A stretch of DNA of 64,000 nt from Dehalococcoidia bacterium. GTDB taxonomy: Bacteria; Chloroflexota; Dehalococcoidia; Lucifugimonadales; UBA3495. The DNA lies in the NCBI GenBank assembly GCA_022827095.1, contig JAJDTP010000005.1, positions 62,001 through 126,000 of the forward strand. The letters run 5' to 3'. Positions 1 through 64,000 of the stretch are shown here, in pieces. Numbering within the stretch: the stretch's first letter is position 1; the number at the start of each line of letters is the position of its first letter. Made by a program: the position numbers and the translations under genes. The notes beneath the pieces are model-generated. The model was not told where the DNA came from, did no database searches, and was given only the letters and a program-made list of their open reading frames with translations.

Positions 1-85
1 CGAGGAGCGCAGCGACGTGGCGATCTCGTTCCCGAGGCGGCGTCCGTTGCCCTGACGAGATTGCCGCGCTTCGCTCGCAATGACA
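1..85. repeat. Composite intergenic repeat, inverted pair
   Basis: Bases 56-84 match 58291-58319 at 26 of 29 positions, so this is a dispersed repeat. Bases 1-29, read on the other strand, resemble the same unit (both start CGAGATxGCC), so the left edge of the window holds two diverging copies in inverted orientation about 30 bp apart. The core CGCGCTTCGCTCG is nearly self-complementary. No gene is seen in the stretch before pdxS. Units of this type are common intergenic repeats in environmental genomes; no mobility gene is attached. Confidence 0.6.
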
Positions 86-124
86 GTTCCCTCGAAACTG
101 GGCACGCGTGAGGTGCCGCGCCAT

Positions 125-153
125 TTGATTGGCCCGGCGGCGGCGGCTATAAT
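125..153 (+). promoter_or_regulatory. Sigma70-type promoter of pdxST
   Basis: TTGATT at 125-130 and a perfect TATAAT at 148-153 are separated by 17 bp. The predicted start of transcription lies about 30 bp before the pdxS ATG, and a strong ribosome binding site TGAGGAGG lies at 178-185. Confidence 0.8.
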
Positions 154-192
154 GGTCGCAAGCATTCGTTTTGTATTTGAGGAGGCGCGCAC

Positions 193-1086
193 ATGGTTGC
201 TGACGTCCTGACCGGTACCTTTACCGTCAAATCCGGCCACGCCCAGATGCTCAAGGGTGGCGTCATTATGGACGTGGTCACCGCCGACCAGGCCCGCATC
301 GCCCAGGAAGCTGGTGCGGTGGCCGTGATGGCTTTGGAGCGAGTGCCCGCAGACATCCGGGCCGACGGCGGTGTTGCGCGCATGAGCGATCCGTCGATGA
401 TCGCCGAGATCATCAACTCCGTCTCCATACCGGTCATGGCCAAGTGCCGCATCGGACACTTCGTCGAAGCACAGATCCTGGAGGCGATGGGCGTGGACTA
501 CGTGGACGAGTCGGAGGTGCTGACCCCCGCCGACGAGCAGCACCACGTCTGGAAGCACGATTTCACCGTCCCATTCGTCTGCGGTTGCCGTGACTTGGGC
601 GAAGCCCTGCGCCGCGTCTCCGAAGGCGCCGCCATGATCCGCACCAAGGGCGAGGCCGGCACGGGCGACGTCGTCGAGGCCGTGCGCCACATGCGGGCGG
701 TGCAGGACGCCATCCGCAAGCTCCGGAACCTGCCGGACGACGAGCTCGTGGTCGAGGCGCGGGACATGCGCGTGAGCCTTGACCTGCTCATGCAGACCCG
801 CGAGGAGGGCCGTCTACCGGTGGTCAACTTCGCCGCCGGTGGCGTGGCCACGCCGGCCGACGCCGCACTCATGATGCAGTTGGGAGCCGATGGCGTCTTC
901 GTGGGCTCGGGCATCTTCAAGTCCGGCGACCCGGTGCGCCGTGGCCATGCTATCGTCCAGGCGGTCACGCACTACAACGACCCGCACATCCTGGCCGACG
1001 TGTCCAAGGACCTGGGCGAGCCCATGGTGGGGCGCAGCGTTCGCGAGCTGTCCGAGCAGGAACTGCTCGCTACGCGCAGCGTCTGA
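193..1086 (+). CDS. pdxS: Pyridoxal 5'-phosphate synthase lyase subunit PdxS
   Basis: PdxS makes PLP from ribose 5-phosphate, glyceraldehyde 3-phosphate and ammonia in the DXP-independent B6 pathway, working in the cytoplasm with the glutaminase PdxT. The 297-residue length is normal. The barrel shows the expected Asp27, the two imine-forming lysines Lys84 (in [10 protein letters not shown]) and Lys152 (in RTKGEAGTG), and the phosphate loop [12 protein letters not shown] and [12 protein letters not shown]. The ATG follows TGAGGAGG by 7 nt. pdxT starts 58 bp downstream, so the two are one operon from the promoter at 125-153. Confidence 0.97.
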
Positions 1087-1144
1087 TCGGGTTCCCATCG
1101 GTACCAAACTCGTCGAGCTCAAGTCAGAGAGGCCGTTCGGTTAG

Positions 1145-1765
1145 TTGAACATCGGCGTATTAGCGGTTCAAGGCGATTTCGCGGAGCACTGCCATGTGCT
1201 CCGCAGCGTAGGCGTTACGGCCACCGAGGTGCGTTTGCCGAAGCACCTCGAAGAGCTGGACGGCCTCATCATTCCCGGAGGCGAGAGCACGACCCTCAGC
1301 CGGTTGATGTCGCTGTACGAGCTCCGCGAACCAGTGGCTGAGATGGCCAAGCGCGGCAAGGCGGTTTGGGGTACGTGCGCCGGTATGATCATGCTGGCGA
1401 ACGAAATCACCGAAGAAGACCCGGTGCCCATGGCGCTCATGGATGTCGGCGTACAGCGCAACGCCTTCGGTCGTCAGGTGGATTCCTTCGAGCAGGACCT
1501 CCACATTAAGGCGCTGGGTGAGCGCGAATATCACGCGATATTCATCCGCGCTCCCGTCATTATCCGCATTGGTGACCCGGTCGATGTCCTGGCGGCGCTA
1601 CCCGATGGGCGTCCGGTCGCGGTGCAACAGGGCAACATGATGGCCACATCCTTCCATCCCGAGCTCACCGCCGATGCCCGCATTCACCGCTATTTTGTTT
1701 CCCTGGCCGGTGGACCGGCCTTCGATCCGGAAGCGCCCCTCATCGATACGCCCCGTGTCCGCTAG
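1145..1765 (+). CDS. pdxT: Pyridoxal 5'-phosphate synthase glutaminase subunit PdxT
   Basis: This glutamine amidotransferase frees ammonia from glutamine and channels it into PdxS. The 206-residue protein shows the PdxT oxyanion motif GGESTT (45-50), nucleophile Cys78 in WGTCAG, and His171/Glu173 in SFHPE, completing the catalytic triad. The start is a TTG at 1145, chosen because translation from it gives the canonical N-terminus NIGVLAVQGDF; an AGAGAGG lies upstream. The C-terminal ~15 residues run beyond the usual end of the family and look unstructured. Confidence 0.96.
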   Translation: MNIGVLAVQGDFAEHCHVLRSVGVTATEVRLPKHLEELDGLIIPGGESTTLSRLMSLYELREPVAEMAKRGKAVWGTCAGMIMLANEITEEDPVPMALMDVGVQRNAFGRQVDSFEQDLHIKALGEREYHAIFIRAPVIIRIGDPVDVLAALPDGRPVAVQQGNMMATSFHPELTADARIHRYFVSLAGGPAFDPEAPLIDTPRVR

Positions 1766-1847
1766 CCCTCTCCACGCCGAATAACCTTTTGCACCCAAAG
1801 ACCCCGTCACCATAGCTCAGCGAACGCAGCTCCACCGGGAGGCATAG

Positions 1848-3518
<1,671 letters not shown>

Positions 3519-3620
3519 CGACGTGATGCCTGAAACGCGGGGCCGCAATACGCATAACGCCGTTTCCCGCTTCTGATACCCTGACGCCGTTACGTTGATA
3601 CGCAATCGGGAGTCACGGCG

Positions 3621-4301
3621 ATGTCGGGGGTGTTCATAGCCTTTGAGGGTGGCGAAGGGGCCGGCAAGTCCACGCAGGCAAGCATCCTGCACGACGCGCT
3701 CCAGCGAGGGGGCTACTGCACGGAGCTGCTCCGGGAGCCGGGTTCCACCAATCTAGGCGACTACTTGCGGGAGTATCTCATTGGAGAGCAGCCCGTTTCC
3801 CCGCTCGCGGAATTGCTGCTGTTCGAGGCTTCCCGGGCACAGTTGATGACCGAGCGGATTGAGCCGCTGCTGAACAACGGCGCGGTGGTAATAGCAGACC
3901 GTTTCGCCGGCTCGACCATTGCCTACCAAGGATACGGGCGCGGCGTTGATCTGGATCGGATCGGATGGCTGAACGACCTTGCTACAGGCGGCCTTTATCC
4001 TGACTTGACCATTTTGTTGGACATCGACCCTCCAGAAGGGTTGAAACGGGCCAATAGGCGGAAACAGGAACCGAGACAGCAATTGCGCCTGCCGCTAGGC
4101 GATATAACGACCGACCGTTTTGAAGGAGAGGCAACGAACTTCCATTACCGCGTAAGTCATGGGTTCCTCCAGCAAGCCGCAGCCAACCCGGGCGCCTGGC
4201 ACGTCATTGAGGGCAATGGTTCGATAGATGACGTTGCTGCCGCAGTGTGGGCAGCCGTATGCCCTGTATTGCCCGCGAGAGCCGTGGCCCCCGGCGGCTG
4301 A
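3621..4301 (+). CDS. tmk: Thymidylate kinase
   Basis: Phosphorylates dTMP to dTDP in DNA precursor synthesis. The protein begins with IAFEGGEGAGKST, the thymidylate kinase P-loop, then has the dTMP-binding DRFAGSTIAYQGYGRG (residues about 94-109) and the acidic LLDIDPPEGLKR strand. The LID region (RRKQEPRQ...TTDRFEGE) is longer than usual. The ATG at 3621 has a GGGAG upstream. The 3' end carries about 15 extra residues rich in Ala and Pro. A GC hairpin follows and separates it from a convergent gene. Confidence 0.93.
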   Translation: MSGVFIAFEGGEGAGKSTQASILHDALQRGGYCTELLREPGSTNLGDYLREYLIGEQPVSPLAELLLFEASRAQLMTERIEPLLNNGAVVIADRFAGSTIAYQGYGRGVDLDRIGWLNDLATGGLYPDLTILLDIDPPEGLKRANRRKQEPRQQLRLPLGDITTDRFEGEATNFHYRVSHGFLQQAAANPGAWHVIEGNGSIDDVAAAVWAAVCPVLPARAVAPGG

Positions 4302-4323
4302 ACCGCTTTCCGGCCAACAAACA

Positions 4324-4347
4324 GCCGCCGCCCTTATGGGCGGCGGC
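4324..4347. terminator. Bidirectional hairpin between tmk and selW-like gene
   Basis: A perfect 10-bp stem (GCCGCCGCCC paired with 4338-4347) closes a TTAT loop. It lies between two convergent genes. On the minus strand it is followed by TGTTTGTTGG, on the plus strand by CTTCAAATC, so it is a better terminator for the minus-strand gene. Confidence 0.65.
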
Positions 4348-4372
4348 CTTCAAATCCGTTTGGTGTGCGCGA

Positions 4373-4660
4373 CTAGTTGTCGGCAGCCACGGCCAGGTCG
4401 GCCTGCGCGATCCTCGCGGAGATGACTTCCTTCATCTTGCGGACGCGGCCCAGCTCGGGGTAGATGTTCCCCTCGGCCTTCTTGTCAAAGATCTTCTCGC
4501 CGTCCACGAACACTTCCATGATGCCTTGGCCGCGCGGGGAGATGGTGATGGCGGCGTCGCCGCCGTAGGCCCGGAAAAACTCGTTCGCCATCCACGTGGC
4601 GGTAGCGTGGTGCTGTCAAGGCACGCAATAGGTAATCTCGATCTGGACTTTGCCTTCCAT
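4373..4660 (-). CDS. SelW/Rdx-family selenoprotein (in-frame UGA, CxxU)
   Basis: A 95-residue thioredoxin-like protein of the SelT/SelW/SelH (Rdx) family. Read from the ATG at 4660 the N-terminus is MEGKVQIEITYC followed by V-P-TGA. The TGA (4618-4616) sits exactly where the family has its second redox residue, giving C12-V-P-U15. The frame then continues through ATWMANEFFRAYGGD, GIMEVFVDGEKIFDKK and EGNIYPELGRVRKMKE, the normal SelW body. A near-perfect ribosome binding site GGAGGAG (4665-4671) lies 4 nt before the ATG at 4660, whereas the internal ATG at 4591 has none. A short ORF called from 4591 would lose the active site. Thiol-based redox function is inferred from the family. Confidence 0.85.
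4589..4612 (-). promoter_or_regulatory. Candidate bacterial SECIS hairpin of the SelW-like gene
   Basis: Starting 4 nt after the UGA, the mRNA can fold CACCACG against CGUGG-A-UG (7 bp with one bulged A) around a 9-nt loop that contains a G 16 nt from the UGA. Position and size fit the loose bacterial SECIS pattern; folding was done by eye. Confidence 0.5.
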
Positions 4661-4778
4661 GTTTCTCCTCCGAATGGAGCGTGTATTTTTTGGCGATTGC
4701 CTTGCGAATTTTATCACAAATGAAAAGACGTTCCAACAACCGCGTTGTCACTCGCGTACTCAGTTTGCGGCGGAGAAA

Positions 4779-4891
4779 CGTCAGAAGCAGGATTCACGGG
4801 ATTTAATGATTTGCAGGATTGGGAGATCCCTATATCACAAAACGGTTCCAATCCTGACAATCCCCAAATCTTGAAAATCCTGCTTCTGACG
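4779..4891. repeat. Long imperfect inverted repeat
   Basis: The 330-bp stretch before cysC holds no gene but carries this palindrome. The outer arms 4779-4794 and 4876-4891 are perfect 16-bp complements (CGTCAGAAGCAGGATT). Inner parts also match: GATTT, GATT and CAGGATTGG recur in both arms, giving arms of about 45 bp around a short centre. It is AT-richer than its surroundings. It resembles palindromic intergenic elements built on the GCAGGATT/AATCCTGC theme. It could form a cruciform or a stable RNA hairpin. Confidence 0.7.
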
Positions 4892-4950
4892 ATTTACGAA
4901 AGCGGATACGCGGCGGCGTACCGGGAGCGTATTTGCCAATCGGGCTGCGA

Positions 4951-4956
4951 TATAAT
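4951..4956 (+). promoter_or_regulatory. -10 box of cysC
   Basis: Perfect TATAAT followed by CGCC, 32 bp before the cysC ATG. The best TTG-like hexamer (TTGCCA at 4933-4938) is only 12 bp away, too close, so the -35 is weak or absent. Confidence 0.6.
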
Positions 4957-4987
4957 CGCCGGCGATAACTGATCCTCGGTGTGCGAT

Positions 4988-5632
4988 ATGGGCAACCAAT
5001 CTGAAGTGTTCTGGCAGGACTACGCCGTATCCCGGCGCGACCGGACCGCGCTGCTCGACCAGGACCCGTTGGTCCTCTGGTTCACTGGCTTGTCCGGCGC
5101 CGGCAAGACGACGCTGGCCAACTGCCTGGCCAAACGCCTGTACGACTGCGGGTACGCGACCTACGTTCTGGACGGGGACAACCTGCGCCACGGCCTCAAC
5201 CGGGACCTGGATTTCAGCGTGGCGGCGCGCCACGAAAACGTGCGGCGTATGGCGGAAGTGGCTGGCCTCATGTACGACGCCGGCCTGATCACCCTGGCGG
5301 CCTGCATCTCCCCGTTCAAGACGGAACGGGACTTCGCCAGGAGTCTGGTGCCGGACGGCAAATTCGTCGAGGTGTTTGTCGATACCCCGCTGTCGCTGTG
5401 TGAGCAAAGGGACAACAAGGGTCTCTACCGCCGGGCCCGGGCCGGGGAAATCGTCAATTTCACCGGTATCGACTCGCCGTTCGAGCGCCCGGAGGACCCG
5501 GAGATCGCCATCAACACCACTGGTCGCTCGCCCGCTGATTGCATCGAGGCCATCATGGACTACCTGTCTGCCCACCGGCTCATTACGGTCGCTGGACAGC
5601 AGCGGCGTAGCGAGAACCGACTTCAGGCATAA
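4988..5632 (+). CDS. cysC: Adenylylsulfate (APS) kinase
   Basis: Phosphorylates adenosine 5'-phosphosulfate to PAPS, the sulfuryl donor. P-loop GLSGAGKTT, then VLDGDNLRHGLNRDL, the APS-binding HENVRRMAEVAGLM, and SPFKTERDFAR all match CysC. The protein is 214 residues, normal for a stand-alone kinase. The start is uncertain: the ATG at 4988 is chosen, a GTG three codons upstream (4979) is possible, and neither has a clear ribosome binding site. The arylsulfotransferase-like gene 3 kb away is another sulfur-group enzyme, but no sulfate adenylyltransferase is nearby. Confidence 0.93.
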   Translation: MGNQSEVFWQDYAVSRRDRTALLDQDPLVLWFTGLSGAGKTTLANCLAKRLYDCGYATYVLDGDNLRHGLNRDLDFSVAARHENVRRMAEVAGLMYDAGLITLAACISPFKTERDFARSLVPDGKFVEVFVDTPLSLCEQRDNKGLYRRARAGEIVNFTGIDSPFERPEDPEIAINTTGRSPADCIEAIMDYLSAHRLITVAGQQRRSENRLQA

Positions 5633-5697
5633 CGGAGACAGCGCCGGATCGAGGTTCGCCGAGGCCGGGTTCTGCGTCTCCACGAACGCTGGGTCGA

Positions 5698-5727
5698 TTG
5701 GCAACACTAGCCGCGCAACGTTATAAT
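5698..5727 (+). promoter_or_regulatory. Promoter of ilvE
   Basis: TTGGCA (5698-5703) and TATAAT (5722-5727) are separated by 18 bp. The ribosome binding site AAAGGGGG lies just before the GTG at 5760. No T-box or leader peptide is seen in the short leader. Confidence 0.75.
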
Positions 5728-5759
5728 GCCTCGAATTCTTTGCTCAAAGGGGGCATTAC

Positions 5760-6722
5760 GTGACTACCAATGGCCAGGCTTCCTTCAATGCCGATGAACT
5801 GCAGGTGTTTTTCCGCGGGCAGTTTGTACCAGCCAGCGAGGCCAGGGTAAGCGTAATGACCCACGCCCTCCACTACGGGACGGGTGTATTCGAGGGTATC
5901 CGCGGCAACTGGAACCAGGAGCAGGGCGCGATCAATATCTTTCGCATGCGGGAGCACTACGAACGGCTGCTGGACGGATGCCGCATTCTCATGCTGGACA
6001 TCCCCTACTCGGCAGACGACCTCTGTGACATCACCGTGCAGCTGGTGGAGCGCAACGGGCACGATACGGACATTTATATCCGCCCGCTGGCGTACAAGAG
6101 CCAGGAACTAGTCGCTAACCTCAAGCTCCAGGAGCTGGAGTCGGACTTCACCCTTATCACGGTGCCGTTCGGCAACTATCTGGGCAGTGATCGGTTGCGT
6201 TGCTGCACTTCGTCCTGGCGTCGCGTTGACGACCCGATGATCCCGGCGCGCATCAAGGCCTGCGGCATCTACATCAACAGCATTCTCGCCAAGACCGAGG
6301 CCACCATCGCGGGTTTCGACGAAGCCATCCTGCTGAACCACGACGGGCACGTGTCGGAGGGGTCCGGCGAGAACATTTTCATGGTCAAGAACGGGGTGAT
6401 CTACACTCCGCCGCTGGAGGACAACGTCCTGGGCGGCATCACCCGCGACACGATCATGCAGTTGGCCGCGGCCGAAATGGGCAAGGAAGTGCAGATGCGC
6501 ACCATCGACCGCAGTGAGTTGTACCTTGCGGACGAGGTGTTCCTCAGCGGCACCGCCGCCCACTTGACTCCGGTGGTTGAGCTGGACTTCCGGCCCATTG
6601 CCGACGGTCAACCCGGACCGATCACGACGCAGTTGCAGCGCATGTACTTCGATATCGTGGTCGGCAACAATCCCAAGTACCGGCACTGGTGCACGCAGGT
6701 AAGGCAGCCCGTAGCGGCTTAG
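5760..6722 (+). CDS. ilvE: Branched-chain amino acid aminotransferase
   Basis: PLP-dependent fold-type IV transaminase for the last step of Val/Leu/Ile synthesis. The 320 residues include HALHYGTGVFEGIRG, the PLP lysine Lys166 in ARIKACGIYINS, EAILLNHDGHVSEGSGENIF and the phosphate-binding GGITRDTIMQLA, then FLSGTAAHLTPV. GTG start at 5760 with AAAGGGGG upstream. It follows cysC by 127 bp with its own promoter, and plsY begins 27 bp downstream. The fold also covers D-amino acid transaminases, but motif spacing and length favour IlvE. Confidence 0.93.
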   Translation: MTTNGQASFNADELQVFFRGQFVPASEARVSVMTHALHYGTGVFEGIRGNWNQEQGAINIFRMREHYERLLDGCRILMLDIPYSADDLCDITVQLVERNGHDTDIYIRPLAYKSQELVANLKLQELESDFTLITVPFGNYLGSDRLRCCTSSWRRVDDPMIPARIKACGIYINSILAKTEATIAGFDEAILLNHDGHVSEGSGENIFMVKNGVIYTPPLEDNVLGGITRDTIMQLAAAEMGKEVQMRTIDRSELYLADEVFLSGTAAHLTPVVELDFRPIADGQPGPITTQLQRMYFDIVVGNNPKYRHWCTQVRQPVAA

Positions 6723-6749
6723 GGAGATCGCCCAGCCGGAGAAGCGGGG

Positions 6750-7418
6750 ATGCTTGGGCTGTTTGGCGCGGCCGCCCTATGCGGCTACCTGCTGGGCAGC
6801 ATTCCCACTGCCTACCTGGCGGTGCGTTGGGTCACCAGGGGCGCGGTTGACATTCGTCAGGCCGGCGACGGCAACGCCGGGGCCAACAACGTCAACCGCG
6901 TCTGCGGCCGGCGGTGGGCCATTCTGGTCGGCGCGGTAGATATCGCCAAAGGCGTGGCGGTGGTGCTGGCGTTCAACCTGCTGTCCCGTCTGGTTAACCC
7001 CGCGCTGGCCGGCATCCCTTCAGGTTTGCCCGACTCACTGGCTCCGGCCTTCGCCTTGACCCCGGTGGGTATGCTGGCCGGCGCGGCCACCATGGCCGGG
7101 CAAATCTGGCCGATCTGGTTGAAATTTCACGGCGGTCGCGGAGCGGCAACGGCCCTGGGGATCACCGGAGCCGCGCTGCCGGCCGCGGTGCTGATTATGG
7201 CATTGCCGTGCATCGCGGTCCTGGTACTTACCAGAAGCACCATTATCGCGTTGCCGTTCATCTATCTCACCTCTATGGTGCTGGCCCGGGCGGTTTTTGA
7301 CGTCGGCTGGGGAGCCATTGGTTATTGCCTGGGCATCTTTATTGCGGTGGGAGCGGTGCACTTCTGGGCAGTGCGCTCCCGCCGGCCGGTCGGTAGAGCT
7401 ACCCCCGGCCGTGGATAG
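6750..7418 (+). CDS. Divergent PlsY-like glycerol-3-phosphate acyltransferase
   Basis: A 222-residue polytopic membrane protein of the PlsY family, which acylates glycerol 3-phosphate from acyl-phosphate. It keeps GSIPTAYLAVRW near the N-terminus, but the signature motifs differ from canonical PlsY: GSGN reads GDGN, GATNV reads GANNV, and GGKGVAT reads GGRGAAT. About six hydrophobic segments are visible. The changes lie in the substrate-binding loops, so substrate or acyl donor may differ, and another plsY may exist elsewhere. It is probably co-transcribed with ilvE (27 bp gap) and converges on the transporter gene. Confidence 0.75.
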   Translation: MLGLFGAAALCGYLLGSIPTAYLAVRWVTRGAVDIRQAGDGNAGANNVNRVCGRRWAILVGAVDIAKGVAVVLAFNLLSRLVNPALAGIPSGLPDSLAPAFALTPVGMLAGAATMAGQIWPIWLKFHGGRGAATALGITGAALPAAVLIMALPCIAVLVLTRSTIIALPFIYLTSMVLARAVFDVGWGAIGYCLGIFIAVGAVHFWAVRSRRPVGRATPGRG

Positions 7419-7427
7419 GGCGCCTCG

Positions 7428-8324
7428 TCACAGCGCCGCCAGCATCGTCGTGCCGCCGACGATCATCGCGATGGCAAATGCCTTTGCCGCCAATGCCTGG
7501 GGTCGCAATGACTCCTGCATCATTCCAAACGTCCTCCAGCTCAGCAGGGTACCCACCACGAACACGAACAGCGGGCGGGTGGCCAGGATCGCCGATGCCA
7601 GCGAGACCGACCCGAGGTCGAACGACCAGATAAACAGCAGTATTGCCAACTGCGGCAGCAATCCTTCTCCGATGACGAAGGTAGTCAGTGCGGGGCCGGA
7701 ACCCAGGCCTTTCCACAGCCTCCTCCAGTTCGCCGGCCGGCCGAAAATGGCGAACGCGGGTACCATGCCCATCATCTGCAATCCGGAGGCCTCCCACGGG
7801 TTCAGGTCGGCCAAGACCCATTTGCCCAGGAAAAACGCCAAACCCAGGGTGATTGAGCTCCCTACCAGGGCGGTCAACCCGGGGGTCAGTTTCAGCAGTC
7901 CCCGTCCGAAGGACTCCACGGATACCAGCGCGACGCCTGCGACCACCAGCGCGATCGCTGCCCATTGCGGCGGCGTTATGGTCTCGCCCAAAATCGCCAT
8001 GGCAAGCAGCGCCACGAGGATGGGGTTGGTTTGACTTACCGCGACCGCGCGCGAGGCTTCTCCAAGTTTGAGTCCCAGGAACAGGAACAACAGCCCCGCG
8101 CCCAGGCTCACCCCGGACAGCAGCGCGATGAGCACCGTAGCCAAAGATGCTCCGGTGGGCCAGCCGACGGCCAACAACACAATCGCCGCGCAGATCGAAC
8201 GGGTCAGGATGGAACCAGCGCCCAGTGCTCCCACGCCGTCCAGGTAGTTATCCAGTAACCGTTTGTGCGCGATGTTGGCGAGGCCGAGCGAAGCGGCGCT
8301 GCAGATGGCCAGGAAGATCCACAC
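7428..8324 (-). CDS. EamA/DMT-family transporter
   Basis: A 298-residue membrane protein with about ten hydrophobic segments arranged as two EamA halves, typical of drug/metabolite exporters of the DMT superfamily. The first half holds LGLKLGEASRAVAVSQTNPILVALLAMAILGE, the usual conserved end of an EamA repeat. The substrate cannot be read from sequence. The start is a GTG at 8324 with no strong ribosome binding site. It converges on plsY with 9 bp between stops. Confidence 0.8.
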   Translation of the reverse strand: MWIFLAICSAASLGLANIAHKRLLDNYLDGVGALGAGSILTRSICAAIVLLAVGWPTGASLATVLIALLSGVSLGAGLLFLFLGLKLGEASRAVAVSQTNPILVALLAMAILGETITPPQWAAIALVVAGVALVSVESFGRGLLKLTPGLTALVGSSITLGLAFFLGKWVLADLNPWEASGLQMMGMVPAFAIFGRPANWRRLWKGLGSGPALTTFVIGEGLLPQLAILLFIWSFDLGSVSLASAILATRPLFVFVVGTLLSWRTFGMMQESLRPQALAAKAFAIAMIVGGTTMLAAL

Positions 8325-8452
8325 GACTAAGGCGCTATCCTTGGGAGCGTCAGCGTATCACCACGCACCGCGCTCGTGGTTGCGGCGGTGGGCGGCGTAA
8401 GGCCCACGCAGTATAACCCGCGCGCAAGCCGGGTCTGCGCCGGCTCCCCTGC

Positions 8453-8458
8453 TATAAT
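8453..8458 (+). promoter_or_regulatory. -10 box of the arylsulfotransferase-like gene
   Basis: Perfect TATAAT followed by CGCG, 32 bp before the ATG at 8491. No convincing -35 is seen at 16-18 bp. Confidence 0.55.
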
Positions 8459-8490
8459 CGCGCCGGATTTGAAACAGCGGAGGTACACGA

Positions 8491-9618
8491 ATGGGCTGGT
8501 CGATTCACCATCCGGTCGGGCTGATCCACCACACGGCGGCGGCGTGTCAGCGGGGATACACACTATTCTCCACCACTCGGGGCGGCAAGGATGCTTACCT
8601 CATCGACATGCAGGGCAACGTCGTCCACCGGTGGCACTCGCCCGAGGGCATCCACTATTCCTACTTGCTGGACAACGGTAACCTGCTGTGCCGCACCTTG
8701 CCTCCTGAGGATGCCGGCGGCATCGAGACCGTGGGCGGTTCGTCTGCCAGCATCATCGAACTGGACTGGGACAGCAACCTGGTCTGGGCGTACCGCGACA
8801 ACACCCTGCACCACGATTACGAGCGGCTGCCCAACGGCAACACCCTGCTGCTGATGTGGGATCCTATCCCAGAGGATTTGGCAGCCCAGGTGCAGGGCGG
8901 CTACGACGTGGATTTCGCCCCGGGGATGCTCGGCGACGTGGTTCGTGAAGTGACGCCGGACGGCGCGACCGTTTGGGAATGGAGGTCATGGGAGCACCTG
9001 GATCCGTCCGAAGACATTCTCGGTCCGCTGGATGCCCGGCGGGAATGGACCCACGGGAATTGCTTGAACGTCACCCCCGACGGCGACCTGCTGGTAAGCT
9101 TCCGTTTGACCAGCACCGTGGGCATCGTCGACCGCGCCACCGGAGCCTTCAGTTGGAAGTGGGGCCCGGGCGAGATCGACCACCAGCATCATCCCACCTG
9201 GCTGGACAACGGACGGGTGCTGATCTTCGACAACGGCTCCCACAGGCGCGGCACCAGTTTCTCCCGCGTGGTGGAGGTGGATCCGGCTACCAACGAGATC
9301 CATTGGCAGTACCAGGGAATGCCCGCCATCTCCTTCTACAGTTACAACATCAGCAGCGCCGAGCGTCAGCCCAACGGGAACACCCTGATCTGCGAGGGCG
9401 CGCCGGGCCGCATGTTCGAGGTCACTCCCCGAGGTGAGATCATCTGGGAATACATCAACCCGTTCTTCCTCTACAGCGCCGCCGCCGGCGGCGCGGGCGG
9501 CATGGAATACACCAACGCCACCTTCCGCTGCCACCGCTACAGCCCGGACCACCCGGCGCTGGCCGGCAAGGACCTCGATCCGGGGCGCCACGCTGTTTTG
9601 AACAACGTGATGCGGTAA
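8491..9618 (+). CDS. Arylsulfotransferase (ASST)-like beta-propeller protein
   Basis: A 375-residue protein made of repeated propeller blades of the form 'dG.vv..W' and 'LpNGNtLl' (for example YERLPNGNTLLLMWD, TPDGDLLVSFR, QPNGNTLICEG), as in the ASST family, which moves sulfate between phenols without PAPS. It has histidine-rich loops (GEIDHQHHPTWLDNG, LHHDYERLPNG) but no visible signal peptide, whereas classical ASST enzymes are periplasmic, so the location and reaction are uncertain. ATG with GGAGG 8 nt upstream, single-gene unit with its own -10. Confidence 0.72.
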   Translation: MGWSIHHPVGLIHHTAAACQRGYTLFSTTRGGKDAYLIDMQGNVVHRWHSPEGIHYSYLLDNGNLLCRTLPPEDAGGIETVGGSSASIIELDWDSNLVWAYRDNTLHHDYERLPNGNTLLLMWDPIPEDLAAQVQGGYDVDFAPGMLGDVVREVTPDGATVWEWRSWEHLDPSEDILGPLDARREWTHGNCLNVTPDGDLLVSFRLTSTVGIVDRATGAFSWKWGPGEIDHQHHPTWLDNGRVLIFDNGSHRRGTSFSRVVEVDPATNEIHWQYQGMPAISFYSYNISSAERQPNGNTLICEGAPGRMFEVTPRGEIIWEYINPFFLYSAAAGGAGGMEYTNATFRCHRYSPDHPALAGKDLDPGRHAVLNNVMR

Positions 9619-9644
9619 TGCGGGGCCGCTTGGAGTTGTCCGAA

Positions 9645-10304
9645 TTAATCGGCGGCGTCCAGCATGTCCAGGAACTTGTGGACGTCGTCGAAGGCCGGAC
9701 TGTCCCATGGGATGACGCCGGCGGCCAAAGCGTTGCCGGTCAGCAGGGTAGGGTCATCTCGGTTCGCCGCCAAGAAGGCACGCAGGCGGGCTTTGCTTTC
9801 CTGTCTGGGAACGTGGCCAATTGATTGCAGGCAATCGAAGTAGCGGCTGACGCAAGGCATTGCGGGCGCGCCATTAACTGCGTCAAGGCACAAGGATTCT
9901 AGGTCGCCTGGCGAGCCGTTATCCGGCATGATGTACACAGAAGACAAGATAACAGCCCCATCGAGTATCCCATTTGCAGATACCATCGGCGCCGCGGGAA
10001 TAGGTAGACCGGCGCGACGCAAAGATTCGGCAACGCTTTGGAACGCACGGTCATAATAATCATCGGCATCTCTCACTACGCCAATGATTCGGACGATATC
10101 GATAGCCCTGACACGGGGAACGAGGATGTCCGTCAAAAAATCGCCTAATTTGTTCTTCCCGCCGAATTCGATGATCTGCACACCTTCGCTACCGCGAAGT
10201 TCGATGATCCGGCGGAAAAAATGAAAATCGTCGTTTCCCTCGACCAGAAGCAACCGAGGCTGTTCTATTTCGAAGCTCGCAGCCAACCTGGATGGGCTGA
10301 CCAT
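9645..10304 (-). CDS. DUF3226 TOPRIM-like protein, second gene of ATPase pair
   Basis: A 219-residue protein of the DUF3226 type. It shows the acidic pattern of a TOPRIM-like fold: Glu22 in LLLVEGNDDFHFF, then IIGVVRDADDYY with Asp79 and Asp81 (DxD), then MPDNGSPGDLESL (126-138), the usual DUF3226 block. TOPRIM folds hydrolyse or rejoin phosphodiester bonds. Its start codon overlaps the stop of the ATPase gene (TGATG), so the two are translationally coupled. The pairing resembles OLD/PARIS modules, where a TOPRIM nuclease is released by an ABC-type ATPase. Function inferred, not shown. Confidence 0.75.
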   Translation of the reverse strand: MVSPSRLAASFEIEQPRLLLVEGNDDFHFFRRIIELRGSEGVQIIEFGGKNKLGDFLTDILVPRVRAIDIVRIIGVVRDADDYYDRAFQSVAESLRRAGLPIPAAPMVSANGILDGAVILSSVYIMPDNGSPGDLESLCLDAVNGAPAMPCVSRYFDCLQSIGHVPRQESKARLRAFLAANRDDPTLLTGNALAAGVIPWDSPAFDDVHKFLDMLDAAD

Positions 10305-11434
10305 CAGCGCAACTCCCAGAAATATTCGATGTTGGTATCCAACGCCTTCTTCTTGTACGTCGTTGCCTTTACCGGTTCGGAGGGAGTTCGCCGGTACAGG
10401 TGATGCAAGTGCAACTCGTCAGATTCCGTGAAAGCACTGTCAGCGGCGACGATGCACTCGTAGCTATGGGTAGTTGCAAAGACTTGGACGTTGAATTCCC
10501 GGGACAGTCGATTTACTGCTTGCCACACGTCAACCAGTGCCGAGTGGTGCAATCCGTTTTCAATCTCATCCACCATGATGGACCCGTCACTCACTTCCGC
10601 AAAGGCCAACGTCAACTCGAGGAGCCTGGAAAATCCGCTTCCCATTAGAGCGATAGGAATAATCCTACCAGCTCCCACGTCCCCGTAAATTAGCGCGGAG
10701 CCTTCGGCACTCGGTACAGCCGTAAGACGCCGCAGACGGGGTTCGATCAAGCGCATGACGCCTTCTACATCACTGATGTAACCGGCGATTTCCGCTCGTC
10801 CGAACCGAGCGGCTAACTCAGGTGGCGCGATGCGCCCGAGTGATTGCATGAACACGCTGCTCTTTCGGTCCGCACTACTTAGTCCGCGCTCGGCACGCAC
10901 GGTGGGCACGTTGCCATCAAACTGGATACCAGGGGCAACGGGCAAATCGAAAGGCAAAGGGGTAAGCTCCACCCAAGCGCGGGAGGCAAATGTCTGCCCG
11001 GAATCGTCCTCATAATCGAACAAGATTTCGTGATCGGACATGTTGTCGGACGGAGACCTTCGGTTTTCCCCAGCAGCCGAGATGGCTGGGGTCAGGGTAG
11101 TTGTTCTGTCCGCGATGCGGCGGCGGATAATGGTCAAAATCCCGGAGGTCGAACCGCCATTACGTGACCCAGCGAGTTTGATAGGCAGGTCAGTTTGGTA
11201 GTCCCTGAACAACTCAGAAAATAACTCTCCCGGTTCGCTGGTAGGCAAGCCTCGCCAAATATTGATCCTCTGAGCTAAATCAGGGGTATTTTGCCCGCTG
11301 TGCAACCATATCGCTTCCAACAACGCCGTCTTGCCGGCGTTGTTTTGGCCCGTGATCAGGTTGACGCGGGCCAGAGGTTCCACCGTCAACTGGTCAAACA
11401 GGCGGAAGTTTTCGATGCTGAAGGAGGTGTACAT
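10304..11434 (-). CDS. ABC/SMC-type AAA_15/21 ATPase, first gene of pair
   Basis: A 376-residue ATPase opening with FSIENFRLFDQLTVEPLARV, the typical OLD/RecF-like start. Walker A is GQNNAGKT (29-36), a signature-like MGSGFSRLLELT lies at about 264-275, Walker B is IMVDEIENGLHH (286-297) and the H-loop is FATTHSYE (319-326). No long coiled coil is seen between the two halves; the 60-250 region is a poorly conserved insertion. The ATG at 11434 is chosen because it gives the canonical N-terminus. The upstream CoA transferase gene ends 14 bp before, so it may share that transcript. Stop overlaps the DUF3226 start by 1 nt. Confidence 0.82.
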   Translation of the reverse strand: MYTSFSIENFRLFDQLTVEPLARVNLITGQNNAGKTALLEAIWLHSGQNTPDLAQRINIWRGLPTSEPGELFSELFRDYQTDLPIKLAGSRNGGSTSGILTIIRRRIADRTTTLTPAISAAGENRRSPSDNMSDHEILFDYEDDSGQTFASRAWVELTPLPFDLPVAPGIQFDGNVPTVRAERGLSSADRKSSVFMQSLGRIAPPELAARFGRAEIAGYISDVEGVMRLIEPRLRRLTAVPSAEGSALIYGDVGAGRIIPIALMGSGFSRLLELTLAFAEVSDGSIMVDEIENGLHHSALVDVWQAVNRLSREFNVQVFATTHSYECIVAADSAFTESDELHLHHLYRRTPSEPVKATTYKKKALDTNIEYFWELR

Positions 11435-11448
11435 CGTTCGCCGTAATG

Positions 11449-12138
11449 CTACGCCGGCCGCACCCGCATTTCCCGCAGGTCGTCGGCGATGATCAGCTTG
11501 GCTTCGGTCTGCTCCTGGATGTCTTCGGGGGACCAGCCGGGGGCGTGTTCGCGCAGGACGAAGCCGTCCTCGGTGATTTCGAACAGGCCCAGGTCGGTGG
11601 CCAGCAACTTGACCACACCCGGCGCGGTGATGGGCAGGGTACACTGCTTGAGCACGCGAGGCGCGCCGTTGCGCTGGTTGTGTTCCATGGCGATGAACAC
11701 GCGCTTGGCGCACGCGGCCAGGTCCATTGCGCCACCGATGCCGCCGCCCTTGCGCACCGGGATGCGCCAGTTGGCGAAGTCGCCGTTTTCCGACACTTCG
11801 TAGGCGCCCATCACCGTCACGTCGACCATGCCTTTTCGGATAATCCCGAAGGAATCGGCGTGGTGCACGATGGCCATGCCCGGCAATGCAACCACGTTCT
11901 GGCCGCCGGCGTTGACGAGGTGCCGGTCTTCTTCCCCGGCCGGAGCCAGCGGACCGAAACCGATCACCCCGTTTTCGGAATGAAAGATGATCTCCTTGTC
12001 CGGCTCAGACTCCAGGTAGTTGGAGCAAAGAGTTGGCATCCCCACGCCCAGATTCACGATCCAACCGTCCTGGAACTCCATGGCGAGGCGGTCGCACATG
12101 GTTTGCCTGGAAAGGCGGGGTTTGTCCGCGGTAGTCAT
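11449..12138 (-). CDS. 3-oxoacid CoA-transferase subunit B-like
   Basis: Beta subunit of a family I CoA transferase, 229 residues. The catalytic glutamate lies in the SENG motif (HSENGVIGFGP), and GGIGGAMDLAACAKRVFIAMEH follows as in ScoB/AtoA-type subunits. Such enzymes move CoA between an acyl-CoA and a free acid such as acetoacetate or another short or medium-chain acid; the substrate is not readable. ATG at 12138, 67 bp downstream of the A subunit gene. Confidence 0.9.
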   Translation of the reverse strand: MTTADKPRLSRQTMCDRLAMEFQDGWIVNLGVGMPTLCSNYLESEPDKEIIFHSENGVIGFGPLAPAGEEDRHLVNAGGQNVVALPGMAIVHHADSFGIIRKGMVDVTVMGAYEVSENGDFANWRIPVRKGGGIGGAMDLAACAKRVFIAMEHNQRNGAPRVLKQCTLPITAPGVVKLLATDLGLFEITEDGFVLREHAPGWSPEDIQEQTEAKLIIADDLREMRVRPA

Positions 12139-12205
12139 CGCAGTACTCCTTGTGTTCTTTATCGCGCACGAGATACGGCGCCGGTGGTGGGGTGAACCAA
12201 CCTCG

Positions 12206-12904
12206 TCAGTCCCAGATCCCGTCTTCCGGGATCTTTACCAGCCGGTCAACGTAGATTCCCGGGACGTGGACGCAGTCCGGATCGATCTCCCCAGGTTCGA
12301 CGATGCTGTCCTCGACCTCGACCACGGTGATGTCGGCGGCCATGGCCATAACGGGGTTGAAGTTGCGTTGAGTCAGGCGGAACTGCAGGTTGCCGAAGGT
12401 GTCCGCCCGGTAAGCGCGGATCAGGGCGAAGTCGGCCGGCAACGGATATTCCAGCACGTAGGTGCGCCCGTTGATTTCCCGGTGCTCCTTGCCTTCCGCC
12501 AGTTCGGTCCCGACGCTGGCCGGCGTGTAGAACGCGCCAATGCCGGCCGCGGCGGCCCGCATGCGCTCGGCCAGGGTGCCCTGCGGGACCAGCTCCGCGT
12601 CCAGCTCGTCGTCGTTGTACATCTGCACGAAGGGCGTGATCTGCGACGGGTGAGTCGGAGCCGTGAACGCGCAGATCATCTTCTTCACCTGGCGCGCTTC
12701 GATCAGCGTACCGACGTCAACGCGGTCATCCAGCGAACCGGCGTTGTTTGAAATCCCGGTGAGGTCCTTGACGCCCAGCCGATGCACTGCGGCCAGAAGG
12801 TTGCGGGCCAGACCTACGTTGCCAAAACCGGGTGACATGAAGGTCATGCCGTCTTTCATGTCGGCCACGGCGGAGTCGAAATCGGGGAAAACCTTGTTCT
12901 TCAT
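12206..12904 (-). CDS. 3-oxoacid CoA-transferase subunit A-like
   Basis: Alpha subunit partner, 232 residues from the ATG at 12904. It has FMSPGFGNVGLARNLLAAV near the N-terminus and LTGISNNAGSLD, the positions of the glycine-rich CoA-binding loops in family I enzymes, then GTLAERMRAAAAGIGAFYTPASVGTELAEGKE, a hallmark of the A subunit. A longer frame upstream lacks family similarity and is rejected. It is the first gene of an operon with subunit B, possibly continuing to the ATPase/DUF3226 pair. Confidence 0.9.
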   Translation of the reverse strand: MKNKVFPDFDSAVADMKDGMTFMSPGFGNVGLARNLLAAVHRLGVKDLTGISNNAGSLDDRVDVGTLIEARQVKKMICAFTAPTHPSQITPFVQMYNDDELDAELVPQGTLAERMRAAAAGIGAFYTPASVGTELAEGKEHREINGRTYVLEYPLPADFALIRAYRADTFGNLQFRLTQRNFNPVMAMAADITVVEVEDSIVEPGEIDPDCVHVPGIYVDRLVKIPEDGIWD

Positions 12905-12985
12905 TGGGGTGGGCTCCCATTCCTGGTGTCGCCGCGGATGTCCTGTGGCGATGCCGTCGTCGCCAGCGGCGCGACGGGTGCGGCC

Positions 12986-13013
12986 ATTATACAAGCAACA
13001 TAACCTCTGGCAA
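12986..13013 (-). promoter_or_regulatory. Promoter of the CoA transferase operon
   Basis: On the minus strand TTGCCA (13013-13008) and TATAAT (12991-12986) are separated by 16 bp. The leader to the ATG at 12904 is about 75 nt. Confidence 0.7.
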
Positions 13014-13072
13014 CGCGATTGATTACGCCGGCTGCGAACGGCGCGGTCGACTCGGGGAAGGCCTTGTGCTTA

Positions 13073-13987
13073 TCAACTACTGCCGTCCGCGCCGGTCTGC
13101 AACCTGAGTGGCGCAATCGGGTTGGCGTCATGAGGAGGCAGCTCGAGGTCTCGAGTGCGGCCGCGCCAACGGTCCGCCAGAGGCCAGGACAGCAACGGGG
13201 ATTGACCCGCGCCGTCGCCGGCATAGGGAGTGTTGCAATTCCCGGCGTCCTGATCGTCGTCGGGGTTGTCACCGTCCGGGCGCCACGGCCACGGGAGATG
13301 CCGCCGCCAGGGATCGGAGCCGCCGTACCCGTTCGCCTCGGCGACCACGGCCATCACCTGGTGGGGACGGTACACGCGGTGCGTGGGCTGCTCCGCCAGG
13401 ATCGCATCTTGGTCGATGGTTGCCCAAAGGGCGGCGACGGACGTCGCGCCGACGCTGCGGGCGCAGGCGATGTCCTGGGGTCCGTCACCGACGTACATGG
13501 CGTCGGCCGGGTCGACGGCCATTGTGTCCAGGACGTCCAGCAAGCCGTCCGGCGCCGGCTTGTAGGGTCGGTCGTCAGTCTTGAAGTTGGCGTATTCCAC
13601 AAGCGGGGCGAGGCCGGATTCGCGAAGCTCGATCTCCCCGAAGTATGGGATCTTGTCGGACAGTATGCCCACGCGTATCCCGTGCCGCCGGAAGGCGTTC
13701 AGCAGCGTGGCAACTCCCGGGTACAGGTAGCGGCGATGACCGTCAATCGCGTGGTAATGGCTCAGGTAGATGGGTAGGATGCCATCCAACTCGTCCTGTG
13801 CGTCCGGACGACTGCCGAAGAACCAGAGGAGATGTTGGTGAAAGGGACGATGAAATTCGGCCGCTACCGCCTCAGCAGTGGGCGGAGCGATACCCAGTTC
13901 GGCTGCGGTGTTTTCCATCAGCCCGAGGTGGATGCCCCAACTGTTCCACAGGGTCAGGTCCCAGTCAAAGACAACCGCCTGCATCAC
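13073..13987 (-). CDS. HAD-superfamily hydrolase with long C-terminal tail
   Basis: Phosphatase-like HAD protein. Motif I is VVFDWDLTLWN with the nucleophile Asp, motif II is GILSDK, and motif IV is MYVGDGPQDIACARSVG, with KPAPDG as the lysine motif. A helical cap lies between motifs I and II, as in phosphoglycolate phosphatase-type enzymes. The last ~75 residues (after about 228) are Pro/Asp/Arg-rich and match nothing I know; they may be a read-through extension caused by a recent loss of the original stop. Substrate unknown. Confidence 0.8.
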   Translation of the reverse strand: MMQAVVFDWDLTLWNSWGIHLGLMENTAAELGIAPPTAEAVAAEFHRPFHQHLLWFFGSRPDAQDELDGILPIYLSHYHAIDGHRRYLYPGVATLLNAFRRHGIRVGILSDKIPYFGEIELRESGLAPLVEYANFKTDDRPYKPAPDGLLDVLDTMAVDPADAMYVGDGPQDIACARSVGATSVAALWATIDQDAILAEQPTHRVYRPHQVMAVVAEANGYGGSDPWRRHLPWPWRPDGDNPDDDQDAGNCNTPYAGDGAGQSPLLSWPLADRWRGRTRDLELPPHDANPIAPLRLQTGADGSS

Positions 13988-14046
13988 CGCCTCCGATGGT
14001 CCGGCTAGACTGCGCCGGATTCGCGTGCCAGGACTATGTCGCGTTC

Positions 14047-14850
14047 CTAGCAGTGACCCGGGTGTGCCTGCCCGCCGCCCTGGTAGTCGATGGCGCTGGG
14101 CATCACGGTGGTGCCGGGGTGATCCGCCCGCCCGAGCTTGACCGTAACCGCGCCGCTGGCATAGTGCAGGACTCCGCTGACTTCGAGGGTGGGAGAATCG
14201 GCAAGGTAGGTGATGTCACCGTTGGCTTCCACCCGGAAGGGACGGTCGTGGCCGGGATAGATGGTGTTGGCGGCGGACACGATTTTCTGGATGCTGGCCC
14301 GGGCGTCGGCCTCGCTCCAGAAAATGATCGCCGGCGTTCCTCTCCCGATTGCACCGGCGTCGGACATGGCGTCGCCGCCGATACACACCGTGCCGGCCTC
14401 GGTCTCGACCACCACGCTGATGTGCCCGCGCGTGTGCCCTGGCGTTTCGATGATGCGCACGCCAGGTTCCAACTCAGTTTCTCCGCTGACCGCGTTGACC
14501 CTCTGCTGCAGCAGGGTGTCCGCGAAATACCTCGCAGTGGCCAGGTCGCCAACCCGGGGATTGCGGCTGTATTCCAACTCGTCGGCGTGGATTACGATTT
14601 CCGCGTTGGGGAAAAGGTCGGTATTCTGGGAGTGGTCCCAGTGCGAGTGGGTCAGGATCACCCGCCCGATGTCGTCGGTGGAAATCCCATGCGCGGCCAG
14701 CTCGTCTACCAGCATGTTGCGGCGGCCAAAGTGAGCGACGTCGACGATCGACAGCACTTCACCTCGGATCAGGGTCACGGTGCACAACCCCAGCCGTGTT
14801 TGGTCGGTGTTGATGGAATACCCACCCATGATGATTTCCAGTTCCGGCAT
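14047..14850 (-). CDS. MBL-fold metallohydrolase
   Basis: A 267-residue metallo-beta-lactamase fold enzyme. The zinc motif HSHWDH is intact (LTHSHWDHSQNTDLF), followed by TPGHTRGHISVV, GGDAMSD (bridging Asp) and YPGHDRPF (last His). The layout is that of lactonase/glyoxalase-like enzymes of the family; substrate unknown. ATG at 14850, with the conserved -10 box at 14904-14909 upstream. Confidence 0.85.
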   Translation of the reverse strand: MPELEIIMGGYSINTDQTRLGLCTVTLIRGEVLSIVDVAHFGRRNMLVDELAAHGISTDDIGRVILTHSHWDHSQNTDLFPNAEIVIHADELEYSRNPRVGDLATARYFADTLLQQRVNAVSGETELEPGVRIIETPGHTRGHISVVVETEAGTVCIGGDAMSDAGAIGRGTPAIIFWSEADARASIQKIVSAANTIYPGHDRPFRVEANGDITYLADSPTLEVSGVLHYASGAVTVKLGRADHPGTTVMPSAIDYQGGGQAHPGHC

Positions 14851-14903
14851 AATGTCCCTCCGCCAGAAGTCGCAAGTCGCTGTTGAACAGCCTGGTCGGC
14901 GCG

Positions 14904-14909
14904 ATTATA
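14904..14909 (-). promoter_or_regulatory. -10 box of the MBL-fold gene
   Basis: Minus-strand TATAAT followed by CGCG, 53 bp upstream of the ATG. No clear -35 at 16-18 bp. Confidence 0.5.
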
Positions 14910-14958
14910 GCACCGCGCTATCTGCGACTCGGCGAATCCACTGCCCAGTTACGATCAG

Positions 14959-16491
14959 ATGACGCCCTCCGCTGAAATCGTTTTGCTCAACGGGAAATTT
15001 CCCGTCGGAATGGGCAACCGTACGGCGCTGGCCGTAGCCGGCGGACAGGTCGTGGCGATTGGGGACGACCGTGAGATCCGCCGGTTGGCGACGCTGAAGT
15101 CGACCGTTCTGAACTGCGGCGGCCGCACCGTGATCCCGGGCATCGTCGATGCACACTGCCACCTGTTGGCAACCGCCGCCATTGGCCTGCGGGTGGATTG
15201 CCGGCCGGCTGTGACGCGCGACGTCGCCGCAATAGTCCGCGCGCTGCGCAACTCCGCGGCCTCCAAAGACGGTTGGATACGAGGCCACGGGTACGACGAC
15301 TCTCCCCTCGGCTTGGGGCGGCATCTGAACCGCCACGACCTGGACCGCGTTGCCACGGACCGACCCGTACGGGTGGACCACCGCTCTGGACACGCTTGCG
15401 CGCTGAACAGCCACGCACTGGCGACAGTCGGCATTGACCGCCTGACACCGGACCCGCCGGGTGGGGTGATCGCGAGGGATGACTACGGCGAGCCGACCGG
15501 CCTGCTGCTGGAGATGGACGATTGGCTCCGGGACCGCGCCCGAGTATCCGAGGACCCGTCACCGGGGCAGATGCGGCAGGCTGTTCGTGATTTGGGCAAC
15601 AGGTTGCTGGCCTACGGCATTACCGCCGTCACAGACGCTGGGCCGAGCAACGGCCTGGAACGTTGGCGGTACTTCGAGGAGACGACGGCCGACGGCACGC
15701 TGCCCCTGCGAGTGACCATGATGGTCGGTTTCGACCGGTTGGAGGAAATCCAGGCGGCCGGGCTGGGCTACGGGGCCACCGCTAACGGGGGGGCGCTGGT
15801 CTTGGGCAATGCCAAGATCATGCTCACCGCGTCGACCGGGCAACTGCGTCCCGACCCGGCTCAGTTGGCGGAGATGGTCGTGTACGCCCACGAGCTTGGA
15901 TTTCCCGTGGCCATCCACTCGGTGGAGCGCGACGCCGTCGTCGCGGCTGCGCTGGCCATCGGCGACGCCCCGCCGGTCAAGGCCGGCTATGGCAGCCGGG
16001 TTCGGGACCGCATCGAGCACTGCGCCGAGTGTCCGCCCGACGTTCTCGAGCTGGTAGCCCAAAGCGGCGCTATGGCGGTGCCCAATCCGGGGTTTTTGCA
16101 CTACGACGGCGAGCGATACCTCAGTACCGTTGCAACCGATTTGTTACCGCACCTCTATCCAGTGGGAGCGCTGGTCGCTCGCAGAATTCCCACCGCTCTG
16201 GGTTCCGACGCGCCGGTTATCGAGCCCAATCCGTGGGCGTCGATGGCGGCTGCGTTGTCTCGCCAATCGGCCGGCGGGGCTGATATCGGAGGGATGAAAG
16301 CGCCGTCGGCGGCCGAAGCCCTGGTGCTGCACTCCGGTCAACGGCGCATCACGCCCGGAATGCCAGCGGACCTGGCTGTGGTGCAACCCGACCCGCTTAT
16401 GATTTCGTCGGCTGATTTACCCAATGTGCGTTCCGCGGCGACCATCGTTGCCGGCCGGTTGGTTTGGCGCGACGTGCCACTTAGTCAATAA
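14959..16491 (+). CDS. YtcJ-like amidohydrolase (Amidohydro_3)
   Basis: A 510-residue amidohydrolase barrel. An N-terminal beta-sandwich segment (AEIVLLNGKF...VVAIGDD) leads into VIPGIVDAHCHL, the HxH metal motif. GHACALNSHAL, AIHSVERDAVVAA and RIEHCAECPPDVL (further metal-binding His) follow, and PTALGSDAPVIEPNPWASM carries the catalytic Asp. The closing ITPGMPADLAVVQPDPL is the usual C-terminal sandwich. The family includes N-substituted formamide deformylases and other imide or amide hydrolases. Its 3' end overlaps the convergent protease gene by 11 bp. Confidence 0.85.
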   Translation: MTPSAEIVLLNGKFPVGMGNRTALAVAGGQVVAIGDDREIRRLATLKSTVLNCGGRTVIPGIVDAHCHLLATAAIGLRVDCRPAVTRDVAAIVRALRNSAASKDGWIRGHGYDDSPLGLGRHLNRHDLDRVATDRPVRVDHRSGHACALNSHALATVGIDRLTPDPPGGVIARDDYGEPTGLLLEMDDWLRDRARVSEDPSPGQMRQAVRDLGNRLLAYGITAVTDAGPSNGLERWRYFEETTADGTLPLRVTMMVGFDRLEEIQAAGLGYGATANGGALVLGNAKIMLTASTGQLRPDPAQLAEMVVYAHELGFPVAIHSVERDAVVAAALAIGDAPPVKAGYGSRVRDRIEHCAECPPDVLELVAQSGAMAVPNPGFLHYDGERYLSTVATDLLPHLYPVGALVARRIPTALGSDAPVIEPNPWASMAAALSRQSAGGADIGGMKAPSAAEALVLHSGQRRITPGMPADLAVVQPDPLMISSADLPNVRSAATIVAGRLVWRDVPLSQ

Positions 16492-16843
16492 CCACGTCAC
16501 CGCCTTCCCACATTTGCACGGTCAGTGTGCTGCCTCTGAACAGATTTGTACCTAACAGGAACTGATTTTCCGATTCCATGACGTAGACGCCACGGTAATC
16601 CCCGTCCCAAATCACCGTGGCCTCGTAAAAATTACACTTGATTGTTTGCCCGTCAGCCAGAGTCATCTCAGTCTGGCCGGCGGGAGTGAAACCCAGTTGT
16701 CCGATGAATTCGGCGTCAAGTGTCAGGTCACTGTCGAATCCGGTATCGACTATTACTTCCCGGCGCCACCGATAGCCGTTGATGTCCAAAATTGCAACAG
16801 GCACCATGGGTTCCAAGTCTTGGTTGACGAACCCGGCAATCAC
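16481..16843 (-). CDS. Retropepsin-like clan AA aspartic protease
   Basis: A 120-residue single-domain protease-like protein with the catalytic motif VIVDTGFDSDLTL (residues about 30-42) and the hydrophobic LGTNLFRGSTLTV near the C-terminus that packs under the flap in clan AA. As in retropepsins, it would have to dimerise to form an active site. The start is a GTG at 16843 overlapping the stop of the upstream small gene (GTGA), so the two are coupled. Substrate unknown. Stand-alone versions like this recur in Chloroflexi and cyanobacteria. Confidence 0.78.
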   Translation of the reverse strand: MIAGFVNQDLEPMVPVAILDINGYRWRREVIVDTGFDSDLTLDAEFIGQLGFTPAGQTEMTLADGQTIKCNFYEATVIWDGDYRGVYVMESENQFLLGTNLFRGSTLTVQMWEGGDVVID

Positions 16844-17109
16844 AATCTGCCCCTATAATGCCCACCCGTCTTCACTGCTGCCGGATAACCGATGCGAAAG
16901 ACGAAGAACAGAGTGGGGAGCGGATGCCGTTCCCGTAACTTTTCGTTGGCGTCTCCGAACCGGTCTCCAATCGCATAGTCGCCCGTCTCGACCTCCAACG
17001 CCAAATAGCGGCCGTGTTCATGCGGTTCCAGCCTGTGCCGCAGCTCTGCATCGTAAATGGCGTGGGCGCGGGTTCCCAGATCGCTGCGCTGGTGTTTCCC
17101 GATTGCCAT
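16840..17109 (-). CDS. Small conserved partner of clan AA protease
   Basis: An 89-residue protein starting MAIGKHQRSDLGTRAHAIYD, with the core ALEVETGDYAIGDRFGDANE and a C-terminal LFFVFRIGYPAAVKTGG. I recognise the pattern 'ETGDYEID...RRPxAxxFxxRIGYxAVxxxGG' as a small family that repeatedly sits directly upstream of a clan AA aspartic protease gene, as here with a 4-nt overlap. No enzymatic motif is visible. It may be a substrate, regulator or antitoxin-like partner of the protease. ATG at 17109 chosen over a longer upstream frame that runs through a terminator hairpin. Confidence 0.65.
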   Translation of the reverse strand: MAIGKHQRSDLGTRAHAIYDAELRHRLEPHEHGRYLALEVETGDYAIGDRFGDANEKLRERHPLPTLFFVFRIGYPAAVKTGGHYRGRL

Positions 17110-17148
17110 TGTCTTCCCCTTACCCAATTTAGCACGGAGGTGAAGGAC

Positions 17149-17180
17149 TGCCGGCTCCAAAGGAGACGCTGGAGCCGGCA
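17149..17180 (-). terminator. Hairpin downstream of the PEP-mutase-like gene
   Basis: An 11-bp perfect stem (TGCCGGCTCCA with 17170-17180) around a 10-nt loop lies 24 bp beyond the stop of the gene ending at 17204. The tail is GTCCTT, without a strong T run. Confidence 0.6.
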
Positions 17181-17203
17181 ATCTCAACGTCTGCTGGGAT
17201 CAT

Positions 17204-18091
17204 TTAGTGCCCCACGCGATCCTGGAATTCCCGCTCGGTGGTGGCCGCTTCCACCGCCTGGTACTCGGGCAGGCTGATCAGCGCTTCCACCTCGGCCCGT
17301 CGCTGCGCAACCTCGGCGGCTCCGATGCCGATATGACCGGTGTCCCGCAGGCTGGTGTACGCCTGCTGGATGCCCTGCACTGCCGCGATAGCCGGCGTGG
17401 TGGCGTAGATGATGACCTTGTAGCCCAACTCCTCGTATTCCTGCACCGTGATGTCGTCGGTGCCGGCGATGACCAGCAGCGGCACGTCAGGCACGCCGGC
17501 GCGGAAGGTCGCCAAATCTTCCCGCTGACGCACGCCCCGGGGCATGACCACGTCCACTCCCAGGTCACGCAGGGCGTTGCCTCTTCGGATGGCATCTTCC
17601 ATGTCGCCCTCGACGGCGGTGAAAGAGTCGGTGCGGCCAATGATCAGGAAATCGGGGTCGCTGCGCGCCTCCAGGGCGTAGCGCATCTTTTCCAGGAACT
17701 CATCGATGGGGATCACGTGCTCCAGGCCGGCGTGGTACGACGCCCGCTTGGGGAACACCTGGTCTTCGATGTGGATGCCGGAGATGCCGGCACGCTCGAA
17801 GGTGCGCACCGTGTGCATGGTGTGAACCGGATCTCCGTAGCCGGCACCGGCGTCGCAGATCACGGGCAGCGGCACTGATTTGGCCACCCGCTGGGCGACG
17901 TCGACCTGCTCGGTCAGCGTCATCAGCGGCTCAGTGACCGCCAGGTGGGCGCCACTCATGTAGCCGCCCACGTACACGGTATCGAACCCCAGGGACTGCA
18001 CCACGCGCGCGGACATCGGATCATAAGCGCCGGGCGCGAGTATCGTTTCCCCGGCGGTCAAGCGGTTTTTCAGGTCGGAACGCAGAGACAT
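17204..18091 (-). CDS. Isocitrate lyase/PEP mutase family lyase
   Basis: A 295-residue enzyme of the PEP mutase/isocitrate lyase superfamily, including methylisocitrate lyase, oxaloacetate decarboxylase and carboxyvinyl-carboxyphosphonate phosphorylmutase. Motifs are LAPGAYDPMSARVVQSLGFDTVYVGG, LPVICDAGAGYGDP (metal-binding Asp), GIHIEDQVFPKR and IIGRTDSF. The KKCGH-type loop of true isocitrate lyases is replaced by FPKRASYHAG, so isocitrate is an unlikely substrate. The ATG at 18091 has GGAGGTG upstream. Confidence 0.85.
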   Translation of the reverse strand: MSLRSDLKNRLTAGETILAPGAYDPMSARVVQSLGFDTVYVGGYMSGAHLAVTEPLMTLTEQVDVAQRVAKSVPLPVICDAGAGYGDPVHTMHTVRTFERAGISGIHIEDQVFPKRASYHAGLEHVIPIDEFLEKMRYALEARSDPDFLIIGRTDSFTAVEGDMEDAIRRGNALRDLGVDVVMPRGVRQREDLATFRAGVPDVPLLVIAGTDDITVQEYEELGYKVIIYATTPAIAAVQGIQQAYTSLRDTGHIGIGAAEVAQRRAEVEALISLPEYQAVEAATTEREFQDRVGH

Positions 18092-18209
18092 TTGAATACA
18101 CCTCCGGTCAGGCAGGGATGATGGTTGGTATCGCGCCGTAAAGCGTACCATACCGGGGCCCGACTCATGGCCCGGGTATCGGTATGTCCACCGGGTTACC
18201 GGCTCCGCT

Positions 18210-19034
18210 TTAGATAGGGAATGCCCGTTCCAGTGCCTGACGCTGGTCGGTGGTCAGGCTCCACCCCGAGGCCGCGCAGTTGGCCTCCGTTCTCTCTACG
18301 CTGTTGGACTTGGGGATCGCGATGATCCGCTCCTGGTCGGACACCCAATTCAGCGCGACCTGGGCCGCCGTTTTCCCGACGTTGCCGGCAACTGTTTCCA
18401 GCACGTCGTTGTCACGGTTTCTGCCCAGCGCCCGGCGTAGGCGTCCGCCTTGGTTGCCCACCAACGCCCCTTCGTGGAGCGGCGAATATGCGATGACCGT
18501 GATGTCGTTCCGCCGACAGTAGGGGATCACGTCGCGCTCCGCGCTGCGGCGGCGCAGGTTGTACAGGATCTGGTTGGAGACGATGGGCACGTTGGGCATG
18601 GCGGCCTGGGCTTCCCGCATCTCGTCGACGGAAAAATTGCTGACGCCGACGTGCGCTACCGCGTCGTCGGATACCAGCCGGGCCATGGCGCGCATGGTTT
18701 CGGCAATCGGCACCCGGGGGTTGGGCCAGTGGACTTGGTACAGGTCGATGCGGTCTACGGCCAGCAGGCGCAGGCTTTGCTCGGCCGCCTTGAGCACCTC
18801 GTCGTAGCGCAGATGGCTGCCCAGAACCTTGGTCGCCACGATGACCTGATCGCGGATACCGCTGATCGCCTCGCCCACCGCGGCCTCGGTGCGGTACATC
18901 TCGGCGGTGTCGATCAGGTTTGCGCCCAGTTCGACTCCGCGCCGCAATGGTTCGGGTCCGCCGGAGTATCGCCAGGTGCCCAGGCCAATCTCGGGGACCA
19001 TCATTTCCGACGATCCCAACCGTTCGTAATTCAT
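18210..19034 (-). CDS. Aldo/keto reductase
   Basis: A 274-residue NADPH-dependent aldo/keto reductase. The start MNYERLGSSEMMVPEIGLGTW is canonical; Asp in LIDTAEMY, Tyr of EMYRTE, Lys in VATKVLG and His in YQVHWPNP form the catalytic tetrad. GVSNFSVDEM and IPKSNSVERTEAN (cofactor phosphate site) follow. The ATG at 19034 is chosen; a longer frame upstream runs through the end of the next gene. It follows the metalloprotease lipoprotein gene by 58 bp on the same strand. Confidence 0.9.
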   Translation of the reverse strand: MNYERLGSSEMMVPEIGLGTWRYSGGPEPLRRGVELGANLIDTAEMYRTEAAVGEAISGIRDQVIVATKVLGSHLRYDEVLKAAEQSLRLLAVDRIDLYQVHWPNPRVPIAETMRAMARLVSDDAVAHVGVSNFSVDEMREAQAAMPNVPIVSNQILYNLRRRSAERDVIPYCRRNDITVIAYSPLHEGALVGNQGGRLRRALGRNRDNDVLETVAGNVGKTAAQVALNWVSDQERIIAIPKSNSVERTEANCAASGWSLTTDQRQALERAFPI

Positions 19035-19092
19035 GCCGATTGCTTCCTCGTTTCGGTACCAGATGTTGAATTGGAGGGATGGCCCGAGGGGA

Positions 19093-20943
19093 CTATCCAG
19101 TGACGTCGAGTTGCACCTCAGCAATCTTCCGGCCGGACTCGTAAATGTAAATCCAGTATCGACCCGCACCCCAACGCAACGGGGGGTTCGGTCCCACCGA
19201 GAGCCACTGGGTGCCGCCGGCGAACCGTGATTCGAACTGCACGGGCACTCGACGCCGGCTATTGGTGAAACCATCCTCAAAATACTCGATCACCTCGAAT
19301 TGCAGTTGCTTGGGATCACCGGAGATCGAATAGGAGTATTTGAGCGTCAGGTAAACCCAACCCTCCACATCCGACGTCGAAAATTCTTTGACCGGCTGAC
19401 CGTCCACGCTCAGCGCGACGTACGCCTGGTCAACCCGCCCGTTGACTGCCGGCAGGGTCGGATCTACCGGGGCTGGATCTGGGACTCCTTCGACCACGGT
19501 GGGCGTCCGGCCCCGGTACCATTGGTCCCAGATGTGCTCCAGGTCAGGTTGCATCTGCATGCCGCCGGCCCGGAGCCACTCCACGCGGATATCGGTCTCG
19601 GTGAAATCGCGCTGGGACGGGTAAGATGGGTCTCCCGCCAGACTGGCGTACAGGGCCCGCCAAGCCTGGAGGAACCGTTCCTCGCCCAATTGGCGGTACA
19701 ACGCCAGCAACAGCCGCTCGCCCAGGTAGTAGTTGCATCGCCACAGGCCCGGATCAGCCTGGGCTTCCTCGACGTGGTCCGGAGACCGGAGTTCAAGTTC
19801 GCTGAGAGACGACGCGCCGTCGCAGGGATAGTTGGTCGACTCCAGGGGAGCGCCGGCGGTGACATGGCGTGCGTAGGTCGCGGCGAAATCGGCCCCGCCC
19901 TCGGCAAGCCAGATGGGTTCCGCATAGAGGTAATAGTGCGCGATCTCGTGAAAAACGGCATGGGGCGCAAAATCCGGTTTGGAGTTGTCGTCGATTTCCG
20001 GCAACAGCGTGACGTGCGTTTGGTAGTTGGTGCCGGCCGCCACACCCGCAACGTAGTCGGTGACGTGTATCACGATGGCCGGGGTCGGGAAATCGGCATC
20101 GAACATGCCCTCGAAAACGGGCACCGCCGCTTGGGCGACGGCCATCACCGGCGAATCGGGCGGCGTGGGTCCGGAGCGCAATATCGCGATGGGTACAATC
20201 GACCCGCTCCGGTTGGTTGCGGCTCCCAGCTCCACGTTGAGGGTTCCGGGATCGGCCACTGTCGCGTCGAATTCGGGCGACAGGAACCGGGAGCGTTCGT
20301 AGAGTACCGCCACAATCGCGGCTTCGGCAGTGGTCAGACCGTCGCGGAACCAGCCCGCGCTGGTGAGTTGGGCCAACCGTTCCGGTCTGTCCCGGGCCAT
20401 CCGCTGGAGGGACAATAATGCGGGCAAATCCATAGGTCGCAGGCCGGTTTTGAATTCGTCGGACGCCAGCAACGCGCTCAAGGCCTCCGGCGCGTCGAGA
20501 CCCATGTTGACCATGCGTTCCGCAGCGTTGAATTCGTCCACGGTTTGCAGGCCGTCCGCAATCCAACTGATGCTGCGAATCTGAGCGACGACAGCGGGAT
20601 CGGCTTGTTCCGCGAATTGCCAGTTTCGTGCCTCAGAAAGGCTGAAGGCTGGAGGCCCCGGGGTCGCTGTTGGAGGTTGGCGAGGTATCGCCGTGGCCGA
20701 GGTGACCGGAGGTGATGGGGCGATTGCCGGCGGCTCGGTGGGCGCAACGGTGGCCGGCGGCGGTGTCGCTGTGGGCGCAGGTCCGGTTTCCGGCGATGCG
20801 GCGACTCTCGCCAGGGCCGCATCGATGGTCGCCTGCAGGTCAACGTCGGGTGGCTCGGTCGCCGGAGCGCCGCCGAAGAAGCAGCCGGCGGAGGCAATCA
20901 CCCCCACCAAGCCAAGAACCAACCAGGTCGGTGCATAACGCAT
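19093..20943 (-). CDS. Lipoprotein zinc metalloprotease (HExxH...E)
   Basis: A 616-residue exported lipoprotein. From the ATG at 20943 the signal peptide is MRYAPTWLVLGLVGVIASAGC with lipobox ASAGC, then a Thr/Pro-rich tether to about residue 95. The catalytic block is FHEIAHYYLYAEPIWLAEGGADF: HEIAH binds zinc, and the downstream Glu in WLAEGGADF is the third ligand, as in gluzincins of the peptidase MA type. A C-terminal beta-rich domain follows. A longer frame starting 10 codons earlier would spoil the signal peptide. Outside-facing proteolysis is inferred; substrate unknown. Confidence 0.78.
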   Translation of the reverse strand: MRYAPTWLVLGLVGVIASAGCFFGGAPATEPPDVDLQATIDAALARVAASPETGPAPTATPPPATVAPTEPPAIAPSPPVTSATAIPRQPPTATPGPPAFSLSEARNWQFAEQADPAVVAQIRSISWIADGLQTVDEFNAAERMVNMGLDAPEALSALLASDEFKTGLRPMDLPALLSLQRMARDRPERLAQLTSAGWFRDGLTTAEAAIVAVLYERSRFLSPEFDATVADPGTLNVELGAATNRSGSIVPIAILRSGPTPPDSPVMAVAQAAVPVFEGMFDADFPTPAIVIHVTDYVAGVAAGTNYQTHVTLLPEIDDNSKPDFAPHAVFHEIAHYYLYAEPIWLAEGGADFAATYARHVTAGAPLESTNYPCDGASSLSELELRSPDHVEEAQADPGLWRCNYYLGERLLLALYRQLGEERFLQAWRALYASLAGDPSYPSQRDFTETDIRVEWLRAGGMQMQPDLEHIWDQWYRGRTPTVVEGVPDPAPVDPTLPAVNGRVDQAYVALSVDGQPVKEFSTSDVEGWVYLTLKYSYSISGDPKQLQFEVIEYFEDGFTNSRRRVPVQFESRFAGGTQWLSVGPNPPLRWGAGRYWIYIYESGRKIAEVQLDVTG

Positions 20944-20950
20944 AATCGAA

Positions 20951-20956
20951 AGTATA
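20951..20956 (-). promoter_or_regulatory. -10 box of the lipoprotein protease, possibly leaderless
   Basis: Minus-strand TATACT lies only 7 bp before the ATG at 20943. Transcription starting the usual 6-8 bp downstream would begin at or next to the start codon, giving a leaderless mRNA. No ribosome binding site is seen in between. Confidence 0.45.
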
Positions 20957-20989
20957 GAGTTCCCAGGGGCCATGTGCTATCAGGTACGC

Positions 20990-20995
20990 TATAAT
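20990..20995 (+). promoter_or_regulatory. -10 box of the SDR gene
   Basis: Perfect TATAAT followed by CGCC, 53 bp before the ATG. No -35 is recognisable. It is divergent from the lipoprotein protease promoter about 35 bp away. Confidence 0.55.
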
Positions 20996-21048
20996 CGCCG
21001 CCATTGGGTTCAAGGCGCAACGCAAACTTCACCAGGAGAGTTGCTGAC

Positions 21049-21801
21049 ATGGGCAAGCTGGACGGCAGGGTAGCATTGATAACCGGCTCGGGCCGCAACA
21101 TCGGCCGGGCCACGGCGTTGATGATGGCCTCCGAAGGAGCCAACATCGTGGTCAACGCGCGCAGCAACCGCGACGAGGCGGAGGCGACCGCGGCCGCCGT
21201 CGAGGAACTGGGCGTGAAGGCTCTGCCCGTTCTCGCCGACGTTTCCCAGAAAGACCAGGTTGACGCCATGATCGATGCCGCCATGTCCACGTTCGGGCAC
21301 GTCGACATCCTCGTGAACAACGCCGCCATCCGGCCTCACCAGCCCTTCACCGAAGTGACGGTGGAAGACTGGGAGCATGTGCGCGGCGTAGTCCTGGATG
21401 GCGCCTTCTACACGACGCGAGGCGTCATCCAGCAGATGGTGGACAACAACTTTGGTCGGATCGTGTTCCTCACCGGCGACGGTGCGTTTCGGGGAAGCCC
21501 GCTGCGGGCTCACGTGTCCGCGGCCAAGATGGGCATTGTGGGCATGGCCCGCAGCCTCGCCTCGGAGTTTGCCGGCAGCAACATCCGCGTCAACGTAGTG
21601 TCCCCCGGCAGCATCGACACCAGCCGCGCCAACCCCGAATGGTACGCCGGCCGGGTGCCCGACTCCTCCGGCATTCCCTTGGGCCGACAGGGCAAGCCCG
21701 ATGAGATCGCATCGACGGTGACGTTCTTGTGCACGGACGATGGCGGTTTCATCACCGGCCAGACCATCCACGTGAACGGAGGGCAGGGCTTCTTCGGCTG
21801 A
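21049..21801 (+). CDS. SDR-fold protein lacking catalytic Ser and Tyr
   Basis: A 250-residue Rossmann protein of the classical short-chain dehydrogenase layout. Cofactor loop TGSGRNIG (12-19), VNNAA (89-93) and a long Lys160 helix are all present. Where active SDRs have the Ser of the ISS strand and Tyr of YxxxK, this protein reads FLTGDGAF and AHVSAAK, so Ser is Gly/Thr and Tyr is Val156; only Lys160 remains. It may bind NAD(P) without normal redox activity or use another mechanism. ATG at 21049 with AGGAGAG upstream. Confidence 0.8.
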   Translation: MGKLDGRVALITGSGRNIGRATALMMASEGANIVVNARSNRDEAEATAAAVEELGVKALPVLADVSQKDQVDAMIDAAMSTFGHVDILVNNAAIRPHQPFTEVTVEDWEHVRGVVLDGAFYTTRGVIQQMVDNNFGRIVFLTGDGAFRGSPLRAHVSAAKMGIVGMARSLASEFAGSNIRVNVVSPGSIDTSRANPEWYAGRVPDSSGIPLGRQGKPDEIASTVTFLCTDDGGFITGQTIHVNGGQGFFG

Positions 21802-21824
21802 AGGGCTGCGCGCCGTGACGAAAA

Positions 21825-21850
21825 AGAACGGCTCCGATCGGAGCCGTTCT
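21825..21850 (-). terminator. Palindromic terminator with T5 tail
   Basis: A 26-bp hairpin (AGAACGGCTCC arms around GATC) is followed on the minus strand by TTTTT, a standard intrinsic terminator for the small membrane protein gene. Read on the plus strand it ends the SDR transcript but with a weaker T tail. The same hairpin recurs next to tRNA-Gly. Confidence 0.75.
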
Positions 21851-21874
21851 GATTTGCGACAATGGAGCGGAAGA
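21825..21874. repeat. 50-bp direct repeat, copy 1 (tRNA-Gly 3' flank)
   Basis: This 50-bp block matches 22290-22339 at 46 positions in the same orientation. It includes the hairpin plus the sequence AATGGAGCGGAAGA, the last bases of the tRNA-Gly gene including its CCA end. Copy 1 thus carries a 12-base tRNA remnant with no tRNA attached. Confidence 0.8.
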
Positions 21875-21890
21875 AAGGGCTCCGGCCATG

Positions 21891-22202
21891 CTACCTCGGC
21901 TGCTTTCTCCGCCAGGGATAGCCGTCCAACTGCCACCGCAACCATAGTCCGGCAGCACCGCCGCCTTCGATGGCCCACGGGCACAAGCGGTACCCAATGA
22001 AGGCAATGGTGGCCCCTACGAAATAGACGATTGCTCCCGTGAAGAACATCGCGCCAACCCCGAATCCGAAATGCCCCCAGAGAGCTGCTATAAAGCCAGC
22101 CGCAGCAACTATGGTGCCGACCGAACACACGAGTCGTGCGACTGTCCAATGCGGAAGCAGTTGTCGCCAAAAATCGGCGGTGAAAAGCTGCCTAATAATC
22201 AT
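21891..22202 (-). CDS. Small two-TM membrane protein
   Basis: A 103-residue hypothetical protein with two clear hydrophobic segments: LVCSVGTIVAAAGFIAALWG (about 23-42) and GAIVYFVGATIAFIGY (about 54-70). The C-terminus is basic (WRRKQPR). I do not recognise the family. The ATG at 22202 has GAGGCGG upstream; a TTG four codons earlier is possible. It lies entirely between two 50-bp direct repeats, one of which overlaps the tRNA-Gly 3' end, and ends before a T5 terminator. Confidence 0.55.
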   Translation of the reverse strand: MIIRQLFTADFWRQLLPHWTVARLVCSVGTIVAAAGFIAALWGHFGFGVGAMFFTGAIVYFVGATIAFIGYRLCPWAIEGGGAAGLWLRWQLDGYPWRRKQPR

Positions 22203-22289
22203 GAGCCGCCTCAAAGTTCTCGTCGCTATATCTATCGTTGGTGGTTCGAACCGGAGGCTTTCCGTTTGCTATTTGCACTGCGCTTATGG

Positions 22290-22339
22290 AGAACGGCTCC
22301 AATTGGAGCCGTTCTGATTTTCGAAAATGGAGCGGAAGA
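22290..22339. repeat. 50-bp direct repeat, copy 2, overlapping tRNA-Gly 3' end
   Basis: Second copy of the 21825-21874 repeat. The hairpin (arms AGAACGGCTCC around AATT) lies just beyond the tRNA 3' end, and the last 12 bases of the repeat are the tRNA itself. Confidence 0.8.
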
Positions 22340-22402
22340 CGGGATTCGAACCCGCGACCTTCTCCTTGGCAAGGAGACGCTCTACCACTGAGCCACTTCC
22401 GC
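22328..22402 (-). tRNA. tRNA-Gly (GCC)
   Basis: A 75-nt cloverleaf on the minus strand: acceptor GCGGAAG/CTTCCGC, D-loop TGGCTCAGTGGTAGAGC, anticodon stem TCTCC/GGAGA around TTGCCAA (anticodon GCC), T arm GCGGGTTCGAATCCCGT, discriminator T and an encoded CCA. All stems pair. Confidence 0.97.
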
Positions 22403-22424
22403 CGGGCGTGTGCTGCCTACTGTG

Positions 22425-22454
22425 ATCGTACCATAGGCCCGGAACGGATGTAAA
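22425..22454 (-). promoter_or_regulatory. Promoter of tRNA-Gly
   Basis: Minus-strand TTTACA (22454-22449) and TACGAT (22430-22425) are separated by 18 bp, about 22 bp upstream of the tRNA 5' end. Confidence 0.6.
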
Positions 22455-22621
22455 GGAATGCGGTACGGAACGCCCCGCGCATCACCGCTCAAAAACGGCT
22501 CTTGAAACCGTCTGTGAGACTGGCGCGGGTCAACTTGACCCACAATTTGCCCTGTGCTTTACTTGCCCAACCGCCGCGCAGATTCTTGCAGCAGACCAGG
22601 CGCTTTCCCCAAGGATAGTCC

Positions 22622-23671
22622 GTGCACTTCGGCATGTTCATGCAGTTTGAAACCCGCCCCGGCGGAAGCCAGGCTGCGGCATTCTCCGAGGGGTTCGAGC
22701 TGGTGGATACCGCCGAGGAATGCGGACTGGACGGGGCCTGGCTGGCCGAAATGCACTTCACGCCCGACCGGTCGGTTCTGTCGTCGCCCATCACCATTGC
22801 CAGCAGCATCGCGACGCGGACCCGTCGGCTGCGCATCGGGATGGCTGTCTACGTGCTTCCGCTGAACAACCCGTTGCGGATCGCAGAAGAAATCGCTACG
22901 GTCGACCAGATCAGCGAGGGCAGGTTCGATTTCGGAATCGGACGCAGCGGATTTGCCCGCTCTTACGACATTTACGGCGTGCCCTACAACGAAAGTCGCG
23001 ACCGGTTCCGCGAGGCGCTGGACATCATCCTGCGGGCTTGGGAGGGCGAGCCTTTTTCATACGACGGGAGCTATTACCAGGTAACCAACGCCACCGTCGC
23101 GCCGCTGCCCTACCAGCGACCCCATCCGCCCTTCCGAATGGCGGCGACGACCGCCGAGACCTTCCCCCGCGCCGGAACCGACGGCTACCCGATTTTCGTC
23201 GGCCTGCGGGGCATGGACGTGCCGGAACTCCGCGACAACCTTAAGCAATATCGAGCCGCGTGGAAGGCGGCGGGACATCCCGGGGAAGGCGACGTATCCT
23301 TGCGCGTTCCGGTCTACGTGGGCCTGACCGAAACCGGCGCAGTCGAGGAACCGTTCGAAAGCATCCAGGCCTATTTCGGCCGAATGGGCCGGCTCTACGC
23401 CGTCGATTCCGGGTCGGCCGGAATCCAGGCGACCGAGCTGCGGGACCAACGGGCCGCCCGGCTCTCCGCCCTGTCCTACGATGACATCCTGGCGACCAAA
23501 GTCGCCTTTGGGACCCCCGCCGGGTTGGTTGAACGCTTCACCCAATTGCGCGAGGAACTCGGGCTGGACGGCGTCGTCGCAGAGCTCAACGCCGGCGGCA
23601 TGATCCCCCACGACGTGGTAGTACGGAACATCCGCCTGTTGACCGAAAAGGTCATGCCGGCATTCAGGTGA
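22622..23671 (+). CDS. LLM-class flavin-dependent oxidoreductase
   Basis: A 349-residue luciferase-like monooxygenase-fold protein. It opens MHFGMFMQFETRPGG and has LDGAWLAEMHFTPDRSVLSSPITIASSIATRTRRLRIG, the standard second-to-third strand block, then LPLNNPLRIAEEIATVDQISEGRFDFGIGRSG. The cofactor is FMN or F420; sequence alone does not decide. GTG start at 22622 with AAGGA upstream. It begins a run of same-strand genes (to 27561) of oxidoreductases and a methyltransferase, perhaps one catabolic cluster. Confidence 0.88.
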   Translation: MHFGMFMQFETRPGGSQAAAFSEGFELVDTAEECGLDGAWLAEMHFTPDRSVLSSPITIASSIATRTRRLRIGMAVYVLPLNNPLRIAEEIATVDQISEGRFDFGIGRSGFARSYDIYGVPYNESRDRFREALDIILRAWEGEPFSYDGSYYQVTNATVAPLPYQRPHPPFRMAATTAETFPRAGTDGYPIFVGLRGMDVPELRDNLKQYRAAWKAAGHPGEGDVSLRVPVYVGLTETGAVEEPFESIQAYFGRMGRLYAVDSGSAGIQATELRDQRAARLSALSYDDILATKVAFGTPAGLVERFTQLREELGLDGVVAELNAGGMIPHDVVVRNIRLLTEKVMPAFR

Positions 23672-23710
23672 ACCGGCCCGGCACGATTGAATTGACGAGG
23701 TGACCAACCC

Positions 23711-24700
23711 ATGAAAGTCGCTGTCCTCGATGATTACCAGAGCGTTGCCTCCGGCATGGCCGATTGGTCGAGCCTGCCCGATGGCATAGAGGTAACCTTC
23801 TTCAGCGACCATCTCGCCGACGAGGATGCGCTGGCCGCCCGACTGGCGGATTTCGACATCGTCATGGGTATGCGGGAACGGACCGCGTTTCCGCGTTCGC
23901 TGCTGGAGCGGCTGCCGTCGTTGCGCTGCCTGATCACCACCGGCGCGCGCAACGCCTCGTTTGACACCGACGCGGCCACCGATCTGGGGATCACCGTATG
24001 CGGGACGCCCGGCGAGGGCGAGGGTCCCACCGAGCTGACCTGGGGCCTGATCATCGGCCTGATGCGCCGCATCGCTGAAGAGGATAGGGCGAGCCGCGAC
24101 CAGGGCAAGTGGGGCATCCACGTGGGCCACGGGCTGCGGGGGAAAACGCTGGCGCTGCTGGGCCTCGGGCACATCGGCTCGCTGGTGGCCCGCGTCGGCA
24201 ACGCTTTTGACATGCAGGTCATCGCCTGGAGCCAGAACCTCACGGAGGAGCGGGCTGCTGAATGCGACGCCACGCTGGTCGACAAGGACACGCTATTCGC
24301 CGAGGGCGACGTCGTGTCCGTCCACGTCCGCCTCAGCGACCGCACCCGCGGCCTGGTGGGAGCCCACGAAATCGGCCTGATGAAGCCGTCGGCGATCCTG
24401 GTCAACATTTCCCGAGGCCCCATCGTCGACGAGCTGGCATTGGTGGATGCGCTCCGGCGAAAGGCCATTGGCGGCGCGGCGTTGGACACTTTCGACGTCG
24501 AACCTCTGCCTGCTGATCACCCCTTCCTGACCTTGGACAACACGCTGATCACTCCCCACGTGGGGTACGTGACCCAGGAAGGATATCGCGCCTTCTATTC
24601 CGGCGTGGTTGAGAACATCCGCGCCTTCGCATCCGGTGAGGCCATCCGGGTCATCAATCCCGACGTGCACCAGTCGCCCAATCTGCGCGGCCCGGTCTGA
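23711..24700 (+). CDS. D-2-hydroxyacid dehydrogenase
   Basis: A 329-residue NAD-dependent dehydrogenase of the PGDH/formate dehydrogenase fold. The cofactor loop is LALLGLGHIG, and the catalytic Arg (VHVRLSDRTRGLV), Glu (DTFDVEPLP) and His (ITPHVGYVT) are present. ITTGARNASFDTDAA replaces the usual GAG loop. The substrate is a 2-hydroxy acid of unknown side chain. It lies 39 bp after the LLM gene and 29 bp before the quinone reductase gene. Confidence 0.88.
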   Translation: MKVAVLDDYQSVASGMADWSSLPDGIEVTFFSDHLADEDALAARLADFDIVMGMRERTAFPRSLLERLPSLRCLITTGARNASFDTDAATDLGITVCGTPGEGEGPTELTWGLIIGLMRRIAEEDRASRDQGKWGIHVGHGLRGKTLALLGLGHIGSLVARVGNAFDMQVIAWSQNLTEERAAECDATLVDKDTLFAEGDVVSVHVRLSDRTRGLVGAHEIGLMKPSAILVNISRGPIVDELALVDALRRKAIGGAALDTFDVEPLPADHPFLTLDNTLITPHVGYVTQEGYRAFYSGVVENIRAFASGEAIRVINPDVHQSPNLRGPV

Positions 24701-24729
24701 AGCCGGCTGCCCATCAGGAGAATGCCCCA

Positions 24730-25701
24730 ATGAAAGCTCTGCGCATCGAGGAATACGGCAGCGTCGAAGTGCTGGAGTGGAAGGAAACTCCGGAGCCTAC
24801 GCCGAGCCCCCACCAAGTGCTGATCAAGGTCGACGCAGCGGGCGTCAACTACGCCGACATCATGCGCCGCCAGGGCAACTACCCCGGCCCCGACCTGCCG
24901 GCCACCCTGGGTCTGGAAGCGGCGGGGACGATCACGGCGCTAGGCTCGGACGTGACCGACGGCCGCCTCGAGGTCGGGCAACGGGTTATGGCCATGGGGC
25001 CGCAGGGCCAGGCGGAATACGTGGCCGTCAACCACAACTTCGTTTTCCCGTACCCAGAGGGCATCGACCCGGTCCACGCCGGCGGTATGCCCATCACGTT
25101 CCTTACCTCTTATCACCTGCTGAAGACGCGCGGGCAGATGCAGCCGGGCGACACCGTTCTTGTCCAGGCCGGCGCGTCCGGCGTGGGCACCGTCGCCATC
25201 CAACTGGCTAAGGAGTGGGGCGCCCGCGTGGTTGCCACGGCATCGACCCAGGATAAACTGGACCTGTGCCGATCACTGGGAGCTGATGTCACCATCAATT
25301 ACACGGAAACGGATTTTGAGGACGAGGTCCGGGACCTGACCGACGGTCGGGGCGTCGCGCTGGTGCTGGAGTGTGTGGGCGGCTCGGTGCTGGAAAAGTC
25401 GGTGCGCTGCGTGGCCTCCTATGGGCGAGTCGTCAGCTACGGCAACGCCAGCGGACAACCGGCCAACCTGGCCGCCGCGGACATAACCACCCTCAACCGC
25501 ACCGTGATCGGGTTCAGCATGGGCCGCTCACCGATTGGATCCCTGGACCACCAGGGCGCGATGGATGACCTGGTTCCCATGATCATCGATGGTCGGATCA
25601 AGCTGATCGTCGACCGCATCATGCCGATGTCGGAGGCGGGAAACGCCCATCTGCACCTGGCCTCGCGGGGCACTCGGGGCAAGGTCATCCTGACCCCGTG
25701 A
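24730..25701 (+). CDS. Zinc-free MDR quinone oxidoreductase-like
   Basis: A 323-residue medium-chain dehydrogenase close to NADPH:quinone oxidoreductase. N-terminal MKALRIEEYGSVEVLEW, VDAAGVNYADIMRRQGNYPGP and TLGLEAAGTI define the family, followed by the Rossmann VLVQAGASGVGTVAIQLAKE. Zinc-ligand cysteines are missing, as in QOR. The 3' end overlaps the methyltransferase gene by 4 nt (GTGA). Confidence 0.88.
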   Translation: MKALRIEEYGSVEVLEWKETPEPTPSPHQVLIKVDAAGVNYADIMRRQGNYPGPDLPATLGLEAAGTITALGSDVTDGRLEVGQRVMAMGPQGQAEYVAVNHNFVFPYPEGIDPVHAGGMPITFLTSYHLLKTRGQMQPGDTVLVQAGASGVGTVAIQLAKEWGARVVATASTQDKLDLCRSLGADVTINYTETDFEDEVRDLTDGRGVALVLECVGGSVLEKSVRCVASYGRVVSYGNASGQPANLAAADITTLNRTVIGFSMGRSPIGSLDHQGAMDDLVPMIIDGRIKLIVDRIMPMSEAGNAHLHLASRGTRGKVILTP

Positions 25702-26537
25702 GTTCCGCTGCCGAGCGCTACGCGGCCGTCCACGACGCGGCCCTGACGGCGGGCCGTTTCGCCGACCACCGCCGCCGAGCCGACCACTGGGCCGACCTTG
25801 CGGAACTGTTCCGCCTGGATCCCCACCGCCCGTGGGATCAAAACCTCCGTGCACTGGCCGGCTACCTGGAACCAGCGGACGTCCTGCTCGACGTAGGCGG
25901 TGGGGCCGGCCGGGTCTCCCTGCCGCTGGCAAGCCAGGTTCGGGAGGTTGTGCTGGTAGAACCCTCCGAAAGCATGCGCGGCCAGTTCATCCAGTCGCGC
26001 GATGAGGCGGGCATAACGAACGCGCGCGTCTCGCCGGACTGGTGGATGGACTCGGTGGAAACCGGCGACGTGGCCATCACGTCGGACGTCGTCTACTTCG
26101 TGCGCGACATCGTCCCGTTCGTCACCAAGCTGCACAACTCCGCGTCCAGGCGAGTGATTATATGCATCTGGCGACCCACGCCCGGCGACATGGACAACGA
26201 ACTGCGGCGCATCCTGTACGACGAACGACCCTCTCCCTGGCCGGGGCTGCCGGAATTGGCGGCCGTGCTGTGGGAGATGGGCCTTTTGCCGGACGTAAGG
26301 GTCATTCCGGCTGCGCCGTGGTGGATACCGGAAGCGGACGGCGGGCTGTCCGAGGCTCAGGCTGTGGACCTGGCAATGGGGCGGCTGGAGCGCGACGATG
26401 AATCCACCCGTCGGCACATCGAGACCGACTTTGACCGTCTGTTCGAACGCGGCCCGGCTGGTCTCAGCCCGCGCTGGCTGAGCGGGGCGCGCGAGGTGAT
26501 GATTACGTGGGAGACTAATGGGCGGCGGCTGGACTGA
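25698..26537 (+). CDS. Class I SAM-dependent methyltransferase
   Basis: A 279-residue methyltransferase. SAM motif I is VLLDVGGGAGRVSLPLA, followed by VVLVEPSESMRGQF (acidic end of beta 2) and ARVSPDWWMDSVETGDVAITSDVVYF. The N-terminus is helical, Ala/Arg-rich. Acceptor unknown. GTG start overlapping the upstream stop, so coupled to the quinone reductase-like gene. Confidence 0.82.
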   Translation: MSSAAERYAAVHDAALTAGRFADHRRRADHWADLAELFRLDPHRPWDQNLRALAGYLEPADVLLDVGGGAGRVSLPLASQVREVVLVEPSESMRGQFIQSRDEAGITNARVSPDWWMDSVETGDVAITSDVVYFVRDIVPFVTKLHNSASRRVIICIWRPTPGDMDNELRRILYDERPSPWPGLPELAAVLWEMGLLPDVRVIPAAPWWIPEADGGLSEAQAVDLAMGRLERDDESTRRHIETDFDRLFERGPAGLSPRWLSGAREVMITWETNGRRLD

Positions 26538-26568
26538 ACGGGAACTGTCGATTGCACGGGAGCACGCA

Positions 26569-27561
26569 ATGGAGCGTATTGGAGTAGCCTTTGCCGGTGG
26601 TGGGATGACGCCGCCGCAGATCGTGGAATGCGTTCAGTTGGCTGAGGAACTCGGCTACGAGTCCGCCTGGGTGGCTGAAGGACACGGGGGTGATCAGTTT
26701 TCCATCCTCACCGCGTGCGCGCTGGCGACGTCGCGGATACGCCTGGGCACCAGCATCAGCAGCGTTTACGTCCGGAGCGCCCCGACCATCGCCATGGCGG
26801 CGGCGTGCGTGGACCATTTCTCCAACGGCCGTTTCATTCTCGGGTTGGGCAGCAGCCACAAGGTGCAGGTCGAGCCCGAACACGGGCTGGAGTTTTCCGG
26901 TCCCATCCCCCGGGTCCGGGACACGGTGGACATTGTCCGCCGATTGCTGCGCGACGGCGCGGTGACCGACTACCGGGGCGAGGCGATCAACATCGCGACC
27001 TTCGATCTGCATTTCCCGACGCTCCGTCCGGAAATGCCCATCTACCTGGCGGCGGTTTTCCCCAAGATGCTGGAAATCGCCGGCGAGATCAGCCAGGGGG
27101 TCCTGCTCACCTGGTGCACGCCGGAGCACGCGCGAACCGCCAGCCGGCATATCGCTGCGGGCGCAGCGCGAGCCGGCGCCGCAGCAGGATCGGTTGAGGT
27201 GGCGACGCTGGTTTCAGTGTCCGCGCCGGGCGCCGACGATGGCGGCATGCGCCGGGTGGCCGCGACCTATGCCGGGCGGTTCCCCCGGTATCGCCGGCTG
27301 ATGGCCGAGGCCGGTTTCGCCGACGAGGTCGAGGAGGTGCGCCGCGCCTGGCGTTCCGGCGATATTGCGCTGGCCGAGCGTCTGGTCCCGGAAGGGCTGA
27401 TCGACCGCATGTCGCTGCCCACGGACGCGGGAGCCAGGCGGGAAAGGTTCGCCGAATACCGGGAAGCCGGCCTCACTCTGCCGATCATCGCTCCCCGGGT
27501 GTCCGGGCCCGACGCCGGCGCGACCGCGAAACGGATAATCCGCGATAACGCGCCGGCTTAG
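26569..27561 (+). CDS. LLM-class oxidoreductase, F420-type layout
   Basis: A 330-residue luciferase-like protein starting MERIGVAFAGGGMTPPQIVECVQLAEELGYESAWVAEGHGGDQF. IRLGTSISSVYVRSAPTIAMAAACVDHFSNGRFILGLGSSHK and PIYLAAVFPKMLEIAGEI resemble the F420-dependent methylene-H4MPT reductase/glucose-6-phosphate dehydrogenase subgroup more than the FMN group. The ATG at 26569 has GGGAG at 26558-26562; an upstream in-frame ATG inside the methyltransferase gene is less likely. Cofactor assignment is inference. Confidence 0.85.
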   Translation: MERIGVAFAGGGMTPPQIVECVQLAEELGYESAWVAEGHGGDQFSILTACALATSRIRLGTSISSVYVRSAPTIAMAAACVDHFSNGRFILGLGSSHKVQVEPEHGLEFSGPIPRVRDTVDIVRRLLRDGAVTDYRGEAINIATFDLHFPTLRPEMPIYLAAVFPKMLEIAGEISQGVLLTWCTPEHARTASRHIAAGAARAGAAAGSVEVATLVSVSAPGADDGGMRRVAATYAGRFPRYRRLMAEAGFADEVEEVRRAWRSGDIALAERLVPEGLIDRMSLPTDAGARRERFAEYREAGLTLPIIAPRVSGPDAGATAKRIIRDNAPA

Positions 27562-27586
27562 CGTCCTGTACAGCTTGCCGTAGCGA

Positions 27587-27952
27587 TTAGTCCGCCGGCA
27601 GCCAGGGCGACCACAGGGTGATGGGAATGGTCACCGAGATGCGTGGCTGGTCGCCAACCACGGCGGTGGTGTGGCCCTGGCCGGTCAGGTCATCGGCCAT
27701 CAGCACGTCGCCAGCCCCGAAGCGGCGCTTGGTGCCGTCGCCGATGCCGACCTCCATTTCACCGGCCAGCGTGATGACGTACTGTCGCCGCGGGGCGGTG
27801 TGCCAGTCGGAGAAGTAGCCGGGTTCGAAGCGGCGGAAATTCACGCCCGGGGTGACCTGCATACCGCTGTGAATAGCGCGGTCGCCCGGCAGGTCGAGGT
27901 CCTGGAAATGGGTCTGGCCGTCATCGCCGGTGTAAATGCGCACAAATTCCAT
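27587..27952 (-). CDS. Cupin-domain protein
   Basis: A 121-residue single-domain cupin. The metal-binding region reads FSDWHTAPRRQYVITLAGEMEVGIGDG with a reduced set of ligands (His followed by Gln and Tyr rather than HxH), and the second motif is GDVLMADDLTGQGHTT with its His. Metal binding is plausible, function unknown. The ATG at 27952 has AGGAGG 8 nt upstream; the frame runs further but without similarity. Converges on the LLM gene. Confidence 0.8.
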   Translation of the reverse strand: MEFVRIYTGDDGQTHFQDLDLPGDRAIHSGMQVTPGVNFRRFEPGYFSDWHTAPRRQYVITLAGEMEVGIGDGTKRRFGAGDVLMADDLTGQGHTTAVVGDQPRISVTIPITLWSPWLPAD

Positions 27953-28340
27953 GAAAGGTGCCTCCTGGTTCGAAATAATGTTGACTGCATTGGCCTGGGA
28001 TGCAAGCCGGCCGTCAAGGCACCGACATTCTAGCGCATCGCGGCGCGGATAGTGATGGCGTTCCGCTGGACCCGAGATTGAACCATTTAGGAAGCCGGCA
28101 GGCCGCCAATTCAAACCCGGTGAATTGCCATCCAGCGGGGTTAGAGTAGGACGCATCGATACGAATACGGCATCATGTCAATTGCCACCCCGACCGGTCC
28201 CTCTCTCCCATGTGCATTGAGCGAGTTCACGTACTTGTATCAGCAGCCGGTATTGGGTAGAATCGTCGCCTGCTGTTCCCAAGGAGCCGTGCGGACCTGT
28301 TGCCCGGCCGGGGAGCCAATCCACACGGAGGAAAGGGTGA
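27953..28340. other. 388-bp divergent intergenic region
   Basis: No gene is supported between the cupin and speD genes. It holds the speD promoter (28235-28263) and about 70 nt of GC-rich leader before the speD start. I see no recognisable riboswitch fold. The rest is featureless. Confidence 0.5.
28235..28263 (+). promoter_or_regulatory. Promoter of speD
   Basis: TTGTAT (28235-28240) and TAGAAT (28258-28263) separated by 17 bp; the -10 is again followed by CG. Confidence 0.65.
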
Positions 28341-28730
28341 TTGGATGTACTAGGTACTCACGTGCTCCTGGAACTTAGAGATTGCGACCCCCGGTTGCTG
28401 GACGATCTGGCCCATATCCGGCAGGAGATGCTAAGGGCGGCGGCGACGGTTGAAGCGCATGTGGTCGGGGAGTCGTTCCATCAATTTACGCCCCAGGGCG
28501 TAACGGGCATTCTGTCCATCGCCGAATCCCACATTTCCATCCATACCTGGCCGGAGCACGGCTACGCGGCGGCGGATATCTTCACCTGCGGCGACCAAAC
28601 GATGCCGGAACGCGCGGCGGCGGTCATAATCGAAGCCCTGCGCTGTCGGGATCCGGAAATCACACAGATTCGCCGCGGGCTCACAGGTGCGCGAGTTGTA
28701 GAACTGCAACCGGCGCACCGCCTCAACTGA
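28341..28730 (+). CDS. speD: S-adenosylmethionine decarboxylase proenzyme
   Basis: Provides decarboxylated SAM, the aminopropyl donor for polyamines. The 129-residue length fits the small bacterial class. The proenzyme cleaves itself at Glu62-Ser63 in AESHISIHTWPEHGYAAADIF; Ser63 becomes the pyruvoyl group, and His68 and Cys83 are the expected processing and proton-donor residues. The start is a TTG at 28341 with GGAGG 9 nt upstream, giving the canonical N-terminus GTHVLLELRDC. speE-like gene follows by 101 bp. Confidence 0.95.
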   Translation: MDVLGTHVLLELRDCDPRLLDDLAHIRQEMLRAAATVEAHVVGESFHQFTPQGVTGILSIAESHISIHTWPEHGYAAADIFTCGDQTMPERAAAVIIEALRCRDPEITQIRRGLTGARVVELQPAHRLN

Positions 28731-28757
28731 CGGCTTCCCACGCTGGAAACGCGGCAA

Positions 28758-28776
28758 CGGCCGGCTCTTCCGGCCG
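28758..28776 (+). terminator. Hairpin between speD and speE-like gene
   Basis: A 7-bp GC stem (CGGCCGG/CCGGCCG) with a CTCTT loop and no T run. It may act as an attenuator or mRNA processing site. Confidence 0.35.
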
Positions 28777-28831
28777 GTTGGGTGGCGTGTGACCGCGTCA
28801 GCCAGTTCCCCCTGTTGTCCAAGGAGTCCCG

Positions 28832-29761
28832 ATGGCCAGCTACCCAATGGAAGAGATCACCGGCAAGTGGGTAATCGAGACCGTGATGCCCGACCTGGCG
28901 ATCATGCTCAAGGTCGATGAGGTCCTTTATTCCGGCCATACGGGATACCAACGGGTGGAAGTGGTCCATTCCGAGGTGTACGGTCGCAGCCTGCTGCTTG
29001 ACGGCAAAACGCAGTCAACCGAACGGGACGAGCACATATACCACGAGGCCCTCGTCCATCCGGCCATGCTGTTGCATCCCGACCCGCGCCGGGTGTTCAT
29101 CGGTGGCGGCGGCGAAGGCGGAACGCTCCGGGAAACACTGTCGCACCGATCGGTGGAAAAGGTCGTTATGGTCGACTTGGACCAGCAGGTTGTTGAGTTG
29201 TGCCGGGAACACCTGCCCCACCATCATCGGGGGGCGTTTGACGACGGGCGCACCGAGTTGGTGTTCGACGATGCCCGCGGGTATCTCCAGTCCACCGACC
29301 AGTCTTTCGACGTGATGATTATGGACCTGGTGGACCCCCTGGAAGGCGGGCCAGCGTACCTCCTGTACACCGAGGAGTACTACGAAATCGCCCGCGCCCG
29401 GCTGAACCCGGGCGGAGTCCTGGTTACGCAGTCGGGCCCGGCCGGGTTCCTGAGCCTGCACGAGTGTTTTACGACGATATACAAAACGCTGGAAAGCACC
29501 TTCAAGCACGCCGTCCCTTGCCAGGCCCACATTCCTTCCTTCATCACGCTGTGGGGGTTTACCATCGCGTCGGATGCTCCGCTGACCGACCTGGCCGCCT
29601 CCGATGTGGACCGTCGGATCGACGAGCGGGTCACGAAGACCTTGCGGCATTACGATGGGCGCAGCCACGAAGCCATGTTCGCCCTGCCCAGGCACATCCG
29701 CGATGGCATCGCGTTGGAAACGCGAATCAACCGGGACGATGCCCCCGTCTTCATGGTGTAG
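28832..29761 (+). CDS. Aminopropyltransferase, thermospermine synthase-like
   Basis: A 309-residue polyamine aminopropyltransferase. SAM-type loop VFIGGGGEGGTLRE (88-100) and VVMVDLDQQVVELCRE are standard. Classical spermidine synthases have D-S/T-S/T-D-P-x-G-P at the substrate site; this protein has MDLVDPLEGGPAYLLYTEEY (164-183), the form I know from plant ACL5 thermospermine synthases (DLADPVEGGP). The product is therefore more likely thermospermine or another long-chain polyamine than spermidine. ATG at 28832; adjacent speD supplies the co-substrate. Confidence 0.88.
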   Translation: MASYPMEEITGKWVIETVMPDLAIMLKVDEVLYSGHTGYQRVEVVHSEVYGRSLLLDGKTQSTERDEHIYHEALVHPAMLLHPDPRRVFIGGGGEGGTLRETLSHRSVEKVVMVDLDQQVVELCREHLPHHHRGAFDDGRTELVFDDARGYLQSTDQSFDVMIMDLVDPLEGGPAYLLYTEEYYEIARARLNPGGVLVTQSGPAGFLSLHECFTTIYKTLESTFKHAVPCQAHIPSFITLWGFTIASDAPLTDLAASDVDRRIDERVTKTLRHYDGRSHEAMFALPRHIRDGIALETRINRDDAPVFMV

Positions 29762-29803
29762 ATTAGTAGGCTATCAGAACGCCGGCGCATTGCCGTCGCC
29801 CGT

Positions 29804-30298
29804 TCACGACTGGGCCGACCACAGTTCGGGGAACCTTTCCAGCGGCAGCACTTTGCCGGCCGTTTCCCAACTGTCCACCAGTTCTCGGATCGCATCGGGC
29901 ACGCGCCTGGTTTGCCCGGTGTCCGCGTGGAAACCGACGTAGATCGCCTCAATGGTCGTGAGCGGGGAATCGTCAGGCGCTCCGCCCTCCGTGAAAATGG
30001 CGACTTCCAGCGCGATGCTGGTGTTGCCGATGCGAGCGACCCGGGCCCGCAGGTCCAGTATTTCGTCCACCCTTACCGGCGCTTTGTACTCGATGGTGAC
30101 CTTTGCCACGGCGCTATCGAAGTATCCCGCCGCCGCGACGCGATATATGCCGAATCCCAGGTTGCGGAAATATTCGGCTTGGGCGATTTCGAGCCAGCCG
30201 AGGTAGCTTCCGTTGAAAGCGATCCCCTGCGCGTCGCATTCCTGCCAGCGCACGCGGACGTCGAAGCCGAACCGGTAGTCGGAGCGCAGTTGCGTCAT
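29804..30298 (-). CDS. Acyl-CoA thioesterase, 4HBT hotdog family
   Basis: A 164-residue hotdog-fold thioesterase. The signature VRWQECDAQGIAFNGSYLGWLEIAQAEYFR with the catalytic Asp is that of the YbgC/4-hydroxybenzoyl-CoA thioesterase family. The start lies 1 nt after the trmD stop, so the genes are co-translated. Substrate unknown. Confidence 0.88.
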   Translation of the reverse strand: MTQLRSDYRFGFDVRVRWQECDAQGIAFNGSYLGWLEIAQAEYFRNLGFGIYRVAAAGYFDSAVAKVTIEYKAPVRVDEILDLRARVARIGNTSIALEVAIFTEGGAPDDSPLTTIEAIYVGFHADTGQTRRVPDAIRELVDSWETAGKVLPLERFPELWSAQS

Positions 30299-30299
30299 A

Positions 30300-31055
30300 T
30301 CAGCCTGGTACTCCGCTCCATCCCAGGCTCGCCAGGAAGACGCGGTCGGAATTGGTCAGAGGCGCGGTTTCCAGTAGATCGGGACGCAGGCTCAGCGTTC
30401 GTTCCAGGGATTGCTGCCTCCGCCAGCGCTCGATGTCGGCGTGGTTGCCGGAGCGCAGTATTTCGGGCACGGGCATTCCTCGGAACTCAGCGGGCCTTGT
30501 ATAAAGCGGGTGTTGCAGCAAACCGGACGTGATGCTGTCGTGCTCCACATTCTCCGCCGATCCGACTACTTCGGGTACAAACCGGGAAACCGCGTCGACT
30601 ATGACCATGGCCGCCAACTCGCCGCCGGTGAGTACGTAGTCGCCGATGGAAACTTCGTGGGTGATCAGACCTTCCCTGATGCGTTCGTCAATGCCGGCGT
30701 AGTGCCCGCAGACGAGGATCATGCCCGGCGCGTTGGCAAACTCGTTCACCAAATCCTGGTTCAGTATGTCACCCTGTGGAGATGTCAGCACGATGGGCGT
30801 CGCTACCCTCTCAGCGTCAGGGATGCCGGCCAGGGCTGACTCCACCGCGGCGAACACCGGATCAGGTTTCATCACCATGCCCGGGCCGCCGCCGAACTGG
30901 TAGTCATCGGCGGTCCCGTGCCGGTCCGTCGCATACTCCCGTATGTCGACGGTATCCAGGGAGACCAGCCCGCCGCGGATGGCGCGCCCCAGCACGCTGT
31001 ACTCTTCGATGAACCGGAAAGCGTCCGGGAACAGGGTCAGGACGGTGAAGTGCAT
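30300..31055 (-). CDS. trmD: tRNA (guanine-N1)-methyltransferase
   Basis: Methylates G37 in tRNAs reading CNN codons and prevents frameshifting. The 251-residue protein has LTLFPDAF at the start, [48 protein letters not shown] and the knot region [28 protein letters not shown], with [16 protein letters not shown] near the end. The ATG at 31055 gives the canonical N-terminus. The usual neighbours rimM and rplS are absent. Confidence 0.97.
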
Positions 31056-31135
31056 CGAAGGGGTGGGTGGGTGACGACAGGAACTGTCGCCGTGGCCCGG
31101 GCTGCCAGCGTGTGTTGATTCAACCCGACATGAGC

Positions 31136-32389
31136 CTAGGCGGGCTGCAATTCCCGCGTGGCCAGGCGGTTGGTGTAGGCCTCGCCGCCCTTCATGATCA
31201 GTAGGAGACGCTCGCGGTCGCGCAGAACCGAGATGTTCTGCAATGGATCGCCGTCTACGACCAGCACGTCGGCCTGCTTGCCAACCTCGATGGTACCCAC
31301 CTCCTTGCCGATGCCGCAGCACTCGGCGGCGTAGCCGGTCGCGGCCTGGATGGCCAGCATGGTGCTCATGCCCTTCTCGACCATCAGCTCCAGCTCGCGG
31401 GCATTGTCGCCGTGCACGAAACCGCCGGCGTCGGTGCCAGCCACGATGCGTACGCCTTCCTTGATGGCAAGCTCGGTGCTCCGGATGTGGATGTCCATCA
31501 GAGCCTGTGCGCGCACCCTGATGTGGGGAGCGCTGACCGTGCTGTGGAAGTCGTAGACTTCGAAGGTCGGGGTGAAGAAGGTGCCCTGGTCGGCCATCAT
31601 CTTGAGCATGTCGGGATCAGTGGCCAGATAGCAGCCGTGCTCGATCGACCCCGCCCCGGCTTTAATGGCAATGGGCAGGCCGGTGCCGCCCACGGCATGG
31701 CAAAGGGTGCTGCGTCCGAGCGCCGCGGCCTCATCAACCAGAGCTTTAGCCTCGTCCAGCGCGTAGGCCTGGTCCAGCGGACCGTTGCCCGGGCGACCCG
31801 AAGCGCCGCCCGTCGTCGCAAACTTGATCTGGTCGGCGCCGCAACGGACCAGCTCGCGCACCTTCGCCCGCACGCCATCCACTCCGTCGGCTACGCCGTC
31901 AGGTGACAGTGGGTCGTGTCCCAGGATCACCTTCCGGTGTCCACTGCCGCTGACCTTGTCCTCGATCCCGCCGGTTGGGGACATGATATTGACTGAGACG
32001 ATGAGCCGCGGCCCCTTGATGAGGCCCTGCTCCACGGCCATCTTGAACCCGGCGTCGAGACCTCCGGCATCCCGCACCGTGGTGTAGCCGGCCGCCAGCG
32101 TATCCTCGATGACCTGGGCGGTGCGGATGTTGAACAGCGACAGAGGTTCGTCCATTCCCCAACGACCCGTCAGACCGTATCCGCCCGACGCCAGGTGGTC
32201 GTGAACGTCGATGAGGCCGGGCATTATCGTGTGGCCGCTGGCGTCCAGCACTTCGGCCCCTTCGGGGATGGGCACGGCGGCCCGGGGACCGACCTCGACG
32301 ATGCGGTCGCCGTCTATCAGCACCGCAGCGTTTTCGACCACGGGCCCGCCTGACCCGTCGATGAGATTCCCTCCAACTATTGCCAGCAT
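31136..32389 (-). CDS. Amidohydrolase, prolidase/imidazolonepropionase-like
   Basis: A 417-residue metal-dependent hydrolase. [29 protein letters not shown] leads into [13 protein letters not shown] (HxH). Further motifs are [40 protein letters not shown] (two metal His) and [15 protein letters not shown] (catalytic Asp). The layout matches the Xaa-Pro/Xaa-Arg dipeptidase-like group within the superfamily. ATG at 32389 with GAGAGG upstream; a longer frame to 32716 has no support. Divergent from the propeller lipoprotein gene. Confidence 0.87.
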
Positions 32390-32556
32390 GATCGACCTCT
32401 CATTTTGGCGAACGCGCAGCTCATCGGATAGCCCGTCCACGGCGCCGGGCTCCTGCTGCGGTGAGGCGATGCTAATTTGGGCTCCGACCGATGTCAAGGA
32501 AACATAAACCGCATAACTGGTCGCAGGAATCTGAGTGTGCGGCCGGTTCGCTACGT

Positions 32557-32562
32557 TATAAT
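32557..32562 (+). promoter_or_regulatory. -10 box of the propeller lipoprotein gene
   Basis: Perfect TATAAT followed by CGAC, 38 bp before the ATG at 32601. No clear -35. Confidence 0.5.
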
Positions 32563-32600
32563 CGACGGCAAGCAAAACTGCTCGATTGGAAAGAATATTG

Positions 32601-33629
32601 ATGGGACTGGTCGCGGTCAATTCTCGTTTTTTGTGCTTGATGTTCTGTTTTGCCGTGGCATTGTCCTTGGGCGGATGTTTTGCGGGAAATCTGTTTGGCG
32701 GTGATCTACCCGCCATCGCCTACGTAGTATCGGACGACGATGGCGCCCAGGCGTGGGTCCAGCAACCCGGTGCGGATGAAGCATCGCGCATCTCATCGTT
32801 GAGCGCGGATGCAAGGACGCCGCGTTGGTCGCCAGACCACACCAAAATCGCGTGGATATCGGTTGGCAATCAGACCCAACTGATGCTGTACGACGTAGAC
32901 GGCGAAGGGGTCACGTCCCTGGTGTCGAACGTGGACGCCGATCAACCTCCGATCTGGGCTCCGGAGTCGGACCGCATCGCGTATGTATCCGATGAAGACG
33001 GCGAGCCCGACATTTACATGGTGGCGCTGGAGGGCGAGCGGAAAACGCGGCTGACCTTCAACCCGGAACGGGAACTCGTCGGTGACTGGTCTCCCGACGG
33101 CGAGTGGCTGGTTTTCACGGAATACGGGAAGGACGGCCTTTTCCTGCGCAACCCAAATGGCGTCAACCGCATTGAGTTAACCTCGGGTCCCGACACCGAC
33201 CCGGTCTGGTCCCCCAAAGGGGACCGGATAGCCTTTCTGCGCAGCGACGATGGCGCCCGTGACGTTTATGTCCTCCGCCCTACGAAGTCTGGCAACTGGG
33301 CCGACGACACGGATGAAGTCGCCGTGTCCGACGACCAGCACGACGAGTTTTCCGTAGCTTGGTCGGCCGACGGCCGGCGATTGGCATTCGTGGTGCGTTT
33401 TGACGACCAGTCGGAGATATTTTCCGTGCTGGTGGACGGCTCGGAGCGGCGCCAGTTGACCCAGAACATGGAAGATGACCTGACACCGGTCTGGTCGGCT
33501 GGTGAAGACCGGATCGCGTTCGTCTCGCACGCCTACGGGAACGCTGAGATCCTCTACATGAACGCTGACGGAACGGAACAGATGCGGCTCACTGTCAACG
33601 ACGCCATGGATACCCACCCCGACTGGTAA
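32601..33629 (+). CDS. TolB-like beta-propeller lipoprotein
   Basis: A 342-residue exported propeller protein. From the ATG at 32601 the signal is MGLVAVNSRFLCLMFCFAVALSLGGC with lipobox SLGGC. About six WD40-like PD40 blades follow (TPRWSPDHTKIAWIS, DRIAYVSDEDGEPDIYMV, VGDWSPDGEWLVFTEYG, DPVWSPKGDRIAFLRSDDG, SVAWSADGRRLAFVV, TPVWSAGEDRIAFVSHAYGNAEI). Lacks the N-terminal TolB domain. Probably a surface scaffold or binding protein. A TTG five codons upstream is an alternative start. Confidence 0.82.
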   Translation: MGLVAVNSRFLCLMFCFAVALSLGGCFAGNLFGGDLPAIAYVVSDDDGAQAWVQQPGADEASRISSLSADARTPRWSPDHTKIAWISVGNQTQLMLYDVDGEGVTSLVSNVDADQPPIWAPESDRIAYVSDEDGEPDIYMVALEGERKTRLTFNPERELVGDWSPDGEWLVFTEYGKDGLFLRNPNGVNRIELTSGPDTDPVWSPKGDRIAFLRSDDGARDVYVLRPTKSGNWADDTDEVAVSDDQHDEFSVAWSADGRRLAFVVRFDDQSEIFSVLVDGSERRQLTQNMEDDLTPVWSAGEDRIAFVSHAYGNAEILYMNADGTEQMRLTVNDAMDTHPDW

Positions 33630-33655
33630 CCGAGCCGGGCGACGTTCCGAATCAC

Positions 33656-34261
33656 ATGCTTCACCCCGTTGCGGAACTTGACCCCGCCGACGTGAGCCCG
33701 CTGCTGGGCGGTCTCAGCGCGCCGCTGGCAGCCATTTCGACGCGCTCGGGAGACGTCAGCAACGCCCAAATCGCAGTCGCCGTCGCCGCGGCTTCTATCG
33801 TTCCCCAGCGACCGCGGCTGATCGTCCAGATCTACCACACGAACTATACCCACGGCCTGATCTCAGCCAGCGGGGTCCTGGCGATCAACTTCCTGGAAAC
33901 CTCCCAGCTACCGCTCATCTGGGAGCTGGGCATGCATTCGGGTCGCGACGGAGACAAGCTTGGGAGCGTGAGCTATACCACCGGCCCCACGGGCAGCCCC
34001 CTGCTTGAGGGATGCTATGGCTTCCTCGATTGCCGCGTGATCAATGCCATGGACGGCGGCGACATGACCGCGTTCCTGGTCGAGGCGGTAACCGCCCGGA
34101 CCAACGGCGGCGAGCGCATGACTTGGCGAGAGGCTAGGCCACGATTGCCCCGTCGGTGGGCCGACGAATGGGACCGCAAGATCGCCGGAGAGGTCGATGT
34201 GTCGTTGCGCACCATGGGATCGATTGACCCGGCCGCCTGGTCAGGCCGCCCAATCACCTGA
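33656..34261 (+). CDS. Flavin reductase-like (split-barrel) protein
   Basis: A 201-residue flavoredoxin-type split barrel. VAELDPADVSPLLGGLSAPLAAISTRSGD, IVPQRPRLIVQIYHTNYTHGLISASGVLAINFL and ELGMHSGRDGDKL match the flavin reductase-like family that binds FMN. It follows the propeller gene by 26 bp on the same strand; a functional link is not evident. Confidence 0.75.
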   Translation: MLHPVAELDPADVSPLLGGLSAPLAAISTRSGDVSNAQIAVAVAAASIVPQRPRLIVQIYHTNYTHGLISASGVLAINFLETSQLPLIWELGMHSGRDGDKLGSVSYTTGPTGSPLLEGCYGFLDCRVINAMDGGDMTAFLVEAVTARTNGGERMTWREARPRLPRRWADEWDRKIAGEVDVSLRTMGSIDPAAWSGRPIT

Positions 34262-34279
34262 ATCCGATACAATGTTACA

Positions 34280-34684
34280 ATGCGCTCATCGGATTTGCCT
34301 AACGAACTTATTGATCGGGGCATCTATTGGCAAGTGGGCGGGTTCTCGCTGGCAGCCGTCGCCAGCGTCGCTATCTTGGCGGAGTTCTCCGGCTCGGAAC
34401 TGCGTGCGTTCATCTACTTTGAGATTGCGGTTACCAAACTGTACTGGGCCTTGGTAATTCCGCTGGCCGGGCTGTTTGACGGAGCGCGCAAAATGTTTGA
34501 GAAAATGTCTGACATCAGAGCGAAACGCCGGCAAAGGTGGCTTGACGAAGGTCGCCGCCAGGAGCGCGACCGAATGCGTGCAGAGTTGCAACGGCTCGCG
34601 GCTGACCTTCCGCAGGAGGTTGTGGCCTCTCTACTCGATGAACCGCACGATCCCAGTGAGCAAAGGGGCGCGCCGAGTGTTTGA
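34280..34684 (+). CDS. Membrane-anchored coiled-coil protein
   Basis: A 134-residue hypothetical protein. Hydrophobic stretches lie at about residues 21-35 and 53-66 (AVTKLYWALVIPLAGLF), followed by a charged helix, KRRQRWLDEGRRQERDRMRAELQRLA, likely a coiled coil. Family not recognised. The C-terminal part is repeated 184 bp downstream in a different frame, so a tandem duplication has occurred. Confidence 0.6.
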   Translation: MRSSDLPNELIDRGIYWQVGGFSLAAVASVAILAEFSGSELRAFIYFEIAVTKLYWALVIPLAGLFDGARKMFEKMSDIRAKRRQRWLDEGRRQERDRMRAELQRLAADLPQEVVASLLDEPHDPSEQRGAPSV

Positions 34685-34883
34685 GAAAATGTCTGACATC
34701 AGAGCAAAACGCCGGCAAAGGTGGCTTGAAGAAGGCCGCCGGGAAGGCCAGCGGGAAGGTCGCCGCCAGGAACGTGAAACCTTGCGTGAAGAGTTGCGCC
34801 GTCTGGGCGTGACGCTGCCGCAGGAAGCCATCGATTACCTGGATGGTAAGGGCGATAAAAGTGAGCCACAACATGGATGCTGA
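34638..34883 (+). pseudogene. 5'-truncated tandem copy of the coiled-coil gene
   Basis: The sequence from about 34669 repeats 34485-34560 almost exactly (offset 184 bp), including TTTGAGAAAATGTCTGACAT. The copy keeps the FEKMSDIRAKRRQRWLEEGRR helix and a diverged C-terminus ending DYLDGKGDKSEPQHGC but lacks the membrane segments. The offset is not a multiple of three, so it reads in another frame than the first gene. An ATG at 34638 could give an 81-residue soluble coiled-coil protein; it may equally be a gene fragment. Confidence 0.5.
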
Positions 34884-36012
34884 CATTGCTGAAATCGTCG
34901 CCCGCATCCACGACACGCCGCAGCAATCGGTGCTGGCGGTGGCCGGCGCCGGCAACTATGCCCTAGCCTGGCTCCTGGGAGTTGGCGGCGCCTCGCGCAC
35001 CGTGCTTGAGACCAGGGTGCCGTACGGATACCTGGCGATGACCGACTTTCTCGGCGGGCACGCTCCCGAGCAAACCGTCTCTGCTGATACCGCGCGACTG
35101 ATGGCCCGGTCGGCCTGGGCTCGAGGTATGTCGCTGCGCGAACAGGACGCCCCCATCGTCGGGCTCGCATGCACCGCGACCATTGCCACCGACCGCACCA
35201 AGCGTGGCGACCACCGTGCTTTCATTGCCACCTGGGACGACGACTCTGTCACCACCGATTCCCTTGTCCTCGAAAAAGGTCTGCGTGACCGCGCCGGCGA
35301 AGAGGACGTGGTCAGCCGGCTGGTCATCGCGGCAATCGCACGAGCCTGCGGCGTGTCGGCGGAACTCGACCTCGGACTCGTCGCATCTGAGCGGCTGGTG
35401 ACCAACACAACGCGCCACGCCGAGCCGGTGCAACGCCTGCTGGACGGTGACGCCCGTTGGGTCACGGTCCATCCCGACGGGCGGATGGCGGTGGACGGAG
35501 ACGCCCCCCAGGCTCTGCTCCCCGGCTCGTTCAACCCCATGCATGCCGGTCACACCGAACTGGCCCAGGTGGGGGGCGACGTGCTGGGCGCGCCGGTTGC
35601 GTACGAGCTTTCTGTGTCCAACGTGGACAAGCCGCCCCTGGCAGCCGGCGAGGTACACCGCCGATTGGACCAGTTCCAGGGGGTCGGCACGGTGGTGCTC
35701 ACCCAGGCGGAAACCTTCATCAAAAAATCCGCGCTGTTCCCCGGATGCGGTTTCGCCATCGGTTGGGACACTGTGACTCGGCTGATTCAGCCCAGGTACT
35801 ACGGAGATTCCGAACCGGCGATGCTGCAGGCGCTGGCCGAAATGTGGGGGCGCGGCACTCGTTTCGCCGTGGGCGGGCGCACCGATGACGGGGGCGAGTT
35901 CCGATCGCTGTCGGACGTCAATATCCCGGATGGGTTCCGGCCCATGTTCACGGAAATACCCGAGGCTGACTTCCGGCGCGACGTTTCTTCGACGGCGTTG
36001 CGGAGGAGCTGA
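34861..36012 (+). CDS. CinA-like domain fused to nucleotidylyltransferase
   Basis: A 383-residue two-domain protein. The N-terminal ~185 residues follow the CinA C-terminal (PncC, NMN amidase) fold, but the catalytic ESxTGG loop is replaced by AGAGNYA (28-34). The C-terminal half is an HxGH-type nucleotidylyltransferase: LLPGSFNPMHAGHTELA (219-235) and a terminal SSTALRR match the NadD family's GSFxPxHxGH and ISST motifs. I recall plant proteins such as At2g01220 with the same fusion. Ties to NAD precursor recycling are inference. Start GTG at 34861 chosen; ATGs at 34843 and 34873 are alternatives. Confidence 0.75.
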   Translation: MSHNMDADIAEIVARIHDTPQQSVLAVAGAGNYALAWLLGVGGASRTVLETRVPYGYLAMTDFLGGHAPEQTVSADTARLMARSAWARGMSLREQDAPIVGLACTATIATDRTKRGDHRAFIATWDDDSVTTDSLVLEKGLRDRAGEEDVVSRLVIAAIARACGVSAELDLGLVASERLVTNTTRHAEPVQRLLDGDARWVTVHPDGRMAVDGDAPQALLPGSFNPMHAGHTELAQVGGDVLGAPVAYELSVSNVDKPPLAAGEVHRRLDQFQGVGTVVLTQAETFIKKSALFPGCGFAIGWDTVTRLIQPRYYGDSEPAMLQALAEMWGRGTRFAVGGRTDDGGEFRSLSDVNIPDGFRPMFTEIPEADFRRDVSSTALRRS

Positions 36013-36017
36013 GGCAA

Positions 36018-36046
36018 TTGACGCCGCATCGTGCGATTGCTAGGAT
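36018..36046 (+). promoter_or_regulatory. Promoter upstream of the DUF4258/DUF2283-like pair
   Basis: TTGACG (36018-36023) and TAGGAT (36041-36046) separated by exactly 17 bp. It makes an in-frame TTG start at 36018 unlikely and may also feed the complex I operon downstream. Confidence 0.6.
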
Positions 36047-36101
36047 GCGTCGGGCGATTGCACTGGGATTGGCAGGTTATCCGGCGGCGCTTCCAGGAAG
36101 C

Positions 36102-36356
36102 ATGAAGACCACATTCCATTTCGATAATGATACGTTGCGTGATCGACCGTATATGAGTTTGGCTCTGTGCATTGAGGCGCTGAATAACCAGATATATAGA
36201 GAAGAACAAGCGGATGGCCGAATTCGCATTTGGGGTATGGCCACAGTACCCGGTGAGTCAAGGCAACGCATTTTGCGTGTGGTTTTGCTTGAAGACGGAG
36301 AAACTGTGCATACTGCGTTCATCGACAGCGGTTTTGGCCGATGGAGCATCCGATGA
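36102..36356 (+). CDS. DUF4258-like small protein
   Basis: An 84-residue protein starting MKTTFHFDNDTLRDRPYMS, with a helix ALCIEALNNQIYREEQ and a beta pair GRIRIWGMATV / RILRVVLLEDGETVHTAFIDSGF. This layout is like DUF4258, a small RNase-like family usually encoded just before DUF2283, as here (ATGA overlap). The match is by pattern and gene order only. The ATG at 36102 has AGGAAG very close upstream. Confidence 0.5.
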   Translation: MKTTFHFDNDTLRDRPYMSLALCIEALNNQIYREEQADGRIRIWGMATVPGESRQRILRVVLLEDGETVHTAFIDSGFGRWSIR

Positions 36357-36673
36357 AAGTGCGCTATTATCCTCAAACTGACAGCCTTTACATCGAGTTG
36401 AAAGGCGCTACCAGCGCAGAATCGTACGAGGTTCGTGATGGCCTGGTGGTAGATCTTGACAACAGCGGCGTAGCGGTAGGCCTGGAGATCGAGCACCTCT
36501 CCAATTTCACCATGAACTCCGGTACGGAGGTTGGACTTGAAATACATCGTCGTGACCCTACCGACGATGCATCCGTCGCTGCGTTTGGCGTTGACTTGGA
36601 GATGCTGCACAACTTCGTTGAAGGCCTGGCGATTCAGGAAACAGTTGACGACCTGATCCGACAGCCGGCATAG
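36353..36673 (+). CDS. DUF2283-family protein
   Basis: A 106-residue protein opening MKVRYYPQTDSLYIELKGATSAESYEVRDGLVVDLDNSGVAVGLEIEHLS in outline, the DUF2283 pattern (YY..D.LYI.L, 'DLD..G...G.EI'). The family often pairs with DUF4258 in toxin-antitoxin-like cassettes. Start overlaps the upstream stop (ATGA). It lies 22 bp before nuoA. Confidence 0.75.
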   Translation: MKVRYYPQTDSLYIELKGATSAESYEVRDGLVVDLDNSGVAVGLEIEHLSNFTMNSGTEVGLEIHRRDPTDDASVAAFGVDLEMLHNFVEGLAIQETVDDLIRQPA

Positions 36674-36695
36674 CAACTCAATCTGCCCTGATCTC

Positions 36696-37112
36696 ATGGA
36701 ATTTACAGTTCCCCTGCTCCAAACCTTCAACCCGGCCGACTATGCCGGAAATTGGTTGGCGGTGGTGATTGCTATCGCCATTGCGTTGGCTGCCATCGGT
36801 GCAATGTTCGCGGGGTCGCAGTTGCTGTCGGCGCGGCGACGCTCGGCAGTCAAGCTCACGACCTACGAATGCGGGATACCGCCGACACCCTTTGCGTGGT
36901 CTAATATCAACATCCGTTTCTACATCTTCGCCATTCTGTTCCTGATATTCGATGTGGAAGCGGTGTTTCTCTTTCCGTGGGCGGTCGTGTTCATACAGGA
37001 AAAAGCCGCCGGCAATCCGATACCGTTCTACGCGATGATCTTGTTCCTGGCCATGCTGTTCTTCGCTGTGATCTACGGGTGGCGCAAGGGGGTCCTGGAT
37101 TGGCAGAAGTAA
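36696..37112 (+). CDS. nuoA: NADH-quinone oxidoreductase subunit A
   Basis: Membrane subunit of complex I, 138 residues with three hydrophobic helices. [12 protein letters not shown] is the conserved loop with its Cys, and [22 protein letters not shown] is the family signature. First complex I gene of the operon; the nuoB start lies inside its last codons. Confidence 0.95.
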
Positions 37113-37723
37113 ACCCTTCCGCAGGGCCCGGCGGACTCCCGTCGGGTGAGGCGGTCTCTCCCCTGGCTATGCCTCCCCGCGCTACCGAGATTGTCCTGGG
37201 CGCCGGCAACCGACCCGGCCCGAGCTTGCTCAACCAGGCAACCGATGGGCGGGTGCCCGGCGTCATCACGACCACCACCGACCAGTTGTTCGCCATGGCC
37301 CGCAAGTCGTCCCTATGGACGCTCAGTTTTGGGCTGGCCTGCTGCGCCATCGAGATGATATCCACGTACATGGCCCACCACGATTTCGACCGCTTCGGCG
37401 TGGTGACCTGGCCGTCGCCCCGGCAGTCGGACGTTATGATCGTCGCCGGTACCGTGGTGAAGAAGATGGCCGAGCCTATCCGCCTGCTCTACGAACAGAT
37501 GCCGGAACCGAAGTGGGTCATCGCCATGGGCAGCTGCGCCACCAACGGCGGTCCCTACTACCGTTCCTACTCGGTGGTGATGGGCGTCGACCACATCATC
37601 CCGGTGGACGTGTACGTGCCCGGTTGCCCGCCCCGCCCGGAAGCGTTGCTGTACGGCATACTGAAACTCCAGGAAAAGATCATGGCCGACGCGGGAGACG
37701 GCAGTGCCGCGGCCTCGACGTAA
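37100..37723 (+). CDS. nuoB: NADH-quinone oxidoreductase subunit B
   Basis: Carries the terminal cluster N2 that passes electrons to quinone. Ligands are the Cys81-Cys82 pair in [10 protein letters not shown], Cys146 in GSCATNGG and Cys176 in VPGCPPRPE. The TTG at 37100 follows AAGGGGG by 6 nt and overlaps nuoA by 13 bp; an ATG at 37169 is an alternative that would remove a Pro/Gly-rich 23-residue leader. Confidence 0.96.
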
Positions 37724-38234
37724 CGCCCCGGAGGCGGAAGCAGAGCCGCCGCCAGACCCCATCGAGTTGTTGGCGCCAGCGCGGCGCGAGACCCTGGACC
37801 GCGCCCTCGCGGTTCTGGCCGACTACTCCCCTGTGCCCAGTGCCTTGGGCGACCTGCCCCAGGTCACCGTGCCCGCCGCCGACATAGTCTCGGCGTGCCT
37901 GGCCTGCCGCGACGACGCGTCCCTGGACTGCCGCATGCTGCTGTGCCTGGCGTGCGTGGACTACGAAGAGCGGTTTGAATTGGTCTATTTCCTTCAGTCG
38001 CTGGCCCGGGAACAATCGCTGGTGGTAAAGACCGAGGTGTCCTACGATGCGCCGGCCCTGTCTTCGGTATGCGAGGTGTGGCCGGCCGCCGACTGGTACG
38101 AGCGCGAGGCGCACGACCTGTTCGGCGTCGCGTTCGACGGGCATCCCGACCTGTCTCCCCTGCTCCTGTATCCCGAATTCGACGGGTTCCCCGGTCGCAA
38201 ATCATACGACTTTTACGAGTACCGGGAGTTCTAA
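37704..38234 (+). CDS. nuoC: NADH-quinone oxidoreductase subunit C
   Basis: Peripheral-arm subunit, 176 residues, stand-alone rather than fused to NuoD. The 30-kDa signature is [18 protein letters not shown] followed by [20 protein letters not shown] start overlapping nuoB by 20 bp, with GGGAG upstream. Confidence 0.94.
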
Positions 38235-38545
38235 TGACCGCCGCCCAGGAAATCAATCCCGGCGCGTCGGAATTCATAGCTCCCGTGGAGTTGGTAGCTC
38301 GCGTGGTATCCGAGGGTGACCAATTTGTAGCTATGGTGGACGTACTCGAACTGCAAAGCACCGGGCGCACCCGGGAAGCCGCGGAGAACGGGTTGGTACA
38401 GGCAGTGCGGGGATGGCTCGAACGACAAGATACCGTCGGCCGTCTGGGTCAGGCTCTCGGAATTGATGACTTGAATGAGGAAACCGAGATCGTGCTGCGG
38501 TTCGATGTAGAGGAACCGTCCGGCGAGAATTCAACCGGCGACTGA
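38234..38545 (+). CDS. HicB-fold-like small protein inside nuo operon
   Basis: A 103-residue protein starting one base inside the nuoC stop (TAATG). The body FIAPVELVARVVSEGDQFVAMVDVLELQSTGRTREAAENGLVQAVRGWLE in outline matches the beta-beta-beta-alpha pattern of HicB-like antitoxins ('gg.yvA..peL...sqG.T.eEA..nl.eAi..yle'). No HicA-type toxin is adjacent. Function unknown; not a complex I subunit I know. Confidence 0.6.
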   Translation: MTAAQEINPGASEFIAPVELVARVVSEGDQFVAMVDVLELQSTGRTREAAENGLVQAVRGWLERQDTVGRLGQALGIDDLNEETEIVLRFDVEEPSGENSTGD

Positions 38546-38547
38546 CC

Positions 38548-38850
38548 ATGGATCGGATCGTATACGAAATCGAAGCCGTGCCGGTCGCCTCCGGTTGGGA
38601 GGCACGGTGTCCGGAGCTTGAAGTGACCGCGTACGGAGACACTCAGGACCACGCACGTACCGCCCTCCGGCGTCAGGTGTCGGACTACCTCGAAGACTGC
38701 GAGGAAATCGGCGTGCTGGAGGATGTGCTCATCGAGGCCGGCTTCTACGATAACGGCGAAGCTTGGATGAGCGCCCGTGTGGAGCCGCCACAGCCCAGCC
38801 TGCGTTTCATCGGCTCTCCGTTTCCCGAATCCCGCGAGCCGTCGGACTGA
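38548..38850 (+). CDS. Second HicB-fold-like small protein
   Basis: A 100-residue protein two bases after the previous stop. MDRIVYEIEAVPVASGWEAR, CPELEVTAYGDTQDHARTALRR and VSDYLEDCEEI show the same HicB/UPF0150-like fold as its neighbour, but with low identity, so it is a diverged duplicate or an independent recruit. nuoD starts 32 bp downstream. Confidence 0.6.
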   Translation: MDRIVYEIEAVPVASGWEARCPELEVTAYGDTQDHARTALRRQVSDYLEDCEEIGVLEDVLIEAGFYDNGEAWMSARVEPPQPSLRFIGSPFPESREPSD

Positions 38851-38882
38851 AGATCCGGTTGCCGTTGGCGATCCGACGAACC

Positions 38883-40034
38883 ATGACTGATCCAACCGCC
38901 ATAACTACCCCGATCCCGGAGGGCGTCCCCGAAGGCACGCAGCCGGTGGAGATGCTGCTCAACATGGGGCCACAGCATCCGTCCACCCACGGCGTGTTCC
39001 GCATGGTGCTCTGGGTGGACGGAGAGAAGGTGGTTGACGTCGAGCCGCACATCGGCTATCTGCACCGGGGATCCGAGAAGCTGTGCGAAGGTGAACAGTA
39101 CCATCAGGTCGTCACACTGTTCGACCGGATGGACTACATCGGCAACTTCAATAACGAGCTGGCCTACTGCATGGCCGTCGAGAAGTTGATGGGACTGGAG
39201 GTGCCGGAACGGGCCGAATACATTCGGGTGATCCTTTGCGAACTGAATCGCATCGCCAGCCACCTGCTGTACGTTGGCACCATGGGCCTGGACGCCGGGG
39301 CCATGACGCCGGTGATGTTCTCCTTCCGGGGCCGGGAGCGGGTGCAGGCGCTGTTTGAAGCCGTGTCCGGCGCGCGCATGATGCACAACTATTTCCGCAT
39401 CGGCGGCCTCAAGGAGGACGTGCCGGACAATTTCCGGCAGTTGGTGGACGAGTTGATGCCGCTGCTCCGCGAGGACGTTGAGCAAAGTGACCGCATACTG
39501 ACCTTCAACGAGATCTTCCTCTCCCGCCTCAAGGACGTGAGCCCGATCAGCGCCGACGAAGCGATTGCCCTGGGGCTGACCGGTCCGCTGCTGCGGGCGT
39601 GTGGGTACGAGTATGACGTCCGCAAAGCGCAACCCTACTCCATTTACGACCGTTTCGACTTCGAGGTGCCGGTGGGTTTGGACGGAGACTGCTGGGACCG
39701 GCACTGGGTGCGGGTCCAGGAGATGTACCAGTCCTTGCGGATCGTGGAACAGGCGATGGCGCAACTCTCGGAGGGACCAGTGGCGTCATCCCTGGGCCGC
39801 CGCCTGATCCGCCCGCCCGCCGGTGAGGCCTACGTCCGCGCCGAGAACCCCCGGGGCGAGATCGGCGTCTACCTCGTCAGTGACGGCACCGACCGGCCCT
39901 ATCGATTGAAGGTGCGGCCGCCGTCTTTCTGCAACCTGTCCGCTTTGCGGCGACTGCTCGCGGACACCTGGCTGGCAGACAGCGTGGTAGTGCTGGGATC
40001 GCTGGACATTGTGCTGGGTGAGGTGGACCGGTGA
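38883..40034 (+). CDS. nuoD: NADH-quinone oxidoreductase subunit D
   Basis: The 49-kDa subunit that forms the quinone site with NuoB. The 383-residue protein has MGPQHPSTHGVFRMVLWVDGE, the conserved quinone-site His in QHPSTHG, PHIGYLHRGSEKL, RMDYIGNFNNELAY and the C-terminal DIVLGEVDR. ATG at 38883. GTGA overlap with nuoH. Confidence 0.97.
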   Translation: MTDPTAITTPIPEGVPEGTQPVEMLLNMGPQHPSTHGVFRMVLWVDGEKVVDVEPHIGYLHRGSEKLCEGEQYHQVVTLFDRMDYIGNFNNELAYCMAVEKLMGLEVPERAEYIRVILCELNRIASHLLYVGTMGLDAGAMTPVMFSFRGRERVQALFEAVSGARMMHNYFRIGGLKEDVPDNFRQLVDELMPLLREDVEQSDRILTFNEIFLSRLKDVSPISADEAIALGLTGPLLRACGYEYDVRKAQPYSIYDRFDFEVPVGLDGDCWDRHWVRVQEMYQSLRIVEQAMAQLSEGPVASSLGRRLIRPPAGEAYVRAENPRGEIGVYLVSDGTDRPYRLKVRPPSFCNLSALRRLLADTWLADSVVVLGSLDIVLGEVDR

Positions 40035-41140
40035 GTTTCCTCATCAGTCTGGCCTGGAGCGCATTGGGCCTGGCGATCATGTTCGCCGTCCTGTCGGTGG
40101 TCGTCCTCTCGATGGTCTGGCTCGAGCGCAAGGCGCTGGGTCGCCTGCAGTTGCGTTACGGGCCGACCCGCACCGGACTGTTCGGGCTGATGCAACCCAT
40201 CGCCGACGCGGTGAAGCTGATCATCAAAGAGGACATCATCCCCGACGATTCGGAAAAGGCGATCTTCTGGATCGCTCCGGTCATCGTCGTCGTATCGGCC
40301 TTCGTTATCTGGGTGACCATACCCGGTGGCGACAGCGTGGTGATCCGTCACCTGCCCCTGGGGTTGTTCTACATCATCGCCTTTGCGGTGATCGGGATCC
40401 TCGGGCTGGTGCTGGCCGGCTGGGGATCCGCGAACAAGTACGGCATCATGGGTGGGTTGCGATCGGCCGCGCAGTTGATCTCCTATGAAATCCCCGTGGT
40501 GCTGGTGGCCGCCGCCGTGGCAATACTGGCCCAGTCCCTGGAAATGCGGGAAATCGTGGCGCAGCAATCCACCTATCCTTACCTGTTGGTGCTGCCCCTG
40601 GGCTTCGTGATCTTTTTCATTGCCGGCCTGGCCGAGGTAGGACGCACGCCTTTTGACATCTACCACGCGGAGAGCGAGGTGGTGGGTGGTCCGTTTGTCG
40701 AATACAGCGGAGCCCACTGGTCGGTGTTCTTCCTCGCCGAGTACATCAATACCTTTGCCATCGCCGCGCTGACGACGCTCCTGTTCCTGGGCGGCTGGGG
40801 CGGCCCGGCGCTTCCCGACGTGGTGTGGTTCCTCTTCAAAACCTACGCCGTGGTTCTGGTGGTGTTCTGGGTGCGGGGAACCTTCCCGCGTCTCCGCATC
40901 GACCAGTTGATGGCGTTTGCCTGGAAGGTGATGGTTCCATTGTCGTTCTACACGGTCATCATCGCCGCCGTTTACCGGTTCTACGGCCTGCCCTGGTGGA
41001 GCCTGACCATCATGTCGGCCGCCGGCCTGGCGGTCGCCGGCTGGATCATCTACCGGCGCATGACCGGGCCGGCTCGTCGGGTTGCTGAAGTGCAGCGTCA
41101 GCTTGCCGCGCGACGGGCGGCAACGGGAGCACGCACCTGA
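40031..41140 (+). CDS. nuoH: NADH-quinone oxidoreductase subunit H
   Basis: Membrane subunit linking the quinone chamber to the proton-pumping arm, 369 residues, about eight helices. WLERKALGRLQLRYGPTRTG, LMQPIADAVKLIIKED and GLAEVGRTPFDIYHAESEVVGG are the family blocks. The C-terminus is extended and basic. GTG start overlapping nuoD. Confidence 0.97.
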   Translation: MSFLISLAWSALGLAIMFAVLSVVVLSMVWLERKALGRLQLRYGPTRTGLFGLMQPIADAVKLIIKEDIIPDDSEKAIFWIAPVIVVVSAFVIWVTIPGGDSVVIRHLPLGLFYIIAFAVIGILGLVLAGWGSANKYGIMGGLRSAAQLISYEIPVVLVAAAVAILAQSLEMREIVAQQSTYPYLLVLPLGFVIFFIAGLAEVGRTPFDIYHAESEVVGGPFVEYSGAHWSVFFLAEYINTFAIAALTTLLFLGGWGGPALPDVVWFLFKTYAVVLVVFWVRGTFPRLRIDQLMAFAWKVMVPLSFYTVIIAAVYRFYGLPWWSLTIMSAAGLAVAGWIIYRRMTGPARRVAEVQRQLAARRAATGART

Positions 41141-41186
41141 CCGCGTATGCTGGTATCATATTCGCAATTCTACGCAGAATGCCGTC

Positions 41187-41774
41187 ATGACCACTCGCAC
41201 CCGCAAAATCACCGTCGCAGAATTCGAGGCGATGGCTGCTGAACCCGGTCACCGCTACGAATTGGTGGACGGAGAGTTGGTTGATATGGATGGCAAGCCC
41301 AGGCACGGCGCGGTAACGGGAGAAATATACTTGCTGCTGCGAGGGCATATCAGATACAACAGCCTGCGCTTTGATGTCGGCGTCAATACTGGTTTCCAGA
41401 TGGATCCGTTCACCCTGAGATTTCCCGACGTGCATGTGACGTCTTGGGAACGAATGGCCGGGTACGACGAAGGTGCCCCAGGCTGGCCTGCTTTTGCGCC
41501 CGATGTGGCAATCGAGGTCGTTTCTGCCAGCAACACGTCGTCCGAACTCGCGCGCAAGGCCGCGGAGTACTTTGCCAACGGCGCTCTCGTGATGTGGATA
41601 GCCGATCCGGATCCCCGCTCCGTAACCATCCGACGCCCGGGTGTCCCCGATGAAGTGTTCGGCCCGGATGATATTCTGTCCGGCGAGCCGGAAATCCCCG
41701 GCTTCTCCTGCCCGGTGGCCGATATCTTCGCCGTGCTGGACCGACCCGGCGCCCCCATATCCGAGGACGGATAG
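41187..41774 (+). CDS. Uma2-family (DUF820) nuclease-fold protein in nuo operon
   Basis: A 195-residue PD-(D/E)xK-type fold. MTTRTRKITVAEFEAMAAEPGHRYELVDGELVDMDG is the usual Uma2 opening, then RFPDVHVTSWERM, FAPDVAIEVVSASNTSSELARKAAEYFANGALVMWIADP with the conserved D, E-V and K, and GFSCPVADIF near the end. Uma2 proteins multiply in cyanobacteria and Chloroflexi, function unknown. It sits 46 bp after nuoH and 2 bp before nuoI, so it is co-transcribed with complex I. Confidence 0.85.
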   Translation: MTTRTRKITVAEFEAMAAEPGHRYELVDGELVDMDGKPRHGAVTGEIYLLLRGHIRYNSLRFDVGVNTGFQMDPFTLRFPDVHVTSWERMAGYDEGAPGWPAFAPDVAIEVVSASNTSSELARKAAEYFANGALVMWIADPDPRSVTIRRPGVPDEVFGPDDILSGEPEIPGFSCPVADIFAVLDRPGAPISEDG

Positions 41775-41776
41775 CC

Positions 41777-42307
41777 ATGCTGGAAAGCCTGAAAGGGATG
41801 ATGCTCACCCTCGCATCGACTGTCTCCGGGTTCCGCCGGCCGGTCACCCAGCAGTATCCCAAGGAGCCAACCCCGGTGCGGCCGCGTTTCATGGGGTTCC
41901 CGGCGCTCACCTGGGATGGTGCAATCAGCGAGCCGTACTGCACCGGCTGCATGGTGTGCATCCGCAACTGCCCAACGCAGTGCATGTCCGCGAGCATGAT
42001 GGACAACCCCAAGCATGCCGACGGCGAAAGCAGCCGCCGCAAGATCGTCGATTACTTTGAAATCAATTTGAACCGTTGTATATTGTGCGGCATCTGCGTC
42101 GAGTACTGTAACTTCGACGCAATTGTTATGAGCCACGAGCACGAGATGAGCACGTACGCGCGGAACGGCGATCGGGTCGACCTCCCGGCGTTGCTGCAGA
42201 TCGGCAAGAAATACCAGGACGATACCGCTTGGATCCCGCCAACCGTTCTGGCTAAGCAGAAAGCCGACGCCGCGAAAGCGTCGGCCGAGGCCGATTCCCA
42301 GGACTGA
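41777..42307 (+). CDS. nuoI: NADH-quinone oxidoreductase subunit I
   Basis: 8Fe-8S ferredoxin-like subunit holding clusters N6a and N6b. Two full motifs: CTGCMVCIRNCP (Cys55, 58, 61, 65) and CILCGICVEYCNFDA (Cys101, 104, 107, 111; Asn replaces the usual Pro). With no NuoE, F or G in the operon, this subunit is the natural entry point for electrons from a ferredoxin or other donor. ATG 2 bp after the Uma2 gene. Confidence 0.95.
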   Translation: MLESLKGMMLTLASTVSGFRRPVTQQYPKEPTPVRPRFMGFPALTWDGAISEPYCTGCMVCIRNCPTQCMSASMMDNPKHADGESSRRKIVDYFEINLNRCILCGICVEYCNFDAIVMSHEHEMSTYARNGDRVDLPALLQIGKKYQDDTAWIPPTVLAKQKADAAKASAEADSQD

Positions 42308-42320
42308 GCCGAGGCTGGCC

Positions 42321-42614
42321 GTGCCCCGAGAAGACGAACGTTTCCGTAATCTGTCGCCGCGGCATCCGCAGTATTGCACCTGCGTTGAATGCGTGGAGAA
42401 ACGGAAATCCGGCCAGGATGAAACCGTCGCCGGTAAGGTCGGCAAATTTGCGGGCAAGGCGGCCAAGGCCGGTAAAATGGGCAAGGGCAAAAAGCGCGGC
42501 AACAGCGGTGCCTCCGGCAAAGCCCGTGGCCGGACGCAGTCGGTATCCGAGCCGGTGCGAAAGCACAAGGCAGACTGCCAGTGCGCGACCTGCACGCTCC
42601 TCAAGTCAATCTAG
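42321..42614 (+). CDS. Small basic protein with two terminal CxCxxC motifs
   Basis: A 97-residue protein with CTCVEC near residue 19 and CQCATC near residue 88, separated by a Lys/Gly-rich linker (KVGKFAGKAAKAGKMGKGKK). The six cysteines could bind zinc or an iron-sulfur cluster; the linker suggests binding to nucleic acid or acidic lipid. Family not recognised. GTG start 14 bp after nuoI, clearly in the operon. Confidence 0.65.
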   Translation: MPREDERFRNLSPRHPQYCTCVECVEKRKSGQDETVAGKVGKFAGKAAKAGKMGKGKKRGNSGASGKARGRTQSVSEPVRKHKADCQCATCTLLKSI

Positions 42615-42688
42615 GTGTTGGTCCCAAGAATCCAGGACCGGTTCGCCTATCCAGCAATGCCGACGCCGAAACCAAACCCTCAACACCG

Positions 42689-42709
42689 GAGCCGCCAGCG
42701 GGGCGGCTC
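42689..42709 (+). terminator. Intra-operon hairpin before nuoJ
   Basis: An 8-bp stem (GAGCCGCC/GGCGGCTC) with loop AGCGG in the 157-bp gap between the double-CxCxxC gene and nuoJ. No T run, so partial termination or mRNA processing is more likely than full stop. Confidence 0.35.
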
Positions 42710-42771
42710 ATACTTTGGCAGCGTGCCGGGAATCTCCGTGAGGAACCCGGTCAGCCGGGACGTATAGACCC

Positions 42772-43290
42772 GTGGCGCTGGCCCTCTTCACAATCGTAGC
42801 CATTTTCACCCTCGGCGGGGCCGTGGGCGTGGTGGCGACTCGAAACGTGGTCCACGCGGCGCTGTTCCTGCTGCTGTCCCTGTTGGGCGCGGCCGGCGCC
42901 TACCTCCTGTTGTTCGCCGAGTTTCTGGCCCTGGTGCAGGTTCTCATCTACGGTGGCGCGGTCACCATCGTCGTGCTGTTTGCGGTCATGCTAACCCGGT
43001 CCTCGGAGTATCCGCGTATCACCGACAACAAGCAGTGGCCGCTAGGATTGATAACGGCCACGGTGCTGGCGGTGGTGCTGGGCGCGGCTTTCTGGCTGGC
43101 TCCGGATGTCGCGGCCGAGCCCCAGGCGCCCGCGTTCACGGAACTGGGCGCTGCCCTGTTCACCAAGTGGGCGCTGCCCTTTGAAATCGCCTCCCTGGTG
43201 CTCCTGGTCGCCCTCATCGGGGCCATCATCATCGCCCGCACGCAGACCGTGACGGCGCAAGCCGATACACCGGCGGAAGGCGAGGGTTAG
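42772..43290 (+). CDS. nuoJ: NADH-quinone oxidoreductase subunit J
   Basis: Membrane subunit, 172 residues, five hydrophobic helices. NVVHAALFLLLSLLGAAGAYLLL and FLALVQVLIYGGAVTIVVLFAVML are the family signature. GTG start at 42772. nuoK begins 7 bp downstream. Confidence 0.94.
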   Translation: MALALFTIVAIFTLGGAVGVVATRNVVHAALFLLLSLLGAAGAYLLLFAEFLALVQVLIYGGAVTIVVLFAVMLTRSSEYPRITDNKQWPLGLITATVLAVVLGAAFWLAPDVAAEPQAPAFTELGAALFTKWALPFEIASLVLLVALIGAIIIARTQTVTAQADTPAEGEG

Positions 43291-43297
43291 CCGTCCG

Positions 43298-43618
43298 ATG
43301 GTGCCCCTTCTGTATTTCCAGCTCCTGGGAGCCGCCCTGTTCGGGATCGGTTTCTACGGAGTCCTCGCCCGCCGGAGTGCGGTGCTGATCGTACTGTCCA
43401 TCGAGCTGATGCTCAACGCGGTCAACATCAACCTCATAGCCGCTGCGTCCTACCTTAACGGCACTGGCCGTTTTGCCGCATTCGACGGCCAGATAATCGC
43501 GATCTTTGTCATTACAGTTGCTGCTGCGGAGGTCGGTCTGGCTTTCGCGATCATCCTGCGGATGTACCGCAACCGCGGCACCGTGAACGTCGACGAAATC
43601 AACCTGCTCAAGTGGTGA
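43298..43618 (+). CDS. nuoK: NADH-quinone oxidoreductase subunit K
   Basis: Membrane subunit, 106 residues, three helices with the pumping-channel Glu residues: LIVLSIELMLNAVNINLIA and ITVAAAEVGLAFAIILRMYR. ATG at 43298, 1-nt gap to nuoL. Confidence 0.95.
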   Translation: MVPLLYFQLLGAALFGIGFYGVLARRSAVLIVLSIELMLNAVNINLIAAASYLNGTGRFAAFDGQIIAIFVITVAAAEVGLAFAIILRMYRNRGTVNVDEINLLKW

Positions 43619-43619
43619 C

Positions 43620-45557
43620 ATGCCGCTGGCATTCCTGATCCCAGTCTTCTCCTTCGCCGCCTGCCCGCTGATCATCCTGTTCCAGCGTTGGCTGCCGCTG
43701 CGGGGCGCGCCGCTGGCGATCTTGGCCATCGGCGGGGGGTTCGTCGTGTGGGCCCTGACGACGGTGAGTTTCCTGGGCGCGGCCCCCGAAAACCCCGCAT
43801 GCGCCGTCAGCGGAATCACCGGAGCGTTGACGTGCCATTTCTCCACGTCCTGGTTCGAGGCGGGATTACCCGGCGTTGCCGCGACCGTTGACCAGGCCAT
43901 TCACCTGGATTGGGGCATCATCATCGATCCCTTGACCGTGGTGCTCCTCGGGCTGATCACCTTCGTCGCCCTTGGCGTCCAGCTTTACTCGCTTGAATAC
44001 ATGAAGGGCGACCCGCGTTTCGGCTGGTATTTCGCCTGGCAGGCCTTGTTCGTAGCGGCGATGCTGACCCTGGCGCTGGCCGATAACTTCCTGCTCCTTT
44101 ACATCGCGTGGGAACTGGTGGGCCTGTGCTCCTACCTGCTCATCGGGTTCTGGTTTGAAAACCCGGGCCCGCGCGAGGCCGCTAAGAAGGCCTTCGTGGT
44201 GACGCGCATCGGCGACGTCGGTCTGCTGGTGGGCATCCTCTTGCTGTGGGTCAACGTGGGCAGTTTCAGCATGACCGACGCCTTCGCGGCTGCCGCGTCC
44301 GGCGAGCTGGGCAGCGGCGTCACCACCGCAGCGGCCATTTTGCTGTTACTGGGAGCCATGGGCAAGTCTGCGCAGTTCCCCTTCCACGTGTGGCTGCCCG
44401 ACGCCATGGAGGGCCCGACGCCGGTCAGCGCGCTCATCCACGCGGCGACCATGGTCATCGCCGGCGTGTACCTGGTGGCCCGCGCCTATCCCATCTTCGC
44501 GGCCTCTCCCGAAGCCATGATGATCGTCGCCATCGTCGGCCTGATCACCGCCCTGGGCGCCGCCACCATCGCGCTGGTGTCCACCGACTTGAAACGCATC
44601 CTCGCGTACTCCACCGTGTCCCACCTGGGTCTGATGATGCTATCGCTGGGCGCCTTCGGCTGGACAGCGGCGGTGTTCCACCTGATGGCCCACGGGTTCG
44701 CCAAGGCGTTGCTGTTCTTGGGAGCGGGCAGCGTGATGCACGGCGTGGGCGCACACGGCGACGTTGACATCCGTCGTGTGGGAGGTCTGCGGCGGGCGAT
44801 GCCGGTAACCGCAGTCGTGTTTTCCATTGGCGCGCTGTCCTTGGGGGGCATCCCGATCCTGTCCGGTTTTTGGAGCAAGGACGAAATCCTGATCGCAGTC
44901 GAGCACAACCTGCCCGTGATATTCATCGTCCTGACCATGCTCACCGCGTTCCTGAGCGCGCTGTACATGGCACGGGCCATGTTCGTCGTGTTCTTCGGCG
45001 CTGAAGGCGAGGACAGTCACCATGCCCACGAATCTCCGCTGCTGATGACCGGCGTGATGTCCGTGCTGGCGGTGCTGGCCGTAGGTTTCGGCTGGATAGC
45101 GTTCAACTGGCCGGGCGCTTTCGGCGGCATCGGCGGGTTTGTGTTCTACGACCACGCGGAGAAGTTCCACTTCAACTACGTGCTGGGAGCGCTGTCGATC
45201 ATCCTGGCGGTGGGCGCTTTCGTCCTGGCATGGTTGGTTTACGTACGCCGCTCGGTTTCCCACGAACCCTGGCGCGTGCGGTTCGCGGGGGTGCTGCGAG
45301 TAGTCGAGCGCCGGTACTACGTCGACGAGGCGTACCAGTGGAGTATAGATCGGGTGGTGCTGACCGTTTCTGCCGCGCTGGCGTTCTTTGACCGCGCCGT
45401 GGTGAACGACGTCGCAGTGAACGGCCCGGCCGACGTCGTGCGCAAGGCTGGCGTTGCCTTACGCTTGCACGTCACCGGCCACGTTTACACCTACGCTTTG
45501 GCGGTGGCATTGGGCGTGATCGGCCTGGCGATTTTCTGGTGGCTGCGCTCGGTGTAG
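43620..45557 (+). CDS. nuoL: NADH-quinone oxidoreductase subunit L
   Basis: Distal antiporter-like pump subunit with the lateral helix, 645 residues. FLLLYIAWELVGLCSYLLIGFW, KSAQFPFHVWLPDAMEGPTPVSALIHAATMV and STVSHLGLMMLSLG are the Mrp-type motifs with the channel Lys and Glu. A 136-bp gap holding a REP-like repeat separates it from nuoM. Confidence 0.96.
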   Translation: MPLAFLIPVFSFAACPLIILFQRWLPLRGAPLAILAIGGGFVVWALTTVSFLGAAPENPACAVSGITGALTCHFSTSWFEAGLPGVAATVDQAIHLDWGIIIDPLTVVLLGLITFVALGVQLYSLEYMKGDPRFGWYFAWQALFVAAMLTLALADNFLLLYIAWELVGLCSYLLIGFWFENPGPREAAKKAFVVTRIGDVGLLVGILLLWVNVGSFSMTDAFAAAASGELGSGVTTAAAILLLLGAMGKSAQFPFHVWLPDAMEGPTPVSALIHAATMVIAGVYLVARAYPIFAASPEAMMIVAIVGLITALGAATIALVSTDLKRILAYSTVSHLGLMMLSLGAFGWTAAVFHLMAHGFAKALLFLGAGSVMHGVGAHGDVDIRRVGGLRRAMPVTAVVFSIGALSLGGIPILSGFWSKDEILIAVEHNLPVIFIVLTMLTAFLSALYMARAMFVVFFGAEGEDSHHAHESPLLMTGVMSVLAVLAVGFGWIAFNWPGAFGGIGGFVFYDHAEKFHFNYVLGALSIILAVGAFVLAWLVYVRRSVSHEPWRVRFAGVLRVVERRYYVDEAYQWSIDRVVLTVSAALAFFDRAVVNDVAVNGPADVVRKAGVALRLHVTGHVYTYALAVALGVIGLAIFWWLRSV

Positions 45558-45579
45558 GGTTTGGTGGCTTCATGCAATA

Positions 45580-45680
45580 TCGCCATCCCGGCGCCACCTC
45601 GTCTTTCCGGCGACAGCGGGAAACCAGAGCATCTTTGCACAACAGGATCATGGATTCCGGCTTTCGCCGGAATGACGGTC
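45580..45680. repeat. REP-like hairpin repeat between nuoL and nuoM
   Basis: The gap carries an 8-bp hairpin, ATTCCGGC-TTTC-GCCGGAAT (45654-45673), in the context GGATTCCGGC...GCCGGAATGACGG, a sequence very common in intergenic repeats of many bacteria. A weaker related block (CATCCCGGCG...CTTTCCGGCG) precedes it. It splits an otherwise tight operon. Confidence 0.7.
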
Positions 45681-45693
45681 GCCGAATTTAGTA

Positions 45694-47208
45694 ATGGCTA
45701 ATTTCGACCAGGTATCCCTGCTGCTGTTGGTGTTGGTGCCTCTGGCCGGCGCGGCGCTGGCCATGTTCCTGCCCAAGGACCGCCCGCGGGACGCGTGGCA
45801 GTTTGCCATCTTTGTGGCCGCCATCAGTTTCGTGCTGTCGGTTGTAGTGTTTCTGCGCTACGACTACGGGGCTGGCGGCGTGCAGATGGTGCGGTCGTAC
45901 GATTGGATCGGCCAGCCGGTCAACATAACGCTGCACTTCGGGCTGAACGGCATTGGCGCGCCGCTGGTGCTGCTCAACGGCATCGTGCTGCTGGGCGCGG
46001 TGCTGATCAGCCAGACCATCACCCGGCGGACGCGGGACTTCTTCGTGCTCCTGTTGGCCTTGGGCGCCGGCGTGTTCGGCGTGTTCGTGGTGCGCGACCT
46101 GTTCTTCCTGTTCTTCTTCTACGAGCTGGCCGTGCTGCCCATGTACCTGCTCATCGGCGTGTGGGGCAGCAGCACCGATTTCGGCACCTTCCTACGCACC
46201 AAAGAATACGGCGCGATGAAGCTGATGCTGATGCTGGTGGCCGGCAGCATCCTGATCTGGGTCGGTATCCTGGCCCTGTACGTCGCTTCGTCGCAGGCGG
46301 GCGACCCCACCTTCAACATCGACAAGCTGGCCGCGCTTCAGCAGGACGGGGCGGTTTCCCGCCTGACCCAGATGTGGGTGTTCCCCTTCTTTGCGCTGGG
46401 GTTCGGCGTTCTGGCCGGCCTGTGGCCCTTCCACACCTGGTCGCCGGACGGTCACGTCGCCGCGCCCACCGGCGTCAGTATGCTGCACGCTGGCGTCCTT
46501 ATGAAGCTGGGTGCCTTCGGCATCATACAGGTTGGGATGATCCTCACTCCCCAGGGGGCGGAAGTGTGGATGCCGGTGCTCATCGGGCTGGGCACGGTGA
46601 ACGTCATCTACGGCGCGATTTCCGCCTTGTCCCAGAACGATCTCAAGTACGTCATCGGCTATTCCAGCGTCAGCCACATGGGTTACGTGCTCATGGGCAT
46701 CGCCACGCTGCACCCGGTGGGCTTGGCCGGCGCGGTGCTCCAGATGTTCTCCCACGGCATAATGACGGCCCTGATGTTCGCCATGGTGGGAGCGATTTAC
46801 GAGCGGGCGCACATCCGAGACAGCATGATCCTCAACGGCCTCATCAAGCGCATGGGCACGACCACTTTCTTCTTTGCCATCGCCGGCTTGGCGTCCCTGG
46901 GGTTGCCCGGGCTGAGCGGCTTCATCGCCGAATTCATGGTCTTCACCGGAGCATTCCGCACCTACCTGCCGCTGGCGGTGCTGGGCGTCATTGGCGCGGC
47001 CATCACGGCGGTTTACATCCTGCGGCTGTTGGCCCGTTCCTTCTTTGGCGAGGGCGATCCGCAGTGGGACCACCTGACCGACGCCAGCCCGGTGGAAAAG
47101 GGCGTGGGTGCGGCCTTCGTCCTGATCCTGATTGCCGTCGGCGTCTGGCCGGCGCCGCTGCTGCGCGTCATCAACACCGGCGTGGAAAGCGCGCTGGCGG
47201 TGTTTTAG
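45694..47208 (+). CDS. nuoM: NADH-quinone oxidoreductase subunit M
   Basis: Antiporter-like pump subunit, 504 residues. FFFYELAVLPMYLLIGVWG, WPFHTWSPDGHVAAPTGVSMLHAGVLMKLG and YSSVSHMGYVLMGIA carry the channel Glu, Lys and His. ATG at 45694; nuoN starts 12 bp downstream. Confidence 0.96.
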   Translation: MANFDQVSLLLLVLVPLAGAALAMFLPKDRPRDAWQFAIFVAAISFVLSVVVFLRYDYGAGGVQMVRSYDWIGQPVNITLHFGLNGIGAPLVLLNGIVLLGAVLISQTITRRTRDFFVLLLALGAGVFGVFVVRDLFFLFFFYELAVLPMYLLIGVWGSSTDFGTFLRTKEYGAMKLMLMLVAGSILIWVGILALYVASSQAGDPTFNIDKLAALQQDGAVSRLTQMWVFPFFALGFGVLAGLWPFHTWSPDGHVAAPTGVSMLHAGVLMKLGAFGIIQVGMILTPQGAEVWMPVLIGLGTVNVIYGAISALSQNDLKYVIGYSSVSHMGYVLMGIATLHPVGLAGAVLQMFSHGIMTALMFAMVGAIYERAHIRDSMILNGLIKRMGTTTFFFAIAGLASLGLPGLSGFIAEFMVFTGAFRTYLPLAVLGVIGAAITAVYILRLLARSFFGEGDPQWDHLTDASPVEKGVGAAFVLILIAVGVWPAPLLRVINTGVESALAVF

Positions 47209-47220
47209 GCGGTTATCGGA

Positions 47221-48777
47221 ATGCCAATCGACTACACCGCTAACCTGCACCTGCTGACGCCGGAGTTCGTCCTCACGGCGCTGGCGTTCCTGGTGTTCAC
47301 GGTGGACCTGTTCCTGCCCGAGAGCAGGAAGGAGTGGCTGGCCGGCTTGTCGGTGGTCAGCCTCGTCGCCGTGATGGTCATAGCCATCCTGATGCGGCCG
47401 GCGGGCTCGGTTGAACTCTACGGCGGTCTGATCGTCGTCGACAGCTTCGGCCTGTTCTTCAAGATATTCTTCCTGGCCATCGGCGTGGGCATCATCGCCT
47501 TATCGGTCGAATACGGGCGCGACCGTCTCGACCACCGCGGCGAGTTCTACGGGCTGCTGCTCTTCTCAATCCTGGGCATGAACCTCATGGCCATGTCCCG
47601 GGAACTGCTCACAGCCTACATCGCCCTGGAACTGCTCTCGTTCAGCCTATACGTCATGGTGGCCTACGGATTGCGAGAGGCCCGCTCCAACGAGGCTGGA
47701 ATCAAGTACATCATCATCGGCGCGCTGTCGTCGGCCATCATGCTCTACGGGCTGAGCAACATCTACGCAGCCTTGGGCACCACCTTCTTCGCCGGCATCG
47801 CCGAGGAACTGGCGTCGCCCGGCACGGTGAGTCCAGTCCTTTGGGTTGGCGTGGCGTTGCTGGTGGTCGGGCTGGGGTTCAAGCTCTCCGCGGTGCCCTT
47901 CCACATGTGGGCGCCCGACGCCTACGAAGGCGCTCCCCTGCCGGTAACCGCCTACCTGGCCATCGGATCCAAGGCCGCCGCGTTCGCCCTGACCCTGCGT
48001 CTCTTCGCCGAGGCCATCGTTCCCGCCGTCAACCGCTGGGACGAGTGGCAACTGGTGATTGCCGTCCTGGCTGCAGTCACCATGCTGCTGGGCAACCTGG
48101 TGGCATTGGCCCAGCGGAACCTGAAGCGTCTCATGGCTTACAGCAGCATCGGACACGTGGGTTACGCGCTGGCCGGCATCGCGGTCCTGGGCAGCGACTT
48201 TGCCCTGGCGGCCAAGTCGGTGGTGTTCTACCTGGTGGTGTACGCCGTGACCAACCTGGTGGTGTTCGCCGGCGTGACCGCCTATTACAACCGCACCGGT
48301 CAGGACAATATCGCCGACTTGGCCGGCCTGGCCGACCGCCAACCCTTTGTCGCCGCCGCCATCGCCATCGGCCTGTTCTCGTTGGCCGGCCTTCCCATTT
48401 TCGCCGGCTTCACCGCCAAGTTCTACCTCTTCGCGGCCGTGGCCGACGGCGGGTTCCTGTGGCTGGCCGGCGTCGCCATCTTCGCCAGCCTGATCTCCCT
48501 CTACTACTACCTGCAGGTGCTCCGCCAAATGTACATCGAGCGCCCGCCCAACCCTGACCATGCCGAAGAGGAACACGAACCCGCCGACGGTCACGAGGAC
48601 GCCCACGGTCATGGCGGCCACGACGAACCGCCGGTTCCGCCGATGCCCCGGCCGTCGCTGCTGCTCACGGCCACCATGGGTGTCGGGCTGCTGGTGGTGA
48701 CCTGGCTGGGCGTCTACCCCGCGCCGCTGCTGGGCCTGATCGATGCGGCTAGCGCGGCGATTGTGCCCCTGGGCTGA
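47221..48777 (+). CDS. nuoN: NADH-quinone oxidoreductase subunit N
   Basis: Third antiporter-like subunit, 518 residues. AYIALELLSFSLYVMVAY, LGFKLSAVPFHMWAPDAYEGAPLPVTAYLAIGSKAA and MAYSSIGHVGYALAGIAV are diagnostic. The last loop before the final helix has a His/Asp/Glu-rich insert (EEEHEPADGHEDAHGHGGH) that may bind metal. It closes the complex I operon. Confidence 0.96.
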   Translation: MPIDYTANLHLLTPEFVLTALAFLVFTVDLFLPESRKEWLAGLSVVSLVAVMVIAILMRPAGSVELYGGLIVVDSFGLFFKIFFLAIGVGIIALSVEYGRDRLDHRGEFYGLLLFSILGMNLMAMSRELLTAYIALELLSFSLYVMVAYGLREARSNEAGIKYIIIGALSSAIMLYGLSNIYAALGTTFFAGIAEELASPGTVSPVLWVGVALLVVGLGFKLSAVPFHMWAPDAYEGAPLPVTAYLAIGSKAAAFALTLRLFAEAIVPAVNRWDEWQLVIAVLAAVTMLLGNLVALAQRNLKRLMAYSSIGHVGYALAGIAVLGSDFALAAKSVVFYLVVYAVTNLVVFAGVTAYYNRTGQDNIADLAGLADRQPFVAAAIAIGLFSLAGLPIFAGFTAKFYLFAAVADGGFLWLAGVAIFASLISLYYYLQVLRQMYIERPPNPDHAEEEHEPADGHEDAHGHGGHDEPPVPPMPRPSLLLTATMGVGLLVVTWLGVYPAPLLGLIDAASAAIVPLG

Positions 48778-48905
48778 ACGCACCAAATCTAGGCGTTGAG
48801 TCGCATTCGAGGCGGATGATCAACCATTTTTGGGTCAACGGAAGGACAGGGTCCGTGGACTGACGTGTGCCAAGCCAGTGGCCGACCGTTTGCGAGGATA
48901 CCTAG

Positions 48906-49454
48906 ATGAAATTGAGAACGATTCGTACTTTTGACGAACTTGAGGCGTTTTACGGCGTGCTACGGCATCAATACCCCAATTACACGTACCCACGCATATC
49001 AGCTGTCCACTATGGAGTATTCGATGTAGACGAAGACACGCGAGGCTGGGGAGAAGGAGCATGGTTGGTGGCTGGAGCGGCAATCGACGTAGGCGACTGG
49101 GACGTGTTTGAAGAAGGCGGTGTGAAAATAGCTAAGTTCGAGCATCTGATAGTCAAACCGGAATTCAGGAACCAAAGAATAGGAACCGCGCTATTAAACT
49201 TCGTTGTTGAGAGCCATTGTGACCTCGAAATAAATGGTCGCGTTTCCAAGAACGGCGATCGAGAACGCTTGGTTTCTTGGTACGAGCGATTTGCGTTCCA
49301 TGTCGTGGGGGAGAGCAGCGACGAAGTTTTCATGGCACGCAAACCAGAAAGTGACTGTGAGTATCTTGCACCACGGTTGCGCGAAGACGCCGCCAACCGG
49401 CTTTATGGGGAACATCGATATGGCTTAGACCTAAATGTTTTTGATCCAGAGTAA
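48906..49454 (+). CDS. GNAT-family N-acetyltransferase
   Basis: A 182-residue GNAT fold. Acetyl-CoA motif A is HLIVKPEFRNQRIGTALLNFVVE (R/Q-x-x-G-x-A), followed by ERLVSWYERFAFHVVGES as motif B. The gene is clearly AT-richer than its neighbours in third positions, suggesting recent acquisition. Substrate unknown. ATG at 48906. Confidence 0.8.
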   Translation: MKLRTIRTFDELEAFYGVLRHQYPNYTYPRISAVHYGVFDVDEDTRGWGEGAWLVAGAAIDVGDWDVFEEGGVKIAKFEHLIVKPEFRNQRIGTALLNFVVESHCDLEINGRVSKNGDRERLVSWYERFAFHVVGESSDEVFMARKPESDCEYLAPRLREDAANRLYGEHRYGLDLNVFDPE

Positions 49455-49495
49455 GCTGGCTCCCGAAGGCAAATTGATACCCCAAGGCTTGAGGT

Positions 49496-50041
49496 ATGTC
49501 CACCATGATCATCGCAGTAATCGGCAACTACGACCCGCCGCCCCACGTGTACGCGCTGGCCGAGGGCGTTGGCAAGGAGCTGGGCCGCCGGGGCATCACG
49601 CTGGTTTGTGGCGGGTTGACCGGAGTCATGGAAGCCGTGTGCAAAGGGGCGAAGTCCGAAAACGGCACCACCATCGGGATCCTGCCCGGTGGGTCGCCGC
49701 GTACCGCCAACGAGTGGGTGGACTTCCCGGTGGCCACCAACATGGGTTTCGCGAGGAACGTGGCGGTGGTCAGCACGGGGCAGGCGGTTATCGCCGTGGG
49801 TGGCGCATTCGGGACCCTCTCGGAGATCGCCTATGCCCTGAGCTACGGCATTCCGGTGGTCTCGCTGCACAGTTGGCCGTTGACCCAGCGCGGCGACGGC
49901 CTGCCCGTGGGTGAGAATTACATAATGGCTGACGATCCGGCCGACGCCGTGGACAAGGCGGTGGCCGCGGCTCTCGCCCGCACCGACGAGACCCAGACCG
50001 TCGCTTTCTCCGAACCATTGCCGGAGGTGCCCAATGGCTGA
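49496..50041 (+). CDS. SLOG/LOG-like Rossmann protein (TIGR00725 type)
   Basis: A 181-residue nucleotide-binding protein. [42 protein letters not shown] and [25 protein letters not shown] match the SLOG cluster near lysine decarboxylase-like LOG proteins, but it lacks the PGGxGTxxE motif of active LOG enzymes (GGAFGTLSE here). ATG at 49496; an ATG at 49505 is better spaced from GAGG. The stop overlaps the enolase start by 8 bp. Confidence 0.82.
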
Positions 50042-51338
50042 TGCCACCATTGTATCTGTGGTCGGGCGAGAGGCTCTGGACTCCCGGGGCAACCCCACTG
50101 TCGAGGCGGAGGTCACCCTGTCCGACGGCAGCGTGGGTCTGGCCCTGGTTCCATCGGGCGCCAGCACCGGCAGCTACGAAGCCCTGGAACTGCGCGACGG
50201 CGACCGCACCCGGTTCGGCGGGAGTGGCACGCTGACCGCCGTGGCCAACGTGAACGACCGCATCGGCCCCGCGCTGTCGGGAGCGTTGGCGTTGGACCAG
50301 TCAGTCATCGACCGCCGGCTCAACGAGCTGGACGGTACCGACGACAAGAGCGGCCTGGGCGCCAACGCGGTGCTGGCCGTTTCCATGGCGACCGCTCGCG
50401 CCGCCGCCGTGTCCGCAACCGGAGGTTCGCTCTGGCGACACCTGGCGAACGGCGGCCAGGTGAGTCTTCCTGTGCCGCTGCTGAACATCCTCAATGGCGG
50501 CCGGCACGCGTCCAACTCGGCCGATGTGCAGGAGTTCATGATAGCGCCTTCGGGATTTGACCGCTTCTCCGACGCCCTGCGTGCCGGCGTGGAGATCTAC
50601 CAGGCATTGAAGTCCATCCTCCGCGGCGGCGGGCACAACCTGAACGTCGGCGACGAGGGCGGTTTCGCCCCGACCCTGCCGTCCAACCGCGACGCCATCG
50701 AGGTGGTGTTGCAGGCCATCGAGACCGCCGGATACCGGCCGGGTGAGCAGGTCCACATCGCCCTGGACGTGGCGGCGTCGGAACTCTGGGACGCCGATGC
50801 GTCGAACTACCATCTCGAACGGGAGGGAGTGTCCCTCAACGCTGGTGAACTGGTGGATCTGTACGCCCAATGGTGCACCGAATATCCCATCATCAGCATC
50901 GAAGACGGGCTGTTCGAAGACGACTGGGCCGGCTGGTCAACCCTGACCCAGCGGCTCGGCGATTCGGTCCAATTGGTCGGCGACGACCTGCTGGTGACCA
51001 ACATCGGCCGGCTGCGGCGCGGCATTGATGAGCAAGCCGGCAACGCCATCCTGCTCAAGCCCAACCAGATAGGCACGCTATCGGAAACCGCCGCCGCGTT
51101 GGGCATGGCCCGCGACGCGGGCTGGACCGCCGTGATGAGCCACCGCTCCGGCGAAACCGAGGACACCACCATCGCTGACCTCGCCGTCGCGTGGAACGTC
51201 GGCCAGATCAAGACCGGCGCGCCGGCCCGGTCCGAGCGGGTCGCCAAATACAACCGCCTGCTTAGGATCGAGGCCGAACTGGGCGACGTGGCCCGGTACG
51301 CGGGCCCACAGGTTTTCGGCGGCTTCGGCTCCCGCTAG
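50034..51338 (+). CDS. eno: Enolase
   Basis: Converts 2-phosphoglycerate to PEP. The 434-residue protein has [52 protein letters not shown], the catalytic Glu in GDEGGFAP, metal ligands in [18 protein letters not shown] and [10 protein letters not shown], and catalytic Lys in LLKPNQIGT followed by [13 protein letters not shown] at 50034. Confidence 0.97.
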
Positions 51339-51391
51339 CTGAGCACATCCTGACGGTGTCACCGTCCGGCCCGGATTTGCCTTTTCGGTGG

Positions 51392-51397
51392 TATAAT
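51392..51397 (+). promoter_or_regulatory. -10 box of gap
   Basis: Perfect TATAAT followed by CGCG in the 185-bp gap between eno and gap, with a 6-bp hairpin (GACGGT-GTC-ACCGTC, 51352-51366) upstream that may end eno transcription. No -35 is evident. Confidence 0.5.
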
Positions 51398-51523
51398 CGC
51401 GGACGCCGGCGGGGTCGATCTGACCGCGAGAATCTCGGGATCGTCGGCCGGACAGTACGTATATCGCGTGCTCTGCCTGTCATTGCATCGGGCCACGTTT
51501 GAACGGATGGGAGGCATTCCACG

Positions 51524-52531
51524 ATGGCGACGCGCATCGGTATCAACGGGTTTGGGCGGATCGGACGGTTGGTCGCCCGGGCGGCGCTTTCGCCCACCTA
51601 CCACGACCGGCTGGATTTGGCCGCCGTGAACGGTTTGGGGGATCCTGATACCGCCGCCCATCTGTTTAAATATGACAGTACCTATGGCCCCTACGCCGGC
51701 ACGGTGGGCACTGACAACGGCAACCTGGTAATCGACGGCAAGCCCATTCGCATGTTCCAGGAAGCCGACCCGGCCAACATTCTGTGGTCCGAGATGGGCG
51801 TCGACATCGTAGTGGAATGCACCGGCCGCTTCACCGACGCTGCCAAGGCGGCAGCCCACATCGACAGCGGCGGCGCGAACAAGGTCATCATCTCCGCCCC
51901 GGCCCGTGGCGCGGATGCTACCATCGTGCTCGGCGTCAACGACGAGGCGTACGATGGCGGCGAGCACCGGATCATCTCCAATGCCTCGTGTACCACCAAC
52001 TGCTTTGCGCCCATGGTCAAGGTGCTGCACGACGCCTTCGGGGTCGAGCGCGGCCTGATGTCCACCATCCACGCCTACACCAACGACCAGAGCATTTTGG
52101 ACCGCAACCACCGTGACCTGCGCCGGGCCCGAGCTGCGGCGCAGAACATCATCCCCACCAGCACCGGCGCGGCCCGTTCCGTGGGAGTCGTACTTCCTGA
52201 ACTCAACGGTAAGCTCCACGGCATCGCCTATCGCATCCCCACGTCCATCGGATCCGCCACCGACTTCGTGGCCGACCTCAAGCAGAACGTCACCAAGGAC
52301 GAGGTCAACGCCGCCTTCAAGGCCGCGGCCGAGGGCCCCTTGAAGGGCATACTGGAATACACCGAGGATCCCATCGTCAGCTCTGACATTCGTGGCAATA
52401 CGCATAGCTGCATTTTTGACGGCCTGAGCACCATGGTCCTGGACGACAGCATGGTCAAGATCCTCGGTTGGTACGACAACGAGTGGGGATATTCGTGCAG
52501 AACCGCCGACCTGTGCTGTCTGATTTCGTAG
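51524..52531 (+). CDS. gap: Glyceraldehyde-3-phosphate dehydrogenase
   Basis: Glycolytic GAPDH, 335 residues. IGINGFGRIGR binds NAD, the nucleophile Cys lies in SNASCTTNC, and the catalytic His is in STIHAYTNDQ. GILEYTEDPIVSSDIRG and WYDNEWGYS close it. The C-terminus after WGYS is shortened and ends RTADLCCLIS instead of the usual long helix. ATG at 51524. Confidence 0.97.
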   Translation: MATRIGINGFGRIGRLVARAALSPTYHDRLDLAAVNGLGDPDTAAHLFKYDSTYGPYAGTVGTDNGNLVIDGKPIRMFQEADPANILWSEMGVDIVVECTGRFTDAAKAAAHIDSGGANKVIISAPARGADATIVLGVNDEAYDGGEHRIISNASCTTNCFAPMVKVLHDAFGVERGLMSTIHAYTNDQSILDRNHRDLRRARAAAQNIIPTSTGAARSVGVVLPELNGKLHGIAYRIPTSIGSATDFVADLKQNVTKDEVNAAFKAAAEGPLKGILEYTEDPIVSSDIRGNTHSCIFDGLSTMVLDDSMVKILGWYDNEWGYSCRTADLCCLIS

Positions 52532-52547
52532 TGCTTCCTGGCGGTTG

Positions 52548-55500
52548 ATGCGCTCACTGCCGATGAACGTCCAACGGCTTGGTCTCCTCGCCCCCCTGCG
52601 CAGGCTGTGGGGGCCTAGTTTTCTGCTGCCCGTCCTGTTGGTCGCCGCGCTGGCCCTGCGCCTGTATGGCATCGACTGGGACGACGGCCACGGATTCCAC
52701 CCGGATGAGCGCTCGTTCTACCTGAGGGCGGACGATATGTTCCGCGTGCTCACCCAGGCGTCTGGACACGAGACCTGGCTGGCCCAGTGGCCCGAAATGC
52801 GGACCGGCCTGCCCAGCATTGGAACGACCCTGTCCGCGGAGCATAGTCCCCTCAACCCGCACTGGTTCCCGCTGGGCAGCGTCCTGATCTACGCGCTGGT
52901 GCTGATCCGTTCCGTTGCCGAGTTGTTCACCGACTGGGGCGCCATGGACTTGCGGTTCGCCGGCCGCACTCTGGCCGCCCTGGCCGATACGGCATCGGTG
53001 GCCTTGATGTTCGTCATTGGACGCCGGATGCACGGCCGCTGGACTGGGTTGCTGGCCGCCGCCTTGACCGCCTTTGCCGTAATCCACATCCAGCACGCGC
53101 ACTTCTATCGTCCGGAACCCTTTACGGTTCTCACGTCGCTGGCGGCGCTGTGGGCGATGCTCCGGTTCACGGACACCGCCCGGATTCGCGACGCTGCCCT
53201 GTTGAGCCTGCTGGTGGGCCTGGCTATGGCGCCCAAGGTGTCGGTGGCGCCGATCCTTGCGCCGCTGGCTCTGGTGTTCCTGTGGACCTGGAAGGACCGC
53301 GCCGGCGGGCGATGGTCCGATCTGACGGTGCTGTCGGCCGTCAGATTCGCACCCACGGTAGCGGTCGCCGGTCTGCTGGCTTTGGCCGCGTTTTTCATCA
53401 CCAACCCGTATGCCTTCCTGGACTTCGGCACGTTTCTCGCCGACATTCGCGCCCAGGCGGAAATGGCCCGGGAGGCCGGCCACTGGCCGTTCACCTGGCA
53501 ATACGCCGACACGCCGGCCTTCTGGTACCAGATCAGGCAGACCTCGGTTTGGGGCTTGAGCATACCCCTCGGCATCGTTGCCTGGGTCGGAGCGCCGTTC
53601 ACCGCGTGGATGGCATGGCGTGGCGGCGTCGCCCAACGTTTCGACCTCCTGTTGCTGGCCTGGGCCGTGCCGGCCTTCGTGTTCCTGGAGTTGTTCGAGG
53701 TCAAATTCCTGCGCTACGTGTTTCCCCTGATGCCCTTCTACATCCTGATGGGTGCGCGGATGCTCGTGGCCGCCGTGTACCGGGCCAGGGAACTGCGAAC
53801 TCGTGACGGCGATGGCGATACAGTCCCGCCCGACGATGCACCGTTTTCCGAAGAATGGCACGCCACGCCACCAACCGTCGGCGACGACCTCATCTTCGAC
53901 GAACCGATCTTCGGCGACGACGCCCCGTTTTCCGAAGAATGGCACGCCACGCCTCCCACCGGCGGCATAGTGGTGTCAGCGACCGGACGGCCGGTGGATC
54001 CCGACGCCGTTGTCGACCATCAGCCGTCCCTTTGGCAAACCGTTGCGCAGTCCACCCGCCGGTACGCTTACCCGGTCAGCATTGCGGTTCTGGCCTTCGT
54101 GGTAGCGTCCACCGTCCTCTACGCCATCGCCTTCTCCAGCATCTACAGCCGTCCCCACACGGCGGTCTCGGCCGCAGAGTGGATCAACGCCAACGTTCCG
54201 TTCGACGCGACCATCATCAACGGCGGCTCCTTTTGGGACGAGCGCATCCCCGACCTCGGCCGTTACGACGTCTGGACGTTTCCCGCCTACCATCCGGATG
54301 CCGACCGCAGCAAAATCCCCGAGCTAGTTGATCGCTTGTCCTCCAGTGACTACGCAGCGTTCTATTCCAACCGTGCCTACGGCTCAGTGGCCCGGCTCCC
54401 GGCAGAATACCCGCAGAGTTCAGCGTTCCTCCGCCTGCTGTTCGCCGGAGACCTGGGTTACCGGCTCGAGCGATCGTTCTCCTCGTATCCCTCGTTGGCC
54501 GGCTTCGAGTTGCGGGACGAGCCATACGCGCGTGCCGGTCTTCCCGTTCCGGCTCGGATCGGCGACAGCGCACCGGAACCGGGGCGTGGCTTAGGGCTGA
54601 ACCTCGGGTACGCCGACGAAAATGTCATCGGATACGACCACCCGCAGGTATTGGTGTTTCGCAACCTCGACCGACTGTCCCCCAGCGAGATACGGTCTCG
54701 CATCGACGATGCTTCAGCACACAGCGAGGAAACCCCGCCGCTGATGCTGCCTCCCGATGCGCTGATGGCGCAGCAGGACGGAGGTACCTGGTCGCGGGTG
54801 TTTCGCCCGGATGGCTGGCCGAATCGCGTGCCCTGGCTCAGTTGGTTGCTGGCGCTGGAGGTCATTTGCCTGATCGCGTTCCCGCTCACCTGGTGGGTGC
54901 TGCGACCACTGCACGACCGGGGGTTGCTGTTCTCCCGGGCGGTTGGGCTGCTCCTGGTGGCGTGGGTGGCGTGGATGCTGGTGAACTCCGGGTTCGTGCA
55001 ATTTTCGACGGCCACCATAGGTTTGGCGATGCTCATCGTGGCGATACCATCGGCGGCAGTTTTGGCCGGTCACTGGCGAGAAATGGCGGCGTGGCTGCGG
55101 GGACACTGGCGCATGGTGGTGGCCGCCGAAGCGCTGTTCGTGCTGGCCTACCTGGCCTTCGTGATGATCCGGGCCGCCAACCCTGACCTGTGGCACCCGT
55201 GGCGCGGCGGCGAGAAACCCATGGAACTGGCCTATTTCACAGCCGTTGCCCGCTCCTCCGTGCTGCCGCCGTACGATCCGTGGTTCGCCGGAGGCTATCT
55301 GAACTACTACTACTGGGGTTACTTCATCCTTTCGATACCCACCCGTCTCACTGGCATCCCCCCGGTGATCGCGTTCAATCTGGCCGTGCCGACGCTGTTC
55401 GCCCTGACGGCGACCGGCGCTGGCGCGCTGGCGTACTACTTCGTCAAAGCGGCCCGAACGGTTTCGGGACAGACCGGGTCGTCCCCTAATTCAACGGCTA

Positions 55501-57278
55501 GTGGCTGGCAGCGAGTGGTTCCAAGGAACCGCATTGCACAGTGGTTGCCGGGCGGAGCCGCGGTGGTAGGTCTCATCGGCGCCGTGATGGTGGCAATCGC
55601 CGGGAACCTGGATGGAGCGGTCCAGCTGTTTCAGATCCTGTCCGACCGCATCAACGGGATCCCGGTGCCCCTTTCAGCATTCGACTTCTGGCGTAGCAGC
55701 CGCGCCATTCCCGAGATCCCGAACTTTGATCCCAACGCGCTGACCCCGTGGCTGGAGATGCGCGATCGGGTTGACCTCGGGTTCCACATCACCGAGTTCC
55801 CGTATTTCACCTTCCTTTTTGCCGACCTTCACGCGCACATGATGACCATGCCCTTCGCGTTGCTCGCCGTTGCCCTCGGTTTCGCGGCCCTCCTCAGCGT
55901 GTCCGGGAACGGTCCGAAGAGCATTTGGACCTGGGTGTGTGCCGCCCTGATGGGTCTGGCGGTGGGCAGCCTGTGGGCCATCAACTCGTGGGAATATCCG
56001 GCTTACGCCCTGCTCATGATCGGGTTCGCCGGCGCTGCGGCATGGATGATGCCGGGCGAGCCCAAGGTGCGCCTGGCCCTCGGCATTGCCCTGGCGATTC
56101 TGGCCGTTGTGGTCAGCTACGCGGCGTTCCTGCCGTTCCATGGCGCGACTGAGACCTTTGGCACCGGCATCGAACCGACCCGGTGGCGCACCCCATTGTC
56201 CAACTACCTGCTGATTCATGCGCTCCCGTTGTTAGCGGCTTTGGTATTGCTGTCGGCGACGTTGCCTCGAGCCGGCGCCCTGTTTCTATCACGATTTAAA
56301 GTGGCCACCCCGGTTCCAGCAGCACACCAATGGCTGCTGGCGGGAGTATTGGCGGGGTTGGCTCTGGCGGGTTACTTCTGGGCCGCGGGTTTCCTGACTG
56401 CCGGCGTACTCATGGCGCTGCTCACACTGACCTGTTGGTCGCTGGCCGCGACGTTGCTGAACGGCGAGGACCGGGCATCACGATCCGATCTGGCGGCTCT
56501 TGCCATGCTGGCTGTCGCCCTGGCCATCGGCATCGGCGTGGACTTCGTGCGCGTCGAAGGTGACATCGCGCGCATGAACACGGTTTTCAAGTACTACCTG
56601 GTGGCATGGCTTCTGTTCGGCGTGTCCGGAGCATACGGTTTCTGGCGAGGCTGGGCCGCGTGGCGCAATCGTCGCAACGTCTACAGCAAAGTGGTTAGAT
56701 ACGCATTTGCCACCATAGCCGCGCTCGTTGGCGTCGGGGTCATGGTATATCCCGCGCTGGCGACACCGGTCCGCATCCAGGACCGCTTCCACTCCACGCC
56801 GTTGACCCTGGACGGCGCGGCGTGGATGCCGGACGCGGTTCACTGGGAGCGCGACGAGCCCATCGAACTGCGCTGGGACGCCGATGCCATCCGCTGGTTG
56901 CAGGACAACGTCGTCGGTTCCCCGGTGGTGCTGGAGGCCCACGGCGACCAGTACCGCTGGAACGGCCGCGTCTCGGTGTACACCGGATTGCCTACCGTGA
57001 TCGGGTGGCCGTGGCACCAGACCCAGCAGCGCAACGACTGGGAACTGATTCGGGAACGCGCGGGGGATGTGTCAACCATCTACAACACCCAAAGCAAGAA
57101 CGCGGCGCTGGACCTGATCGACCGGTACCGCGTGCGCTACATCGTGGTGGGCGATCTGGAACGGATCTACTACCTCCCTCACGGCATCGAAAAGTTCGAC
57201 CGGATGGTCGAGGACGGCGATCTTGAATTGGCCTACGCCAACGACCGTACCTCCATCTACCGCGTGGTGGATCGGTGA
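52548..57278 (+). CDS. Giant DUF2298/'YYY' membrane protein with GT39-like N-terminus
   Basis: A 1576-residue polytopic protein with two halves. The N-terminal half looks like a GT-C/PMT glycosyltransferase: DDGHGFHPDERSF in the first loop (DE motif), then about ten hydrophobic segments. After an insert with a duplicated 28-residue block, the C-terminal half is DUF2298: GGYLNYYYWGYFILSIPTRL is the YYY motif that names the Chloroflexi/Archaea family, and FADLHAHMMTMPFALLAVALG follows. A large exported domain lies between. Sugar transfer to lipid or protein is inferred. ATG at 52548; ATG at 52563 possible. Confidence 0.85.
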   Translation: MRSLPMNVQRLGLLAPLRRLWGPSFLLPVLLVAALALRLYGIDWDDGHGFHPDERSFYLRADDMFRVLTQASGHETWLAQWPEMRTGLPSIGTTLSAEHSPLNPHWFPLGSVLIYALVLIRSVAELFTDWGAMDLRFAGRTLAALADTASVALMFVIGRRMHGRWTGLLAAALTAFAVIHIQHAHFYRPEPFTVLTSLAALWAMLRFTDTARIRDAALLSLLVGLAMAPKVSVAPILAPLALVFLWTWKDRAGGRWSDLTVLSAVRFAPTVAVAGLLALAAFFITNPYAFLDFGTFLADIRAQAEMAREAGHWPFTWQYADTPAFWYQIRQTSVWGLSIPLGIVAWVGAPFTAWMAWRGGVAQRFDLLLLAWAVPAFVFLELFEVKFLRYVFPLMPFYILMGARMLVAAVYRARELRTRDGDGDTVPPDDAPFSEEWHATPPTVGDDLIFDEPIFGDDAPFSEEWHATPPTGGIVVSATGRPVDPDAVVDHQPSLWQTVAQSTRRYAYPVSIAVLAFVVASTVLYAIAFSSIYSRPHTAVSAAEWINANVPFDATIINGGSFWDERIPDLGRYDVWTFPAYHPDADRSKIPELVDRLSSSDYAAFYSNRAYGSVARLPAEYPQSSAFLRLLFAGDLGYRLERSFSSYPSLAGFELRDEPYARAGLPVPARIGDSAPEPGRGLGLNLGYADENVIGYDHPQVLVFRNLDRLSPSEIRSRIDDASAHSEETPPLMLPPDALMAQQDGGTWSRVFRPDGWPNRVPWLSWLLALEVICLIAFPLTWWVLRPLHDRGLLFSRAVGLLLVAWVAWMLVNSGFVQFSTATIGLAMLIVAIPSAAVLAGHWREMAAWLRGHWRMVVAAEALFVLAYLAFVMIRAANPDLWHPWRGGEKPMELAYFTAVARSSVLPPYDPWFAGGYLNYYYWGYFILSIPTRLTGIPPVIAFNLAVPTLFALTATGAGALAYYFVKAARTVSGQTGSSPNSTASGWQRVVPRNRIAQWLPGGAAVVGLIGAVMVAIAGNLDGAVQLFQILSDRINGIPVPLSAFDFWRSSRAIPEIPNFDPNALTPWLEMRDRVDLGFHITEFPYFTFLFADLHAHMMTMPFALLAVALGFAALLSVSGNGPKSIWTWVCAALMGLAVGSLWAINSWEYPAYALLMIGFAGAAAWMMPGEPKVRLALGIALAILAVVVSYAAFLPFHGATETFGTGIEPTRWRTPLSNYLLIHALPLLAALVLLSATLPRAGALFLSRFKVATPVPAAHQWLLAGVLAGLALAGYFWAAGFLTAGVLMALLTLTCWSLAATLLNGEDRASRSDLAALAMLAVALAIGIGVDFVRVEGDIARMNTVFKYYLVAWLLFGVSGAYGFWRGWAAWRNRRNVYSKVVRYAFATIAALVGVGVMVYPALATPVRIQDRFHSTPLTLDGAAWMPDAVHWERDEPIELRWDADAIRWLQDNVVGSPVVLEAHGDQYRWNGRVSVYTGLPTVIGWPWHQTQQRNDWELIRERAGDVSTIYNTQSKNAALDLIDRYRVRYIVVGDLERIYYLPHGIEKFDRMVEDGDLELAYANDRTSIYRVVDR
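53832..53959 (+). repeat. Internal 84-bp tandem duplication in the DUF2298 gene
   Basis: The blocks starting at 53832 and 53916 both encode DDAPFSEEWHATPPT. They differ at only a few bases over about 44 bp and are offset by 84 bp (28 codons, in frame), so the cytoplasmic or surface loop grew by slippage or unequal crossover. Confidence 0.8.
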
Positions 57279-57384
57279 GCGTTCGGGTCACGCTATTCGT
57301 CGCGTCCAGAGCTGAGTTGCAGAAGGCGTGTGAACCGCCCTCTGATACGATAGCCACAAAACGTTCCAGCTTGCGAGGTGCCCC

Positions 57385-58191
57385 ATGCTCTTCCCGGACC
57401 ATACGACGGATCGGCTGCTGGCCAATCTTGAATCGGGACAACCCTCCCTGTGCGCCTACGTGTTCAGCCACCCGAACATGGTGGAAGTCGCCGGCCTGGC
57501 TGGCATCGACTGCTTCATGGCCGACATGATGTTTACCGCACACGATTGGGACAACATCGCCCACCTGATACGGGCGGCCCGTGGCACGGGCATCTCTCCC
57601 ATGATCCGAGTGCAGGCTTTTCCATGGGCCACCGGTACTGACCGGCGCACCGTTTCCGACGCGGCCCGCGCTTTGGCCCTCGGGGCCACAGCCGTCACGG
57701 TTTCGGTGGGCTCCAGGGAGGAGGTCCAGGAACTGATGGGGTTGCGGGACGACTGGCACCGCCTCATACATCTACGCCGTTTCGATACTGCCGAGGACTT
57801 TCCGGAGTTTAACCGCAAAACCCGGGACGGGACTTTGGTTGTGCCAACCGTGGAGAGCGAGGGCGGCCTCCGTGACTTGGACGACATCCTGGCGATCGAC
57901 GGGGTCAGGTTGGTGTGGTTGGCCGCAGGTGACGTGACCAAGATCCTGGGCGTGCCGTTCAAGTACGAGGATCCCAAGGTGATGAGGTTGCTGGAGAACG
58001 GCGTAAGAACTGCGGAAAGCCACGGAGCGGCCATCATGTATAACATGGGTCTGGACTCGCCGGACTTCGACGCTATGGCGGCATCAGCCAGACGCTATTT
58101 CGAGGTCGGGGTGCGCGTGGTCGGTTTGGGAGCCATGGAGTGGCACGCGCAGATGGCACTTCAGCTAATCCGTAGGGGCGCCATCGGGTAG
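57385..58191 (+). CDS. HpcH/HpaI aldolase family protein
   Basis: A 268-residue PEP-binding TIM barrel. CAYVFSHPNMVEVAGLAGIDCFMADMMF, GISPMIRVQA (substrate Arg), VVPTVESEGGLRDLDDILAIDGV (metal Glu) and LVWLAAGDVTKILG fit the family that cleaves 2-keto-3-deoxy acids or citryl-type substrates. Substrate unknown. ATG at 57385 with GAGGTG upstream. Confidence 0.85.
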   Translation: MLFPDHTTDRLLANLESGQPSLCAYVFSHPNMVEVAGLAGIDCFMADMMFTAHDWDNIAHLIRAARGTGISPMIRVQAFPWATGTDRRTVSDAARALALGATAVTVSVGSREEVQELMGLRDDWHRLIHLRRFDTAEDFPEFNRKTRDGTLVVPTVESEGGLRDLDDILAIDGVRLVWLAAGDVTKILGVPFKYEDPKVMRLLENGVRTAESHGAAIMYNMGLDSPDFDAMAASARRYFEVGVRVVGLGAMEWHAQMALQLIRRGAIG

Positions 58192-58290
58192 AGCCTCTGG
58201 GGCGCCAACGCCTCACGCCCGCCCATGCCATGGTCGCGGGGAACCCGGCGACTAGGCGACTTCGCGTACAGGCGGATACCCTTGGTCCAA

Positions 58291-58320
58291 CGGGATTGCC
58301 GCGCTTCGCTCGTAATAACG
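58291..58320. repeat. Dispersed intergenic repeat, second copy
   Basis: Matches 56-84 at 26 of 29 positions (GATTGCCGCGCTTCGCTCG core). It lies just before the promoter of the Gfo/Idh gene. Confidence 0.65.
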
Positions 58321-58360
58321 GAGGGACGGAAAGAGGGCCCGCATGAGGTTCGCCGCCGTT

Positions 58361-58390
58361 TTGACCGTGCTGCGAGGCTTACCCTATAAT
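58361..58390 (+). promoter_or_regulatory. Promoter of the Gfo/Idh gene
   Basis: TTGACC (58361-58366) and TATAAT (58385-58390) separated by 18 bp. The GTG start follows AGGAGG (58442-58447) by 7 nt. Confidence 0.75.
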
Positions 58391-58454
58391 CCGTTGCGCC
58401 GCGCCCCACTTTCGCAGCCTGGCGCGCCGCCAAGTATCTTCAGGAGGTACCACT

Positions 58455-59489
58455 GTGGCACTCGAATCCGTGCGCGTCGGCCTGATCGGCGCCGGCCGCA
58501 ACACCCGTGATCGACACATCCCGGGGTTCAACGACACCCCCGGCGTGGAGATCGGCGCCGTCGCCAACCGCTCCCGCGAATCCGGCCAGCGCGTTGCCGA
58601 CGCCTTCAACATCCCGACCGTGTACGATAACTGGGAAGAACTGCTGGAAGACGAAAGCCTGGACGCCGTCTGCATCGGCACCTGGCCCTACATGCACCGC
58701 ACGTTGACCATGGCGTCGCTGGAGTCCGGCAAGCACGTGCTGTGCGAGGCTCGCATGGCGATGAACGCCGGCGAGGCCCACGAGATGCTGGCCGCCTCCC
58801 AGGCGTCGCCCAATCTGGTTGCGCAGATCGTGCCTTCGCCCATGACCTTCGGGATTGACGACCTGATGATCCGCCTGATTTCCGATGGTTTCCTGGGTGA
58901 TCTCGTGTCCGTGGACGTTCAATCGCAGACTGGATTCGCCGATCTCGACTCCACGCTCCATTGGCGCCAGGATCGGGACATGAGCGGGTTCAACATTTTG
59001 AACATGGGTATCTGGTACGAAGCCATGATCCGGTGGGTGGGCCGCGCGACCCAGGTGATGGCCATGAGCCAGATCACGGTTCCCCATCGCCGGGACGACG
59101 ACGGCAATTGGCGCTCGGTCACCGTCCCCGACACCGTGGACGTCCTGTGCCGCCTGGCCAACGGAGCCAACGCCCACCTGAAATTCAGCGCCTGCGCCGG
59201 CCTGTCTCCCGGCAACTCGGTCTGGATCTACGGCATGGAGGGGACCATCCACGTGGACGGCCAGATGCGCGTTTACGGCGGGAAGCGTGGTGACTCCGAG
59301 TTGCAGGAGATCGCCAATCCGCCCGAGGGCCGTTACTCGTGGTCCGTCGAGCAGGAGTTCATCGCCTCCATCCGCGACGGAGCCCCGGTGATGCGCACCC
59401 CGTTCAACATCGGTGTCCACTACATGGAGTGGACCGAAGCGGTAACCGCAAGCGCGCAACGCGGCGAAGCCGTACATTTGCCGCTGTAA
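58455..59489 (+). CDS. Gfo/Idh/MocA-family oxidoreductase
   Basis: A 344-residue NAD(P)-dependent oxidoreductase for sugars or inositol-like compounds. VGLIGAGRNTRDRHIPGF binds the cofactor, LDAVCIGTWPYMHRTLTM and GKHVLCEARMAMNAGEAHEM hold the conserved EK region, where the usual catalytic Lys of E-K-P is replaced (CEARM), so activity may differ. The C-terminal domain has a typical open sheet. GTG start. Confidence 0.85.
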   Translation: MALESVRVGLIGAGRNTRDRHIPGFNDTPGVEIGAVANRSRESGQRVADAFNIPTVYDNWEELLEDESLDAVCIGTWPYMHRTLTMASLESGKHVLCEARMAMNAGEAHEMLAASQASPNLVAQIVPSPMTFGIDDLMIRLISDGFLGDLVSVDVQSQTGFADLDSTLHWRQDRDMSGFNILNMGIWYEAMIRWVGRATQVMAMSQITVPHRRDDDGNWRSVTVPDTVDVLCRLANGANAHLKFSACAGLSPGNSVWIYGMEGTIHVDGQMRVYGGKRGDSELQEIANPPEGRYSWSVEQEFIASIRDGAPVMRTPFNIGVHYMEWTEAVTASAQRGEAVHLPL

Positions 59490-59515
59490 GGCGACAGCAC
59501 TAGCTCGCAAATGAG

Positions 59516-59541
59516 TAGGGGCGACGCATGCGTCGCCCCTA
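59516..59541. terminator. Palindromic terminator between convergent genes
   Basis: A perfect 26-bp palindrome (13-bp arms, TAGGGGCGACGCA) sits 26 bp beyond the Gfo/Idh stop and 27 bp beyond the selenoprotein gene's stop, able to end both. The GCATGC centre leaves a tight loop. The same GGGGCGACGCATGCGTCGCC theme is a common intergenic repeat. Confidence 0.65.
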
Positions 59542-59568
59542 AAGGTTGCCAGTGTTCTCGGGTGGTGG

Positions 59569-60111
59569 CTACCGATCTACCAGGCAGGCAATCACCTGGG
59601 GCGCTGCGGTGGCTGCCCGCTCGGATAGCTCAGCGTCGGTCAACGTGATGATGGGGTGCTCGATGATCGCGAGGCCGTACTCCGGGTCGCCCCGCATGCG
59701 GGACATGGCGCGGGCCTGGCTTACGAAGGGCCGGGTGGTCAGCACGGTGGACGGGATGCCCAGCAGTTCGGTTTCCATTGCGTCGTGCACACTGCACGCG
59801 GTGCAGGACCCTCATTCCGCTGTGGCGTGAATCGCCACATCGATGCTCCTGGCGGTGCGCTGCAGGTCCTCGATGCGGGCCGGCCACTGCCATCCGCCCT
59901 TATTGTGCTCCACGGTGCCGGCGATGTCGTATCGCTCGCCGATGATGGCAGCGATGCGGCGCAGCAGGTTCTCCGAATGGGGTTTGTTGTTGGCGAACAG
60001 CCCGATGACCTTGCCGTCCAGGGTCGCGGGGCGCTGCGCCAACCGCGACGGAGCCGGCGGCGCGTCGTCACGCGGGTCCAGCGTGACGATGGGTGAGCCT
60101 TGTGTAGTCAT
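59569..60111 (-). CDS. UGSC-family selenoprotein (in-frame UGA)
   Basis: A 180-residue protein when the TGA at 59814-59812 is read as selenocysteine. It opens MTTQGSPIVTLDPRDDAPPA, has GKVIGLFANNKPHSENLLRR and IDVAIHATAE up to Glu99, then U100-G-S-C, the motif that names the UGSC (seleno)protein family, then TACSVHDAMETELLGIPSTV and ARAMSRMRGDP. Both halves are in one frame, 321 nt apart in phase. GGAGG lies 7 nt before the ATG at 60111. A standard caller would split it into a 99-residue and a 73-residue gene. Redox or selenium-ligand chemistry is likely; the reaction is unknown. Confidence 0.9.
59792..59806 (-). promoter_or_regulatory. Candidate bacterial SECIS hairpin of UGSC gene
   Basis: Five nt after the UGA the mRNA forms CUGCAC-CGC-GUGCAG, a perfect 6-bp stem with a G in the loop, 13 nt from the UGA. 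Good position for SelB recognition. Confidence 0.6.
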
Positions 60112-60167
60112 GCCATGACCTCCGTATTCGGGACTGGCCCGTGGGATAGCGCGGGATCGCGGCGGCG

Positions 60168-61169
60168 TCAGTCGGGTACCGCCACTTGCCGAATGACCGA
60201 GCGGCTGGAGCCCCAGGTGGCGATGAGGCTAACGAAAGCGCCGGCCATGCCGCCACCGGGCAGCACGGTGATCCGGTCGGCCTCGGGAACCACCGGAACC
60301 AGCCGGTCGTGGTCAAGCTCATGGCCCATCCGCTTCCAGCGCATCCATTCGGACACGGGCAGCCGCGCCTTGTCGTGCAGGAAATCTGCCACTCGCTGCC
60401 GACTCCAGCCGGCGGCGGTCACATATCCCATCGCCTCAGGGCTGATTACGCATATGACTTCCGGCATACCCGGGCCGAAGGCCAACATGGCGTGGGCAAC
60501 GGTGGTCAGGAAATCGGCCGGGTCGCGGTCTCCGTGCAGGGTAACTTGCAGGGGCGCCAGGGTGGCGAAGGCTTGCACGATGGTTGCGTCGTCGCCGTAG
60601 CCCAGTTCGGACGCCAGCGATGGCCAGGGGCTGATGGCCAGGTTCTCGGGGAAGCTGAAGGTGATCTTGCCGGCGTGGCCGAAGGTGCTGTTGTCCATCA
60701 CCACCGGAACCGAGCCGTAGAAGTTGGACTTGAACAGGTTCACCGCCCGCCCGATGGCGGCGTTGGCGCGGCTGCCGTTCCCCATCATCTCAACGCCGGC
60801 GTTCATGCCGATGGTCTCGGCGTAGGGCCCGCTGACCACCGTGAGCACGGTTGCGCCGTTGGTGGACGTGCTACTGGCGTGGAGGTTGAAACTCCGCTCC
60901 GTGATCGCCGACAGCGCCGCCATGACCACCGGGAAATGCTCCGGCAGACAGCCGGCCATCACCGCGTTCACCGCCGCCTTGCCGGCCGTAAACCCCTTCT
61001 GGCGGATGATCTCCGTGCCCAGGTCGTGGTCGGCGCCGACCCCGGCGTAATCCAGCATCGACTGCACCCGGTCCGGGGTGGGCGGCACAATGGGCAGCCC
61101 GTCGGTTAGGCCGTTGGCGAAGTAGTATTCCTGGGCGTCGTTCCAGTCGGCAAAGCTGAGGGTGGTCAT
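60168..61169 (-). CDS. Probable UGSC-partner protein, conserved hypothetical
   Basis: A 333-residue cytoplasmic protein starting MTTLSFADWNDAQEYYFANG, LTDGLPIVPPTPDRVQSMLD. A conserved-looking core AGKAAVNAVMAGCLPEHFPVVMAAL and SGPYAETIGMNAGVEMMGNGSRANAAIGRAVNLF follows, then VLPGGGMAGAFVSLIATWG at the end. No known catalytic motif is visible. It lies 56 bp upstream of the UGSC gene on the same strand, so they form an operon, and I recall similar neighbours of UGSC genes. It may bind the same substrate or form a complex. Confidence 0.65.
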   Translation of the reverse strand: MTTLSFADWNDAQEYYFANGLTDGLPIVPPTPDRVQSMLDYAGVGADHDLGTEIIRQKGFTAGKAAVNAVMAGCLPEHFPVVMAALSAITERSFNLHASSTSTNGATVLTVVSGPYAETIGMNAGVEMMGNGSRANAAIGRAVNLFKSNFYGSVPVVMDNSTFGHAGKITFSFPENLAISPWPSLASELGYGDDATIVQAFATLAPLQVTLHGDRDPADFLTTVAHAMLAFGPGMPEVICVISPEAMGYVTAAGWSRQRVADFLHDKARLPVSEWMRWKRMGHELDHDRLVPVVPEADRITVLPGGGMAGAFVSLIATWGSSRSVIRQVAVPD

Positions 61170-61208
61170 GTAGCAATCACTCGCGATGTTGGTCTGGGAC
61201 GATACGGG

Positions 61209-61214
61209 ATTATG
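61209..61214 (-). promoter_or_regulatory. Possible -10 box of the UGSC operon
   Basis: Minus-strand CATAAT, 40 bp before the ATG at 61169, without a clear -35. Confidence 0.3.
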
Positions 61215-61252
61215 CCATCATTCGACGTTACCGGCGAGCGTCCGCCTAACGG

Positions 61253-62584
61253 TCAGTGGCGCGTGCCGCCTTGGCGGTAATCGGGTGCGTCGATAAGCAA
61301 TTCGGCCACGACCAGTCGATCTTGGAGGCGCGATGCCACTTCTGGACGGATGACTGCAATCTCTTCCACCATGTACGCGCTAGTGATGATCGTAGGTAGA
61401 CGCTCTTCGTAACGGTAGTTGATGATCTGAAACAATTTGTCCTCGGCGCTTGGACCGCCTGATCGCGATTTCATTTCGTCCATAATCAGAATGTCGATCG
61501 CTTTTAGCCGTTCTAAAAGGTCGAACTGGCGCAGCCAATTGTCTCTGTCGGGCGATGCGCGCAAGTGGTCGAGAAGGTCGGGGATAGTGCAGAAAAACAC
61601 ATCGTCACCCCGGTCGTTTCTCTCGATCGCTGCGGCAACTGCCAGGTGTGTTTTTCCCACACCGTATGTTCCGTACAGACCCAACCATCCCGATGGGTTT
61701 AGCGTCCAACGTTGCACGTAGGCTTTAGCCGACGCTAGACTCCGTTGCTGGTGTTCTGTCAACTGTGTATTGCCGTTCGGATCGAAATTGGCAAAGGTCA
61801 TTCGTTGGCGCATGCTCGACGGGATCGCCCCAAGGTCTCTTCGACCTGGCGACAAGTTCTTCCCCAAGCTGTATAACCTTCCCGTTCCGTCTAACGATTG
61901 TAATCGGGTGCGCAAAAACGCGATCAGATGACTAGGATCACCTCTGAGAGTGACGACAGTCGGGAGTCGTTCTTGATGCCTGTGGGAAAGTAATTGCAAC
62001 AGGCGTTCATGGTTCCAAGATGTGATGCCATCAGTGGGCAAGTCATCAAGTACCAGCATCGGAGCGTCCCGTACCTGCTCGTACAGGTCCACCAAGGTTA
62101 GCTCTTGGCGGTCATCAAATCCGCTCCGAAGATAATCTAGTAAATCCGCGACTGTGATGTATAATGCAGGTTCGCCTTGCTCTATTCTGCGGTTGGCGAT
62201 AGCCGCGGCCAAAAAAGTTTTCCCGCTTCCGCTCGGACCAGCGAATGTGATCCATCCATGAGGAGATTCAGCGTATTCTTCCGCGGCGGTATGCGCGGCG
62301 TTGAAAGCTTGTTGACTGGGAACGTCCTTAGCGAGACCATGGGGATTGGCCCTCTCAAATGTCGAGTTGCGCAAAGCGCCGAGGTTGCTATAACGTTCGA
62401 GGGTTTCTACCCGTTGTCGCCTATCTTCGCCCGATTTTTGGCAACGGCAGGGCAGCACCTTCCCAAAGTCAGGATGTCCCACTGGTACACGTGATGTTAA
62501 CCATCCGGAGCCTTCGCAAATGGGACAATCATTCGTTTTGCCCTGGGTCAGTTGCGTTATCGTGTTCCCAAGGTAATCTCCCAT
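61253..62584 (-). CDS. Tandem double-AAA+ DnaC-like helicase loader
   Basis: A 443-residue protein with two full DnaC/IstB-type ATPase modules in one chain. An N-terminal zinc motif (CPIC...PCRC, about 20-48) precedes module 1: Walker A GPSGSGKT (116-123), Walker B MLVLDDL (176-182). Module 2: Walker A GTYGVGKT (305-312), Walker B ILIMDEM (365-371), then ASRLQDR with a likely Arg finger. Ordinary DnaC/DnaI loaders have one module. It follows dnaB and a DnaD-like gene, consistent with loading DnaB helicase. ATG at 62584, overlapping the DnaD-like gene by 56 bp; an upstream ATG at 62659 is possible. Confidence 0.8.
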   Translation of the reverse strand: MGDYLGNTITQLTQGKTNDCPICEGSGWLTSRVPVGHPDFGKVLPCRCQKSGEDRRQRVETLERYSNLGALRNSTFERANPHGLAKDVPSQQAFNAAHTAAEEYAESPHGWITFAGPSGSGKTFLAAAIANRRIEQGEPALYITVADLLDYLRSGFDDRQELTLVDLYEQVRDAPMLVLDDLPTDGITSWNHERLLQLLSHRHQERLPTVVTLRGDPSHLIAFLRTRLQSLDGTGRLYSLGKNLSPGRRDLGAIPSSMRQRMTFANFDPNGNTQLTEHQQRSLASAKAYVQRWTLNPSGWLGLYGTYGVGKTHLAVAAAIERNDRGDDVFFCTIPDLLDHLRASPDRDNWLRQFDLLERLKAIDILIMDEMKSRSGGPSAEDKLFQIINYRYEERLPTIITSAYMVEEIAVIRPEVASRLQDRLVVAELLIDAPDYRQGGTRH

Positions 62585-63323
62585 GGCGTCGTCGGTAACT
62601 GTCCAAGAATTCCGCGCGCCGATTCTCCTCAGGATCGCTCCAAGACTCTCCATGCTCATTCGATACCACCACCCGGTCGGGTAAACCTTCTCGTACCAAG
62701 CGCTGCAACACAGAATTTACGAAATTCCAACTGCGCGCGTTGTTCCGAGACGCTAAAGCAAATGCGTACTCAATCCAAGCCGCCGGGTATTCTTCCTCAG
62801 CAGCCTTCAGTTGCTCGGCCATGCTATGCCCATACGAACCTATGAGTTCCTCGTACAGGGAGAATATGTTAGCACGCTGGGGTTCCTGTGGCATCAGCGG
62901 CAACGACCTACCCACCTGCTCCGGCGCGGCAGACTTGACGAGGTCGGAGGGTTCGAGAGATCTCAACCCCGCGCGTGTCATGTGTCGGATGGCCGCTTCA
63001 TCGTTCAGGAATACGCAGACCTCGCCGCCGGACTGAACCGCCAGCAGTGTTCTCCGTGCGATGGCCGACGCCAATCCCTGCCGGATTGTGGTACCGTCCA
63101 TCCCTGCTTCCAGAAAGGGATCGTCCAGCAGTTCGTGGAGGCTGATGCCGGGCGGGACGGGTCCTCGGGCTCGCGTTTCGGACAGCAGGGCCAGCGTCCG
63201 CAGCGTCACCTTGAGCTCGACGATGTCGTCAATGTCGGCCAGCCATCGCGCCATGGCCGCCGCCGGTATCGGGATCCGGCGTGCGTTGGCCGGCAGAGTC
63301 GCTTTGCCAGCGACATCGTCCAT
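62529..63323 (-). CDS. DnaD-domain replication protein
   Basis: A 264-residue protein. The N-terminal half, IPAAAMARWLADIDDIVELKVTLRTLALLSETRARG, fits the winged-helix part of DnaD-like primosome proteins, and IFSLYEELIGSYGHSMAEQLKAAEEEY, WIEYAFALASRNNARSWNFVNSVLQRLVREG is the DnaB_2/DnaD C-terminal domain with its YxxxIxxxL helix. DnaD helps open DNA and recruit the loader. Start abuts the dnaB stop. Confidence 0.85.
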   Translation of the reverse strand: MDDVAGKATLPANARRIPIPAAAMARWLADIDDIVELKVTLRTLALLSETRARGPVPPGISLHELLDDPFLEAGMDGTTIRQGLASAIARRTLLAVQSGGEVCVFLNDEAAIRHMTRAGLRSLEPSDLVKSAAPEQVGRSLPLMPQEPQRANIFSLYEELIGSYGHSMAEQLKAAEEEYPAAWIEYAFALASRNNARSWNFVNSVLQRLVREGLPDRVVVSNEHGESWSDPEENRRAEFLDSYRRRHGRLPWEHDNATDPGQNE

Positions 63324-64000
63324 CTAGGCTACGGACTCCTCGTAGCGCGCCAGCTCGTCGAACCGCATCAGGTTGTCACGGAAGTAGAGGTGGAAACTCC
63401 CGGTGGGTCCGTGCCGATGCTTGGCCACGATTAGTTCCACCAGGTTACGTGGGTAAGGTCGGCCGGGGGCGTGCTGCTCCCATTCCTCCTCGGTGAAGTT
63501 GCGGTCCTCACGGTAGAGGAAGGTCACCACGTCGGCGTCCTGCTCAATGCTGCCGCTGTCGCGCAGGTCGGAGAGCTGTGGGCGATGGCCGGGCCGGTTT
63601 TCCACCACCCGGCTGAGCTGCGAGCAGGTGAACACCGGCACGTTCAGGTCCCGGGCCATGCCCTTGAGGGACCGGGAGATTTCGCTGATTTCCTGCACCC
63701 GGTTCTCGCCATACCCCTGCCGCCGGCCGCCGCCCTGGATCAGTTGGAGGTAGTCGACCACCAGGAAATCCAACCCGTGTTCCAACTGCAATCGTTGCGC
63801 TTTGCTCCGCATGTCCATGGTGGTCTGGAACGGCGTATCGTCGATGAAGATCGGAAGGCCCGAAAGCAGGCCCACGGCGTCAGATATCACGTTCTGCTCG
63901 GCTTCCGACAGCAGGCCGAGCCTGAGCCGGTGCGAGTCGACGCCCGACTCCGCGACGAGCATGCGCATGGCCACCTGCTCGCGGCTCATCTCCAGGCTGA
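63324..64000 (-). CDS. dnaB: Replicative DNA helicase DnaB (C-terminal part)
   Basis: Partial: the gene enters from beyond 64000. The visible 225 residues start SLEMSREQVAMRMLVAESG and include LDFLVVDYLQLIQGGG (Walker B), VFTCSQLSRVVENRPGHRPQLSDLRDSGSIEQDADVV (H4 and sensor), and LIVAKHRHGPTGSFHLYF, the DnaB C-terminal RecA-like domain. The P-loop lies outside the window. No intein is seen in this part. Confidence 0.95.
   Translation of the reverse strand, partial: SLEMSREQVAMRMLVAESGVDSHRLRLGLLSEAEQNVISDAVGLLSGLPIFIDDTPFQTTMDMRSKAQRLQLEHGLDFLVVDYLQLIQGGGRRQGYGENRVQEISEISRSLKGMARDLNVPVFTCSQLSRVVENRPGHRPQLSDLRDSGSIEQDADVVTFLYREDRNFTEEEWEQHAPGRPYPRNLVELIVAKHRHGPTGSFHLYFRDNLMRFDELARYEESVA

Follow-up and report, generated by a model that had tools for sequence, protein, structure and literature searches.

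The window analysed, a stretch of 64,000 nucleotides from a Dehalococcoidia bacterium (contig JAJDTP010000005.1, positions 62,001 to 126,000), contains on its minus strand two reading segments that lie in the same frame and are separated by one TGA codon, which is followed directly by Gly-Ser-Cys. The frame starts with ATG at 60111, has its single TGA at 59812-59814 and ends with TAG at 59569. The initial annotation had described this arrangement and proposed that the TGA is read as selenocysteine (Sec) at residue 100 of a UGSC-family protein. The features of the locus are:

59569..60111, minus strand: gene for a selenoprotein of the UGSC family, 180 aa with Sec100, ending in TAG (Pfam PF24696, genus orthologs, purifying selection)
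59812..59814, minus strand: UGA that encodes Sec100 (single in-frame TGA, the same in paralogs and named homologs)
59784..59798, minus strand: apical hairpin of the conserved SECIS, CGUGCA-GUG-UGCACG, at +14 to +28 relative to the UGA (covariation)
59792..59806, minus strand: hairpin of the initial annotation, CUGCAC-CGC-GUGCAG, +6 to +20 after the UGA, perfect in the window sequence, not conserved
60119..60123, minus strand: ribosome binding site GGAGG (sequence; GGAG-type sites also before genus orthologs)
60168..61169, minus strand: partner gene, 333 aa, with an NAVMAGC motif, upstream in the same direction after a gap of 56 nt

Under the standard code the locus yields two open reading frames of 99 and 73 aa. 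When these are joined, the 180-aa protein reads HATAE-U-GSCTACSVHD around Sec100, with the UGSC motif at residues 100-103. Inspection of the window sequence placed GGAGG 8-12 nt 5' of the ATG of the first half and found no ribosome binding site before the second half, in agreement with the initial annotation. The Pfam UGSC profile PF24696 matched residues 11-178 of the joined protein, a span that includes the junction (8e-43, 147 bits, gathering score 25), and the proposed membership was thereby upheld. The score against the NCBIfam equivalog model NF041046 was 109 bits (109.4), below its cut-off of 125 bits. This cut-off is strict, since several other clear UGSC members also score below it. 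With a score under the cut-off, the window gene would probably be left unnamed by NCBI's own model, and standard annotation would probably split or miss such a gene. The gene thus adds one more member to an uncharacterised family that was named in 2008 (Zhang & Gladyshev 2008), with which it shares the profile, motif, length, UGA position and SECIS, and from whose usual members it differs in having Glu instead of Asp before Sec. What is new here is the position of the SECIS, the near-obligate partner, a relationship to GrdB with a predicted fold that is not thioredoxin-like, and the linkage to thioredoxin genes.

The UGA was conserved in the paralogs, the genus orthologs and the named homologs. 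The source genome (G000) holds seven UGSC copies, each with exactly one internal TGA and otherwise uninterrupted, and all 50 genomes of the GTDB family hold 2-13 copies, with one TGA in each copy among those listed. The ortholog of the window gene occurs once per genome in 14/14 genomes of the genus (source included), again with one TGA each, and in 13 of these genomes GGAG-type ribosome sites were found before the first ATG. Codon-position differences in 13 genus genomes (first/second/third position) amounted to 784/314/2695 before the UGA and 497/176/2270 after it; third positions dominate both, and the reading frame and purifying selection are alike on the two sides. Among 80 named homologs from Chloroflexota, Proteobacteria, Actinobacteria and Acidobacteria, collected with a search pattern that fixes amino acids and not codons, all 80 have UGA at the Sec position; the nearest (L105) is 93% identical across the C-terminal half. 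Sec100 and Cys103 are invariant. As the initial annotation had suggested, homologs with another residue at the Sec position could also be found. The matches listed for 400 genomes of the phylum include three full copies without UGA, with Cys (L210), Thr (L211) and Met (L212), respectively, and isolate plasmids of Natrinema, Halalkalicoccus, Arthrobacter, Roseovarius and Variovorax carry TGC or TGT (CGSC). The UGSC genes on plasmids of Paracoccus versutus and Acidovorax sp. T1 retain both UGA and hairpin.

Taken by itself, the pair of open reading frames of 99 and 73 aa would suit a plain stop codon, a sequencing error or the scar of a pseudogene, with the two halves separate or dead. This reading is already contradicted by the recurrence of the same UGA in the genus, the seven paralogs and the 80 named homologs, by the purifying selection that continues after the UGA, by the second half lacking a ribosome site and by the homologs that carry Cys at the UGA position, and we regard its probability as negligible. 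Close homologs all read through the UGA, with neither an end at this stop nor a frameshift. The apparent split gene is one intact gene with an internal UGA read as selenocysteine.

The machinery for this reading is complete in the source genome (3.79 Mb, 97.7% complete), where the four genes that the initial annotation had named were all found: selA (438 bits), selB (355 bits), selC, that is a tRNA-Sec with anticodon UCA, and selD. The active site of selD is itself a UGA: the gene (C20:25694-26614, L021) reads GAGUAAKL with one in-frame UGA and is a selenoprotein gene in its own right. Co-occurrence with SelA is a weak test, as 321 of the 400 phylum genomes pass the selA cut-off anyway. UGSC copies with UGA were also seen in three genomes in which selA was not found or was weakly matched, namely G393 (C35:28845-29375, L089; listed as 98% complete), G266 (L074) and G378 (L072, a copy that also has no hairpin); the reason may lie in missing contigs, contamination or decay.

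Bacterial SECIS elements have a UGA-to-loop distance of 16-37 nt and a G in the first loop positions. Just 3' of its UGA the window gene has a SECIS hairpin with a GU apical loop, at +14 to +28, for which this distance is 20 nt. Across 42 distinct sequences 96.4% of the cells in the stem pair, with 18 two-sided changes, and the covariation was 0.313, against 0.107 ± 0.018 in shuffles (0/500 reached the observed value) and at most 0.086 when the hairpin was slid along the alignment. The loop, GUN, begins with GU in 59 of 61 distinct sequences from paralogs and homologs, and all 80 named loci have TGA, 6/6 pairs and the GU loop at this position. The stem changes together with the encoded amino acids while pairing is kept, as in GTGCA-GTG-TGCAC (CSVHD), GTGGA-GTT-TCCAC (WSFHD), GGCCA-GTG-TGGCC (ASVAD) and GTACA-GTG-TGTAC (YSVYD). 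In six Cys homologs, which served as a negative control, 2-5 pairs are left and none has the GU loop. The folding energy of the single sequence was uninformative (z -0.5), and covariation was needed. The perfect 6-bp hairpin that the initial annotation had placed 5 nt after the TGA (+6 to +20) exists in the window, but it was wrongly taken for the SECIS: the conserved element overlaps it and lies 8 nt further on. In the 42 homologs the +6 to +20 hairpin is paired in 77.4% of cells, compared with 76.3% in shuffles, and its presence in the window is probably coincidental. We consider it almost certain that decoding of the UGA relies on SelB and tRNA-Sec, aided by the hairpin 14-28 nt downstream.

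The gene just upstream belongs to a family that accompanies UGSC nearly everywhere. In 73/80 loci a partner is encoded no more than 3 kb from UGSC, nearly always upstream and on the same strand; in some copies, one of them in the source genome, it is fused behind UGSC. Of the 400 phylum genomes, 42 have the partner and 42 have UGSC, with 41 common to both, where the two are adjacent or fused (hypergeometric p about 1e-53, a value that ignores shared ancestry). Searches of Pfam, NCBIfam and the PDB with the partner, as a single sequence and as a profile, returned nothing convincing. The AlphaFold (AF2) model of a fused UGSC-partner protein reached a pTM of 0.87, consistent with two domains that are fixed relative to each other; in a fold search with this model the UGSC domain filled the matches listed, and the partner fold was not identified among them. 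Very probably, UGSC supplies the small, catalytic subunit of an enzyme made of two components, and the gene immediately upstream encodes the other. The association is only partly new: the 2008 GOS survey reported a 'UGSC/Unknown_1 fusion' (PMC2398784), and the partner may correspond to that 'Unknown_1' domain. In the same survey, UGSC ranked among the selenoprotein families most abundant in ocean metagenomes, with 255 sequences. In two further UGSC paralogs of the source genome the third Cys is replaced by Trp: one at C5:135600-136109, about 10 kb past the end of the window, and one at C15:117114-117644 (L011), which is fused to the partner domain.

The AF2 model of the window protein (pLDDT 93.9, pTM 0.86) has five strands, each followed by a helix, and Sec100 lies between strand 92-98 and helix 101-116. 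Its structural matches were Rossmann, flavodoxin and B12-binding-like folds, with the best Z about 10 and many tied; no GrdB structure was seen among them. The beta-alpha-beta plus beta-beta-alpha topology of the thioredoxin fold, including its hairpin, is absent from the predicted model, which counts against the 'likely Trx-like fold' proposed in 2008. The recurrent remote relatives were instead of the GrdB type. Weak profile matches among 83 UGSC members comprised 47 to TIGR01917 GrdB (best 3.8e-6), 30 to GrdF, 16 to GrdH and 10 to PrdB, and few other families recurred. Comparison of the UGSC and GrdB profiles gave a probability of 94% with Sec aligned on Sec over about 80 residues, against at most 1.2% for reversed and column-shuffled controls. 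The window protein itself gave no match to the GrdB models (PF07355 and TIGR01917), and some of its UGSC relatives matched weakly (16-18 bits among the matches listed, against a cut-off of 602); the sequence comparisons therefore place it outside that family, as a remote relative of the domain that carries Sec in subunit B of glycine/proline reductase.

With GrdB, GrdF and GrdH, the selenoproteins B of glycine, sarcosine and betaine reductase, the UGSC proteins share the Sec motif (UGTC there, UGSC here, with Sec aligned on Sec), the GIP and HP motifs that follow it, a partner subunit and, in some clusters, thioredoxin genes; the grd clusters also carry trxA (PMC10838667). On the other hand, the last domain alone is comparable, and profile comparison found no similarity between the partner and GrdB. 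PrdB of D-proline reductase and the short PrdB-like selenoproteins are likewise small one-domain Sec subunits with UxxC, but with UPxC instead of UGSC and a weaker profile similarity (36% probability). A short PrdB-like gene in the source genome (C35:68451-68861, L193), in which the match is followed by TGA-PLC, is likely a further selenoprotein of the UPxC type.

Thioredoxin genes adjoin some of the UGSC loci. In Arthrobacter the order is trxB-trxA-partner-UGSC, with trxB-trxA directly before the pair, in Roseovarius UGSC and trxB adjoin, and in Variovorax trxB is nearby. Thioredoxin-like genes lie near 10 of the 80 named loci, a minority that also holds for UGSC copies overall; none was seen beside the window pair. 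Other neighbours of UGSC loci encode CoA transferases, amidohydrolases, members of the PEP mutase family, TRAP and tripartite transporters and phosphosulfolactate synthase. These genes suit organic-acid catabolism and name no substrate, and in the wider neighbourhood, with its mixed catabolic genes, no single conserved pathway recurs. Promoter and terminator scans found nothing.

In line with the initial annotation, we found no proposed reaction for UGSC in the literature, nor any work on selenoproteins of SAR202/Chloroflexi; its relatives and the genes around it suggest a GrdB-like reductase supplied by thioredoxin. We lean, with modest confidence, towards the window gene encoding the selenol subunit of a two-gene, thioredoxin-dependent reductase distantly related to glycine reductase. 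Because of the remote homology to GrdB/PrdB, we propose that Sec, positioned where a helix of the Rossmann-like domain begins, would use its selenol to attack a small organic acid, bound jointly with the partner subunit, at a polarised C-N, C-O, C-S or C-halogen bond. Cys103, the cysteine of UxxC, would then resolve the selenenyl intermediate, thioredoxin and thioredoxin reductase would re-reduce the active site, and paralogs within one genome would act on different substrates. A GrdB-like pair has been proposed to cleave C-F in fluoroacetate (PMC10838667).

The UxxC motif would suit the suggestion of the 2008 survey, a general thiol/selenol oxidoreductase (a disulfide reductase or peroxidase with a thioredoxin fold), but the predicted Rossmann/flavodoxin-like fold without the thioredoxin-fold hairpin, the flavodoxin-like and B12-binding-like best structural matches and the GrdB-type sequence relatives speak against it, and the dedicated partner and the paralog expansion suggest substrate-specific enzymes; we judge this quite improbable. 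Slightly less improbable, yet still unlikely, is an enzyme that depends on the selenol without carrying out a net reduction (a racemase, lyase or transferase), in which thioredoxin would merely keep Sec reduced. The Rossmann-like fold and the catabolic neighbours (CoA transferase, amidohydrolase, PEP mutase family, transporters) would be compatible with such an activity, whereas the invariant resolving Cys103 and the dedicated trxB-trxA genes fit turnover by Sec oxidation better. More tentatively, and with slightly more doubt than belief, UGSC and its partner could form a thioredoxin-fed reductase system in its own right, widespread among mostly aerobic microbes and, in the Cys form, halophilic archaea; it would derive from the same Sec domain as the anaerobic glycine and proline reductases and would have multiplied within genomes for different organic-acid substrates. 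The near-obligate partner, the GrdB/PrdB relationship and the linked thioredoxin genes provide a testable mechanism for UGSC, and selenium machinery is not needed to express the Cys versions from cultured halophilic archaea, Arthrobacter and Roseovarius.

Several of the plasmid-borne copies have features of their own. The Cys-type protein of Arthrobacter (L217:6021-6836) is extended at its C-terminus by a further domain, perhaps NifU-like, that contains an AACSDC motif. The conjugative IncP plasmid p2-T1 of Acidovorax sp. T1 (L221) carries a pair of UGA-type UGSC and partner at about 4400-6000, where the incomplete table of PLSDB has no gene. Plasmid pVEu of Vibrio europaeus (L219:4413-6098) encodes a fused UGSC-partner protein in which Met occupies the Sec position and the UGSC motif is missing; its gene adjoins those of an enolase and aconitase X, and this protein probably has a different function.
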